A stretch of DNA of 64,000 nt, from assembly GCF_037975245.1 (NCBI RefSeq), contig NC_092577.1:16754013-16818012 (forward strand), read 5' to 3'. Positions within the stretch are counted from its first letter, which is position 1; the number at the start of each line of letters is the position of its first letter. The DNA is from Apostichopus japonicus. Taxonomy: Eukaryota; Echinodermata; Holothuroidea; Aspidochirotida; Stichopodidae. The position numbers were made by a program, and so were the translations under genes. The notes below the pieces were generated by a model. That model had not been told where the DNA came from, ran no database searches, and saw only the letters and a list, made by a program, of their open reading frames with translations. Shown piece after piece: positions 1-64,000 of the stretch.

Positions 1-895
1 ATGAGTGGGAAGCGAACACTTCATCTGACGCCAGTGTCCTTCAATTTTGTTCGTGTGGAATCCCTCGGGGTTCACAAATTCCTTGGAATGATTAACAGTT
101 TTATGATCATATCCATACTTGCTTAGATTGATATAACCTTTCCAACAATCGCAAATGATTGTTGTTCCCTTTTCGATATGCTGCTCGATCAAGGGAACTA
201 ATATCGCTTGGCTTCTGTCCCCATCTGGCACAATAAAAGAACGTCTAGAATCTCTTTCAATTCCACCAAACACCCACTGTCCATCCACTCTGATTCATCA
301 ATTTCTACAACCTTTCCAGGTTCACCGAGTTTATCAGTTGCTAAGTCATTTCCATAGTGACTTCGCATGTCTCCCGACAAAACATATCCCAGTCAACTAT
401 TGTGTTCGTGGCTAAATTAAGTTGGCGGGCGATCTGGTTTTCAGTTAAGCCTTCGCACCAGCAGTAAGTTAAGGCAATTGTTTCTTTCATCGTCATGTTT
501 GAGTTTTCGAACCAGCTCCCTTTTCTGATACTAATTTCGCTGCGATGTTTTTTTACTCCATACTTTCTGCACTCCCAGCGAAGTTCGTCTTTTCTGTCAT
601 TACACTTGTTCGGTTTCATTGAATTATGACATGTGGGACATTTACTTTCAGTTGCGATGAGATTGTTACTCATACACCATGAGATCAAAGCATGTTTGTT
701 ACACAAAACCTCATCTTTTAAGAAATCATAAGTCAAAATATTAATATAATTGAATCTATTATAACAGCTTGCTATGCTCTCTGTTTGCGTGGTACCGTCC
801 TTCAAATCAAAATAAGAACATCCATGTTGAGTAGCTTGGTATATTTTTCTTTTGAGAGACATGTCAATACATGAAAAAAGTAGAATAAATTCCAT
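1..895 (-). pseudogene. Merlin (IS1595/ISXO2-like) transposase relic, cut by window edge
   Basis: The frame opens at 895 and reads leftward. It shows a zinc-ribbon segment (CPTC followed by a WECRKYG stretch), the RKGSWFENSNM motif typical of this family, and a helix-turn-helix-like EGLTENQIARQLNL. After a frame change near 345 the first catalytic acidic motif appears (KVVEIDES). After another change near 280 come ICDCWKGY, NHSKEFVNPEG and HTNKIEGHW, the usual DDE-domain order of IS1595/Merlin enzymes. At least two frameshifts make this copy inactive as written, and its 3' end lies outside the window. Merlin elements move by cut-and-paste with 8-9 bp target duplications; no terminal repeat was found on the right side. 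Family assignment rests on motif order and is fairly secure. Confidence 0.85.
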
Positions 896-2376
896 TCACA
901 AAAACATATATAGTTAATTTACAATTCATGGAAGAAAAGTTGATACTGTGCTAATACTAGTCTGCTTCCTGAATTATGTGGCCATACAGAGCGTGCATGC
1001 AGACTGTGTAGGGAAAACATAAAAGCGTTACGATGTCGGCTTTTAAACGCTTCATTGAAGAGGATCAATTTATCGGTTAAATCTCACTTGATTGTTTACT
1101 TAGACTTTGGGAGGAGATTTTAAGCAGGAAGTTGTCATTCACTTCAATCACGGTATTCATGGGAAAATATTTAGTGGTTAACGCTTTAAGGAAAGGTTTT
1201 AATTTAAGTTTAGAAATTTTCTATGAAGGTCTGCGTACCGCGTAGGCTATCTATAAATATTTTTCAACTGCGTACCTCGTAGCTTATCTATAAAAATATT
1301 TTAAAGTAGCGGGGTATTCTGCAGTTTAGCCTGCTTCAACATACACAGTGCATATTATGTACGTAAAGGCGGCGTTTAATGTACCACACGAACTTCGGTG
1401 CCCTCACTATACTGATCGAATCAAGATACCCCACTTATACTGTTGTTACGTGTTAGGATAGGCCTAGCAAGCAAATATATATATTTAATGAATTACCTTT
1501 TCACGAGATGTCCCTTTCGATTAAACTGTGTTATATAATTAATGCAGTAGGAAGAAATATCGTCCGTTGAGTTTAAAATAAAGCAGCAACACATTTGCAA
1601 TAAAAACACCGTAACGATGTTAGGCTAAGCTTTGTGTGAAGCCTGGGCCTACACGGCAACCAGGTAACGCCTAACAAACTGCTAATGACATGCGTAGGGC
1701 TATTTGGGAAGACGTAACTTACGACACGGAGATTACGTCCAACTTTTTATGGAGAATAGATCGTATTTGACTTCATATTTCAATGGAATAAGTGATGAAA
1801 TAATACATATTGTCGTATTAAAGGCTTACCGACAAAAAATAATGTCAAACAGACAAAATCTGTGGTTGAAAAAAATTATTACCTCAGATGTCGAGTCGAG
1901 CAAGTACACACTTGGGCAAATGTTGGAATCACAATTGCGTGAGGTCGATTGATTTCTTGAATTTTGGTTTCATTACAGTAGAAGGGGTCCACCTATTAAA
2001 AAATCATACCTGACAACTTGGACTTACAACTATTTCAAGAACAAATAATAAATCATTTGAACAGACGTAACGTCTGGATGCATAACTCGACAAATGTGCA
2101 AGCCGAATTTGTGATATGTGATATGAATATTCATGACTTCGTTAGTTCATAGTAGGGCCAAGAAACTATTCAAGTGGGGTTATGTACTGCTCAAACCGGA
2201 AATGGGGAATGCGACGTAACATTTATAAAAGACACGTACTCAGATTATTGATATTTTCCTCAATTTATTTCATAGAAATAATGAGTAGAATTTCATGTCC
2301 GTTGCAACCTATATATCACAAGTCAGAGAGAACATGTTAGAATAATAATTACCAATGTACATCCCTTCAGCTAGTC
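896..2376. other. Non-coding stretch, no gene recognised
   Basis: A+T-rich sequence between the Merlin relic and the first gypsy element. An 82-codon open frame at 1704-1952 has no recognisable motif and is probably chance. I saw no transposon end here, although the 5' end of the Merlin element should lie in this interval. Confidence 0.5.
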
Positions 2377-2381
2377 AGGAC

Positions 2382-2595
2382 TGTAGTGTTATACGCTTAG
2401 TCCTTCAGGTACTAAGAATAACAAAGAAAGGATGAACACGATTCTTCTAGTTATGTCTGTTTACTTTATGGGTTCAGCGATCTTAGATAATAGGCCGTGT
2501 GAACATTCTACTAGCATGCGTAAGCTGTGTCTCATAGCTCACAATGCGAACAACATAAGTACCGTATATAGATTCTTCAGAATGATTACATTACA
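2382..2595 (-). repeat. Gypsy-1 downstream (3') LTR
   Basis: 214 bp beginning TG and ending CA, nearly identical to 6850-6860 plus 15227-15429. The flanking AGGAC at 2377-2381 is one copy of the target duplication. Confidence 0.92.
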
Positions 2596-2608
2596 TCCCC
2601 AACCCAAG
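2596..2608 (-). other. Gypsy-1 polypurine tract
   Basis: On the minus strand a purine-rich run (TTGGGTTGGGGA) directly abuts the 3' LTR, the position used to prime plus-strand DNA synthesis in LTR elements. Confidence 0.65.
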
Positions 2609-2693
2609 CATACAACATGCCTAATCAAGATTCCAAGTTTTTGGTTTAACCAATCGACCTGATCTAGTTCTATATTGTTTAGGTCTAGGTGAG

Positions 2694-5680
2694 CTACTGC
2701 GTCTGTGTTGATGGTTGAGCAATAGGACCTGTGGTTAGTGACTCAGTTTGCTCATTAGTACTTTCATCATATTGACTGATGTTTGGTTCAAAATCAACAA
2801 GATTTCCATCATGACTACTAGGATTGCAGTTGATGATGTGTTTCCTGTTTCTTCGCAGATTACCCCTTGGTGAAGACACCAGATATGAACGGGGTTCCTC
2901 TAATAATCTATCTACAACCCCATGAGTATTCATGTCTTTAATAAAAACCTGGGTATCTGGTGGTATCTCTTCAAGAGACTTGGTTCAATGGCTTTTGTCA
3001 TAATTGTCTTTTAAATATTGACGCTTACTCATTTCAAAAGCCTCTAGTTTGTTCTTGTCAGGTATCTGGGGTACCAGCTGTGAAGGAGCAATTGGTAAGG
3101 TTGTCTTTATCCTTCGACCAAACAATAACTCAGATGGACTATACCCGTTTGCTAGGGGAGTAGCTTTGTATGCCATCAGTGCTAGATAAGGTTCTTTTGA
3201 CTTGTTAATTAATCCTTTCACTGTTTGGACAGCTCGTTCAGCTTCCCAGTTAGACTGACTATACAAAGGGCTACTAGTAATGTGTGTGAATCCATATTTC
3301 TTACTAAATGCCTTAAACTCACTGCTAATGAACTGTGGTCCATTATCAGAACGGAATACATCTGGGATACCATGACGACTGAACATGGACTGCAAATGCA
3401 TGATAATATCAGATGATTTGGATGTGGAAGTAAGCTTGGCTACTTCTATGTACCTTGAATAATAATCCACTACCAATAGGTAAGTACTATCCTGCAGATA
3501 ATACAAATCTGCTGCTACCCTCTCCCATGGGCGTGATGGAAACTGAGAAGGCATCATGGGCTCCTTGACCTCCCGAGCCTCGTGGGCACACGTGTGACAC
3601 TTGTACACTAGGTCACCTATTTGGGAGCTGATACCCGGCCACCACACTGATTGCTTTGCACGCTCTCTACACTTCACAATCCCCTGATGCCCTTCATGGA
3701 TGAAGTCTAGGACTTCTAACCTTAACGAGCTAGGGATCATAATTCTAGGGCCCCTTAGAAGGAGATTGTTGTATGTAATTTCTCCCCTAAATGGGTAATA
3801 AACTTTTAAAGCCCCAGACAATTGTGGTTTATCTGGCCAGCCATCTGTACAATATTCAATTAGCTTGATACATACAGGATCATTCACTTGTTCTTGTTGT
3901 ATCCTAGTCAGATATGAATTATTAACTGGCAACTCAGATATAATATAATTGGCATACGACTGCACTTCCCCCTCTAGATTGTCACTCATAGATATTTCGC
4001 CACAGGGTGCTCTAGAGAGTGCATCAGGGACAACTAACTCTTTCCCTGGGATATGACTTATGTCATAGTTGTACCTCATCAACCTCATTCTAAACCTTTG
4101 TATCCTTGGTGGTAGCTGATTGAGATCTTTCAGACCCAATAGAGAGACTAGTGGTTTATGGTCAGTTTCAATCTTGAACTTCATACCAATAACAAAGTTT
4201 ACAAATGTATCACAAGCCCAGGTAACACCAAGTGCTTCCCTTTCGATGGGAGCATAATTGCTTTCAGCACTGGTAACAGACCTTGATGCGCAAAATACTA
4301 GTCTCCACTCCCCTCCTTGTTGCCTCTGGTACAAGCAGGCACCTAACCCTCGTTTTGAAGCATCACTTGCCACTTTTGTTTCCAGGTTAGGATCAAACAA
4401 TGCAAGACATGTGCCGCTTAGGCATTCTAACTTAATCTCATTAAATGACCTTTCTTGAGGTTCATTCCATACCCACTGCTTGTCCTTTTGTAGCAGTTCC
4501 CTAATGGGTTGACTGAGATCCGATCATTTTGGTGATAACTTGCTAAATTGATTCACAATGCCCAAAAATCTACGTACATCATGAATATTTTCAGGTCTAG
4601 GCATATCTCTCAGTGCCTTGGTTTTCTCAGGATCAGGTAAGATACCATTGTCTGAAACAATGTGTCCTACAAAGTGAATTGATTTCTTACTTATCTCACA
4701 CTTAGCCTTGTTCAGAGTCATGCCAGCTTTATCTAATCGATTTAGGACTTCACCTAATCGAGCATCATGCAAGTCCTGATTTGGTGCATGAATCAAGATA
4801 TCGTCAATGAACACTTCAACACCCTCTAGATCATCTAGTAACTGAGCAAGTCTCTTTTGTGCATGCTCAGGAGCAGATGTTATGCCAAATGGCATTCGAC
4901 TATAGGCAAATCGCCCAAACGGTGTGATGAATGTGGTTAGAAGCTTGGATGACTCTGTCAAGGGAATTTGGTGGAACCATGAATTAGCATCAAGCTTGCT
5001 AAAGATCTTAGCCCCAGGTAGTCTACTAAGTACTTCGCTAGTACTTGGTATCATGAATTTCTCTGTTTTCACATACTGGTTCAGTTTTGTGTAATCAACA
5101 CATATTCTGACGTCCACCACATTTCCCTTTATCCCTTTTAGGGACCGGGACCATTGGTGAGCAAAACTCAGTTGGTTCATTTACTTTGAAAATGATTCCC
5201 TCATTTTCTAGTTTTTGTAGTTTAACCTGTATTATTTTGTACAAAGAAACTGATGCTATCTTTCTAGGTGCATTGACTGCGTGTGGCACATAACCCTCTG
5301 CAAGCTTGATATTGTACTCGCCCTTCATAACCCCCAGACCAGAAAATAACTTTGGATGGTGTTTCTCCACCTCTACGTTATTAACAATTCTCACTACATC
5401 TAATGCTTCGATAGCTGGTTTGCCTAATAAGGCTGTGGTGCAATCTTTGACCACATACATAGATTGGTTGGAGGATCTGTTATTAGCTCGAAAATCAACA
5501 TCAACTTTACCCATGCACTCCAGCCTAGACTTATTAGCACCATGTAAAACTTTATCTGTTTTACTTAAACTAGTGTTTAAATTAAGCTTGTTGTACATAC
5601 TTTCAGGAATGATTGATTCATCAGCCCCTGTATCAATAGCAAACTTTACCTTGACATCATTAACATAAACATCAATTGTC
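2694..5680 (-). pseudogene. pol: Gypsy-1 pol (protease-RT-RNase H-integrase), decayed
   Basis: Domains follow the normal Ty3/gypsy order, reading leftward. An aspartic protease with DTGAD lies near 5630. The reverse transcriptase follows at about 5250-4600 with SRMPFGITSAPE and the active-site variant VFIDDILI. RNase H lies near 4390-4000 (ASDASKRGLGACLY, TDHKPL). The integrase has an H-H-C-C zinc finger near 3690-3590 and a catalytic core with SDNGPQF and NWEAERAVQ. The reading frame changes near 5100-5170. TGA codons sit at about 4521 (between RT and RNase H) and about 2984 (after the integrase core). The tail at 2933-2694 is a low-complexity acidic C-terminus. Clade placement within Ty3/gypsy (Mag-like) is only an impression. 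Confidence 0.9.
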
Positions 5681-5691
5681 CATGATTTTGT

Positions 5692-6612
5692 CTATGCTCT
5701 TCCATTGTCCAATTGACCAATAAACGTGTAGTTGATCTCCCCAGGATCGTCTTCATCTGAGACATCTACTGCTACATATTTTACCGCTCTTGGCTTAGGT
5801 TTAACTAGACTTGGGTTTCCTTGGTCCTGTGCCTGTTTCCTAAAATTCCTATGAAGCTTGTATTTTGTTTTACAACACCTTGCCCAATGACCCATTTTCT
5901 TGCACTTATTACACTTGTCTTCCTTAGCAGGACACGCAGTGTGGTTAGCACTGTAACCACATTTTCCACACTTCCTTGTGCTGGGACTGCTTTCCCTTCT
6001 GCTGGTCTGGTTTATCAGCACTTGATCCTTCACTTGATCTGTCAAAACTTCGTGTTCCTTACGAACAACTTCGTGTAGTCCTGCCGTCCTTTTTGCTGAT
6101 TCTAATGTGAGGGCGCTGTCTAGCTGCAGTTTCTGCTGTAATCTGGAGTCTCGGAGGCCAACTACAAGTCTGTCTCTAATTAGCTCCTCTTTTAGCGTTC
6201 CGTAATTACAATGCTCTGACAGCTTATATAGCCCAGTGATGAATTCATCCACTGTCTCCCCCTCCATTTGACATCTCTTATTGAATTTGGCCCTTTCATA
6301 GATCACATTTCTACGAGCAATAAAATGGCTTTGAAATTTGTCCTTCACGTCTGAATAGGATGGACTCTGAGGTGTACTCTGACTTCCCTCACTCTCTGTG
6401 ACAACCACAATGGGCGGAAAGGTGAAACTATTGAAAATTTCCTCCGCCTGTTCCCCCATACAGTATATCAACATGTCCACTTGTGTGACTGATGGTTTTT
6501 CTGAAAGCCCACTCGCTGATCGAAATCTTTCAAATCGTTTGATCCACTGCTCCCAATCCTCACTTTTGAAGGAAAATGTCCCTGGTGGGGTTATTTGGAA
6601 TTGGGTGGCCAT
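5692..6612 (-). CDS. gag: Gypsy-1 Gag polyprotein
   Basis: An intact 306-codon frame starting just inside the upstream LTR. The N-terminal half looks like a gypsy capsid (FKSEDWEQWIKRFERFR; later QMEGETVDEFITGLYKLSEHC). The C-terminal part has two zinc-knuckle-like cysteine clusters (CGKCGYSANHTAC and CNKCKKMGHWARCC) for RNA binding. It ends with an acidic tail just before the protease. The start follows the primer-binding site by about 230 bases, and no other coding sequence intervenes. Gag and pol occupy different frames, so pol would need frameshifting or a separate start. Confidence 0.9.
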   Translation of the reverse strand: MATQFQITPPGTFSFKSEDWEQWIKRFERFRSASGLSEKPSVTQVDMLIYCMGEQAEEIFNSFTFPPIVVVTESEGSQSTPQSPSYSDVKDKFQSHFIARRNVIYERAKFNKRCQMEGETVDEFITGLYKLSEHCNYGTLKEELIRDRLVVGLRDSRLQQKLQLDSALTLESAKRTAGLHEVVRKEHEVLTDQVKDQVLINQTSRRESSPSTRKCGKCGYSANHTACPAKEDKCNKCKKMGHWARCCKTKYKLHRNFRKQAQDQGNPSLVKPKPRAVKYVAVDVSDEDDPGEINYTFIGQLDNGRA

Positions 6613-6838
6613 ATTTGTGAACGGCAGTTAATACCAGTGCCCAGATAATAGCGTTAATGTTATTTTATAGGCCCAACGGTATAGGTTACTCACGGCAACT
6701 TTGTAGCCTACCAAGACAATATAACAATGCTGTATGTACCGTACAGTTACCCTGTTCACTTCGACACGTTCTCCAGACAGTCGATAAAAATTGACTTACC
6801 AGCAAGGATTTCGTCAATTTCCGCTTAAAATCGCTTAT

Positions 6839-6849
6839 TTCTGACACCA
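6839..6849 (-). other. Gypsy-1 primer-binding site
   Basis: On the minus strand TGGTGTCAGAA begins immediately after the 5' LTR. It is complementary to the 3' end of animal tRNA-Leu (TTCTGACACCA), which suggests leucine tRNA primes reverse transcription. The match covers 11 bases and then stops. Confidence 0.75.
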
Positions 6850-6999
6850 TGTAGTGTTATCACTGATCTACACTAACTGGATAGGCTGCGCGTACGGTGA
6901 ATGGATAGCGAGCCGTGAAGTCACCGGAAGTTGTTCAGCGGCCATGTTGGGATATTCAAAACATCGACGCGCTTATGTATCACTCAGTGATACGCATGG

Positions 7000-7605
7000 C
7001 AACCACATTTCCGTACGAATCTGCGAAGTGTACTACAGCATCTGTCACATAACGACTGCAGCAGCTAGCGGTGGTGGGTAAAATTGCTCCAAAATTCCTT
7101 TGTAAGTAAGTACATTATGAAATGCTCCCCCTGACTGTATAATCATCAGCAGCGTAAAATAGGCTTAAAACGTGAGGACTGTACTGTACTGATCATGCTG
7201 CGCTGATTAACCATGTACTGTATGTTAACGTTCGCCGTGTTGAATGTTAGTTACAGTAGCATAGAGGTACAGTAGCTCCATGCTGTTAGCAGATAATTCA
7301 TGTTGTTAATATTATTATACTATAACTGTAATAAGCCAAACGTAAATCACTTTGCACATGCCTAACCCTGCTAATTTCTTAATAAGTGGTCACTGATGAT
7401 CATACAGTCAGGGAGGGGGAAACATTTCATGCTTGAGACTGTGTACGTACCACGATCTGACCACCATGAGTGATGTCCGAAGAGTGACATTCGATGTCCA
7501 ACATGTACATTCCACTGGCTGGAGCTGGCATTGCAATTATACCTGTTTACTTTGTCTCTTTTTACACTGCAGCTAATTGGTGAACCTAATACTGTACTTG
7601 CTACA
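7000..7605. other. P-1 5' non-coding region
   Basis: Between the left terminus and the THAP exon. Probably promoter/5' UTR of the transposase gene; no TATA or other defined signal could be assigned with confidence. A G-run lies just after the first exon, at about 7699-7707. Confidence 0.4.
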
Positions 7606-10600
7606 ATGTCAGGCTGTTCAGCCTACAGCTGTACAAACAGGGCAAACCGCTTCCATTATGACAGAGGGATAACATTCCGTAAGTTATGTTACACTACGGG
7701 GGGGGGGGTGGGGATACAAAAAGAATTTCATTCAGGATTGAATTCTATTTGAAGATCCAAAAATAAAAACTACTCTAAAAGTAAAGTTTTACTCAGAGTT
7801 ACACTTACTCTTAGTTACTGAGGCTGAAAAAAATTACAGTAGGCCTATTCTACTATGCAGAGTGCATTGCAGTGCTTGAGTGTGGAAGTAATTCTGCTTT
7901 TTATAAACGGTTTACAATTTTCCAGTCATAGCCTTCATAGTTTGCTTGCCCGAGTGCAAAACTTTGGGCCAATTTTGTGGCAGTCATGTAGTTGCAATAA
8001 TCTTTTCTTTATTGGGACCATTGCACTGGTAATTCTGTTTTAGCACAGTATTCAGTTCGTTTATATACCTTTTCATACAGATTTCCACATAGCCAGTCAG
8101 AGAGGCTTACAAAATGGACTGTCAATATGAGAAGAGAGAATTGGAAGCCATCAAAAACTTCGCTTGTTTGCTCACAGCACTTTTTGGATAAATATTTCGA
8201 TAGATCTGGGCAGAGTCTTCGTCCAGATGCTGAACCCACAGTGTTTGCTTTTCCAACACATCTCCAAAAGGTAGGATATATGCCTGACAAATTTCTAATG
8301 ACCTTTTCATTGTTTTGTTTTTGTTTCTTAATTAACCAAGTTGGAAAGAATCCCATATCTGGCACAGGTATACAAGAGATGGCCAGATATGGTCATCTTT
8401 CCACCAAGTGGTAGAGTGTTTATTTTGCGATTTATCGTCTTTCAAAAGTAATTTCATGTCTTTCTTGGGGAAAAATCTAATTTTTCTTTTACAATAATTA
8501 GTGATATTTTCATCAAAATGCTCCCAATCAAACAGTTATGTGTACTGAAACAAAGGCTCAATTCTTTTGAGCTGAGGGGAATAAAGTGCTAGATCACAAA
8601 CTGCACTTTTCTATTTTCAGTTTTAAATAAAATGAATTAGAAGCTGACACCGTTTTTCATTCCCGATCCTCTCATTTAGCACATTGTTTGTTATAATTAA
8701 CTTTGTTCTGTTTAATGTTAACAAAATAATTGGCACATGTTCAAAGTATTCTCAACTTTTGCCAGTTTTTTGCAACTTTCTTATGCATGTCAGTGTTCTC
8801 CAGGTGCTGAAATCTTTAACAGGGCAGCCTCTTACATTATCCCCACTGGAGGACTCTCAATAGTGCTTTTGCATGTTATTTGTAGGACAAAGGATGTGAT
8901 ATTTTAGGTTTGTATAATCACAAATTTCGCAAATAAAACAAGAGTTAGTTACATTTAATGTGAAATCGCAATTAAAAAGAAAAATTTAACAGGGCTGGAC
9001 ACCCTGCTAAAAGTGGTCGTGGAGGATACAGCATGTCACGATATTGTTCAAGTTGAATTTCAACGCATTCTGTTTTTGTTATTCCCTTTTCCAGTTATTC
9101 ATGTTTTCAGGTCTGCCTTGTGCCACAAGAAGATGACAGTGTTTGATTCCTGAATCAATGGTACATGCATGATTTTGTATTTTTCTATGTTGATTGTTTC
9201 TGTTGGAATTTTTACCTACCATACCTTGAAAATTTATGTCACAAAATTATTGATTCATTGCATTCATAAAATATACATTGTAATGAAGTTCTGTAAAGCA
9301 ACTAAAGTCTTGTTATAGAATTTTATTGTTTTTGGAGTATGATTGACATGTACATGTATGTGTCACACTCCCTGGGCTCTGGAATACAGCTCATGCAATG
9401 TGCAGCTTTATTCTGCGGTGTGTATGGCAGCATGGGTGTATACACAAAGTTGCATAATAATTAAGTGAATTTTTAAGTATTAATTTCAATCTTAAATGTA
9501 TTACTATTCACAAATCTACAAGCCGTAAACTACCCTCAAGAAGAGGAACTTCAGACGTGAGTCTTGAGACAGTGGAGACAGGTTCTTCCTGCACAGTTCA
9601 ACCACCCATACCTCAGCAACTCCATGTCGGTGTTTGTGATCACAGTTATGCTGTCTTAGAGTCTCCCAGGAAACTTAAGCGTAAGTTAGACAAAGCAGTA
9701 CATGAACTTGAAACATGTAAGAAAAAGTGTTTTTTGTTGCTCGACCTTCGTCTGAAAAAAGGGTTTCAAACTTCAGCACAGTGATAGATTCTTTACATAA
9801 TCAAAACCTTATATCAACCAACTGTGCTGAGATGTTGGAGTCAACCTTTAGTGGAGTCCCCAAGGAAGTCTTTCAAAGAATTATTGAACAATCAAATACT
9901 AAATAAACAGAGTAATACATACCCAGAAGACCTCCGTTCATTTGCCATGACTCTGCAGTTCTACTCAGCAAAGGCTTACGAGTATGTGAGAGAAACATTT
10001 GACCTGGCCTTACCCCATCCTCGTACAATTAGAACATGGTATTGTAGTGTAGAGGGGGACCCTGGATTCACAAAGCAAGCATTTGATGCTCTCCATGCTA
10101 AAGCCAATGACAACTTGGCACAGGGAAAGGAGACTGTATGTGCAATCATGTTCGATGAAATGGCCATACGTAAACATATTGAATATGCAAATGGAAAGTA
10201 TAGAGGTTATGTACACATTGGTACAGGTAGGTTTGATGACTCCACACCAGAAGCCAAAGATGCTTTAGTTTTTATGGCAGTGTCAGCAAATGATGCTTGG
10301 AAAATACCGCTTGGCTATTTTCTTGTATATGGTTTAAGTGGGGTAGAACGTGCAAACCTGGTCAATGAGTGTTTTCGTAGACTTCATGATAGCGGTGTAC
10401 AAGCAGTTTCTCTAACATGTGATGGGCCTTCTTGTCATTTTGCAATGATGAAATCCCTGGCAAACATGAATGTGATTGGTTTGGACCCGTCATTTCCTCA
10501 TCTATCAGAACAATCGATTAAAATTCATATTATTCTTGATGTATGCCATATGTTAAAGTTGCTCCGCAACTCATTTGCAGACATAGGAATTTTCAAAACC

Positions 10601-11964
10601 TCAGATGGTCAGACCATCAGTTGGCAGTATATAGAAGAGCTCAATAAACTCCAAGAAAAAGAGGGACTTCGATTAGGTAATAAACTAAAAAAGTGCACAT
10701 ATTGACTGGCGAAACCAAAAAATGAAGGTCAATTTGGCCGCACAGGTATTTAGTGCTAGTGTAGCAGATGCCCTGCAGTACTGCAACGAGGGATTGAAAC
10801 TCCCTCAATTATAGAGGTTGTGAGGCCACAGTTTGTTTTATAAGGCATGTTGATGCTGCATTTGATGTCCTTAACAGCAGAAATCCTTTGGGCAAAGGTG
10901 CAAAAGCTCCAATAAGAAATGGAAATGCAGATCAATTGCTTCAGATCTTGGGAAATGCTGAAAGTTTCATCCTAGGTCTTACTGATACAACCGGTACAGA
11001 AATGCATCTTACCCCAAGGAAGACTGGCTTTATAGGTTTTGCTGCCAGCATCAAAAGTATTTCAGAACTTTTTGTAGAACTTGTTGCAGGTCCTAATGCT
11101 CCAATGAAATACCTTTTAACTTATAAATTTAGTCAAGATCACATAGAGCTTTTTTTTAGTGCAGTGAGAGCCAGGGGAGGGTTCAATAATAACCCAACAG
11201 CAGGCCAATTTTGTGCGGCATACAAGCGGCTGTTAACAAGGCACGTCAAGAATGACACAGGAAATTGCATACTAAGAGACAGTACTACCATTCTTCATGT
11301 ATCCCAACCATCAGCAATAAGCATAGCACGTAAATATGGTCTTGAGCTTAGAACTCGGCCATTGCATGATGATCATGATTATGCAGATGTACCAAATTTC
11401 CAAACCATATCTGGGTACAAAGAAGCTGCAATCAATTACATTGCTGGATTTGTTGTTAAAATGATAAAGCGTCGATTGAACTGCCTCTTGTGCACAAAGG
11501 CACTGACTAATCAAAGTGGCAAGATTCATAAGTTTTTGGCACTAAAAGATCGTGGGGGTCTGCAGAAAGCATCAGACAGTGTTGTTTGTGTTTGCATGGA
11601 AACAGAAAAGTGTTTCCAAAGACTTGCAAACATTTCTGATGGAAAACTTCCACAAGGTCTTGGTGTCTCAGCAGCAATAGCATCATCTGTTCTTAATAAC
11701 TGTTCACACCGTAATCTTTTTCCTGAATTACATAATCACCAATTTCACACCACAGTAGATGATAATCATGTACACTCGCTCTTAAAGCTTGTATCATCAT
11801 GCTACACTAAAATCAAGCTGTTCCATTTAGGAAAGCAGATGACAGCCTCTGTTGCAGGACCCAAAATGCGGAAGCGATTGTCAAAACTTATTTTATTTAA
11901 CCATTTAAACTACAGAAACATAATTGACAGACCACATTTTTCATATATAAACTACATAAACTGA
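7606..11964 (+). pseudogene. P-1 THAP-domain P-element-like transposase, multi-exon, frameshifted
   Basis: A C2CH THAP zinc finger is assembled from two exons, 7606-7678 (CSAYSC, GITF) and 8081-8270 (NWKPSKTS, VCSQHF, LRPDAEPTVF), with GT-AG borders and compatible phase. A linker/coiled-coil exon lies near 9545-9780 (SPRKLKRKLDKAVHEL). The RNase H-like catalytic region is at about 9820-11964: AIMFDEMAI, LTCDGPSCHFAMMK and HIILDVCHMLKLLRN carry the likely acidic triad. SQDHIELFFSAVRARGG and the C-terminal NYIAGFVVKMIKRR and LKDRGGL follow. Frame breaks near 9900, 10690 and 10810 suggest it is inactive, though all are single-base and could be assembly indels. Comparison with P-2 is useful, because here all parts are on one strand. 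Confidence 0.88.
8271..9540. other. P-1 intron with MITE-like termini
   Basis: Long intron-like A+T-rich DNA. CAGTGTTCTCC at about 8791 and a degenerate inverse near 9030 look like the ends of a small hAT-like MITE, but the flanking duplication is not convincing. Confidence 0.35.
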
Positions 11965-12066
11965 GATGTGCTGTTAAAATATCTCGTGTTCTACATCTTG
12001 ACATTTCTTCTTTCAACAATATGGTATGAAGTCAAGTTATCATGGTAACAGTCACAAACCTATCTT

Positions 12067-12218
12067 CAGGCCTAAAATTTCATATTTGAGAGGGCAAGGC
12101 CAATTTCAATTTGCAAAGGGCACTTCCATAGCAAAATGTCAAAATCAATGGGATTTTTTTTAAGGGGCACCAAGACCAGGGCAACAGAGGACGTGGCCTC
12201 CGTGAAATTTCAGGCCTG
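12067..12218. mobile_element. 152-bp MITE-like element
   Basis: Ends are inverted copies of CAGGCCT(A/G)AAATTTCA, flanked by TATCTT on both sides (12061-12066, 12219-12224). No coding capacity. A non-autonomous DNA element, possibly hAT-related judging by the CAGG termini, although the duplication visible is 6 bp rather than 8. Confidence 0.6.
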
Positions 12219-12721
12219 TATCTTGCTAACATTGAACCATGCAGATTTTATTAAACTTCCGTAGTGAACTAGTTTTTCATGAGAACTGACAAATCTGCTT
12301 AAATTTAATTGTTAATCAAAGCAAATTGTTCAGATGTTGTTAAAATGACATAGATTGACCGTCAGAGTTCTCTGCAACCACTTTCAGCAGGGTGGCCCTG
12401 TTAAATGTTGATTTTCAATCACGGTTAATACAAAAATTAACCCATGCTTTCTTAACAGAATTTGTGATGTACAAATCTATATCACGTTCATATTGCACAA
12501 AAATCCAGTAACATTCAAACACAGTACTAAAGCTGTACAGTGTGCCCTGTTAATATTTGGCCTGTGGAGAACACTGCAGACCCATCAACTCTCCCGGTTT
12601 GATTGGAAGTCTCCCGATTTTTATTCGAATCTCCCGGCCTCCCGGTTTCATATTCTATTCTCCCGGTTTTTTAATGTTTCATCACTTGCGATATTTCTGA
12701 AAATAGCTAACAAATAGTCAT

Positions 12722-12805
12722 ATGCTCAGTAACGCTGAACAGGAAAGGCTATTCAGTGTAGTTCGCAAGAACAAGACAGACAGTCGGACGAGTATTTATA
12801 TCATT
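12722..12805 (+). pseudogene. hAT transposase C-terminal scrap
   Basis: A short translation, SNAEQERLFSVVRKNKTDSR, resembles the C-terminal dimerisation motif of hAT transposases (typically N-A-E-R-x-FS-x-V-R-K-N-K-T). No catalytic region remains nearby. This is a remnant nested in P-1. Confidence 0.5.
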
Positions 12806-14639
12806 TCAGTTGAAAATGACCAACCTCCCTATTTTCCCCTTGTTTTCCCTATTTTCTTGGCCCTGAAAAATGTTATTCTCCCTATTTTGGGGTCAAACAG
12901 GTTGACAGGACTGACACTGTCAATTAAGTATTAAATGTTATAGGGTCATCAAATGTATCTTCGCATATTTATGAAAAATTAGTATTCCAAAAAGACTTCG
13001 CAAATTTTATTTTATTTTTAAACCAGTAGAAAATGTATTTTCCCGTTGCTGAAATTTCCCTGCTGTATATTACTATGTATGTACTAGGGCATTACATGTA
13101 TGTTACTGTGGGAACCAACCTGTAAAAAGCTGAGTATTATAAAGATTTTAACTGACATTGTGGAGAACTGCTAAATAAATTGCTGTTGCAGCAAAGATAT
13201 AATTGTGCATATGAGCTATAAAGAGTTGTCTGTCTGCATTTACTTACAAAAAAAACTGAATACATCTACAAAAATAATGACCCGTAGATGACTGTGTTAA
13301 TTCCATATGTAAATGAGCGATTAATAAAGATTGACTATTTTTTAGACTTCTGGAGAAGTCTGCGTTTCAGGTGGAAAGAGTGTAAATGAGCGATTAATAC
13401 GATAGGCGTATTCTTGTGTGGGCGTACATGTATATAGTGTAGCGTTAGTCTATGGTGCGCTTGTATCGATGCATCGCTGCTTAATTACGTACGGAGGTTT
13501 TTAAATGTATCGGGCGCGGCGCGCTGATTGTGTTGCGTGCGTGTAACTTGTGTGCGTGTGGTGTGAGAGAACTTTCTTGTATTTGAAAATGTTTGGCAGA
13601 GCGAATGAATGAGGCAGTGAATACGGATGCATGGTTGACCGGCCAACACTTGTGAGTACGTTTGAGTTATACTGTATGTGGGAAGTGAGCTTGTAAGTAA
13701 ATTATATTTTATAGTTAGTTGGTTTAGTTATTAAATGATTCCAGTAAGCGGTTCCACTTAATTGTTATTAAATGATTCCAGTAAGCCGTTGTTCTAGTTA
13801 ATTGTTGTTAAACTATTCAAGTATACCGTTGTTCCAGTTAATAGTTATTACATCCTTCAAGTTACCGTTAATCTTTTGTTCCTGCGTTATCTTTACAACT
13901 TCTCTCCCCTGAGTCATCATACTTTTGGGAGGGCACGCCAGTACAGAAAACCCCTAAACTTACACATATCCCCAAACTGGACACTAAGGTTTTCTGAAAG
14001 GAATTCCACTTCTGGACACCGGCCTCATGCACAAACCCTATGCGACAAGGTTTTCCTGAGAAACATGGAATTTTTCTCTCCCTAATTTTTTTATTTATCA
14101 TGGAACTTGCATTTTTAGTTTCTAGATGGAAATAAACTCTAGATGGAAATTTCTAGATGGAAATTTTTGTAACCCTATGAGCCACCTAAAAATTTAATAT
14201 TTGCCCTTCCCAATACTAGATACCGGTACATGTAGTTTGTGCATGGATGGTGTATTCTCGTCCAGTTATGAAATTCTCTCCCCCAATTTGAAGTGAATTT
14301 AAAAGAAATGCTTAACATTTTTCTTGAAATTAAAAGGCCCAAATCATTGAGGAATGGATGCCCCTAAAGTTTCTAGTCCGACGTATCCCATAGACTTTGT
14401 ATTGCATTGCATTTGCAGCGTCTGTCTCTGTACAGACGACCCATTCCACATCTTTTCCTGCACGGAAAATGGGCATATTTAACATTTTAGTCTGACATAA
14501 CAAATATTTCTCAGGGTTCAAATGTTCAACTTTTTTTCCTTCATCAATAAGGATTGTTTCTGCGACATTCACTTCCCTTCCTTGGCCTCTCTTCACATCA
14601 CCTTCTCGGCCACCGACCGACATAGCAATGTATATGAAT

Positions 14640-14820
14640 TGGATTGATCTGACCTTGGTAGTTTGACCTCGTCTGGACCTCTAATCTTTGTTTCTTGCAC
14701 AGCGGTGATGTCAAGATTGTATCTTGTGATGTCTTCAATTAATTCAAGTTGTTTTTCTTCTTTTGAAATCCCACGACAGTTAAGAGTACCGACTTTAATA
14801 ATCTGTTCGTTGTTACGCAT
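14640..14820 (-). pseudogene. Non-LTR retrotransposon endonuclease N-terminal fragment
   Basis: The start at 14820 reads KVGTLNCRGISKEEKQ and then DITAVQETKI, the opening of an APE-type endonuclease (N of LNCRG and E of QETK are conserved metal-binding/catalytic residues). The frame is lost within 70 codons, and only a doubtful continuation is seen to about 14330. The clade cannot be decided. Confidence 0.6.
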
Positions 14821-15218
14821 TCCAATAAAGCAAATGAATCCAACAAGAAATATTCACTCCGGTGGTAGGCTATCGTATAGGCTGCTAAAATATGACTGAT
14901 AGGTCAGAAAAGTTTAAATTTGAAAAATGCACACGACTAAATCACTACAAATAATAAATCCAAACTGTTTTAAACAATAGATCCGTTGACAGAAACAACA
15001 AATCTTGATAATAGAGTAAACGTGACAGGATGTGTTCACTAAAATGAGCAAAAAACAAGCAAATTTCCGAAGAAAGATGATGCTGACAACACGCCACTAA
15101 TGTCTTCCGAATCACATGTGCGCGGTGATGTTTTGAATATCCCAACATGGCCGCTGAGTCACTTCCGGCTGCTTCACACACGGAGCCGCGCAGCCTATCC
15201 AGTTAGTGTAGATCAGTG

Positions 15219-15429
15219 AGTGTTATACGCTTAGTCCTTCAGGTACTAAGAATAACAAAGAAAGGATGAACACGATTCTTCTAGTTATGTCTGTTTATTT
15301 GATGGGTTCAGCGATCTTAGATAATAGGCCGTGTGAACATTCTACTAGCACGCGTAAGCTGTGTCTCATAGCTCACAATGCGAACAACATAAGTACCGTA
15401 TATAGATTCTTCAGAATGATTACATTACA
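15219..15429 (-). repeat. Gypsy-1 upstream (5') LTR, larger fragment
   Basis: The LTR continues here after the P-type insertion; its first 11 bases (plus-strand order) are at 6850-6860. Bases 15219-15226 (AGTGTTAT) are the duplicated target of that insertion. Flanked by AGGAC at 15430-15434. Confidence 0.92.
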
Positions 15430-15590
15430 AGGACTGCCACCAAACTGACGTAAATGTGGTATTTTAACATTGGACACCCTGAGTTACGTCTGAGTTAGAC
15501 TGAGTAAGATAAACTTCAACCCTGTTATCGTGAAATGTTGGATATAATTTCATTTTTAAAGGTGTATACTTTGTAGATGTCATGTTAAAG

Positions 15591-15651
15591 ACATTATATA
15601 TTAATGAATTATGCTACTATCATAGTAGCATAATTCATTAATATATAATGT
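15591..15651. repeat. Perfect 61-bp palindrome
   Basis: Two 30-base arms (from ACATTATATA to ATGCTACTAT, and its exact complement) separated by a single C at 15621. It would form a very stable A+T-rich hairpin or cruciform. No flanking duplication is evident, and the symmetry stops sharply at both edges. Confidence 0.9.
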
Positions 15652-16197
15652 ACATAGAATGTACTACATTTGAACAGATAGCTAAATTTTAAACCTGCAA
15701 GTAATCTTGTCAAAAAAGGTAAGAAATACAGTAGTGACACGACAACATTTTTGCATTTTATTTAAAAAAATCATGATTTTTTTTTTTTTTTTTAATATTG
15801 CGGAATACTAATGACTATCATGCCTGACCACCAGGTAAACAAACAACCATTGCTTGCTTCATCAGCATGTAATTTACTGATGAAATATGTCAGGTAGAAC
15901 ACAATGCAGTGTGTCTCAGGTTCATGGAACGACCCATATACTGGTTGTAATGCATAAATTATGCAAATTGGTTTGCAGACGGACACACGTCAAGTGATTG
16001 CCAAGTCTCTCCCTGAACATAGTTCAGGCGAGACAAAACTCTAGACAAGTGCTACTTCAGTAGTCCTTATTTAAGTTTCTACAATGTAGTCTTAAAGGAC
16101 TTTTCATTCTATATAGCAAAACTAAAGTCCGATGGAAAGGCATGAGAATGGAAGTAGAATTTAGGTAACAATAGTGGAACTGAATCACTCATGCAGT

Positions 16198-16238
16198 GTG
16201 CTTTTTACGTGACCCGCCATGCGGGATCCAAAACGTCA
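16198..16238. repeat. 41-bp motif, copy 1
   Basis: Starts GTGCTTTTTACGTGACC and ends AAAACGTCA. It recurs in inverted orientation at 59874-59914 with one mismatch. Its first 14 bases recur at other mosaic junctions (about 51158, 56034, 56825). Confidence 0.8.
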
Positions 16239-16344
16239 TGCAGTGGATATGACAACAATTCCACAAGACCTCTTCCAATTGCCCTACATTCTGATTTGGT
16301 CTCTTTAGTAGTTCAGTTGATAGTCCAAACTACCAGTCCATTAC

Positions 16345-16440
16345 ATATTTTTTTCTGTTTGTGGGTTTCAGTTGGGTTTTTGGTGGTTGTTATACAGACT
16401 GGGATTGTTTTTGGTTATGTTGACCTTTGGTCCGTGTCCG
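16345..16440. repeat. Fragment of an L1/Tx1-like linker sequence
   Basis: Contains GTGGGTTTCAGTTGGG and CTTTGGTCCGTGTCCG in the same order as 56700-56825, with part of the intervening sequence missing. It is a dispersed relic of the ORF1-only element described at 55783-56839. Confidence 0.65.
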
Positions 16441-16972
16441 TTTTCTTGATGAAATGCCCAACCATGGAGCTATAAACAGAAGGAGAAAACCCACTTTGAA
16501 GTATCATTGTAACCGACAAAATTTGATCGCCATAAGTAAACATGCCTCAGGGCACAAACACGCGTAAAGCCATCATCAGCTATTACGTAATTCATGGTAC
16601 AAAGGTCATTTCGTATAGGGTCGCTCACAACATAACAGACGCTGCGATTCTACCGTGTTTGTAATTGAAATAGTATACACAGTACTCATATATGTTACGT
16701 TACCTCCACGTGTGAGAATTTCGATAGGAATATATCTTTCATTTCTTACCGAATCATGCGAAGATTCGTACTTAATAATTAATTGTTTTCCTCAGCATAT
16801 ATTTCATCGCAATACTTGAACAAATAATGGCGGAATAGGTACTTTTAGTCAAGTATTTACCGATAAAACTTTTCTTCGTTCATTAGGCAAATAACGTTAG
16901 CGCTATTTGTTATTGCACTGGGAACCTAGGCCTAGTGTTATAAATTAACAAAATTAACAAACACGAAACATG

Positions 16973-19471
16973 GCTGCCAAAATCTTTGCATCCGCCGAGG
17001 ACATAGAGGAAAGAACTTGAAGATTTTTGGGATATTGGACATGATGAGGAGACACATGACCTGCCACTTACGATCTGTTTTTGTAATGACATAGAAGTCA
17101 CTGATAATTTAGTTCATTGCGAAGGAAAAAATTGTCAAGTCGAATGGTTTCATGTGGGCTGTGTAGAGTTTAATGATCATCTCGACGGAGATAACTGGTT
17201 TTGTTCAAACTGCAGCGATGAGGATGTGTCAGAAACATTTGGTAAGCCTATGTCATGATTTATATTTGATATACTTTTGATATTTCGTTTTGATTGACCT
17301 ATTTTTAAAATTAATTTCTTATTATTCATTAGGCTAATAACTGTAATTGCTTGAAATTGATGGGAAGTGGACTAGGCTTCCCCCTACACTAGGCTGTGGT
17401 TACTAAGCTAGTACGAGTAGTAATAGTAACCTAAGCTATTATTATTTTTAATTTCCTAATTTACAGTAATAATAACAACGTTTGCAACTTTCACAATCCT
17501 ACCATTTTGTTCTGTTCATAGTCTGTATTTTACTAACTCGTATTCATCTGTTGACCATTTTCAAATTGAAATAAATTTTTATCTTAAAGGTAGTCTGTAT
17601 AAGACCCCAAATTATAGCACGTCATAATTGTTTGAAGTTTCAAAAAGTACTTTCCTGTAGGTCTTTACTCTTCAAGTTGTTCTCAGACATTCTAAATTAA
17701 TGCACAGGATGACTGAATGTTGCAATGGGGTCAACTTCCTCCAACCTCCATGACCAGTGGTAATTTATCAGTTTGAGAGTTTTGACCAAATTTAGGTAGT
17801 CATATCTGGCATCAATACAGCATACTTTTAAGTTATTTCTTTTATTGCATGATCTTTATAACAATATTGTATAGAATAAAAAAAATTGTTATTGACAATG
17901 ACATCCACAGTTTATTAAGTGTCATCAACAGTATTCCTTTTCTCTCAGAAAGTTGCACAGACAAGGGGATTGCAACATGTATGCAACAATTGTCACAATA
18001 TTCCATTTCTTAAACCATGCTTTAGATTTCAGATGAATCTACAGATGATGCACACAATGTCCCATCATCAAGCTTTTCAGCGAAGGCAAGCAAAGGAAAA
18101 GTGAAGAAAGGGACAAAATACCAAGAATGCAAAGAGTAAGTGATGCTAGGATTATTTGGAATTGCACGTGAAGATGCCATGTGGAGAAACAATTAACATT
18201 AACAAAACAATTGATCCACCAAAGACTCGAAAAGTTGTGTATAGCTTATAAAGAATTTGTACAATGTACGTACACGTAAACACACGTACTGAATGTTCCT
18301 TAAATTGGTTGTTTGTCAGTCTGCAGTATACTGCCAGTGAACAATGCAACAGAGAATCTCCCGGACAGATATATATAGGTTCTGCAATTTTAGTGTACAT
18401 AATATTTTATTACATTATGGAAACAATTCATGTATGGCCATGTTAAATGTCTGCTGTATTGTTTCTAAGGCATCATTTTTCATTCAAAGTTCTTGAAGCA
18501 GGCCTGATAATTTATTCTTGCTTTGTCAAACAAAATATTATTGTTTCATGTCCTCTACTTTTTTTTCAGGTACGAAATCAACCTCGTCGGCTTTTACCGC
18601 AGAAAAGACAAAGGCAATTGCTATGGTCTTTTTTGTTGAATGTTTGAATTTTTTTTTTACAGACCCTTTTTATTGCTTGAACATTCCTAAAGCAAAGAAC
18701 TTGCAAGCATTTTCAAGAAAACTGATGTTTTCAAGAAAGCTGGTGGAGGAGCTTTGGACAGTGATTTTTGGGGAAAACCAGTCTCAAGGACCAGTGTTGA
18801 ATTACAAATGTTTATGCTACAACATATAGTTGAATTTATGGTGAAGCTGATGCTGGAAGAGTTTGAGAGGCTGGATGTTCCCAACGACATAAATTTGGAA
18901 GATACACTAATTGTTGACAAACATGAGGAACAAATTCTAAGATATGTAGCAGGTTATGTGCCATGTGCCCTTAAAAAACGTTACATCAAAGTTAAGAGTA
19001 CTGAGAATGCTTTAATATTTTTACAATGTTTGAAAGGAATGTCAGTTGCAGGTGAAGGTCACAGTTTTTTGGATTACAGTAAAGCCTGGGTGGAAAAACA
19101 AAATAGAGGCGGATTATTCTTAGTTAATGATAATGTTTTCATGTTTTTTAAGACTGGAATTTCACACAAAGCAAATTTTAAATATGAAGACCTTGCTTAT
19201 TTTGAGAAATAAAAATGTGAAAGACCATCTTCTGCAAAAACTTCTGCAACACAAGCAAGTTCAGAATCGGTGGGCAGATCTTGTTAAAGATTTGCTAAAC
19301 GAGGACTTAAGTGGGAGGTTGCTTCATACGTTTGTTGTTTATTGGGTAAAATTAAGAGTAAATGCTTTTGTTAGAATGTACATGGAGATAAGAAAAAAAC
19401 AAAAGAAAACTTGTAGCAAGAAAGGAGAGAAACCATTAAGAAAAGAATTGGCAAGTGAAAGCAAGGAGTAA
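16973..19471 (+). pseudogene. P-2 gene 2: ING-like PHD finger + P-type transposase C-terminal-like domain
   Basis: The first exon starts near 16973 (MAAKIFASAEDIE). A single-base frame change near 17015 leads into an acidic segment and a PHD finger at 17076-17212. The ligands follow the ING spacing: CFC, then HCEGKNC, EWFHVGC and WFCSNC. A donor follows near 17240. A short serine/lysine-rich exon runs about 18030-18127. The long last exon (about 18690-19471) reads WGKPVSRTSVELQMF, QILRYVAGYVPCALKKRY and KQNRGGLF, then, after a frame change near 19205, NRWADLVKDLL and KPLRKELA. The YVAGY and RGGL motifs match the C-terminal part of P/THAP9-type transposases. Exon joining around 18570-18700 is unresolved. 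In related elements ING-type PHD fingers bind H3K4me3; targeting is an inference here. Confidence 0.75.
17250..18020. other. P-2 gene 2 intron
   Basis: A+T-rich DNA between the PHD exon donor (GTAAGCC near 17241) and the acceptor before 18030. No separate feature recognised. Confidence 0.5.
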
Positions 19472-21144
19472 AACTGAGATTAACTTGATTGGTGTCCATA
19501 TATTTTGATTTTATATTAATAATTTTGTATACTTACATAGTTCGTTTGTTCTTTCCATGGCAAACCTCATTTTTCAAGCTTATAACAATTTTACGTTAGT
19601 TAAGAGAAATATAGTGGAACTAGAATATTGTCAGTTTTGTACAATTTTTTAACCCAAAGTTTAAACTTTGTTGTGATTATTTGTTTCCTTTATGGATGAA
19701 GGTCAAAGGTGACACATGCTTTCTCTTCAACACCACCTACTGTAGGTCTGGTACACCCTCAGAATTTACAGGTACACTATCCGCTCTAAATTGGACTATC
19801 AACTCCCACAACTCTCAACTTCGCAATATTTACACCCTCTTGAAAGAAGCACTTTAGCTCAGCATGGATGATTTTAAACTTTCCACTTCCTCCCTTTCTT
19901 TCTCTGTTGGCAAAGCTTAGTCTTCTCTACACCCCCAATAACCTCACCAGCATTTAGAATCCTTCCCACAACTTTCGCAGATGCCTAACTCCCTATCTCT
20001 CTAAAGTAAAACCCTTATACCACCTTTGGCATTTTGAGTTCCATCAACTCAACATCAATACCACCACACTGGCTCCTTCTCTTGACCCACCTTCACTCCT
20101 TAAGACACCCACTAACCCCCCCCCCTCTCACCCTGCTACCTTCCTAGGCCTTGTGTCAGCAAAATTAAAATGTATTTAGTTCCACAAGTTTAATTATATG
20201 GACATAATTCGAGCACAAAATTTGATTTCAATCCTCAACTTGGCTTTTCAATGTTATGCATATGTTTATAAGGGCACCTGTCCCTACATTACCTTTGCTA
20301 TTTCTATCATTATTTTGCTGAGCAGTGTAAACTATTGTGCTGTGAAATAATGAGAGCTGGCCAAAAAACAGAACAGCCAGTTGGAGTTCCTTTTCTGTAT
20401 ATATTGTACTAAACAAAAGGAAAATAAAACTACTTCACAGGCTAACATGAAAACTATACAAGATCAAATCACCACATTGTTATTTAAATATACGAGTTCC
20501 ACCAAAAATAATCTAGAGCACATGGTCAAATGACAATATTCTTGTAACAGAAATCCTTTAAGTACTAGTACAATAAAGGTTCAAATAAGAAATTAAAATA
20601 CTGTGAAATAAAACTACTGTAGTGCCAGCTAAATTTAGGCAGAACAATCGAATCAGTTCTAGTTCATTTACAGTACTGTTCAGTGTTGTAGATAGTGGGG
20701 GGGCAGAGTGCCCCCCCCCAGATTTTTTTTTATCTAAATGTAATGTACTCCTCTTAGTACACATATTCAGTTGAAAGAATGGAAATGATAACACCCTTTT
20801 GCATCTTAAGCCCATTTTAAACAATATTTTTCTAGGGAAGAGGATGTCCCTTATACTCCCCCCCCTCCCCAGGACATTGAGCCACCGCTCAGTGCCTGGA
20901 AATGGGGACATAAATTTGACTTTGCCCCCCCCCCACCCCATATCATAAACCTGGCTATGCCTCTGGTACTGTATTAATCAAAGAAAACATTTATGTAAAA
21001 GATATTAGAAGAGCTTTAGAACATTAACTCATTATTACAATTTACCAGTTCCACGAAAAAAAATAACATAAATTTTGGTTCTTCATATGGAAATGTACTT
21101 AAAAATTGTTCCATACGTAAAGTGAAAAAGTTGGCAAATGTGAT
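19472..21144. other. Spacer between the convergent P-2 genes
   Basis: About 1.7 kb with a pyrimidine-rich tract (about 19700-20150) that I could not assign. A 285-bp hAT-like MITE (20681-20965) also lies here. Both genes terminate into this spacer, so their poly(A) signals should be here. Confidence 0.5.
20681..20965. mobile_element. 285-bp hAT-like MITE
   Basis: Imperfect inverted ends (CAGTGTTGTAGATAG against CAGAGGCATAGCCAG) of the CAGxGGCGTAGCCAG type, G-rich just inside both ends, and flanked by GTACTGT(T/A) (20673-20680, 20966-20973). Seven of eight duplicated bases match. Non-coding; it inserted into P-2 after P-2 was established. Confidence 0.75.
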
Positions 21145-24100
21145 TTACAAACAATCTGCTTCCTCCTCTCTTGGCCTTTTGCGGCAGTTACTGCGTAATG
21201 AGCTGATTGCCTTTGAACTTGCAACCATCAAGGACAAAGCATTGTGCCCGAACTGCTCAACAGTTGGATTCTCGTTCCTGCCTCCGCAGCCCCTCTGTTT
21301 TGAAAAGTACTCCTCCAGTGGGTCTTGTGAACATTTTTCGCTTAAAATATACTTTACACCAGGGGTTTGAAGAAGTTCTTTTGTAAGTTGTACAAAAGAT
21401 TTCACTATGGGAAAAGAAAAGGACAATATTTATTAAAAACCCACTGAGAAAAAAAAAATTTAAAAAAAAAAACATGCTAATTTGATTTCTAACAATATTA
21501 GTATCCCATGGTGAATCTTGGAAGACTCAGTTGATTAATATATCAAGATGTCTAATGTTACTGTTATAAGAGTACAGTATAACACCACAACAAACTACCA
21601 AGAGAATGAAGCTCCAACTTCACACAGATGAATGCATTACCAGTTTATCAAACTTTATAACTTACCCTTTTTTTCTGGCCCCATTTGAGAAACTTTGTTT
21701 TCAAGACAGCTTTATAGAAATGGTATGTTATTTTGACCATATTCTTGACCACTTGCTTCTGTCTACTGTCACTTTCGAAATACCCAAAAGCACATACCTG
21801 TAATCTGATGTCCTGCGTAGGTTTCTCTGCTCAAGAACAGCTTGTGTCTCTCCTTCTTGGGGACATCTGTAGCTTCTTGTGCTTCTGTATTCCACTCACT
21901 TAGAAAGCCTAGGAAATCATCCTCCAGCAACTAAAAGAAATTTCAGTAAAATGATACCAAATCACATACTTCTATATCCGAAGTCTTACTTCAAGTATAC
22001 TATAAACTTTCGGAATATTTTTCAGAGCATTTCTGTTTTTTGCTCCACGGCCCAATGAAACTGTCATGTGCAACCTGGTGCTCAAATCTATTTTCTTACA
22101 AAGCTGACCATGCAGGGTTTGTCAAATCGGATCAAGAACAACATACTGTTTCTGGTGAGCACTGCAATTGGCATTTTTATGGATGACAATCAATTATAAA
22201 ATATCGTTGCCTTTTGAAGAACTTTTGACAATAGATATACGCTCTTTACATATTTTGTTCTCGTCCAGAAAGGATATTTGGCTGTCACAGGCAACTGGGT
22301 TGGAGATCAGTAGAATCCTGTGAGAATGCACATTACAAACCTAATCAGAAACATGGTTGGTTGGTTTAAAGGCACCTTATCAGCAATGATCACATAGTGC
22401 CGGCAAGGTTAGAAGAGAAGGCTTATTCAGAAGGAAAGAAAGACAAAGGTGATAGCATAAACAATATTTGAAGAGGCAGGCTGTACCTTCAATCTTTCAT
22501 CATCGATACTTCGGTACGGGGCCAGGTTAGGATTCTTGCTTTGAATGTGTTGGGTCACATTGGCAACATTCAAGCAATCGAACCAGTCATTCAATTTATT
22601 GATGAAGTGCACAGTTGATGCCATCTCATCTCTTCCCATCGACTCTATTGCATTTGCCACTGTCTTACTGAGAACCTGTAAAATATATTTAAAAAAAATA
22701 CTCATACTGATAACAAAATTCACTGTTTCGAGGCATACTTCACCAATTGCACCAATTGATATGAACAAGTAAATAATGGACAAATTGTGCAGTATAGTTG
22801 ATACAAAGTCACAAGTAAATAACTTGCATGCAGATACAATACTGAGCAAAATACTGTATGTAATAATATGACTTGCAATGCATTACCTGAGCTGCCAAGT
22901 AGACGCGCATCCTTAATGAGGGTGTAAGGTTCATGTGTTCATAAGTAAGTTTATGAACAAACCTCAACCCTGGTGCTTGGGCATTCAGCTGCTGATCCCA
23001 CTCTTGCAAAGAAAGCAGGTGGGACCATCGGATTTCTTTCCCCTGAAACTGCCATTAAAAAAAAAAAAAAAAAAAATTGTTAACATATCCCTCATTAGAA
23101 TAATACATGTAACAATATAATTTGGATTAATATACATCATTGTGATCACTGCAATTTTAGTTACAGTAGCTGCACTATTTGGGACATTAAATGTATTTGC
23201 CTTTCTAAATCCCAAACCCAACTCCTTGTCAGTACAATAATTAAATACACAAGTATGCCCACTAGGTGGGCTGCCCAGCTAGAAATCATTACACTGAACA
23301 CTACAATAGAGATATCATAATGGCTTCACATTGGAGGGGTAAAGATTTGTTTCACCTTTACAGTATTTTATGTAACAGCTGTCATTTATTATTACAACCA
23401 GTGTAAATTTTGAGTAAAATTTTTCTTTTGAAGCTATATAGCTGTAAACATTATTTCATTGAATTTGATTAAAAATGCAGGAAGCTGTCCAGTACTCCCG
23501 CTAAAGATAAATGAGAAAATGGACCAGTCAAAAGCTCTATTTCAAAATACATTAATTGATATTGTTGTTAATGTTAGAGTCAACAAATGGCCTTTAAACT
23601 GCCTAAAGGATTATCTGCGGAATGTTACATGCTTAATTTGCTACACGTGTCTACTAGCACATTTAATAAGCATGCATGCACTCACCCTAAGCATTCTTGA
23701 CTTTGAATTGCAACCAGAATTTTCCCAGTTATTCCGTGTTGTCTTTAAGAGATGAGGTACATCACAGAAGAAATAAATTCTTTCGCGTTCTCTGAACGGA
23801 TTCTGGGTGTAGTATGTAAGGCCATCATCTGTTACTGTTTCATGGAGTTTAAAGAACTTCCTATTTGGAGAAGCTCCATCGGCAATAATTGCTCTTACGC
23901 GGATGCTGAAAAGTTCCAGATGACGTATGCACCGCCAGACAATAGGAAAAAGATCATCACCTTTCAGTTCACAGGTTGTAAAATAAGCAATTGGTGCTTT
24001 AATAGTTCCAAAAATAGATCGTACCATTAGAACAAGCACATGTGATGCTAATGGTAATTTCTTTGAGTTTGTTTCTCCCTTAAATCTCCTCTCAAAATAA

Positions 24101-25584
24101 TCCAACATATTCTTGATTGGGCCAGTGTCTGTAAAACCTACAAGGCGTCCAGAGGAACCCGAAAAGACCAAGCCAGACTTGATTTTCATCTCATCCAATA
24201 TGAGGGTTACATTTTCACTAATGTCACCTGTGGTAGGCCCAATTTCACTGGACACCTTCTGAAAAACTTCCGGAATAAAACCAACCCCTGACTTACAAAA
24301 ATGAATATATTTATTTATAGTCTTTAAGCTTGGAAGAGTAAGGAAGCCACTTTGCCTGATTAAGTTGTATGCAGCTGGAGATTTACCATGGACTGCCACA
24401 CACCATTTGATTATTTCTGGGTGCCACCTCCAGCGATTTGATGGTTTCATTAGATTATTTTTCTGCTGTTCCCAAAGAAGAAATTGTGGGGACCCAGGTT
24501 TGATTTTTGATTTCATGGAGTCCTCTTCATTCATGAAAATTCCCTTCAGAAATAAGTCCTTTTCATGGTCCAACTTTATTCCTTCAACCTCAAATATTCT
24601 TTTAATTTGGTCTTCCAACTTTGAAATTGTAGTACATAAACTGTCTTTCTTCCTTTCCAAGAGTTTGAGTTTGAGTTTCTTCTGTGGGGAAGAAAGCAAG
24701 TCATTCCGTACATGTGATGTCAAGTTCGTTGGGTTCCCAACTGTACCACGTAAACGATTTCGCTTCACATACAAGGCAGTTCTGTAATGATTACACAAAT
24801 CACATCTCTGGGTTGATGGATTGCACAAAAGTTTACACTGACTGTGTCTGACTGTCATTGATGTTTTCCCATCCTTGGCTATATATTGTTCAACATTAAA
24901 GTTCTTAAATTTCACTGTGTTTACTTCAGCTTCATCAAACACATCACCATTTCCCTCGCTGATCCCAATGTCTTTAACTTTGGTTAAAAAACTCTCAACA
25001 TTGCCTTCTGACTGAAGTTCTTCTAGAGGGCTGATCCAATGTGCACAATCTTCTTTGCTTAGCTGTGCACCTAAAACATACATCTCCCATGAACCTTTTT
25101 CATTGACACATATCCTCTTCATTATGCAAGTCCCGGATTTGTTTAGTTCCACAACAATGCAGTGCCCCTCATTCATCCAAGAAAGCATTCCAAACTCAAT
25201 AGTCTTCTTCAAAAAATACCCTTGTAGATCAGTGTGTTCCTTTGTGCTTCCAGCCACTCCGCATAAAGTGCAATTTTCCGAATGTGGCTGATATGGCTGC
25301 AATGTAATATTGACAGAAGAATTTTGGCCTTTATTTTTTTTCTTCTTCCACCTTTGCAATTTGAGTGTACAACACTGGCATACAAATTCTGGGTGTACTT
25401 CAGCAACATCCAAACTAACATCTATGGACAATGCCTTCAATGCCTTCAATATCCATGACAATGCCTTCAATATCCATGAATGGTAGACCTGTTTAGATTT
25501 TGGCGCTCTGTCACTTGGGATGGTCTTTGTGCTGCCACATAGTCGGCACAACGTTCTTAAGTGCTCCAGATGGGCACTCGCCAT
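21145..25584 (-). CDS. P-2 gene 1: RAG1-N-like zinc region fused to P-type DDE transposase
   Basis: Five exons: 25584-23686, 23043-22887, 22675-22487, 21930-21798, 21404-21145 (stop TAA), about 880 residues. Residues 13-110 carry CRLCG, then IDVSLDVAEVHPEFVCQCC and YQPHSENCTLCG. This is the pattern and spacing I know from the zinc-binding N-terminal region of RAG1 (LCRxCG, IDV-x-DV-x-x-xHP, QPHSxxC). The P-type core follows: SPAAYNLIRQSGFLTLPS, LILDEMKIKSGLVF (D464), IIADGASPNRKFF (D569) and FFCDVPHLLKTTRN (D608). Exon 3 has the VLSKTVANAI segment; exon 5 has SQDPLEEYFSKQRGCGG and NENPTVEQF. The protein stops before the usual YIAGF and RGGL parts, which occur on the opposite strand. No stop interrupts the exons, but the join of exons 1 and 2 is one base out of phase at a GGGG run. 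Confidence 0.85.
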
Positions 25585-27075
25585 ACCTTGAGAAAAAGAA
25601 ATGGCACAAAGTGTAAGCAAATTGACATTATGTTTTAATTTACATGTACTTTTACTTCCCACATAAAATCAGTTCTTTCCAAATGGGTCAATAAACTTAT
25701 TGAATAAAACAGAAGGAAATTTAACTTTTGGGCATCAATGCAGTGATGTAACACTGGGACCACTGTGGCCCAGTGCAGTCAGTTCTTTGTAGTACCGTAA
25801 GGGACAGTCGGTTGATATTTTATTGCACAATTGCAGTGTAATCCAATGCATCTGGTTTGCATTGGAATCTACCAAAACTCAGGACTATTTTATGAAAATT
25901 TTCAAGGAGTCAGGAGAGGGGCCTGCACATAACTATTTAAAAAATTATCCATATTTTCAATTCCGACAGCATTGCATATAGGCTTATGGTTTGTATTTTT
26001 TATTTACTGGTGTGTGGGTCACATTGCCACTACACCGGCTTACACATGGCCTATGTAAAGTAACTTGATCCACTAGGCCCAATCTAGCTCAGGGCATGAA
26101 CCGTGAAAATATTAGGCCAATCGAATAAATATAAATCAAGCAATCGTACAGAGATTCTTCTTTTGTTGGATACTGACAATCTAAAGGCTTAATGTAGCCC
26201 TTCAATCTCAGTTAAGTGTTCACAACATGTCTAAAAATATGTATTTTCATTCACACTTGAGATTGGCCAAGCAAGGGACTAGCATTACTTATATTATAGG
26301 TAAATGCTCTCGACCCTAACACTTATTATAATAAGGCCTAGCCTAGGGCCAGGGGACTACAATTTTAACCCTTATGAAATGGGCTAATGTTCATAGATTT
26401 TAAGCATCATCATTTAATTCACTTTAAAAAACAATTACTCTTGGACTGCATCCGTGTAATTGTGCAAGCTAACACAGACGCCATTTTGTACAACACTGTC
26501 ATTTCGGCAGTCTGAGTGAAAATACATTGCAAATTCTAAGTCGAAGAGCATTTTCGTACATACCCGTACACTATCCAGTCGTTGTATACTGTGAAGAATA
26601 GGTCGTCTTCAGCACGTAAAACGATGGAGTTCTGTCCGGAGATGTCCGGAAAGCGAGAAAATCCGCGAAAAACAGGGCAGTTTTTCGGTATAAGTCACTA
26701 AAATCTGGATCTTGAAAAACACGGTTTACTCAGTGAATGTTTCGTGCAACGATATCGGGTTTGTTGTATACCAAAGATATAGCTGTTAGCGTGGGGCTTA
26801 ATCAGATTTTAATCTCAAAGCTGTCACCATGGAGCTAGAAAACAGAAGTAAACATGCATTTGACGCACTTTGAACTTTAGAAGATGCATATTCATAAGCT
26901 TTATTTGTACACAACCAGTCGTTTTATCCATTTGCGGCGGTTACAATGATGCAAGATCAAAGGAGCTCTCGCGGTCGCTTCGCACTGCCCGATGTAACAT
27001 AATCGCAACTGATATTAGTCGCGAAACTCAGCGGGGTGGTTAAGGCGATGATTGATTGTTTTACGGACATTGGAG
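25585..27075. other. P-2 upstream region of the transposase gene
   Basis: Between the transposase start codon and the right terminus. Non-coding, with a partial subterminal copy of the left end near 26829. The transposase promoter is expected here; no defined signal was identified. Confidence 0.45.
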
Positions 27076-27115
27076 AGTGGGTTTTCTCCTTCTGTTTGTA
27101 GCTCCATGGCCCAAC

Positions 27116-28664
27116 CAACATGGAAACCATAGTGGGTCTGTCTCTCTTTGTGAGAAACTTATTGGCAAGCACGGCTTTGATGACATCTTTTTCCAGCCTG
27201 TGTTTCACTTAGAATTTTCATGGCATCCTGTGGAGCATAAGAGGTTAAAGGTAAATTTTGCCACAGGAGAGTACAAAATCAAAATACCTAGCTAAAAACC
27301 TATTTTTGTAGTCACAAAACTAATTTTCCAAACTTAGATGGCCAGTTACATGGATTACAATCCATGACCTATGGCTTCACACATCAGTCATATACATATA
27401 TAACAAATGTTTCAAACAAAGGTTGATTACAAATGAATTCACCATACTTTATGTGTTTGGGTGAATTATTATTGTGCAGTAGTTAAGTGCAATGATGCTG
27501 AATTTAATGTGACAAGAATGAGAGTAACAGAGGTGGGTGGGGGAGTGGGGGAAGTGTTTAAATGACAGGGCTCAACGTAATTTTGAAAAGGGGCAAAAGG
27601 CATGACGGCGCGATTTCAAAGACACACGATGGCACAACAATCCCTAAATTAAAGCAATAGGTATTTTTGCTAATTGTAATAAATTTGACAATTTTCTTTT
27701 TCTCCAAAAGGGCACGAGTGGCACATGCAAGAGGACATTGACACATTTTGTGCCATCAGTGAGGTCCCATTATGAGGGGCATAGTGACATGTTTCAGGGA
27801 AAATGAAGGGCACGACGGCAAGGCCATCAGTGCTGTCGTACTTTTCAAGCCCTGAAATTAGGTTTCCATGCTTCATATCGTTCAAATCTCTGTGCAATTG
27901 TTTTTCTTGATCTGGAAATATACTTGTTCTCCACAACATAACACATCTGCAGTGATTAGTCCATTGAATCCACCAATTATTTACAGATTGAAATCGTTTC
28001 CCCAGTAAGCACCCAGTGATGCCAAAGCTATTGTTGAGTTGAAGTAACATCCACAAATGAGAACAGTAACTTTACAAACATGACTGCATTTCGCCGTTTC
28101 AATGTTGGGACCCCAAATGAGGTGGTTGAAGGTTTTGGTCCTCATGGCAGACATCCGCGCTGTTTAGTTTCATCTTCAGAAATGGATTCTGTGCTTCCAG
28201 TATCATCAGCGAGGAAGACTGTTGGCATGCAAAAGTTTGGCGACATCCCAGGATTGTGCATTTCTTACTCACTGAGAGGAGACAGTACTGAGGCTGCCTT
28301 GAACTGCAAAAGAGCATGAAAAAAAAACAATCAATAATTGGTGTGCATGGTTAATTAACAGTCTTATTGTTAATAAACAGTTTTGAATTTAGTTTAATAA
28401 CAAACTCAGCTTTGCCTTGTCCATCATTCACCTAAATTTAGAGTCTCAACTGTTTATTTCCCAGTAAGTCTTCTAGATGCTGTTTATTCCCGAAATATTC
28501 AAATTTGAACACTGCTATAAGTTCCTTTTTAGACAAGATTGAAGGTGGGTATGGTGTACCAGGCTCGGTCTTCTTCACTGTGACACTTTACAAGATGCAG
28601 TGGACGCCAAGACAGTAGCTCGCATAATTGTTTCACAACTAGTGGCTAGTGGCTAACTTCGTGG
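27116..28664. other. Spacer, no gene recognised
   Basis: Open frames here (for example 27670-28056 minus) lack recognisable motifs. A possible degraded hAT-like MITE spans 27566-27854: the ends are CAGGGCT and AAGCCCTG with similar inner sequence, but the flanks do not form a duplication. Confidence 0.4.
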
Positions 28665-29408
28665 CTTTCGTGGAGTGCGGACGGGTTTTTCTGTCTCGCT
28701 CTCCACCTACTGCAACCTTACTACTACAGATAGGACTGTGCTTTACTTCCCGTCAGGCGGGTTTTGGTATCTTGTGTGTTCGTGCGTGCGTCAGTTTATT
28801 TATCGATTGTATTTTGTAGTTTAACCAACCTGTCCTTAGTTTTTTTGTTGCTCCTCTGTGGCCTAGGCACCTTTCGGTATCATGGCATCGCGCCGTGATT
28901 CCAGAATTGTTAAGTTGTCCTTCAGCAGTGAACAAGCGGTTCCACCGGTGCAAGTTTTCAGTATTTTAAAAAGCAAGGGTGTTGTTGTGCCTGGAGAGGT
29001 TGATGCTTTGCAAGCTCCCCAGGGTCGCAATACGTACGATCTACGTTTTACCAGTCACGTGGCCCGTCAGAAGAGTGTCACGTTGCTGAGTAACGTCGAG
29101 GGGATGACAGTTACTCCATACGTGCGATCCGTATGGGTAACTCTCGTCCACGTAGGACTAGAGGTACGGCAGGAACTTGTCACAACTGTTTTAGGTCGGT
29201 TTGGGGGTTTTGAATGGGCATCGACAGATTCGGATCGACCTGAAACAGGACATTCCCTCCTTTCTGTTTATTGCAGGGCGTAAAGCCCACGTGCGGTATC
29301 CCGGTCAGCCCCGTACCTGCTTCAGGTGTGGGGAGACCCGAACAAGAAATGTGGGCGCTGCCTTCGTCATGGGCATGATAGCACCGCTAGCCCAACCGAG
29401 GTTGTGTG
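28665..29408 (+). pseudogene. L1/Tx1-like retrotransposon copy A, 5' half (5' UTR and ORF1)
   Basis: The 5' end CTTTCGTGGAGTGCGG is shared with copies starting near 47157 and 63681, which defines the family's start. ORF1 begins at 28882 (MASRRDSRIVKLSFS) and encodes a gag-like RNA-binding protein. VPGEVDAL and HVGLEVRQEL are shared with copy B. A deletion after VLGRFG shifts the frame; RYPGQPRTCFRCGET continues in another frame, followed by a damaged zinc-knuckle region. The copy stops abruptly at 29408, where the CACTA-like element begins, and resumes at 45099. Confidence 0.88.
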
Positions 29409-29419
29409 CCCTTACAAAA

Positions 29420-30010
29420 AAAATCCATAGGTTTCCCTAGGGAAATGGTTAATTCCTTAAGGAAATTATCATTTCCCTAAGGGATTCAGCATTTCCCAAG
29501 AGGAAATGGTTATTCCCTACAGGAAATGATACAAAATCCCACAGGAATTGTCATTTCCCGACGGGAAGTAACAAATTCCAGAGTTATTCCCTGCGGGAAA
29601 CTGAAAAATGTCTTGGGGAAATGCATTTCCCCACGGGAAATGGCTATTCCCTACAGGAAACACTACAAAATCCCACGAGAAATATCATTTTCCCATGGGA
29701 AATGTCATTTCCCCACAGGAAGTAACAAATTCCTGAGTAATTCCCAGTGGGAAACTGAAAATGTCTTGGGGAAATGCATTTCCCAAGAGGAAATGGCTAT
29801 TTCCTATAGTAAACTGTACAAAATCCCACAGGGAAATTTTATTTCCACACGGGAAGTAGCAAGTTCTTGCGGGTAATTGAAAAATTCTTGAGGGAAGGTA
29901 TTTCCCAAGAGGAAATGATACAAAACCTAGAGGAAATGTCACCTCCCCATGGGAAGTTCCAAATTCCCAAGTAAGACCCTGTGGGAAGTTGAAAAGGGAA
30001 AGTATTTTCC
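29420..30010. repeat. Left subterminal repeat zone of the CACTA-like element
   Basis: Dozens of copies of a short word, (A/T)TTCCC(A/T)..GGGAAAT, in both orientations, for example GGAAATGGCTATTCCCTA and GAAATGCATTTCCC. This is probably the array of transposase-binding sites. Confidence 0.8.
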
Positions 30011-30649
30011 ATTACAAAATACTTGTGGAAAGTATATGCAACCCTTCTAAAATCCCATACAAAATGTTCACATGTCCATTGTAGAAAAATCTCAAGAAGT
30101 ATATATTTCACCCTAATGTGATTATTTGACAAGCTGAAAACTTTCATCTCCAATGTGTTTAAACCTACAATAAGTAAGTAGTCTTGCAGGCAACATCAAA
30201 GCATGCAAATTGTAGTTACCACAACAGCAGTAAACCATATGTACAGCAATCGTGAATAAAAAATGTAATAAGAGTGTTTACTTCAGCTAACTTCCACAAA
30301 GAAAGAAGACATATTTTTGTTAATTTTTATGATCATTTATTATGTATCACTCTCCATAAAGAATATGCAACCCTGGTTAAAATGATTACATGGTAATAGG
30401 GGTACACACAATTTATTGAGTGACATTTCAAGGCACTAACAAATCCAACAAGCCTGGTACTAATCTTCCAACACTATCAGTATAAACAAAGTCAAACCTC
30501 ATTAATAGTTAGTTCTATTACAAATGTTGTTATTGCTATTATATTGTTATTATTACAAAATGCACCTTAGTTTAGTTTAGTAGAAAAAATGGATCAGGAG
30601 GGACACTTAAGTCCCCATCAAGGACCCTATCGAGAGAGGAAAAAAAAAA
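30011..30649. other. CACTA-like element non-coding region
   Basis: A+T-rich; nothing recognised apart from the edge of the subterminal zone. Confidence 0.4.
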
Positions 30650-31085
30650 ACTGAAGACACAAACACTCAGACCCGATTACAATGCTTAAAGTGCTTGTCC
30701 AAAGCATTCTTAAACCCATTGACACTACTTGCAAGTACAACTTTCTCAGGCAAACCATTCTCATCATTCACAACCCTATAAGAAAAAAAATTATGCCAAA
30801 TATTAATCCTACTATGTGACTTTTGGAGTTAAAGACAATGACCTATGGTACAACTACTGTTAGCAAACATGAACAAGTCGGTAAAGGATAAATTGTCGAA
30901 ACCATACACAATCTTGAAAACCTGGATCAAGTCCCCACGTTACCTCCTTAGCTCCAGTGTGGTGAGATTCAACAGTTGTAACCGCCTATTATAAGGGACA
31001 CTCTTTTTATGGAACTAATCATCCTAGTAGCCCTCCTCTGGACCTTTTCAAGTACTTCCTTATCCTTATAACAGATAGTATAATG
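30650..31085 (-). pseudogene. CR1/L2-like retrotransposon 3' fragment
   Basis: Translated leftward it gives LEKVQRRATRMI, a broken middle part, and then RVVNDENGLPEKVVLASSVN, followed by GFKNALDKH. These are the C-terminal hallmarks of CR1/L2-type reverse transcriptases (RRATR, FxxRVVxxWNxLP, FKxxLD). Truncated and frameshifted; inserted downstream of the TNP2-like gene. Confidence 0.8.
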
Positions 31086-31519
31086 GATAATATTAAGGGG
31101 CATGTAGGGTTTGTTTGGTTATCAAACCAAATTGTACTATAAGTTTATCAAAAACTACTGCTACATCATGGCAAAAGAACTTCCAACAATTTATATGCAA
31201 TCAGTGCCCTAATTTTGTAACCGATTCTTGGGCATGATGAAAAATGTCATTAAGTAATATTGTCGTAACAGATAACATGAAAACACTGTTAGGTTACTTG
31301 CAAGAGGAGGAATAAAGACTCTTTAACCTAAATTTCTTAATACAAGAATCAGTAACTGGAATGAGAGATATACACATAAGGTTGACATTTTTCAAATGAG
31401 TGTTGATGTTCAACCAAACTTTTGTTCAATTCACCATGACTAAAATTAAGCCACTTAACACTTTTGTTTTTGTTCCATAGGATAACATGATGACAATGTC
31501 CTGAAGTGATTACAAATAT

Positions 31520-34500
31520 TCAATCCAACTCTATTCTATTAGGCAGTTTCATACAATATATTTTATTATCAAAGTTAGCTGTTACACATTTCATGACTTT
31601 AACAGTTATTAACTTAACAACAAGTACCTCTTGCCTATAATCTGATATTTGACATATATGGCTAGCTTTTGCACCAGTTTGCTGATGACTTCCAAAGTTG
31701 CATTCTTTAACTCTTTTCTCAGATATCACAAACACAACCTTCATGCCCTCTTGACCTCTTACCCTGACAATGGCTCTTATTTCACCAACTTGATTTGAAC
31801 CATATGCAACATAACAATTCTTCCTTCTACCAGTTGTTTTATTGACTCTGAAGATCTGACCATCCAATATGACACTAGAAAATTTATGTAATTCAAGTTT
31901 TTCAATGGAATCAGAGAAATAGGCTTCCAAGAGGATTCTGATGGTAGGCGATGGTTCATAATTACATGGGTTCCCTCATAGCAACACATGCAAATTCTCA
32001 CATGTTAAAAGAAACTGCCTTAACTATGATAGGGTAACCTCTTAAAAGCCCTTCTACACATTTCAAAACTGCTGGTGGGGTATTGGCAGGGAGTCGTTCA
32101 ACCCTATTACGCAAAACCTGCAGTAATGTAAAGTTTTGAGCAATCATGAGCCTGTATATATCGTGTGCCATGAAAAAGACTCTTTATTTTACGATTATAC
32201 CCTTCGAATGGAAAGCAGGAGTTGCTCCAAAGAGGAGCACAATTCCTAACAGTATCAGCTAAATGAAGTAAGAGATGAACATTGTATGACATGTTGTGGG
32301 CACCATACAACTCCTTCATTTGTAACACAAACTTAACAAGGATAATTTCACACAAGGAAATTTCATGTTCCTTTACACTGTCTTGTAACAACATCCAAAT
32401 AGCATGTACTAACAATAACATGTGAGCAAGATATGCGGAGGGAAGGACTCCTTTCAGAACGGGAAGTGAGTAAAATAAGATCCATGATCTGAACTCAGAA
32501 GCCTTCCAGTGAGCTCTTTCAGATGGTGATCTCGGGAGGCGAGTAACGTCGTTAGGTGGGCTGATGTTTTCTATCCTCTCATCAACTGTACTCAGACTGT
32601 CGCCGATGAACCATTCCTCGTTATGGTGTGTTCGGTCAAACCACAGATTCAATAAATGCTGACCCACCCCTTCACAAACGGCGTGCATGTAGTCCACAGG
32701 AAAGCCTCTAACTATATCAAATCGTGGCAGTACCAACAATGGGGATATTTCCTTGACTCCTTCCCGTGGCATACCAGAACCTAACCGAATGGCTTGGTCT
32801 TCCATACCCCTCTGAGACCTTTGCTCTGGAGGTGGAAAGTCATAGGGGTATGTCATAACATGACCACGACCTTTTGGGACAACTTCGCCTTCATGGATGC
32901 ACCATGAACATCCAAAATGTCCATTGAACTGTGTTATGCCCTGTAGCTGGCATCTTGCAACAGAGTCACAAGCACACAAAGTAGCAAACACTTTTGTGTT
33001 GTGTTCTACACCAGTTGTAGCATCGGTAAATCTCACTCCATCCTCCGCAAGATTATGAAATTCATCCACAAAAGGCTTCAAGAAAGTCGAGAATTGTGGT
33101 TTGCTTGTACCAAACCAAAGTCCACTGATCAGAATGTATTTCTTTCGAATATTTGGTGGTAGTGCTTTCACCAAACACTGGATCGGCCACACACTACCTT
33201 TACCCGACTGGAAAGCAGGCATGCCATCGCAGTTCCAAATGACTTCAATTTGTTCCTTGTTTAGAAAATGCTGGGTCAGTGATGGGGTTTCCATTATATC
33301 TCGTAATTGCGTGGATAAGGGCAAGTTAATGAAATAGAAACCATCCTTAACTAGATCCGACTTCATTATGTTGTTTTTGCCACAAACTGTGCAGGACAGA
33401 ATACTGTCCATACCAAGGTAGTTCAAGCAAGCCTTACAATAAGTATGAAATTCAACTTCCTCTGTCCTTTCATCAAAATTTTTGCTAAATAGATAGAATG
33501 TCTCGGGAAGGCAGCTTACTGGTAGATGAATATTGATCAGCTGCAGGAGATCGCGAACAGCCACTTTTGTTAAGCTGTGACGTAAAGCGAAGGCCAGAAT
33601 TGCCAATGAACTCAGTGGCTCTGTAATTAATGCTCCATCATAAAGTGGCAGACACTCTTCAGGTGGGACACCACCATTTTCTTCAAGAAGAACATGCTGC
33701 ATGGAAAGAAGAAATTCAATTCGATGTTATTTTTATTCAGAACTTGCCCATATGCAATGTAAAACAATGTAAAATACAAAATGTTATACACATTCCATAT
33801 GAAATACTGGACTTCGAAACTAGTGTAATTTGCACCATAGAGACCTTCTGATCATTGTTATTCTAATAGGTCAGGTATAAAGCTGGCAGAAATACATATT
33901 AATATTGCAGAATTTGCCACTTGATTATGTCAGTACATGCCCCCCAATACTTTATGTGGGGGGAATATAGTATCTAATATCCCCAATATTTGGGGATAGT
34001 TTTTGTGTTGCTATAAATAGAAATAATGCGTGAGATTATTAATCCAAATCATATTTGGCGGTGGCTAAACGTCCATCCAACACATGCTGCATGAAGTAAA
34101 TGACTCTTGGTGGTCGTTTCTGTGACCTGTGACCGTATAGCATGTTGTCACTCATGAGATGTCCCCCTCCCTTTTGAGATAATTTTGCACAATTGAAGGT
34201 CCTTAGTTGCGACCTGGTGCAAAGTGTTGCCAGTTTCTGATCATTTTCATATGGCCTGTTACCTACAAGATTTCTTACCGCAGGCGCGTAGCCAAGGGGG
34301 GGGGCGAAGGGGAAGACCCCCCTGGAGAATATTTGTTGTATTTATTTTTATGATATCAAAGTTTTAGAGTAGCCTTTATAAGAGGTTTGAATATTTGTAC
34401 ACCAATAAATTAACTTTGTCTGAATTTAGAATTTTTGAAAATTCCCTGATCAACATTCTTCATCATACTTCCCTCGACTCATGCAGTTTTGGCCAGTCTG

Positions 34501-36263
34501 TTAGGGGTTGAAGGGGGTTTTTCTGTATTGGTTTCTCATAGATGAAATTTTGTGATCTATGTTTTTAAGTGAATTTGTTATTAAAATTCTGAACAAATAA
34601 TGGGCTTAGAACCTTGAACAGTGGGGCTGACCGGTATTGTGGGCTGTAACGTAGTAATAACCTATAAAACAACGATTCACAGGAGATGCGATGAGGTCGA
34701 ACATGATTTGTGACACTCTTGAAAATAGTTATGGATGGAAAAAACTATTGGTAAAAAATTGGTTGTCAGGCAACAATGTACATCTGGTTGGTCATTTTCA
34801 AGCCCGAGAAGTGCCATTTCTGGTGAACTGGGGGGGGGGGGGGCTATCAAAAACAGAAATTACCTTGTACGCTGCACAGCAACCAATAGTGGCTCTCCGC
34901 TTTGATAGTACTTCGCGCTACCCGGTTACAAATTCCTGGATACACGCATGTACCCAAGGAAATGTCTCCCCCCCCAATGTTTGAAACAAATCGCCATCAC
35001 TGTATATATTGAAGTTGTTTCTGTAAGCGGATTGAGCAGGATGTTAACGGTTCTGTACTATAAAACAAAGGTTAATTTGTGAACTGCATTACCTCATCAT
35101 CAAGTTCTTCCACAGTATCTTCAAAGATATCTTCTTCCTCAGAGTCATTCACAGGATATTCTCTTTCCCAAGTAACAGGGCCTTGATCATCAGCATCATC
35201 TGGACCACAATGATTTTCAGGAATGTCTATTTCCCTGACAAAAGGTACCCCTTCTTCGGCATCTGATTGAGCATTGGCCTCTGGGTCCTCCTAGAAGTTA
35301 ACAATAGTTATAGGGATCATCTTATCAGCAAGTTTGAAGTTTAAGAAACATTTCAGTTCATGAGATATGTTTAGAAGCCAAGACGCCACTCACATATATA
35401 CATACCATCACAATTGCATATACTTCAGTCTTCGAGAAGAAATAAAACAGGAAGATGCAAACTCTTTATAATCTCTAAAGCCATTCATGGGAGATCAAGT
35501 AGCCCTGCAATATACTTTCAAGGCTGTCATTTATTGAGCTTCAAAGATCCATCACTATTAATTTACAGACTACACAGGGTTGAAGATTTTTTTTATATTT
35601 ATCATAAAAATATTTGTGTTTTCAATTACAGACGTATGACTATACTTATTGAATCACAAATTAAAAGGATAATCCAGAAGATATTTTACTTTTGATATGT
35701 GAATGGGCCTTAATTATATTCAAATTTATTTCCGAGATGGACAGCTAAAGTTGTTACCACCAGCACCAAAAGTGAACTTGGGCAAACAGTTGTGATGTCA
35801 TCGATTCACATGTTTTCACAAACAAAAGTTTTGTTTTTCTTTACAATTTGCACCTAATTTTCCACTCAATAATTTTATGTAACCATACTGTGACTTTGCC
35901 ACAGGCATTGTTATGTCAGAATGTTCACATCACCCTCAGGCAAACAATCAACCCTAGCCTATCAAGGTTAAAACAACAGATTGAGAAATGAAAAACAAAA
36001 CTTTTTTGGTGAGTGTGCATTTATGACATCATACCTGTTTGCATCAAGCCTGTTTATGGTAGAAAATACAATTATACTTCAACTGTCAATATCTCAAAAC
36101 GGTACATAGGATTTAAAGGAAAAGTTCTTTTTAAGTTTTGCTCCCCCTTAATTGTAATACTGTTTAACAAAAACTTACATGAAGATTAGGAATGCCATCG
36201 GCAGCAGCTTTCCATCGGTTTCTTGTTCTTTTAGGTATCTCAACTCCAATTTCCTCGAGGTAT
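31520..36263 (-). pseudogene. CACTA/EnSpm TNP2-like transposase, multi-exon
   Basis: Exons read leftward. 36263-36179 (YLEEIGVEIPKRTRNRW) and 35290-35093 (acidic) join in phase to the large exon from 33696. The large exon has cysteine pairs (YCKAC, CTVCG) and IWNCDGMPAFQSGKGSVWP. ISGLWFGTSKPQFSTFLKPF is typical of animal EnSpm transposases; GHFGCSWC, VDYMHAVCEGVGQHLLNLW and YNVHLLLHLADTVRNC follow. The frame changes near 32150, after which LLQVLRNRVERLP and the C-terminal domain (31930-31520, with GEIRAIVRVRGQEG and CMKLPNRIELD) are read. The first exon was not found. These enzymes cut and paste DNA through an RNase H-like domain; this copy is probably inactive because of the frame break. Confidence 0.85.
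33700..35092. other. Intron of the TNP2-like gene
   Basis: Non-coding. A GCGTAGCCAAGG word followed by a G-run at about 34291 resembles one end of a hAT-like MITE; no partner end was found. Another G-run lies near 34830. Confidence 0.4.
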
Positions 36264-36389
36264 CTGTTGAAGTGAAACAGAGGTATATGAATGAATTAGG
36301 CTGCATTCTTAAGTACCAAAACATGCTGCATGTTAAAATACTTATCTCACAATATTAGTAACAACCTCACTAGTCTAGACCTAGTGTAC

Positions 36390-36420
36390 TTATATATATA
36401 TATATATATATATATATAAG

Positions 36421-36448
<28 letters not shown>
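36390..36448. repeat. (TA)n microsatellite
   Basis: Two TA arrays separated by AG at 36419-36420, which makes the whole block nearly palindromic. Confidence 0.9.
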
Positions 36449-36451
<3 letters not shown>

Positions 36452-37634
36452 CGCAAGGAGCATATCCAACCTCTCTGATCCTCTTTACTTGTCTGTGTGG
36501 CAAATGCCAGAACACCCATTTCAGTACCACTTCACAGTACTTTATCGAGTCGCCCTAAATTTTCTTTTTTCAAAATCATATTATCATCAATAAGTTCCAG
36601 AATAATGCACCTATCACATAACGCACCCTCGGAATAGGTGCGTCAATATAAAAAAAAAGCTGCACATTGACGTACCTCTTGCCCAGTGAATTTGACACAC
36701 ATTGCACACCTTTGATCCACATCAGATACATTTTGACTGACCGTGATGGACCCTTTGTGGCACCTAATGTGCACTTTGAGGGACATCGGTCTTTGAGTAT
36801 GTCTAACAATTGAGAGGTGCATTATAAGTTGACAACTACTGCCTAGTTCATAATCATATTATCATCAATAACTTCCAGAATAATCATATAACGCACCCAC
36901 TGTCCTAGTCTAGCTGCCTAATTTCACAAGACTCTTAAATTTTAGCCATGGCCTTAAGCTAGTTGCAAATGCATGTTTTGTTCATTTGTATTTGGTTCAT
37001 TGTGCAAGAGTTGATAAGCCTTGGCTACTGTACAAACTTGAACCTGAATCAGCCTATGGCTAGGTCTATATAACTACTACTACGCTATAGCCTATAGTAT
37101 TAATAGGTTAGGCCTATGCTATACTAATTTCACATTTCCGGGAATATTGAAAAATTTGTTCCAATGTTGATCAATCACGAGCAAGAATAATGTCAGCATA
37201 GAAGTTTACCACCTGTGATTTCTTGTGCTATGTGCGCAATGTTCCGTACGTTAACTGGCTTGGTATTGCTAGCCTATACAGTTACGATCCTACTCCGCCA
37301 TTAAAGATGAACGACAGTGATTTTTCACCATCGACGAAAAAATACGATTTTATTCAAGAGTATTCTAGTTGGTTTCCATTTTACACATGTGAAAATTCAA
37401 GTCAATCCGATGTTGGGAAAGGCTTAAAAAAAATCCTAAACTCGTTGATTTTTTAAAAAAAAATTGGGCTTTTCGCGAAAAGCGATATGATGATCACGTG
37501 ATCTACAGTGACATGTGACGTCATTATGATGATAACGTGAGCTCGGCGTAGTGTACTTCAGCAGTGTGCACTTAGTGTGTAAGTTTAGTTGCAACCTACT
37601 CTATATTGGACTCGACAAACAACGTAAACCACTA

Positions 37635-37905
37635 GCAAAATCCAAGAAATTGCGTTGTAGGGGGATGCAACAGAACGAAAGTGGACTCTACAATAAGTTT
37701 TTTCAATTTTCCAAGCGGAAAAAGTAGTGAGAGATATCGGAAACTGGATACGATTTGTGAGGAGAACCAGGAAAGACTTCATCGCACCAGGAGTTTCTCA
37801 TGGCAAGAATGTGAAAGTTTGTTCTGCCCACTTCACAGAAGATGATTCTCGGGCCCAATTGAAATTTGCGTGTGGCAAGGTCACTAAAGTAATAAAAGTT
37901 TGAAA
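37635..37905 (+). pseudogene. THAP-type zinc finger fragment
   Basis: Reads NCVVGGCNRTKVDSTISFF, then NFPSGKSSERYRK. After a one-base frame change near 37740 it reads WIRFVRRTRKDF and KVCSAHFTEDD. These are the THAP pieces in order: C-x4-C, ISFF-x-FP, W, and C-x2-H-F. It lies inside the CACTA-like element, upstream of the BEN gene and on the same strand. It may be a 5' exon of that gene or a P-type remnant. It resembles the fragment at 60100-60287 (CLVGGC, ISFFSFPSE). Confidence 0.75.
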
Positions 37906-38453
37906 GATTAATGCTTTTATGCCGCATTATTTATATATATCCCGATAAATGCAACAGTAAGTGTTGGAACTGGAAGACATGTCAGACGTCAACAACCTAA
38001 TGACTATGTGAGGAGAGAATCCACGTGCAAATTTCAATTGGGGCATGGACGTCGCTTAGGCAGAGTTTTTTGGGGCAGAGATGTGTTCATACCCTCCAAA
38101 CCACTTTAAATGTAATACGAATAGGAAATGTGTGTATGCTCGAGCGAAACAAAACATCGTGTAAGTATTACTTACGGTAGCGCACACTGTCACTTATCTT
38201 TGCACAGTGTGAAAGTACCGTTTGCGGACCTACGTGAAGTTGGGCTAGAATACGATTCCTCCTGAAGCCCAAACCACGAGGCATGCATGTGAATAAACGC
38301 AACAGGCATTGCATGTAGTGAGAAAATTGTTCGAGCTAGACTTACTACTCGATTGAGTTCAAATGCGGTTGTATTTCAAGCTCAATGAAACCTTTCTGTT
38401 TGATTTAATGATGCACGGAACAAGGAACGTTTATGTTTTACAGTAGGCCTAGT

Positions 38454-39466
38454 CACTGGCGGATCCAGGGCCTTTGTTTGGGAGGGGCCAAAGTGGCATT
38501 AGAGTGACATGGGGGAGGGGTCTAAGGGGAGGGGGTGGAAAATTTGGTGCGACAAAAGTGTACAATGGTGATGTTAAGTTACTTGTAAAAAAAATGTTTC
38601 CCAAGTGTAATTTTCTAAAATATTTATAAAACAAAGTTGGGATCATCTTTCTGAAGAAATTTTATTTCTCATAGGTTATAAATTTCTTACAACCAGCCTG
38701 TACCTGCAAAATGGTAAAATCCTCATGCTCATACATTTACATAGCTCCCAACTCTTGAGAAGGCAAATGCTGGTCCATGCCACGAATCGCCGTCCTGGGG
38801 GAGGGGTATAAGGGGAAGGGGTGTCCCCCTCCCCTTTGAATTTTTTTGGAATCCTGGTGATGCCTACATGTAAAATGGTGGCACTTAGAAAGGCTTTTGT
38901 CACCCAAAATTTTCTGAGAAATATTCAGTTTTTTGTGTGTAACATCAATAAATTGAATATTAGGTGATAATTCATTCTTTCCCGTGGCATGAAAATGTTC
39001 GCTGCTCGCCCCAATGAAAAGAAATATAGGCTAATTTGAGGTTCAAATGATGCTGTAAAGGAGGTTTTATACTCTATTATGCTAAATGCTAAAGAAATGA
39101 TGGTTGCTAAGTCAAAATTTGATGGCAATTTTTGTATGTATACTTGACAATTACAATGCGGTTTTTCGGACGCTTGTGCGGGTCATCGGCTTTGGGTGTT
39201 AGAATGCGGGTCTAATTCCCGCGAATTGCGGGTCAGTTGGGAGCTCTGCATAAGTTAATTTTAAACCAGAAAACGAAAAGGTTTAGACTAGTCTACCACT
39301 GCTATTCCTCTCGATTTTTTAAAATTTCCAATCATATGATTTAGCGGATGCTCGGAAACACTTTTTGGCTCACCTTTGGGGGGGGGGGGGCATGGCCAGT
39401 GGCCCCTTGGATCCGCCTTGGTAAGTAATCCGCTACCGTAAGTAATCCGCCTTGGATCCGCCAGTG
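38454..39466. mobile_element. 1.0-kb hAT-like non-autonomous element
   Basis: Inverted ends CACTGGCGGATCCA(G/A)GG are flanked by a perfect 8-bp duplication GGCCTAGT (38446-38453, 39467-39474). The interior is non-coding, with G-rich tracts and a local duplication of CCTTGGATCCGCC near the right end. The 8-bp duplication and terminus style fit hAT. Nested in the CACTA-like element. Confidence 0.85.
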
Positions 39467-39474
39467 GGCCTAGT

Positions 39475-40801
39475 GCATACAAGCGAATCTACTTTGTTTA
39501 GAACTTTGGATTTTCTTTCGGCTGTTATGCTAATCTACGTTTGAGACTATCATCACAATTGTTATTGTGCCAGTTTGACTGGTAAGTGAGCACATTCATA
39601 CATCACTCTGTATAAAACCCGCCAAAAACGTGATCTTGAGATTTACGTTACTTTGGGTCAGCTTGCGAGTTACCTCTTCAGATATTGGGAAATCGTTGCG
39701 AAATCGCCGCAAATTTCGTAAGAAAACACTTGTAAACACGTGGTGAAGAAATCAAGAAACACTATGATATTCATTATCTATTTATATCTTGAACATTACG
39801 CCGGAAAATAACAGTTATGCTGCACGAAATGCACGCACAGCTCCGTACTGAACAGTTCACAACAGAACAGATCATCACAGTGACGTCATTCACTGACCTG
39901 AGGGCTGTTCAAGGTCATTGCAGTGTTTGCAAATTCCTAAATTACGGAGGCGAAAAAACGATGTTTTAATTCCCTTTTTAATAACTTTCCGGTGTGCTAT
40001 TTGGAAAATTAAAAAAATATGTTGCTTGGTAACATATAAACTACATTATATATGAAAATGAGAGATTTTTTTTCTGTCACTATCGTTCTACTTTACTTTA
40101 ATATGTACAACAAAGTAACGTTAGCCTAAGCCTAATGAGTAACGTTAGGCTTTATAACTACAGTATGATAGTTTTACAATAGGCTACGCTAATGGCAATA
40201 CAACGTGTTGTAGGCTAGGAGTGGATCCATTCTCACCTTTTATATCGTCTTGGCCGATTACTCATACTTAGAATCAGTCTTAAACGCCACCCATCAATTA
40301 TAATTAATTTAAACGGATATCAGTCTTGTAAGTTGTATTATCGTTAACTTTGGTGCACCAGAGTCCGATATATCGCTATGACACATGGGTATGAATGATC
40401 TGATTATATCCAAACGCGTACCGACGCGGAGCATAGCTTGACCACATAATTATATATATCAACGTAGGGTTTTTTATACTTATTATTTGATATATACGTT
40501 TGTATTAACTTTTTTTGCTGCATGTTTTAGCATAACATGTAAATAAATAATATTTCTATATAAAATACACTGAAATACCTCTGACAAAATACCAATAAAA
40601 ATCCTTGAAAAGTATATTACTACGGTTAGTACCCTCTAAAAAATAGAACCTCCCTATTTGTGGTTAGGCATCGAGCGCGAAAACCAAATGAGTTATAGCC
40701 TAACAAAGCTAGTTCACCTTCGGATGTAACATATATTATTCAACAAATTTAGTACTGAATTTACTATTATTCCTTAATTTTGTAAAAAGAGAAAAGTGAA
40801 T
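39475..40801. other. Non-coding region upstream of the BEN gene
   Basis: A+T-rich and unassigned. With 36264-37630 it forms the divergent upstream region of the two element genes. No promoter element was identified. Confidence 0.4.
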
Positions 40802-43800
40802 ATGTCAAGTGAAATGTCTCACGTTATTATCCAGTGGCAAAGTGACAAAGGCATCAGCATGCTTCCTGAAAAGGATGTTTTCAGCCTCGATGATAAGTGC
40901 AAGACCGGAGATAAAGTGACAGCTCGTTACAACAACAAGCTTTTGCCAGCAAAAGTTCTGTTTGTAGGTGCTAAGTACATCGAAATAATTTTGTAGCATT
41001 TCAGAGTCAGGTGAAATAAATCTTAAATTCCATTCATAAGTGTCATATTTTGATTTAAGCCTGACTACTTCTAGTATAATACTGAAATGAATAGCTATAG
41101 CGATACGTTAGGCTATCACTTCAATAACCCTAATGCATATTCCCAATATAGGCCTAGCCTATGTGCCTATAATTTACAGGCCTATAGCCTGGGTATATTG
41201 GGAATGTGCGGCCTAGCGAATTTCTTTTTTAAATTATAAAAAAAATATTATGGCTCTATGTTTTGTATGCTAGGCTGTATGATAATACTGGCTCAACCCA
41301 ATGTATTCCATTAATTAAAGTTGGGTACGCCTATATATAAACTAGGTCCATATGGCCTATGGGTTTACATATAGGCTTGTACTGCTAGGCCTAGCCTACA
41401 GTACTTGAACTATATCATCGAACATGGTTAGGCTACACTTGTAGCCTAATTTCTTTCTAACTAGTGATTACTAAAAATTATTGAATTATGGCACATGAAT
41501 ATGGATTGTAATTAGTTGTGTTGTAGGTTGGTGAAACTGCAGGCAATAGGGGGGGGGGGGGATATCGGTAGGCCTAAGCTACATATTGTTTTTATTAACC
41601 CAAACAATTTTTAAGATCTTCGAGAGGCCCAATTAGTATATGAAGTTGTGTATATATGGGCTAGGCCTAAACTGGAAGAACGGTATATGTGGGAACTTTG
41701 TTTTAAAGGTACCGTATGCTAGCCTGTATAATTATATACTGTCCTTAATGTTTTCATCAGGACAAGAAGATATGGAGAGACAGATGAGACAGATCGAGCC
41801 GGCTCCATCAAGCTGTACAGATTCACCCAAAGGTCGAGGCCATCGGGCGGTGAAGAGGAAACAGCTGCCAGATGATTTTACATGGGACATGAGAGAGGAG
41901 GAACCACGAGAGCCATCAGTCTCTCAGGGTATGAACAATAACCCTTTCATTCACTATTTACATATTTAGTTAAGTGGTGTGATTATTTAAGCAAGAGTAG
42001 TCACCCACTTATCTGGCCCCCCCACCCGCCCCCCCAAAAAAAGAAAGTTTGTAATAGTAATTACAAGTAGAAGGAAATCAACAAATATTTCAACTTCCCA
42101 ATCACACAATCCTGGCTTTAAGTTTGGTCCAGTCCGTTGGACCCTTTTTTTTTTAACGTTTCTCCAAAGATCACCTTAAGATTTGCATTCCAGAGTAAAA
42201 GTATGCTGCGCTCAACAACAGTACCCCAGCAATCATGTAGCATGGCAAGTAATAGTGTAAATTTTATTATTTTACAGAAAAATGTCAACCCCTCCAAAAA
42301 GGCCAAGTCTGCAGCAGGTCACGACATAATAGAGCTTCTCCTGAGTCAACGTGGCAGCTGCCAAGATGGAGACTTGGCATATTCCGATGATCGTGATGAT
42401 GGGAGTGATGATGTAGAAACCAAGGTAGAGTTTTTGAGGAGGGAAAACGGAATTTTGAAGGACAGACTTGATGAGTCGGAAAAGAAGGTGGAAGCTGCCC
42501 AAACTAAAATTCAAGACTTGGAAAGAACCATTTTGAAAGGTATGTGCTTCTGAGGAATTATGTATCTTGTGCTAGCTTCTATATTGAGCTCATGTAGGTT
42601 TACTGGACTCATGTCAGTGAAAGTGTGTTTCAATTTATTTTCTTGCTTTTCACAATTAATAATATACAGGTTATTTTCCCAACATCTGTCTGTGGATGGA
42701 AACTATGATTAAATATTGCATATAATGCATGACCTCTCATGGCTAAAGGCTTCATATCTACTTTCTCTCTAGCAGGTACCAAAGCTGGGAAAATTCAACT
42801 TGTTCTAGTGAATGTCCATATATCTTATCCTAATCTCATATTCCTTCAGCATTCCAGTGTCTAATAGTTTCAACAATATTTGTTTCTACCATAGGTCTGC
42901 CCAATATATTAGGCAAATTTCAAACTCTGTTTGGAAGGTATCAGCAGCTTCTGGAGACTGCAGGGACTCAACCGGCTCCTATCCAGTCGCCCGTTAGAGT
43001 AAGGCAGCCATTACCACCACCATCAAAACCATTACCACCACCATCAACGCCATCTTCATTAGCTGAGAAGCCAGCAGGTCCAATAGACAGAACACAGGTA
43101 TGTGTCTATAATTTGTCAAAACCTGTCCAATATTTGCCAGATATTAAAATCTGGTCACCTGTTGTCAATATTCTTAAACAAATGTTAAATACCACTTTGG
43201 CGGATTTACCTCACTGGGATATCCAGTCATGTTGTGTGTCCATTTAGAATGTCTGAGAACAATTTGGAAAGTAAAAACCTCTGGCGAAGTACTTTTGAAG
43301 ACTTCTGTCAATTAAAGCATGCTATGTAAAGCAGGGCCTTATATATATATAATGTGGGGCCAATACAGATTACCTTTAGGGTGAACTTAAATGGTTTATT
43401 GTTTTCATTTTGTTTGAGTAACCGACAATGTTTCTAATCTGAGTAATCTTGTTTCACCTATACTTCTTATCATAGGTTCTGTCTGATATTTTGGATCCAG
43501 TAAAGGTGGAGAAGGCCATGCTGGCAAAAGATTATTGTAAGCTGGTTTGTTAAGTGATGCGGACAGGCTTCACCAGAGAAGATATGGCAACTTCTTCTCT
43601 AACTGGGAAGTCAAAAAGTGGAGAAACTAGAAACAAGCTAGACGAAAAGAAGGTGGAAGAAATGATCAGTAAGTACAATGTGAATAAAATTATATCGCCG
43701 AGCTGTGAATGAAAAGGGAAATTGCCTTTGCACTTTTGAAATCACAACGGCCATGGTGTTCCGATGAATTATTAGTGAACTACCCTCCACATATGATACA

Positions 43801-44270
43801 ACCTAAAACCAGTTGAAGTATGCATGGCCTTGAGTCATTTACAGCTCTGAGCTTTGTTATTTTATACACATACTTCAGCTTTGCTGGTGGCCCTTAAAAT
43901 CCCTAAGTTTTTCTGCATCCCTTAACAGCTGTACTTCTTCCAAATTTTTCTATTTAATCAAAGTCACACATTTTGAAGACAAGTTCTGTTATCTCATCCC
44001 AGTTATTTCTCCCTATACTAAACCTATCTTTTAGGGGAAAGATCCTTATTGTTGCAAAAAATTGAGCTCTGCGATTTCTGAAAATGCAATGTTGGCAAAT
44101 TAGTATCTTGACTACTATCTTGACAAAATCTCATACCCACTAATTTCTTTGTTCTTTTAGGGCTGACGCTATTAAAGTTCAATGGCGTGTCTCGGACAGC
44201 TATAAGGAGTAAGATGGCCGAGAAGATGAAGGACGAGCGAAAGGCCTACCATCTCGAGGAGCAGAAGTAG
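40802..44270 (+). pseudogene. BEN-domain gene of the CACTA-like element
   Basis: Six exons with GT-AG borders: 40802 to about 40975, 41761-41928, 42278-42539, 42895-43097, 43476-43668, 44161-44270. Exon 1 (VIIQWQSDKGISML and GDKVTARYNNKLLPAKVLF) looks like the small SH3-like N-terminal module of some BEN proteins. Exon 3 holds an acidic stretch and a coiled coil (VEFLRRENGILKDRL). Exon 4 is proline-rich. Exons 5-6 form a BEN domain (GFTREDMATSSLTGK; FNGVSRTAIRSKMAEKM). Exons 3-6 are phase-compatible, but exons 2-3 are one base off. An in-frame TAA lies at about 43551, just before the BEN core. BEN domains bind DNA in chromatin factors, so a DNA-binding partner of the transposase is plausible. 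Function is inferred. Confidence 0.78.
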
Positions 44271-44599
44271 TTTTTATTTACGTCCACATCCATCCGTCCA
44301 CTTAATCTCATTTATATACACATTTCTTATACTTTTACAACTTTATTCACTTTCTTTATGTAGTACAAATAGCAATAGAAATATTACAGATTTTATTCAC
44401 AAGAAGTTTTAATTTTTGTTGCATTAATTTTTTACCTTCATGACATAGTAGTTCCACAGCTCAATTCACTTGCCAGAGGCTTTCATTCTTAGCTTTACAC
44501 ATTTATATATGTAAACTGTTGATCAATATAAAGTTAATTCACTATGAAGAACGTGTTGGTCCTCTTTGGTGCTGCAGTCTTGGGAACGCTGGTTTTTTA

Positions 44600-45090
44600 A
44601 TTTTTTGTTTTTAGGGATTATTGAACATCTTTGATGCCGTCAAAAGGGAAATCTACAGGGATATTCTTGTAGGAATATTCAATGGGAAAATCACCAACAT
44701 GTTCGGGTTCCAGCTAATAGGAGAGAAGAATCCCAAGGAATTAAACCAGCTACAGGGATTTTCCGGGAAATTAGCCCCGGTTTCTTCAGGATTTTTCCTG
44801 TAGGATTTTGCCGTTTCCAGGAGAAAGTTTCCTGTGGGTTTTTTTCCCGTGGGTTATTTCCCCGTTAAAACCCCATAGGAAATGCTTTTCCCCGTGTGTC
44901 AAACTCAAATTTCCCGTGGGTTATTTCCCCGTTAAAACCCCATAGGAAATGCTCTTCCCCGTGTGTCAAACTCAAATTTCCCCTGGCATATTTCCCCTGA
45001 AAAACCCCATAGGAAATGCTCTTTCCCGTGGGCCAAATCCCTAAGGAAATTTCTTATGGGTCTTTTATAGGAAATTCAATGTTTTTTTTT
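44600..45090. repeat. Right subterminal repeat zone of the CACTA-like element
   Basis: Repeated words such as TTTCCCGTGGGTTATTTCCC and CCCCATAGGAAATGCT, including a near-exact 60-bp tandem duplication around 44850-44970. It mirrors the left zone. Confidence 0.8.
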
Positions 45091-45098
45091 TGTAAGGG

Positions 45099-47105
45099 TG
45101 CTCACTCTGTGGGAAGGAGGGGCATGTCTTTCGCGCTTATCCCTCCTCTTATGTCTCTATGACTAATAGTGGGGGTAAGGCTAAGGCGCCAAGTTCCGAC
45201 GCACCTACTGCCTCGGAGGGAGCTTCACGAAAGGAGGGGGAGTCTGGTGGGACTTTACCCTCCCCTGCACCTGGTTCGCCCTCCCCCTTCGTTGCATACC
45301 CCAACCCCGTGCCCACACCGCCTCCACCACACCGCGAAGCGGACACAGGGTATCTATGGGCATGGGTGGTGGGCTGCATGCTTCGTTTGCTTCGTCTTCA
45401 TCCTGTGGCACTGTCATCCTTCTGTCACCTCGTCAGGCGGGTTGTGCCACTAGGGTGGAGTCGGATCCGAGGGCTGATTGGTTTGCATTCTATACAAGTA
45501 TCCAGAGGGTAACATCTCCCTTTGCAATGTGTATGCTAACAATCGGCCTTATGCTAGACGACATTTTTTTAACACGCTGCCTTCCTTTGTTCCTGGTAGT
45601 GCACTCTGTGTCATGGTCGGAGACTTTAACTGTGTCCCAGACTCGGGGCTTCTGTGTCTGCTAGTCCTGACGCTGGGATCACAGAGCTGGACAGGTTCAC
45701 TTCGGCACACCTTTTAGCCGATGTCTGGAGGCATATGCACCCGTGTAGTACGGCGTATACGTGGGTGTATGCGCCCGTAAGTTTTAAATGTTCCGGTTGC
45801 GAGACGCTCAGCTGTCCGCTCTCTGACCATGACACTGTTATAGCACGTTTTGTTTTGCCTTCCATTTTCCCGATAGGGCGGGGCCTATGGAAGCTTAACT
45901 GTCGGATTCTTGGCGAGGCAGAGTTCCGCCAAGGTTTCGAAACCAGGTACAAAGATGGCAAACATTGAAGTCGGCCTTTGCCTCTACATCCCAATGGTGG
46001 GATGATGTCAAGTTGCGCATCAAACGCTACGCAATTCATTATTGCGTAACCCGCGCACGGCGGCAGAGAGAAATTCTCGAAGCTGTGCGCGGAGGTTAAG
46101 TTTTGCGACCCCTCGGCTGTCATCGCTTTGCAGACTTATCTAGATGAAAAGTACCACGGTGCCCGCGTCAGGGCCAGTGTCGAAGCGGTGGAGTCGGAGG
46201 AGCGCCCTTCACTGAGGTTTAACCAGTCCGTTAGCTCATCGGCGGGTGACAGACGAGTCCCATCAGTGCGCGCTAATGATGGGACCGTGGTTAGCGACTC
46301 TCACGGCATTGTCCGCGTGTACAAAGATTATTATTGGAGTCTGTATACGCGTGGCAATGTCGACTTGTCGGCACAGGCAGAATTATTGAGGGGAATCTCA
46401 AAAACTGTTCCCCACGAGGTCAATGATATTTTGGGTGGCGGAATAACCACTGTTGAGCTTTGGAAGACGCTTTCGAAGATGAAGAATGGCAAGTCCCCGG
46501 GTTCGGACGGGCTTCCGAGGGGGGTTCTACCGAACCTTCTGGGCGATAATCGGACCCGACATCAGAGCCGTCTTCGAAGACGCCTTCCAAAACGGACTCT
46601 TAAACCAAAGTCAACGTGTGGGCAGGATTACTTTGGTGCCCAAGTGGGGTGGTTCATCTGGGAAGTAAATTGACCTTTTTGTTATTTAAGCAATTGTTTG
46701 TAGCGGTAACTGACCCAGGGTTGCCTTGTTCATATTTTGTACGTTTTGGGGGCGGGTTGCACTTGAGTCGATGGGTTCTGGCGCTGTTTAGCAACAGAGG
46801 ACCGCATAGTAGTACACCAAGCAGGGTGGTGCATGTCATTTGCTCCGCTCTTATTGAGTTGCCCCCTGTTGACCTGTTACGGCCGGCCCTCGTTCACAGT
46901 TCCTTGCGGGATGGTTCCATCAATGCAATTGCTGTACAGGGACGTCATCCTGCCGAAGTATGGCTTTCGGTGCATTGAAGGCTGAATGGTTGCAGGCTCC
47001 GTGATCTTGCATGGAGAATTGCACACGGTGCTTTGGTGACCAACCTGGAAAGGTATCAGTGCCGATTGGGTGATGGACTGTGCCCGAGCACCGGCTGTGA
47101 CAGTT
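45099..47105 (+). pseudogene. L1/Tx1-like copy A, 3' half, with internal deletions
   Basis: Resumes copy A exactly where 29408 stops, with the third zinc knuckle of ORF1 (CGKEGHVFRAY-like). Relative to copy B it jumps from the ORF1 tail (about 45350) straight into the endonuclease. The endonuclease (LHASFASSSSCGTVILLSP, VGDFN) and the RT N-terminus (MKNGKSPGSDGLPR) are present. Near 46655 a second deletion removes most of the RT and joins to the C-terminal region (LLFKQLFVAVTDPGLPCSYF in frame pieces). It ends near 47105-47150, where copy B begins. Multiple frameshifts. It could only have moved with help from another copy. Confidence 0.85.
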
Positions 47106-47356
47106 TATTGTCTATTGGACCTGATGATGGCTTTTCAGGAAATAGTTGGTAGTTGGTTTTCGTGGAGTGCAGACGTGTTTTCGCTCTCGCTCTACATCTG
47201 ATAACACCCAATTTTTCACTTTCACTGTACTGTGCTATACTTCCCGCCAGGCGGGTGTGTGCGTATATTGTATATAGTTATCGTATATCGTTTTTAGTTT
47301 AAACCTGTCCTTGTTTGTTTTTGTTACTCCTCTGTGGCCTAGCTACCTTCGGTATC

Positions 47357-48513
47357 ATGGCATCGCGCCGTGATTCCAAAATTTTTAAGTTGACCTTCAC
47401 CGGTGAACAAGCGGTTCCACCGGTGCAAGTGTTTAGTATTTTAAAGGGTAAGGGTGTTGTTGTGCCTGGAGAGGTTGATGCTTTACAAGCTCTCCAGGGT
47501 CGTAATACGTATGATCTACGTTTTACCAGTGACATGACCCGGCAGAAGGGTGTCACGTTGCTGAGTGGGGTTGAAGGTTTGACAGTTACCCCATACGAAC
47601 GTTCCGTATGGGTAACTGTCATCCACGTAGGACTAGAGGTGCGTCAGGAACTTGTCGCAACTGTTTTAGGTCGGTTTGGGGCTGTCAAGGCCATTAAAAT
47701 GTGCTCCTACGCACAGGCCCCTGGGGTGTTGAACGGGCACCGACAGGTTCGGATCGACCTCAAGCAGGACATTCCCTCCTTCCTTTTTATTGCCGGGCAT
47801 AAAGCTCACGTGCGTTACCCCGGTCAGCCCCGTACCTGCTTCAGGTGTGGGGAGACCGGGCACGAAGCCAAGGGCTGCCCAAATAAAAAGTGTGGGCGCT
47901 GCCTTCGTCTTGGGCATGATACCTCTGCTTGCCCAAGCGAAGTTGTGTGCTCACTCTGTGGGAAGGAGGGACATGTCTTTCGCGCTTGTCCCTCCTCTTA
48001 TGTCTTTATGACAAAGAGTGGGGGTCAAGCAAAGGCGCCAAGTTCTGGCGCACCTACTGCCTCGGAGGAAGCTCCACGCAAGGAGGGGAAACCGGGTGAG
48101 GGTTCACCCTCCCCCGTAGTTGCAGACCCCAACCCCGTGCCCGCACCGAGGAAGTCTCCACCAGCTTCCCCATCAACCCCGTGCCCGCACCGTCTCCACC
48201 ACACAGCGAAGCGGACACGGGGTCTCCACCAGCTTCCCCATCAACCTGTCCAGTTCCATCCCCAGTCCGCCGCCGGTATCGCAAGATCCGGAGACTCTGT
48301 CTGACGACGACTCGGTCGTCGGGTCTCCGGAGGCTATGGTCTGACAGCGACTCCGGAGGCTCGGTGATCGTCGAGCCGAAACGTGCCACTGGGACGAGCT
48401 GGTACGACGAGATGGGGGAACCCTCTCTGAAAAGGTCGGCCTCAAGTGACGACTCCGACGACGATATGTCGTGTAGAGCGCGCTTGCAGCTTACAGAATC
48501 GTCGTCGGCGTAG
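47357..48513 (+). pseudogene. Copy B ORF1 (gag-like, three zinc knuckles)
   Basis: Starts MASRRDSKIFKLTFTGEQ. The C-terminal half has three CCHC knuckles: CFRCGETGHEAKGC, CGRCLRLGHDTSAC and CSLCGKEGHVFRAC. A proline/serine-rich tail follows. A tandem duplication of about 45 bp near 48150-48235 disturbs the frame, and the acidic tail (SSDDSDDDMS) continues in another frame to 48513. ORF1 proteins of this type coat the element RNA. Confidence 0.85.
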
Positions 48514-48674
48514 TTTTGCCCCATTGCCCTCTCATGGCCCATACTTTTTCAGTTGCCACTTTCAACGTCAATGGCATGAGGGATCATCGCAAGCGCAGTT
48601 GCATTTTCCAATATTGTATTTCAATGGAGGTCGACTGCGTTTGCCTGCAAGAAACACATATTTTGGAAGAAGAT

Positions 48675-48856
48675 ACTTTTTAAGAAAAAGTCACCCAGGA
48701 AAGAACCTGGGCACGAAAACCAAACTACGAAACGACTGATCCGCTCTCAGCCTCAGTCCCCTTGCATCGGGACTGTGACTGTGTGATCATCGTCAGGTGT
48801 GTATCACCATTCCCGAAGGGAACAGATACTACACATGATCTTAGCCAAAAGGCCGA
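48675..48856 (-). mobile_element. SINE-like insert with U2 snRNA-derived head
   Basis: A 182-bp insert in copy B's endonuclease, flanked by a perfect 24-bp duplication (48651-48674 and 48857-48880, starting GAAACACATATTTTGG). Read on the minus strand it begins with U2 snRNA 5' sequence and continues into an unrelated body with a terminal hairpin (CCCAGG, CCTGGG). It ends in a short tail, CTTTTTCTTAAAAAGT. This is the structure of a snRNA-headed SINE (the SINEU type described in other animals) or a chimeric retropseudogene. Confidence 0.8.
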
Positions 48857-48859
48857 GAA
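48820..48859 (-). ncRNA. U2 snRNA 5'-end fragment
   Basis: The minus strand matches the conserved U2 5' segment: TTCTCGGCCTTTTGGCTAAG followed by ATCATGTGTAGTATCTGTTC. This covers the branchpoint-recognition region (GTAGTA). The first few bases of U2 are missing or merged with the target duplication, and homology stops after 40 bases. Not a functional U2 gene. Confidence 0.9.
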
Positions 48860-51152
48860 ACACATATTTTGGAAGAAGATGTCCCTCTATGGGCTTATGA
48901 GTGGGGTGGTGGGCTGCATGCTTCGTTTGGTTCGTCTTCATCCTGTGGCACTGTCATCCTTCTGTCACCTCGTCAGGCGGGTTGTGCCACTAGGGTGGAG
49001 ACGGACCACGAGGGCCGATTGGTTTGCATTCTTTTCAAGTATCCACAGGGTAACATCTCCCTTTGCAATGTGTATGCTCCCAATCGGCCTTCTGCTAGAC
49101 GAGAATTTTTTAGCACACTGCCTTCCTTTGTTCCTGGTAGTGCTCCATGTGTCATGGTCGGAGACTTTAACTGTGTCCCAGACTCGGGTCTTGACAGACT
49201 CGGGGCTTCTGTGTCTGCTAGTCCCGACGCTGGGATCACAGAATTCGACAGATTCACTTCGGCACACCTTTTAGCCGATGTCTGGAGGCATATGCACCCG
49301 TGTAGTACGGTATATACGTGGGTGAGGCCTAACGGAGAAGATAGTTTTAAATTTTCGGGTTGCGAGACGCTCAGCTGTCCGCTCTGTGACCATGACACTG
49401 TAGTAGCACGTTTTGTTTTGCCTTCCATTTTCCCGATCGGGCGGGGCCTATGGAAGCTTAACTGTCGGATTCTTGGCGAGGCAGAGTTCCGCCAGGGTTT
49501 CGAGACCAGGTACAAAGGATGGCAAACATTGAAGCCGGCCTTTGCTTCTACATCCCAGTGGTGGGATGATGTCAAGTTGCGCATCAAACGCTACGCAATT
49601 CAGTATTGCGTGACCCGCGCACGGCGTCGGAGAGAAAAATTCTCGAAGCTGTGCGCGGAGGTGAAGTTTGGCGACCCTTCGGCAGACTTTGCAGACTTAT
49701 CTCGATGAAAAGTACCACGGTGCCCGCGTCAGGGCCCGTGTCGAAGCGGTGGAAGCAGAGGAGCGCCCTTCACTGAGGTTTAACCAGTCCGTTAGCTCAT
49801 CGACGGGTGACAGACGCGTCCCGTCTGTGCGCGCTACCGATGGGACCGTGGTCAGTGACCCTCACGGCATTTCCGCGTATATAAAGAGTATTATTCGAGT
49901 TTGTTTACGCGTGGCAATGTCGACTTGTCGGCACAGGCTGATTTATTGAGGGGAATCTAAAATAGCGTTCCCCACGATGTCAATGATATTTTAGGGGGCG
50001 GAATAACCACTGTTGAGCTTTGGAGGGCGCTTTCGAAGATGAAGAATGGCAAGTCCCCTGGTTCGGACGGGCTTCCGAGGGAGTTCTACCGAACCTTCTG
50101 GGCAATAATAGGACCCGACATCAGAGCCGTCTTCGAGGACGCCTTCCAAAACGGACTGTTAAACCAAAGTCAACGTCTGGGCATGATTACTTTGCTGCCA
50201 AAGTCTGGGGACCCCTTGGATCCCCATAACAAGCGTCCGATCACCTTGTTAAATGTGTGGACTACAAGTTGCTGGCTTAGGCTTTGTGCAACCGCCTTGC
50301 ACTGGCTATGCCGCATCTTGTTGGTGATCTCCAGACTTGTGCAGTGAAGGGTCATTGCATCCAGCAGAACTTGTGCTTGATGCGCGACTTGACCGACTTT
50401 GTTATTGAGCGTGATCTGCCATGTGCATTGGTGTCTCTGGACCAGCAGAAGGCTTTTGACATGGTGGATCGCGGTGTTTTAATGAATGTATTGGAGACGT
50501 TTCAGTTGCACCCGGTTTTTCGTAAATGGGTTACTGTTTTGTATCAGGAAAGTTTCAGTTCTGTTATCGTAAATGGGTTTTGTTCGGAGGTTTTTAACGT
50601 AGAGAGGGGGGTGCGCCAGGGGTGCCCTCTGTCTCCATTACTTTGTTTTGTTTAGCGAGTCCCTCTCTCGTCTTTTGGAAAGGGACTCCAAACTTGTTCC
50701 ATTCGTTGTGCCAGGGGGTGCCAAAGTGAAATGCGTTCAATATGCAGATGACCGTAACGTGTGTTGTTTCCAGTGTGGGCTCCTTTCGTGCCCTCTCGCA
50801 GGATTTATCTATCTTTGAGAGAGCTACCGGGGCGAAGTTGAATCCGGAAAAGACAAAGGGCCTTCGCCTTGGTAGATGGAGATACAGAGACTTACCATTC
50901 GGTTCGTCGTGGTCGGATCAGAATATCAACATTAATGGTATATGGTTCGGCTACGATGCACCTTGTGACGTCACCTGGAACGAGAGGGCTGAGGTATTTG
51001 AGAGCAGGCTCGAAGCCTTTGGCACCCGCTGGCTTTCGATCCTAGGGAAAGTCACCGTAATTAATCGTTTTGTTTCGCCCATCTTGTGGTACCCGCGCGC
51101 GGTGTATCCAATTCCGCGTCGCGTCCTGGTGCGGTTGGAGAGAGCGGTATTT

Positions 51153-52440
51153 TCATGTGTGCTTTTTTACGTGCAAAGAAACGGACACGGACCAAAGTTC
51201 AACAAAACCAAAAACAATCCCAGTCTGTTTAAAAACCACCAAAAACACAACTGAAAACCCACCAACAGAAATCTCTCACTAACCCACAAATGTATAAAAT
51301 ATAGCGTTCAACGTGACGCGAAAAGGACACGGACCCAAAGGCCAACAGAACCAAAACAATAAAGCTCCACAAACCAGCCCCAAAAAGCCAACACCAAACC
51401 ACAAACAGAAAACCCCCAACCCACATTATGTAAGGACCACACAAACCCCCCACCCCGCACATAACAACTAACTAACTCCAAAATTCATCCGGGGTACGCC
51501 GTCCCGATAGCAGACGACAGGCTTGCGCATTACCTGCGAAATTTTCCCAATACGGGTCTTTTCAAGCCCCTAGCAGAGTTCTTAACTCCTCGTCAACCTT
51601 GATCGAGTGGACCTCCCTGTCAGGAACAGGAGGTCCACTAGCGACCATCGTGTCCGGTATAGCGGAAGCGGCTGCGGGTAGGGTGGAAGGGCCACTCGAG
51701 TCAATGAGATCAGTGGCCTGTTTTGTCTCATCAAACCAATCGGAGGACTCCTTAGCCACAACTAATACGGCTGTAGTGCAGTCCTCCATTGGCGAGTCAG
51801 AATCTGGGCCACTTAATGTCTCTTGGGCCGGTTGACTCGGGGCCCGACTAGTATCACCGATAGCGGGCGTAGCTACCGGTGAACCAGTACAAGCGGCATC
51901 CTGCGCCGCGTGCCACTCCGCTAGTACCATCTCCGCCGTTTTGTCCTGCTCTGCTTCAGTGGGCAGGCTGGCAGTCTCGGCAAGTTCGATCAGGGGAGAG
52001 GTCGGACACGAAAGGGGGAACAAAGCCTCCATCGGGGCGCTAGTGTCGGACACTGGGGCGATGACAGGAGCATCATGTGGTACGGTGTCAGAGGCCGGGA
52101 CAGGGACCGCTTCAACCACGCCCGTAGCCACTCCTGCGGCGTATGAGCGGTCTGGGCATAAATGGGCGAGATGGGCCGTTTTCACACACGAGTTGCATAC
52201 GATATCCCCTTTACACTCGGCCAGGGTATGCCCAACCTGTAAACACCGGCTACACCGCTTGTTCGGACACAACCAGCCCACACCTCCAACAAGTGCGAGG
52301 CTGGCCCGCGTATGCAATGTGGGCCCTGCAATGTGGGAAGTACAGTGTCTTGTCTTCACAGAAATCCACATGGACTCTCTGAGAAGGACGGGTTGGCCAA
52401 ACCCATGGATGAAGTGGTCATTTCGTAGGAGCCGCCCTCA
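51153..52440 (-). mobile_element. ORF1-only (HAL1-like) non-LTR element, left copy
   Basis: Reading leftward: an ORF1 of a second family with zinc knuckles (CPNKRCSRCLQVGHTLAEC, CNSCVKTAHLAHLC) and a long alanine/proline/serine-rich tail (52371-51562). It then goes directly to a C-rich/A-rich 3' region containing two imperfect units with CGGACACGGACC words, ending TTTGCACGTAAAAAAGCAC. No endonuclease or RT is encoded, as in half-L1 elements. Bases 51158-52175 are repeated in inverted orientation at 55783-56839. Confidence 0.7.
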
Positions 52441-55400
52441 CCTTTTGACAGACTGAACACCCCCTTACCCTTTGTTCAATATCAGCATCCAACTTAGGCC
52501 AGCATAAAAAACTGCGAGCCAAGGCTTTCATGCTGCAAATCCCTGGATGTTCCCAATGGAGCTCATTTAGGACCTGCTCATGAAACTGCTTTGGAATTAC
52601 AACCCTTGTACCCCATAGCACACACCCTTGTTCACAGGATAACTGATCCCTTCTTTGAAATATGGCTTAAATGCCTCTGTCAACTGGTCACTCTTTTCTG
52701 GCCAACCAGTTAAATCCAAGTGATGAACTTTGCTCAAAACTGGATCGAGCCTAGTAACTTTTGACAAATCCTCAGCTAATACTGGGAAGTTATCATCTCT
52801 TACATTTACAGCAAATACTTTACCTTCGATTTCTTCATTGCTAGTTTCCTTACTAGGTAACCTAGACAATGCATCACAATTGGCATGTGAGGCAGACTCT
52901 CTATACTCAATTTCATAATCATATGCAGATAATACTAAGGCCCACCTTTGCATTCTGGCTGCGGCAATAGTGGGTCCACCTGTTTTTGGTCCAAGAATAG
53001 CCAGTAACGGCTTGTGATCTGTAACCCCAAAAAATTTCTGCCATAAAGGAAATCATGAAATTTCTTCACACCAAAGATAAGAGACAAGGCTTCCCCGCTC
53101 TACATGGGAATAGTTTTCTCACTAGGATTCATGGTTCTGGAAGCATAACAAATTGGTTTTTTCGTCACCATTTTCAAACTCGTGAGAAAGAACAGCCCCA
53201 GGCCATACGATGAAGCATCGCATGCTTGTTTTAGTTTCTGATTTGGATCATAATGTTCAAGTAACTTTTCACTTGTGAGACCTACTTTACAATTCCACTG
53301 ACTACCCTTTTTCAACAGATGATGTAATGGACTAAGCAGTGTTGACAAGTTTGGCAAGAACTGATTATAATACTGGACCATACCTAACCATGATCTAAGC
53401 TGTGTTACATTGATTGGATGTGGGCCCTCTTTATTGCTACAACCGAAGCCTCTACTTGTCTCAGACCCTCCCCCACTATACTCCAAACCTAAGTACACAG
53501 TAGTGGTCTTTAGGAACTCACATTTAGGCAATTTCAAATGAACATTGTCTGTACTAAGCCTCTCTGGTACCATCTCTAAGATGTGAAGGTTTTCATTTTC
53601 ATTTTGTCCACCAATTAGGATGTCGTCTTGTTTACAAAATTGCTTCCTTGATTGCAAAATATTTTGGGCGCTGATTTAACACCATGGGCCAGTTTTAAGT
53701 AGGAGTACAGACCCTTGTGTGTGTTTATCGTGAGAAACTCTCGACTCTGCTCATTAACCTGTAGCTGAGCATAGCATTTGACAAATCGAGTTTTGAGAAC
53801 ACCTTTGAACCAGATAATTGTACATACAAATCTTGGGTAGTAGGTAATGTAGTTTGCTCATCCTCTACTGAAGGATTAATACTAACCTTATAGTCAGCGC
53901 ATATTCTTACAGATTTATCAGCTTTCGGCACAACCACAATTGGACTCGCCCATGTAGATCTATCAACTTTGCCAATAACCACATTTTCCTCTAGTTTTTG
54001 CAATTCAGCTTCAACTGGATCTCTCAGTGCATAAGGCACTCTACGGGGCTTATGAAACACAGGTTTAGCATCAGGCTTAATTCCGATATGCGCTTCGTGA
54101 CCTTTCAAACCATCATAGCTATCCTGGAATAAATAACTATGTTTACGTCATATCAGATGTAACCTATGCTTTGCACCAGACTCACTAGATGGTACTTTGT
54201 TGACACTGAAAACTTCATTCCAATTGAACTTCAATTTGCCTAGCCAATTTCTACCTAGGAGTGCTTTTGATTCCCATAGTCAACTTGACTCTGTAACTGA
54301 CCACAAACAACAAGAGGTTCTCCTGTATATGTACACAACTTTAACTTTTGAATTTACAAGAAAAATGTGACTAAAATCTCTGTCATACATAGACTTACAC
54401 ATAATTGAATAGTCCGCTGCAGTGTCTATCTGCATTCTACAAGGTTTACCATTTAACAACATAGTTTCAAAATAACCTCCTTTGAAAGAACTAGACAAGG
54501 ACATTATACTGTAAACACCCAAAAAGTCATCGTCTAATTGAATAGAGTTCCCCTCAGCAACTGACTTCACAACACCAGGTTGCTTCGAGTGAGAGTCCTT
54601 TGGTAACTTAGACTTACAATACTTCGCAAAATGTCCTGCTTTCTTACACTTATGGCAGATGACACCCTTACGAGGACAGTCCTTGGCGTAGTGCTTGTCT
54701 CCACAACGATAACATGACACAGCTTTATTTATGTCTCCCTGTCACCTTGGTAATGCTTCTTGACAAATGTCCCAACTTTGTTCACTGATCCTCCATTGCT
54801 CTGACCAGGGCGCATCTTCTTAAGCCTGTTTAGACGCCCATTTCCATAGCTGTTGCAAATGCGACAGGCATCCACAAAAGTCAGGTCTGCAGTGTTCAAA
54901 ACCTTCTTCTCAATCCTGACATCCCGTAAACCGCAAACGAAACTGTCCCTCAATGCTCGGTTCAGGTAGCCTTCAAAATTACGATGAATGGACAGTTTCT
55001 TCAAAGCCAAAATGTAGTCCACTTGCAGTTTCTCCAGGCTCTTTCAGAAATCTCCAATGGTGCTGGGTGAAAGTGCTGTCTAAGACACCTGGAAAATTTC
55101 GTCTAACGTTTTGTCCCTTGGCATCGTCGGGGCAACTAAGTTACTCAGCAATGAATACACTTCTGGGCCTACTTCACTCAAGAAATATGGCTTTTTTCTT
55201 TCGACCACAGCGATTCGAGCTGCAACCAGTTCAGGAGTATCCCCTGATACCTCTATGATATTATTTGCCAGATTTCCAGTCTCTCGGTATACGAAGCAAA
55301 CGTTTCCTTCGCATGGTCAAACTGGCCTACACCTCCAATAAATCCACTAGCGTTAGCCATACTGTTTATCGTAGGTCTAGTTGCACGTCCATAACAATAC

Positions 55401-55620
55401 TAGAGAACCGACGTATACGTACTGTGGGTACTACATACGTTATCACTGCGATGACTTACCGCATTCATCTCGTGGTCGAACCACCATCGAACTTCATCGT
55501 CGATCAGCAAAGTGATCCGTCAACGTCCATCGACAAACGTCTTCCAGGACAATTGTAGAGGAATTATTCCATTGTTCTACCGGGTTTTTAATCCCATTTT
55601 CGTCGCCAGTCTAACATATT
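52418..55620 (-). pseudogene. Ty3/gypsy retrotransposon 2, gag-pol relic
   Basis: Reads leftward. Gag starts at 55360 (MANASGFIGGVGQFDHAKET) and continues after a break to FVCGLRDVRIEKKV. Zinc knuckles (CYRCGDKHYAKDC, CHKCKKAGHFAKYC) and a protease (MQIDTAADYSIM) lie at 54720-54280. RT is at 54108-53100 (ICADYK, KVFSKLDLSNA, DDILIGG), then an RNase H tail, DALSRLP. The integrase zinc finger (ELHWEHPGICSMK, CWPKLD, CSVCQK) ends at 52418, where another element cuts it off. A possible primer-binding region TGGCGACG lies near 55601. No LTR pair was found. Several frameshifts. Confidence 0.88.
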
Positions 55621-55782
55621 TGGTGGCCCTTAATGAAACTGGAAGAATCTTTTATTTAAGCCTTGCAGCAAAGAGGTACAAATATGGAACGCCAATAAGG
55701 ACAAATATATTACAGTATCATTGGCAATTAGGTGATGGACTGTGCCCGAGGACCGGCTACGACAGATTAGAGAGAGCTTAGA
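55600..55782 (+). pseudogene. L1/Tx1-like ORF2 C-terminal scrap
   Basis: YHWQLGDGLCPRTGYDRLE matches the cysteine-rich ORF2 tail seen in copies A and C. Isolated fragment between gypsy-2 and the right ORF1-only element. Confidence 0.65.
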
Positions 55783-56839
55783 GAGGCCATCTCGCCCGTT
55801 TAATGCCCAGACCGCTCATACGCCACGAGAGTGGCTACGGGCGTGGTTGAAGCGGTCCACGTCCCGGCCTCTGACACCGTATCACCTGATGCTCCGTTGA
55901 TCGCCCCAGTGTCCCTGAACGAAGTTGCCGCTCCGGCCGAGACTGCCATTCTGCCCACTGAGGCGGAGCTGGACAAAACGGCGGAGATGGTACTAGCGGA
56001 GTGGCATGCGGAGCAGGATGCCGCTTGAACTGGTGCTTTTTACGTGGTTCACCGATAGCTGCGCCCGCTATCGGTGATACTAGTCGGACCCCGAGTCAAC
56101 TGGCCCAAGAGACATTGAGTGGCCCAGATTCGGACTCGCCAATGGAGGACTGCGCTACAGCCTTAGTAGTTGCGGCTAAGGAGTCCTCCGATTGGTTTGA
56201 TGAGACAAAACAGGCCACTAATCTCTTTGACTCGAGCGGCCCTTCCACCCTGCCAGCAGTCGCTTCCGCTTTACCGGACACGATGGTCGCTAGTGGACCT
56301 CCTGTTCCTGACGAGGAGCTAAGAACTCTGCTCGCTCGTAGGAAAAGGGGAACACGGCTAGGTGCCTGAAAAGACCCGTATTGGGAAAACATAGCAGGTA
56401 ATGGCACCGGACACCTTATCCCTCGTCACCCTTAGTGTGAATGGGATGAGGGGTACCCCCAAAGGGCCTGTCGTCTACTATCGGGACGGCGTTCCCCGGA
56501 TGAAATTAGGAGTGAGTTAGTTGTTAGGTGTGGGGTTGTGTGGTCGTTACATAATATGGGTTGGGTTTTTTTTTCTCTTTGTGGTTTGGAGTTGGCTTTT
56601 TGGGGCCGGTTTGTAGTGTTTGTTTTTGTTTTGCTTCTGTTGGCCTTTGGGTCCGTGTCCTTTTCACGTCACGTCAAACGCTACGTTAGTGAGAGATTTG
56701 TGTTTGTGGGTTTCAGTTGGGTTTTTGCTGGTTGTTTTACAGGTGGTTGTTTGTGGTGGTTGTTTTACAGACTGGTCGGATTGTTTTTGGTTCCGTTGAC
56801 CTTTGGTCCGTGTCCGTTTTCTTTGCACGTAAAAAGCAC
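55783..56839 (+). mobile_element. ORF1-only (HAL1-like) non-LTR element, right inverted copy
   Basis: An inverted relative of 51158-52175, with the same fused order: ORF1 tail (ATGVVEAVHVPASDTV, DKTAEMVLAEWHAEQDAA), then the GGGACGGCGT linker, then the 3' region ending TTTGCACGTAAAAAGCAC. Its 5' end is more truncated than the left copy. A 14-base insert (GTGCTTTTTACGTG) at about 56033-56047 breaks its ORF1. At 56413-56450 it reads LSLVTLSVNGMRG, a vestige of an ORF2 start that the left copy lacks. Confidence 0.7.
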
Positions 56840-57090
56840 AGAGAGTACTGCCCATGTTTTTTTGGCATTGTTCCTTTGTTTTAAGCTTGTGGGAGTGGTT
56901 TCAGACCTGGACCGACCGTTTAACGGGAGACCGTTACTGGTCGGTAGGACAGGGTTTTGTTTCATATGGGGTAGATCCTCCAGTTTGTTCTGTTGCTGTG
57001 TTGCAGCGTATTATTTGTGTTTGTTCTGTTGTGGAAAAACTTGTTTGGAGGAATAGATGTGATGTTGTTTTTAGGGGGAAATTTGCCAGT
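56840..57090 (+). pseudogene. L1/Tx1-like ORF2 C-terminal fragment, plus strand
   Basis: Reads STAHVFLALFLC, then WRNRCDVVFRGKFAS at its end, the natural C-terminus of this ORF2 family. It meets the minus-strand copy C head to head at about 57088, giving an inverted repeat of about 95 bp (56845-56940 against 57088-57185). Confidence 0.65.
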
Positions 57091-57882
57091 TGACGGTCTC
57101 CCGTTAAACGGTCGGTCCAGGACTGAAAGCACTCCCACAAGTTCAAAACAAAGGGGCAATGCCAAAAAACATGGGCAGTACTTTCTAAGCTGTCACAGCC
57201 GGTCCTCGGGCACAGTCCATCACCCAATCGCCAGTGATACCTTTTCAGATTGGTCACCAAGGCACCGTGTGCAATTCTCCACCCAAGATCACGGAGCCTG
57301 CAACCATTCAGCCTTGAATGCACCGAACACCATACTTCGACAGGATGACGTCCCTGTACAAAAATTGCATTCAAGTTCTCTGTTGCTAAACAGCGCCGGA
57401 ACCCATCGACGCAAGTGCAACCCGCCCCAAAAACGTACAAAATATGAACAAGGCAACCCTGGGTCAGTTACCGCTACAAACAATTGCTTAAATAACAAAC
57501 AAGTTAACTTACTTCCCAGATGAACCACCCCTAGTCCCCCCCTTCTCCAGTTTTTGGTACAATACCGCCCTCTTGACCAGCTCTGTACCACCAGACCATA
57601 TGAATGAAAAAATCGCCCTCTCCAACCGCACCAGGACGCGACGCGGAATAGGGTACACCGCGCCCGGGTACCACAAGATTGGCGAAACGAAACGATCAAT
57701 AACAGTGACTTTCCCCAAGATCGAAAGCCAGCGGGTGCCAAAGGTTTCGAGTCTGCTCTGAAATACCTCAGCCATCTCGTTCCAGGTGACATCACAAGGT
57801 GCATCGTAGCCGAACCATATACCATTAATTTTAATATTCTGATCCGACTACGACGCACCGAATGGTAAGTCTCTGTGTCTCC

Positions 57883-58918
57883 GGTGACATCCCTATGTTC
57901 CGACGTCTCTATATTCCGACGTCTCTATGTTCCGACAAATTGTTTGGACTCTAATTTTTTTTACCAACATTTTTTTCGGACCCAATATTTTTTGGAGACT
58001 CAATCTCTTTGGTCCCCCATTTTTTCGGACCAAATTTTTTTTGGGGACTTAATATTTTGGGCCCCAAATTTTTTGAGACCCAATTTTTTTTGGGGGGGAC
58101 TCAATTTTTTTTAGACCAACATTTTTTCTGACCTACCTTTTTGGGGGACACCACTTTTTGGACGCACCAAATTTTTTTCAGGAAAAAAGGGCCCAAAGTT
58201 TGTTATGACCCGAATAGTGCTTGTGACCGAAAATTGCTTGTGCAACGAAATTTAATTGTTTGTACTCAAATTTTGTGGGACCAAAATCAGTTTGGTAAAA
58301 AAAAAATTGGGTCCGAAAACATGCTGGTGTCAAAAATTTGGGACCAAAAAAAAATATGGTCATAAAAATATATTGGTCTAAAATAATTTGTCCGAAAAAA
58401 TTTGGGTAAAAAAAATTAGAGTCCAAAAAATTGTCGGAACATAGAGACGTCGGAACACAGAGACGTCGGAACACAGAGACGTCGGAACACAGAGACGTCG
58501 GAACACAGAGACGTCGGAACACAGAGACGTCGGAACACAGAGACGTCGGAACACAGAGACGTCGGAACACAGAGACGTCGGAACACAGAGACGTCGGAAC
58601 ACAGAGACGTCGGAACACAGAGACGTCGGAACACAGAGACGTCGGAACACAGAGACGTCGGAACACAGAGACGTCGGAACACAGAGACGTCGGAACACAG
58701 AGACGTCGGAACACAGAGACGTCGGAACACAGAGACGTCGGAACACAGAGACGTCGGAACACAGAGACGTCGGAACACAGAGACGTCGGAACACAGAGAC
58801 GTCGGAACACAGAGACGTCGGAACACAGAGACGTCGGAACACAGAGACGTCGGAACACAGAGACGTCGGAACACAGAGACGTCGGAACATAGAGACGTCG
58901 GAACATAGAGATGTAACC
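57883..58918. mobile_element. TU-like foldback transposon with minisatellite arm
   Basis: 1,036 bp inserted in copy C; copy B (around 50870-50890) gives the empty site. The ends are inverted (GGTGACATCCCTATGTTCCG against GGTTACATCTCTATGTTCCG), flanked by a perfect 8-bp duplication GTGTCTCC (57875-57882, 58919-58926). Just inside the ends are tandem 16-bp units: about 3 on the left and about 30 on the right. Inward of these is a shared inverted block (TTGGACTCTAATTTTTTTTA), then a core of T/A homopolymers and GGACCAAAT-like words. The plan, with tandem repeats in the outer arm and an 8-bp duplication, matches the sea urchin TU foldback family as I recall it. Confidence 0.88.
58433..58911. repeat. 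16-bp minisatellite, about 30 copies
   Basis: Unit ACGTCGGAACACAGAG, almost invariant; the outer units carry T instead of C (AACATAGAG). Because 16 is not a multiple of 3, every frame cycles through all phases, giving spurious open frames with a 16-residue period on both strands. Confidence 0.97.
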
Positions 58919-59777
58919 GTGTCTCCAGCTACCAAGACGAAGGCCCTTTGTCTTTTCTGGATTCAACTTCGCCCCGGTAGCTCTCTCAAAAATAGATAGA
59001 TCCTGCGAGAGTGCGCGAAAGGAGCCCAGACTCGAAACAATACATGTCACGTCATCTGCATATTGAGCGCATTTCACTTTGGCACCCCCTGGCACAACGA
59101 ATGGAACAAGTTTGGAGTCCCTTTCCAAAAGACGAGAGAGGGACTCGCTAAACAAAACATAAAGTAATGGAGACAGAGGGCACCCCTGGCGCACCCCCCT
59201 CTCTACGTTAAAAACCTCCGAACAAAACCCATTTACGATAACAGAACTGAAACTTTCTTGATACAAAACAGAAATCCATTTACGAAAATTTGGGTGCAAC
59301 TGAAACGTCTCCAAGTGGGTGGTCTCTGCATGTATTTGTTGGCTCGCTGGACCCGAGTTTCGTTTGTCATTAGGTGGCATACTCCTATTAGAGTCTATAT
59401 CAATCCGCTCGATTGTTCTCCTCGATTGTTCTCAAGAAAAGTGCCAAAAAGCAGCGGGAGAACATCTTTTGTGACCTGTTATCAATCAATCTATTTTCTT
59501 GTGGCTTACATGTTGAAGAGCATGAATGGAAGTACATGTGGTGAGAAAATTTGGTCAATTGAGGCAATTTTAGACACCTTTAGGCCTCCCGGGAGCAGCG
59601 TAGGAAATTTGTTTACCACTGAATGAAGAGGTTTGTTTACAAGTGACGAAAAGTTTCTGGCTCGGATAGCAAAAAATCTTCACGGTCATGGTACGGAAAA
59701 TTGATGGTGCCATGAAAGGCCAATTTGTCAGCTATCCGGTGATGGGTAGCATTTAGCTAGTGAAGTTTCACTATCTA

Positions 59778-59824
59778 GACTTAGAGACCACACTGAATCA
59801 CTAAAGTAACGTGGTCTCTAAGTC
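59778..59824. repeat. Short inverted repeat
   Basis: Perfect 14-base arms GACTTAGAGACCAC and GTGGTCTCTAAGTC with a 19-base loop. Confidence 0.85.
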
Positions 59825-59873
59825 AGTGGGGCTTTTAATGGGCGTATGCTACCAGAATGGGATGGTTCGGTAG

Positions 59874-59914
59874 TGACGTTTTGTATCCCGCATGGCGGGT
59901 CACGTAAAAAGCAC
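59874..59914. repeat. 41-bp motif, copy 2 (inverted)
   Basis: Reverse complement of 16198-16238 with a single mismatch; ends CACGTAAAAAGCAC on the plus strand. The similarity stops at both edges. Confidence 0.8.
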
Positions 59915-60099
59915 AAAATGGACAATATAAACACGATACTGAAATATAACAAATGGATAAATGCGATGAAATCCTAACATGACTTCCCCTTGCTGTGACC
60001 CAACACGGGCGGTAGCTCACTATACCCACCGGACTAACAGTGCATGCTACCCTAGGCATGGTGTGTACATAGTCTATAATACGGTCACCTCGAACAGTA

Positions 60100-60287
60100 A
60101 ATACCATGTACGGTGAATTGCGTGATAAAATGTTACACGTAAGGACACCCAGGGCGAAGAAGTGTTTACGAGGAGAGATTTTAGGCGTCACACTTAAATG
60201 GTCAATTTCACTCGGAAAGCTAAAAAAGCTGATGCTTTTATATGCTAAGGTATTTCTACAACCTCCAACTAGACAGAATTGTGACAT
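60100..60287 (-). pseudogene. THAP-like zinc finger relic
   Basis: Starts MSQFCLVGGCRNTLAYKS and continues ISFFSFPSEIDH, the first half of a THAP domain (C-x4-C, then ISFF-x-FP). The second half (RKHFFALGVLTCN) is poorly preserved and lacks a clear C-x2-H-F. Related to the fragment at 37635-37905. Possibly the only remaining exon of a P-type element. Confidence 0.5.
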
Positions 60288-61441
60288 TTTGGTAAAAAAG
60301 AGTGATATCGTTGATGTTTCTCGCAGCTCATTCGTGGTATACAACTTCACACACTAACTGAGGGACAAATCATTGTTTTGATTGGGAGTATACTAACAAT
60401 GACGTCACATGGTCACCTGATGTCTGAGGAATGTTTCAGGAATGTCTGATATAGTTTTCCTAAAAGGCTGACTTTTCCCATTTTTTCACGCATTTAACGT
60501 CCGTCATTGGTGAAGTTAATTGCAGCAAAGTAATTGGAATCAGATAATTTCTCACATATACTGCATGTTGGACTTGGGGAAATGTATGATCCCTATTGTT
60601 TTGGGTCATATGAATATTTACAAAATATGCCTTAATCTTGATATGCCAATATCTTTCAATCCATTCTTTAATTGGATAAACATTGCCAAATTTTACGACT
60701 TGATCAGTGTTTTGGGTATCCACACCTTATCTTTCAACATGATTCATTCATTACTACCTTTACAACAGTATACTTGTATACTATACTATAATAACACTAC
60801 ACATATAGTGAGGAAAATGTAGTCACAATTAAGGGTGCCCCATGGGCATATGTAATGTTTTCATATACTATTTTAATTACACTTGTATAATTGCATTTAA
60901 GGTGCTTTTTTTCTTAGCTCATCTGCATTATATTTTTTATCAGCTATATACCAGTTCATTATTATATCTACCGTTCATTATCTACATGTGACCAATTCCT
61001 TATTTTCAGTTTTGCATATACTTTTTTTTAGCTTGCCAGGATAACTCTAATTTCCCATTCTCACTACACTTGTTTCAACAGAAATAAAACTTCGATTTTC
61101 CATGTTCGGTGCTTTCAGTCCAGATTTTGCATTTCATCCTAATTGTTTGTTAACAAGTCTATTCTTCACATTTCTTGTAAGTAGTCTATTCTTAACCAGT
61201 ATTTTATTTAATGTTACCTTATTTGTAAGCATTACCTCATTTGCGAGACTTATTTTATGCATAAATTTGCAATCTTGCTGCGGATCCTGCCAAAAACTTG
61301 TCACAATTCAATCCTTGGATTTTCACTGATTTTTCTACAAATACTATTAACACACAAATCAGTTGTCATCCATATACAGCCATGTAATTAGTATTTCAAT
61401 CAATTAACTTTGAATGTAACATTCAATATTTGTTTCTAAAA

Positions 61442-61990
61442 GTGTGTCATTACATCAAAATTTAAAAACATGTTTACAGCATGTATTTGTCACACGAGCA
61501 ACCAAAACTATAATGTTTAAAAACATGTCCTCATGCATGCATTCATGGAATACTTTCATGCATGTATTTCCATGGAATACATGCATGTGTATTTCCTTTG
61601 CATTAGTGCATGCAATGGATTTAAAAACATGCTTCAAGCATGAATTGTTTAAAATCCGACACCAAAAAACATGCTTCAAGCATGTACATGTATGAAACAT
61701 TTCAAATATATGCTTCACGCATGCCATAGTGCATGTGAGGGCATTTCATACATGTATTGTTTCAAACCCCGCGCAAAAAACATGCTTTAAGCATGTACAT
61801 GTATGAAACATTGAGTAATACATGCTTTAAACATGTATTTGCTGGAGCATGTAACGTGGCTCATTTACATGCATGTATTTTTTCAAATACATGCTTCACG
61901 CATGTCATAGTGCATGTAAGAAGGGCATTTTCATACATGTATTGTTTCAAACCCCGCGCAAAAAACATGCTCAAAAAATACGCATGCATG
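61442..61990. repeat. CATG-rich palindromic repeat array
   Basis: At least nine imperfect copies of the palindrome AAACATGCTT.AAGCATGT are spaced about 40-60 bp apart. Two larger near-duplicate units (about 61711-61790 and 61889-61970) share CATAGTGCATGT and TTTCAAACCCCGCGC. No coding capacity. It may be a subterminal zone of a DNA transposon or a diverged satellite. Confidence 0.75.
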
Positions 61991-62010
61991 TAAAGGGTAC
62001 TAGAAATTTG

Positions 62011-62280
62011 TGTAAGGGTAGCCAACCCTAAACACATCACGAGTCTTGATTTATTCCCTAGCAAGTCCCTACATCTTTCTTATTATTACCCCTGAACTGG
62101 AAACAACATAAACATACCTGATTAAAAAGATATGGGCGGAGAAAGTACACGACAGTTGTTGTTGTTATATGCAATGGCTTGATAAGAAAGCATGGGTGGT
62201 ACATGAATAACTCAACCCATCGGCAAAGAAACCAGAAAAAAAGGGGGCGCCGAATAACGACGGTTTGTGGCCCCTGCACA
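62011..62280 (-). repeat. Putative 3' LTR of gypsy-3
   Basis: On the minus strand it starts TGTGCAGGGGCC directly after a purine tract (GGGAGGGGAG) and ends TACCCTTACA, with AATAAA inside. TG...CA borders and position fit an LTR of 270 bp. The partner LTR is not in the window, so the borders are provisional. Confidence 0.6.
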
Positions 62281-63680
62281 CTCCCCTCCCGAAGAGAATG
62301 TTGTCCCCAACATTTCCCCTAAAATAAAAATTCAAACAATAAGACATAATGAACAACTGTAACAAATGAATCAAGTTGTGGTTTAATACAAAAACAATGC
62401 CTCAATCCACCGTAATCAAACCAAGCAAGACCAACTACTCTCACCTCAAATCAACACTGAATACTACAAGGGCGGGTACTCTAAAAGTAGGAAAGCTATC
62501 CCTGAAACATGGTATCCCTGACTTTCAGAATTTATCCCTGAAATGTTGGTGTTTCGACGAACGAAATTTGGTGAACCCAATCTATCATACTCCACATCCC
62601 ATGGGGGTGCCGTGTCCTCTGCCGAACAGGATACCTATGCTCATTTTCGCTGTTACTACTCATGGTGGGCGAAGGGACCCCAGACCCCTGATCAGACTGG
62701 ATGGGACAGTGTCCTGGACATCCAGAAGTGGTATTGGGTGGTATACACGTCAGTTCCTCCTGGTTGTTCTCATCGTTCTCATCCTGCTGATCAAGTTGTC
62801 TTGGGCAATCTTCCCCTGGCACATCTGGCTGCTCCAGATCCACGTTCTCATCTAAAGTCATTGGGACTTCTGGTTGAATTTCTTCATTCAGAACCTCAGT
62901 GATAGGGACAAGAACAGCGTCTTCATCACTGCTGTAACTATCCTCACTCTTACTCTGGTCAGGGTGGTCATCTAGTAAATGTGGACCTGCTGCTTCCACA
63001 ATTACAGACTCACGTCGTTAACCCAAGGGTAAGATCTCATCTCTTGCAAGATAGTCGCATGGGAGTAGCAGGGTTCTATGGACTACTGTTGACTTTCCAG
63101 AGTTGTTCTTCTCTCTGGATCTGGTAACTCGCCCTTCCTCTCTATCACAATATATGGTTGCTCCTTCCAATAGGGCCTGAGCTTGCCTGGGCCTTCATGT
63201 GCTCCCATATTCCGTAACAGTACTCTGTCTCCTGGTTGCAGGACAGTGGCCCTGTCATATTGTTTCTTACTTGAGGCAGCTGCCTTCTCCACATTATGTG
63301 ATGCCAATGAGTAAGCTTCAGTCATCTGTTCCTGCCATTGCTTGACAAACTCTGGGTAGCTTGAGGGAACTCCTTGAGTTAATGAATTCAGGGAAAACGC
63401 CAAATCAATCGGCAGTCTTGGGGATCGTCCAAAGAGAAGGAGAAAAGGTGAATATCCCGTTCACTCATGTTTCGTGCAGTTATAAGCATGGACTACTTTT
63501 TCAGTGAGTCTTTCCATCTCGACTTTTGTTCCTCAGGAAGTGATCGCAACATCTGGAGGAGGGTTCGGTTAAATCTCTTTACTTAACCATTACCCTAGGG
63601 ATGATAAGGTGTTGTGCGGGAGGATGCCATGCTGGACAGCTGTTGGAGTCGTGCAAAGAACTTATTTACTGACTGTTTGA
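62281..63680 (-). pseudogene. Ty3/gypsy retrotransposon 3, 3' part of pol
   Basis: From the right edge it reads SSRTTPYHP and RFNRTLLQMLRSLPEEQKSR, the integrase core end, with stop codons where the catalytic-region motif should be. It then gives DPQDCRLIWRF-like text, followed by the integrase C-terminal domain (63403-63083: WQEQMTEAYSLASHN, LQPGDRVLLRN, PGKLRPYWKEQPYIVIERKG). A long acidic tail ends RYPVRQRTRHPHG (62999-62532). Its upstream part is missing: at about 63681 it is cut by the start of an L1/Tx1-like copy. Decayed. Confidence 0.85.
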
Positions 63681-64000
63681 CTTTCGTGGAGTGCGGACGT
63701 GTTTTCGGCTGCTCTCCACTTTTCGTTGCCCACACACTTTGTGTTTTTTTACGTTGGCCTTTCAATAGTTTGTGGTTTGTTTATTGTAGTTTTGGCTGTG
63801 TTTCGTGGTTTTTGTTCTTCGTAGGTGCGTGGCTTGCCACACCTCTAGCTGTCATGGCGGCTCGCCGTGACAGCAAAATCGTCTTCTTGAGTTTTTCGGG
63901 GGAGGCTAAGGTCGTACCCGGACAAGTTTTTTCAGCCTTGCGTTTAAAGGTCCCTGGAGAGGTTGACGCGCTTCAGCGTAAACCTCTCCGGGGTATGAAT
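63681..64000 (+). mobile_element. L1/Tx1-like retrotransposon copy D, 5' end (partial)
   Basis: Begins CTTTCGTGGAGTGCGGACGT, the shared family 5' end. After a 5' UTR unlike A and B, ORF1 starts at 63854 (MAARRDSKIVFLSFSGEAK) and shares VPGEVDALQ with the others while differing at many positions. A diverged subfamily, cut by the window edge with its frame still open. Confidence 0.88.

Follow-up and report, generated by a model that had tools for sequence, protein, structure and literature searches.

Our antibody genes are cut by the enzyme RAG1, and the origin of its non-core N-terminus is an open question. A 2015 analysis (PMC4411706) argued that, among known elements, only those of the Transib/Chapaev group encode the Chapa domain, a zinc domain of the RAG1 N-terminal kind, and that the domain was therefore already fused to the core in a common ancestor. 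Several described transposons are relevant to this view. Chapaev, whose published placement is in the Transib superfamily, carries a RAG1-like N-terminal zinc domain, and N-RAG-TP of Aplysia encodes a protein resembling the RAG1 N-terminus. The RAGL transposons (ProtoRAG and TransibSU) have a published layout of two convergent genes, and the published target site duplication (TSD) of Transib and RAG is 5 bp. The P superfamily is defined by its transposase, not by TSD length. The terminal inverted repeat (TIR) of the P element begins CATG, and P transposase uses the catalytic residues D230, D303, and E531.

We analyzed a 64,000-nucleotide stretch of the Apostichopus japonicus genome (contig NC_092577.1; hereafter the window, in whose numbering all positions are given). 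It contains a transposon that is likely a cut-and-paste DNA element of the P superfamily in which THAP is replaced by a zinc domain with three motifs, of the kind found at the RAG1 N-terminus (Chapa). The limits of the element are as follows.

16456..16462, unstranded: left target site duplication GCCCAAC, exact over 7 bp
16463..27108, minus strand (that of gene 1): transposon of 10,646 bp, delimited by TIRs and an exact 7-bp TSD
16463..16495, plus strand: terminal inverted repeat CATGGAGCTATAAACAGAAGGAGAAAACCCACT, 33 bp, matching the other arm at all but one position
27076..27108, minus strand: other arm of the terminal inverted repeat, 33 bp, pairing with 16463..16495
27109..27115, unstranded: right target site duplication GCCCAAC, exact over 7 bp

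Like that of the P element, the TIR begins CATG, and the element shares with P and THAP9 a TSD of several base pairs. The duplication is 7 bp here, whereas it is 8 bp in Drosophila P and 5 bp in Transib and RAG; the element is also 10.6 kb long, compared with 2.9 kb for the P element. All 10 elements for which both ends were read have a TSD of exactly 7 bp, and locus L011 has TIRs and an exact TSD, as in the window copy. Nine loci on eight contigs have a common internal deletion (25467-21250); internally deleted relatives are also flanked by exact TSDs, and the TSDs differ between two loci whose sequences are the same for about 1.4 kb. The ends of L013 and L014 remain unresolved: where their homology runs out, there is neither a TIR nor a TSD. 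Subterminal words were shared above shuffled controls in two of six end pairs, by a small margin, and provide no evidence of DNA binding. On viral contigs, seven stretches fitted the pattern for relatives, none of which was confirmed.

Gene 1 lies on the minus strand and encodes an 878-residue transposase in five exons, with splicing inferred from splice sites and homology.

25249..25584, minus strand: RAG1-like N-terminal zinc domain, residues 1-112 (C13, C16 / C69, C72 / H101, C105, C108); RAG1_imp_bd E 4e-11 over residues 3-112
23686..25584, minus strand: exon 1, with the RAG1-like zinc domain, an HTH-like region, and the RNase H N-terminal half
23845..24285, minus strand: N-terminal half of the P-type RNase H, containing D464 and D569 (residues 434-580); PF21787 E 3.5e-26
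22887..23042, minus strand: exon 2, encoding part of the GTP-binding insertion domain
22487..22675, minus strand: exon 3, GTP-binding insertion domain continued
21798..21930, minus strand: exon 4
21145..21404, minus strand: exon 5, with the RNase H C-terminal part, E823 (codon 21315-21313), and the stop; PF21789 E 3.4e-7

An initial annotation, made from sequence alone, had limited the gene to 23686-25584. This held only in part: the interval is a 633-codon open frame running from 25584 down to 23686, which constitutes exon 1 only, and a second gene was missed. The plus-strand reading of the same interval is full of stops. A GTGAGT donor directly follows 23686, and the remaining exons extend to the stop at 21145. 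The motifs that had been pointed out, CRLCG, IDVSLDV, HPEFVCQCC, and PHSENCTLC, are all present in exon 1, starting at residues 13, 54, 64, and 100. Residues 464, 569, and 608, which had been proposed as the catalytic triad, are all aspartate in exon 1. D464 (in an LDEMK motif) and D569 (in an ADG motif) were upheld, since both motifs align with P transposase. D608 was not: its counterpart in P lies in the motif SDTPHLIK. Instead, E823 in exon 5 is the third acid, and it aligns with E531 of chain 6p5a (P transposase). Segments matching exons 2-5, together with the E823 motif, were found in L011, L013, L014, and L036.

The catalytic core is of the P type. RNaseH_N (PF21787), GBD (PF21788), and RNaseH_C (PF21789) from Pfam all scored above cut-off in the 878-residue protein, as did RAG1_imp_bd, and the best solved match of the rest of the protein is P transposase 6p5a (E 3.2e-20, residues 515-854). 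As in the P element and THAP9, a split RNase H with a GTP-binding insertion carries D-D-E in the same motifs, and an HTH-like segment is present. Unlike P, which has THAP, the protein gave no THAP row and has RAG1_imp_bd at that position; THAP fragments lie upstream of the core in all four of the other P elements examined. In a core tree, five RAG1-like copies form one clade with support of 99/99. NCBIfam gave no row for the window protein and one weak row each, far below cut-off, for L011 and L014. The RAG1 core (PF12940) gave no row for the gene 1 protein at E up to 5; it was also unmatched in a search of the animal's own genome, in which the control went unmatched as well, so its absence there is not shown. 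Unlike RAG1 and the RAGL transposons, then, the window element has no detected RING or RAG1/Transib core. A chance match was considered and rejected, given RAG1_imp_bd at E 4e-11 and RNase H at E 3.5e-26 in one protein and their recurrence in diverged copies. Signs of constraint also favor the P-transposon reading: with synonymous sites saturated, dN/dS between the window copy and L011 is roughly bounded at <0.12 in the zinc domain and <0.14 elsewhere. One higher estimate for the zinc domain, 0.32 in L011 versus L014, counts against it.

Another explanation is that the locus is not a transposon but a domesticated host gene. In its favor, exon 1 is open in the window copy, L011, L013, and L014, although the latter three have diverged to 35-54% identity with the window protein, with the same domain order. 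Against a host gene stand the TIRs, the TSDs, and the internally deleted relatives with exact TSDs of their own, which leave almost no room for it.

The N-terminal domain resembles RAG1 in that the three zinc motifs (C1, C2, and C3 in RAG1 and the RAGL transposons) occur in the same order, C-x2-C-G, C-x2-C, and H..C-x2-C; their Cys and His residues are invariant in two alignments, A1 and A2, of six rows each (four rows common to both). It could alternatively be a ZAD (zf-AD) domain captured from a host zinc-finger gene, with the RAG1 likeness reflecting common ZAD ancestry and independent gain of the third motif. The first two C-x2-C motifs align with ZAD proteins. All six A2 rows have a zf-AD match with an E of 1 or lower, the best being 2.5e-6, and zf-AD narrowly outscored RAG1_imp_bd in two of eight copies, L036 (25.3 versus 21.8 bits) and L040 (18.3 versus 16.8 bits). 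With curated cut-offs of 28 bits for zf-AD and 23.3 bits for RAG1_imp_bd, zf-AD passed in L036 in a genome search (28.5 bits; the 25.3 bits are from hmmscan), and six of eight copies (L013, L014, L025, L036, L040, and L042) fell under the RAG1_imp_bd cut-off. However, the same six A2 rows also match RAG1_imp_bd (best E 2e-13), which leads by 27 bits in the window copy (43.4 bits, E 4e-11, versus 16.1 bits, E 0.014), scored 38.4 bits in L011 with no zf-AD row, and is ahead by a small margin in L013, L014, L025, and L042. A six-copy profile searched against the PDB matched RAG1 at E 1.2e-7 over profile columns 1-99, including all three zinc motifs, whereas it matched ZAD at E 0.017 over the first two motifs only. 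Two overlapping family profiles both favor RAG1 over ZAD, with E-values lower by four to five orders of magnitude, and span the third, H-x(3)-C-x2-C-type motif with its invariant H, C, and C, of which the ZAD match stops short. We thus consider ZAD capture unlikely. A single-sequence structure model of the zinc domain, built from the window sequence only, had a pLDDT of 39.6, too low to inform on the fold. Beside the fragment at L039, no adjacent core was recognized by eye among frames of at least 70 amino acids in 9.8 kb (the frames were not searched with profiles).

The gene 1 protein continues for 55 residues beyond E823, and unlike P and THAP9, the transposase has no C-terminal domain in the same protein; this domain apparently lies on a second, convergent gene.

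18497..19468, plus strand: gene 2, apparently related to the C-terminal domain of P transposase; at least two frame breaks in the window copy, 5′ exons undefined

Gene 2 was found in four lineages and is open in three; lineages with open frames include L011 and L014. Its broken frame in the window implies that this copy may depend on others. Compared with the P C-terminal domain by hhalign, it gave probabilities of 20% and 33% (p 0.0011 and 0.0005). When a gene 2 profile was run against 456 ORFs, P C-terminal ORFs ranked directly after gene 2's own (E 0.015-0.059); these next five matches are all P-type, four typed as P separately and L048 by position, and the alignments span the Y-x-AGY and RGGL motifs. 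Gene 2 might instead be an unrelated accessory gene, as it has no significant Pfam match, the individual scores are weak, and the P transposase L044 comes low in the ranking (E 4). The P identity of the next five ORFs, aligned over both motifs, and the early stop of gene 1 speak against this possibility, which we hold to be improbable. We therefore infer, with good support overall but a weak link in each comparison, that gene 2 encodes a relative of the C-terminal domain of P transposase, detached from the rest, and that the transposase is apparently split. The convergent layout is like that of the RAGL transposons; unlike theirs, gene 2 has no Pfam match of the RAG2 kind.

The many relatives, the TIRs, the 7-bp duplications, the P-type D-D-E core with its GTP-binding insertion, the RAG1-like N-terminus in the same exon, and the convergent gene 2 are shown at the level of sequence, and they are the basis for reading the element as a P-superfamily transposon. 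The initial annotation's central claim, a RAG1 N-terminal-like zinc region fused to a P-type transposase, held on the strength of RAG1_imp_bd and three P-type Pfam domains. Of two outcomes it had named as refuting, a core outside the P superfamily is contradicted by those domains and the solved P transposase, and a better zf-AD match applies, narrowly, only to L036 and L040. Structure prediction, which it had suggested, was uninformative. It had also inferred that the RAG1 N-terminus travels with different DDE enzymes; the bearing of this on RAG1 assembly is a fair inference, without evidence for which way the domain was transferred.

In the mechanism we propose, which is inferred only, the RAG1-like domain would do the job of THAP in P elements, recognizing or pairing the element ends and perhaps dimerizing, although there is no DNA-binding evidence. 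Gene 2 would supply the C-terminal domain in trans, and the transposase would cut with D464, D569, and E823, using GTP. A bolder reading joins two claims: that the zinc domain of the RAG1 N-terminus acts as a mobile module for recognizing or pairing ends, swapped among unrelated DDE transposases (P, Chapaev/Transib, and RAG1), and that this lineage is a split P-type system, with a RAG1-like catalytic subunit and a C-terminal-domain subunit from the convergent gene, whose two-gene layout was arrived at separately from RAG1/RAG2. Taken jointly, these claims could as readily prove wrong as right.

A search of the open-access literature recognized no RAG1-like N-terminus on a P-type transposase; eukaryote protein databases were outside that search, and the architecture may sit unremarked in public annotation. 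The element may conceivably be of the same kind as N-RAG-TP, a known family whose transposase was never typed as P. Their common feature, a transposon encoding a RAG1 N-terminal-like protein, supports this possibility, and the sections on N-RAG-TP in PMC8289069 and PMC3902484 contain nothing on what it encodes.

The RAG1-like zinc domain on a P-type core is a new variant within the P superfamily, and it contradicts the confinement of Chapa to Transib/Chapaev-type elements stated in PMC4411706; where Chapaev has been placed with Transib, the core here is P-type. A P-superfamily transposon that bears a Chapa-kind domain, has exact TSDs, and shows signs of constraint takes away the premise of 2015, so that domain exchange between superfamilies becomes a testable route to the non-core N-terminus of RAG1. 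The domain occupies the place of the different DNA-binding domain that is usual in P-element transposases, which suggests sharing of this part of RAG1 among transposons of unrelated types. The element offers a natural experiment, in which two catalytic cores without common origin carry zinc domains of one kind, and defined TIRs are available for binding tests.

The frame at 23686–25584 had been read in the initial annotation as a RAG1 N-terminal-like zinc region fused to a P-type core, and all of the motifs named there were found where they had been placed (CRLCG near residue 13, IDVSLDV with HPEFVCQCC near 55–72, and PHSENCTLC near 100–108). It runs on the minus strand from 25584 to 23686 as 633 stop-free codons, and a GTGAGT donor lies directly after 23686; the frame is thus the first of five exons of gene 1, the transposase gene. 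No transcripts were available, and the splicing pattern is inferred from splice sites and homology.

25584–23686, minus strand, gene 1 exon 1 (open frame and GTGAGT donor)
23042–22887, minus strand, gene 1 exon 2 (splice sites and homology)
22675–22487, minus strand, gene 1 exon 3 (splice sites and homology)
21930–21798, minus strand, gene 1 exon 4 (splice sites and homology)
21404–21145, minus strand, gene 1 exon 5 (splice sites and homology)

Joined, the exons encode an 878-residue protein, and a translated search found segments matching them, in the same order, at four related loci of this genome (L011, L013, L014, and L036). A Pfam scan of the whole protein placed four families above cut-off.

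Residues 3–112, RAG1_imp_bd (RAG1 N-terminus), E 4e-11
Residues 434–580, TNP-like_RNaseH_N, E 3.5e-26
Residues 611–728, TNP-like_GBD, E 5.7e-16
Residues 816–844, TNP-like_RNaseH_C, E 3.4e-7

Below cut-off were zf-AD (E 0.014) and the P HTH domain (E 0.015), the latter above cut-off in L013 and L014 (25.2 versus 23 bits). Among solved structures, P transposase 6p5a matched residues 515–854 (E 3.2e-20) and the RAG1 N-terminus 21wb matched residues 4–111 (E 9.4e-4). E823 aligned to residue 531 of the 6p5a chain; we take D230, D303, and E531 to be the catalytic residues of P transposase. The earlier choice of D608 as third catalytic acid failed: D608 pairs with the SDTPHLIK motif, and it is E823 that pairs with P residue 531.

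The rival assignment of the zinc domain, which the initial annotation had proposed to check, is to the zf-AD (ZAD) family. RAG1_imp_bd was ahead in six of the eight copies scanned, clearly in two, and zf-AD was slightly ahead in the other two (L036 and L040).

Scores of the zinc domain in eight copies (bits, RAG1_imp_bd/zf-AD)
Window, 43.4/16.1
L011, 38.4/no zf-AD row
L013, 17.7/15.2
L014, 18.4/15.2
L025, 19.6/16.6
L042, 20.0/15.9
L036, 21.8/25.3
L040, 16.8/18.3

Only the window copy and L011 passed the RAG1_imp_bd cut-off of 23.3 bits. The eight include L013 and L014, near-copies of each other, and omit at least seven loci with domain parts longer than 42-residue fragments (L012 and L041 among them). 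Two zinc-domain profiles, each of six rows with four in common, matched RAG1 21wb at E 3.4e-7 and 1.2e-7; their E-values for chain 7po9, which carries the title LD30467p and which we take to be a ZAD, were 0.0052 and 0.017. The 7po9 alignment stops at profile column 64, whereas that to 21wb extends through the third motif; the Cys/His residues of all three motifs do not vary in either set. Across the 671.6 Mb genome (35 contigs), RAG1_imp_bd gave two matches, both within the gene 1 element family (14 candidates scored), and zf-AD gave 15 up to E 10, the one above cut-off being the L036 copy. ZAD and RAG1 N-termini are likely related to each other. Because of its third motif we place the gene 1 domain on the RAG1 side, a reading of our own made without a usable fold prediction.

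In the window copy, the zinc domain carries a repeat-type insertion of 30 bp (10 residues; ~25429–25458) missing from the other five rows of one alignment. Separately, L039 (C2:29234801–29236800, minus strand, ~18–939) is a degraded, frame-shifted fragment that, judged by eye, resembles a RAG1-type N-terminus with a RING-like region after it. The only Pfam rows for its pieces fell below cut-off (RAG1_imp_bd at 16.2 and zf-AD at 16.5 bits), none of them a RING family, and no core was recognized by eye in the surrounding 9.8 kb. L039 could be a RAG1/Chapaev-style carrier of the zinc domain in the same genome.

Gene 1 lies within a transposon with defined ends.

16463–27108, transposon, 33-bp TIRs with one mismatch, GCCCAAC at both flanks

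The TSD was exactly 7 bp in all ten elements with both ends read and showing this TIR (the window element, L011, and eight internally deleted copies). Left out were L019 and L023 (one end only in hand), L012 (second end not found), L025 (single end matched only), L013/L014 (this TIR absent at their homology limits), and L036 (none found). The deleted copies retain 27108–25468 and 21249 onward and lack the interval between; the join is present in nine of ten loci fetched (L015–L022 and L024, on eight contigs) and not in L023. Nine loci with the 27108 end, L019 excluded, share 96.6–100% mutual identity over ~1.4 kb and 91.4–91.9% identity with the window, and L016 equals L017 over that length, yet their TSDs differ. 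As a DNA query, the terminal 200 bp gave 40 scored matches, 12 of them, window included, spanning at least 120 bases. The ends, TSDs, shared deletion, and near-identical copies with different TSDs are marks of transposition; this P-superfamily family is real and recently mobile. It has a RAG1-type N-terminus and, apparently, a detached C-terminal domain.

Other repeats were seen alongside. Ten near-identical short gene-2 fragments (query 182–265; e.g. C2:14126207, C3:4702668, and C7:7645253) include nine with a matching TIR at a constant 610 bp, a second, smaller non-autonomous family. A distinct TIR-like end, CAGGGAGTTGTAAACA, occurs on the minus strand at L011:446 and L013+L050:10886, with CGGGTAAC ahead of it at each site, possibly another repeat family. 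Contig C17 (37 Mb of 672 Mb) held 26 of 67 matching stretches, a count of stretches rather than independent copies that includes THAP-type P elements. As to the host, the COX1 gene on contig 35 uses AAA at a position expected to be asparagine (FST-N-HKDIG), and this codon usage, together with the general look of the protein, suggests an echinoderm. The window also contains a tnp2-like transposase ORF (32107–33702, minus strand; Transposase_21, E 2.7e-10) and, at ~58378–58935, a long repetitive stretch whose overlapping ORFs read as CSDVSVFRRLCVPTSL repeats.

Gene 1 ends shortly after the RNase H C-terminal part, and we therefore infer a transposase divided between two genes.

~18497–19468, plus strand, gene 2, convergent to gene 1

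Relatives keep its position and orientation, with stop-free frames of 321 (L011), 364 (L013), and 365 aa (L014) and 343 aa matched at L036/L037; no start or upstream exon has been defined for them. The window frame is broken at least twice. Gene 2 had no significant Pfam match. A profile from these four relatives' frames, searched against 456 ORFs, ranked the window's own three pieces top, followed by L045, L048, the window P ORF, L043, and L046 (E 0.015–0.059), an unrelated ORF (E 0.23), and an L047 ORF (E 0.46); L044, a P transposase, reached only E 4. Four of the five matches at E 0.015–0.059 are P transposase ORFs including the C-terminal part, and the L048 ORF was so typed by position. 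In hhalign comparisons of gene 2 with the P C-terminal part, the Y-x-AGY and RGGL motifs aligned with a probability of 20% in one case (p 0.0011) and 33% in the other (p 0.0005).

Because synonymous sites were saturated in most comparisons, dN/dS values serve only as rough bounds (dS set to 3). For the zinc domain and the rest of gene 1, respectively, they were <0.12 and <0.14 (window versus L011), <0.25 and <0.22 (window versus L014), and 0.32, unsaturated, and <0.24 (L011 versus L014). Gene 2 bounds ranged from <0.20 to <0.26. Between the nearly identical L013 and L014, which differ by very few changes, the ratio was 0.18 in gene 1 and 0.76 in gene 2. A tree built on the cores of 11 P-type proteins, all from this genome and with other RAG1-like copies left out, groups the five RAG1-like proteins together (support 99/99). 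THAP fragments lay in open frames upstream of the core in all four P elements examined (L043, 32.6; L044, 17.1; L045, 21.3; L046, 48.7 bits; cut-off 23.9). Splicing of these frames to their cores is presumed, and the count does not extend to L047, L048, or the other P element of the window. The most parsimonious account has the RAG1-like domain taking THAP's place just once. That other element (9824–11964, plus strand, two ORFs; RNaseH_N at E 1.3e-45, GBD, and RNaseH_C) has a core 86% identical to that of L046, itself with an upstream THAP fragment.

P elements have TIRs of 31 bp and TSDs of 8 bp and bind DNA through THAP (PMC7776569), whereas the window element has 33-bp TIRs, 7-bp TSDs, and a RAG1-like zinc domain in that place. 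According to Martin et al. (2020; PMC7204232), RAG1 and RAG1L both have the C1–C3 zinc motifs, and the N-terminal region is missing from Transib; the Guardian paper (PMC8355894) presents N-RAG-TP as made up wholly of RAG1 N-terminal-like sequence. The domains, ends, duplications, relatives, and signs of constraint are shown. Beyond these, we propose that the gene 1 product would carry out P-type, GTP-dependent cut and paste, that its RAG1-like domain may act in place of THAP in recognizing or pairing element ends, and that the gene 2 product would work in trans. Shared 10-mers inside the TIR numbered 7, 0, 0, 0, 7, and 6 in six end pairs (window and L011), against means of 0.28–0.43 and maxima of 3–6 in plain shuffles; blocks TGAAGTATCAT and CTATTACGTAATT are common to the gene-2 ends of both elements. 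These shared words lend weak support to putative binding sites. The domain may instead serve in nuclear import, a role that the Pfam name implies for RAG1 and that is as open as end recognition or pairing. A RAG1-type N-terminus on a P-type core is a surprising architecture, and one open to testing.
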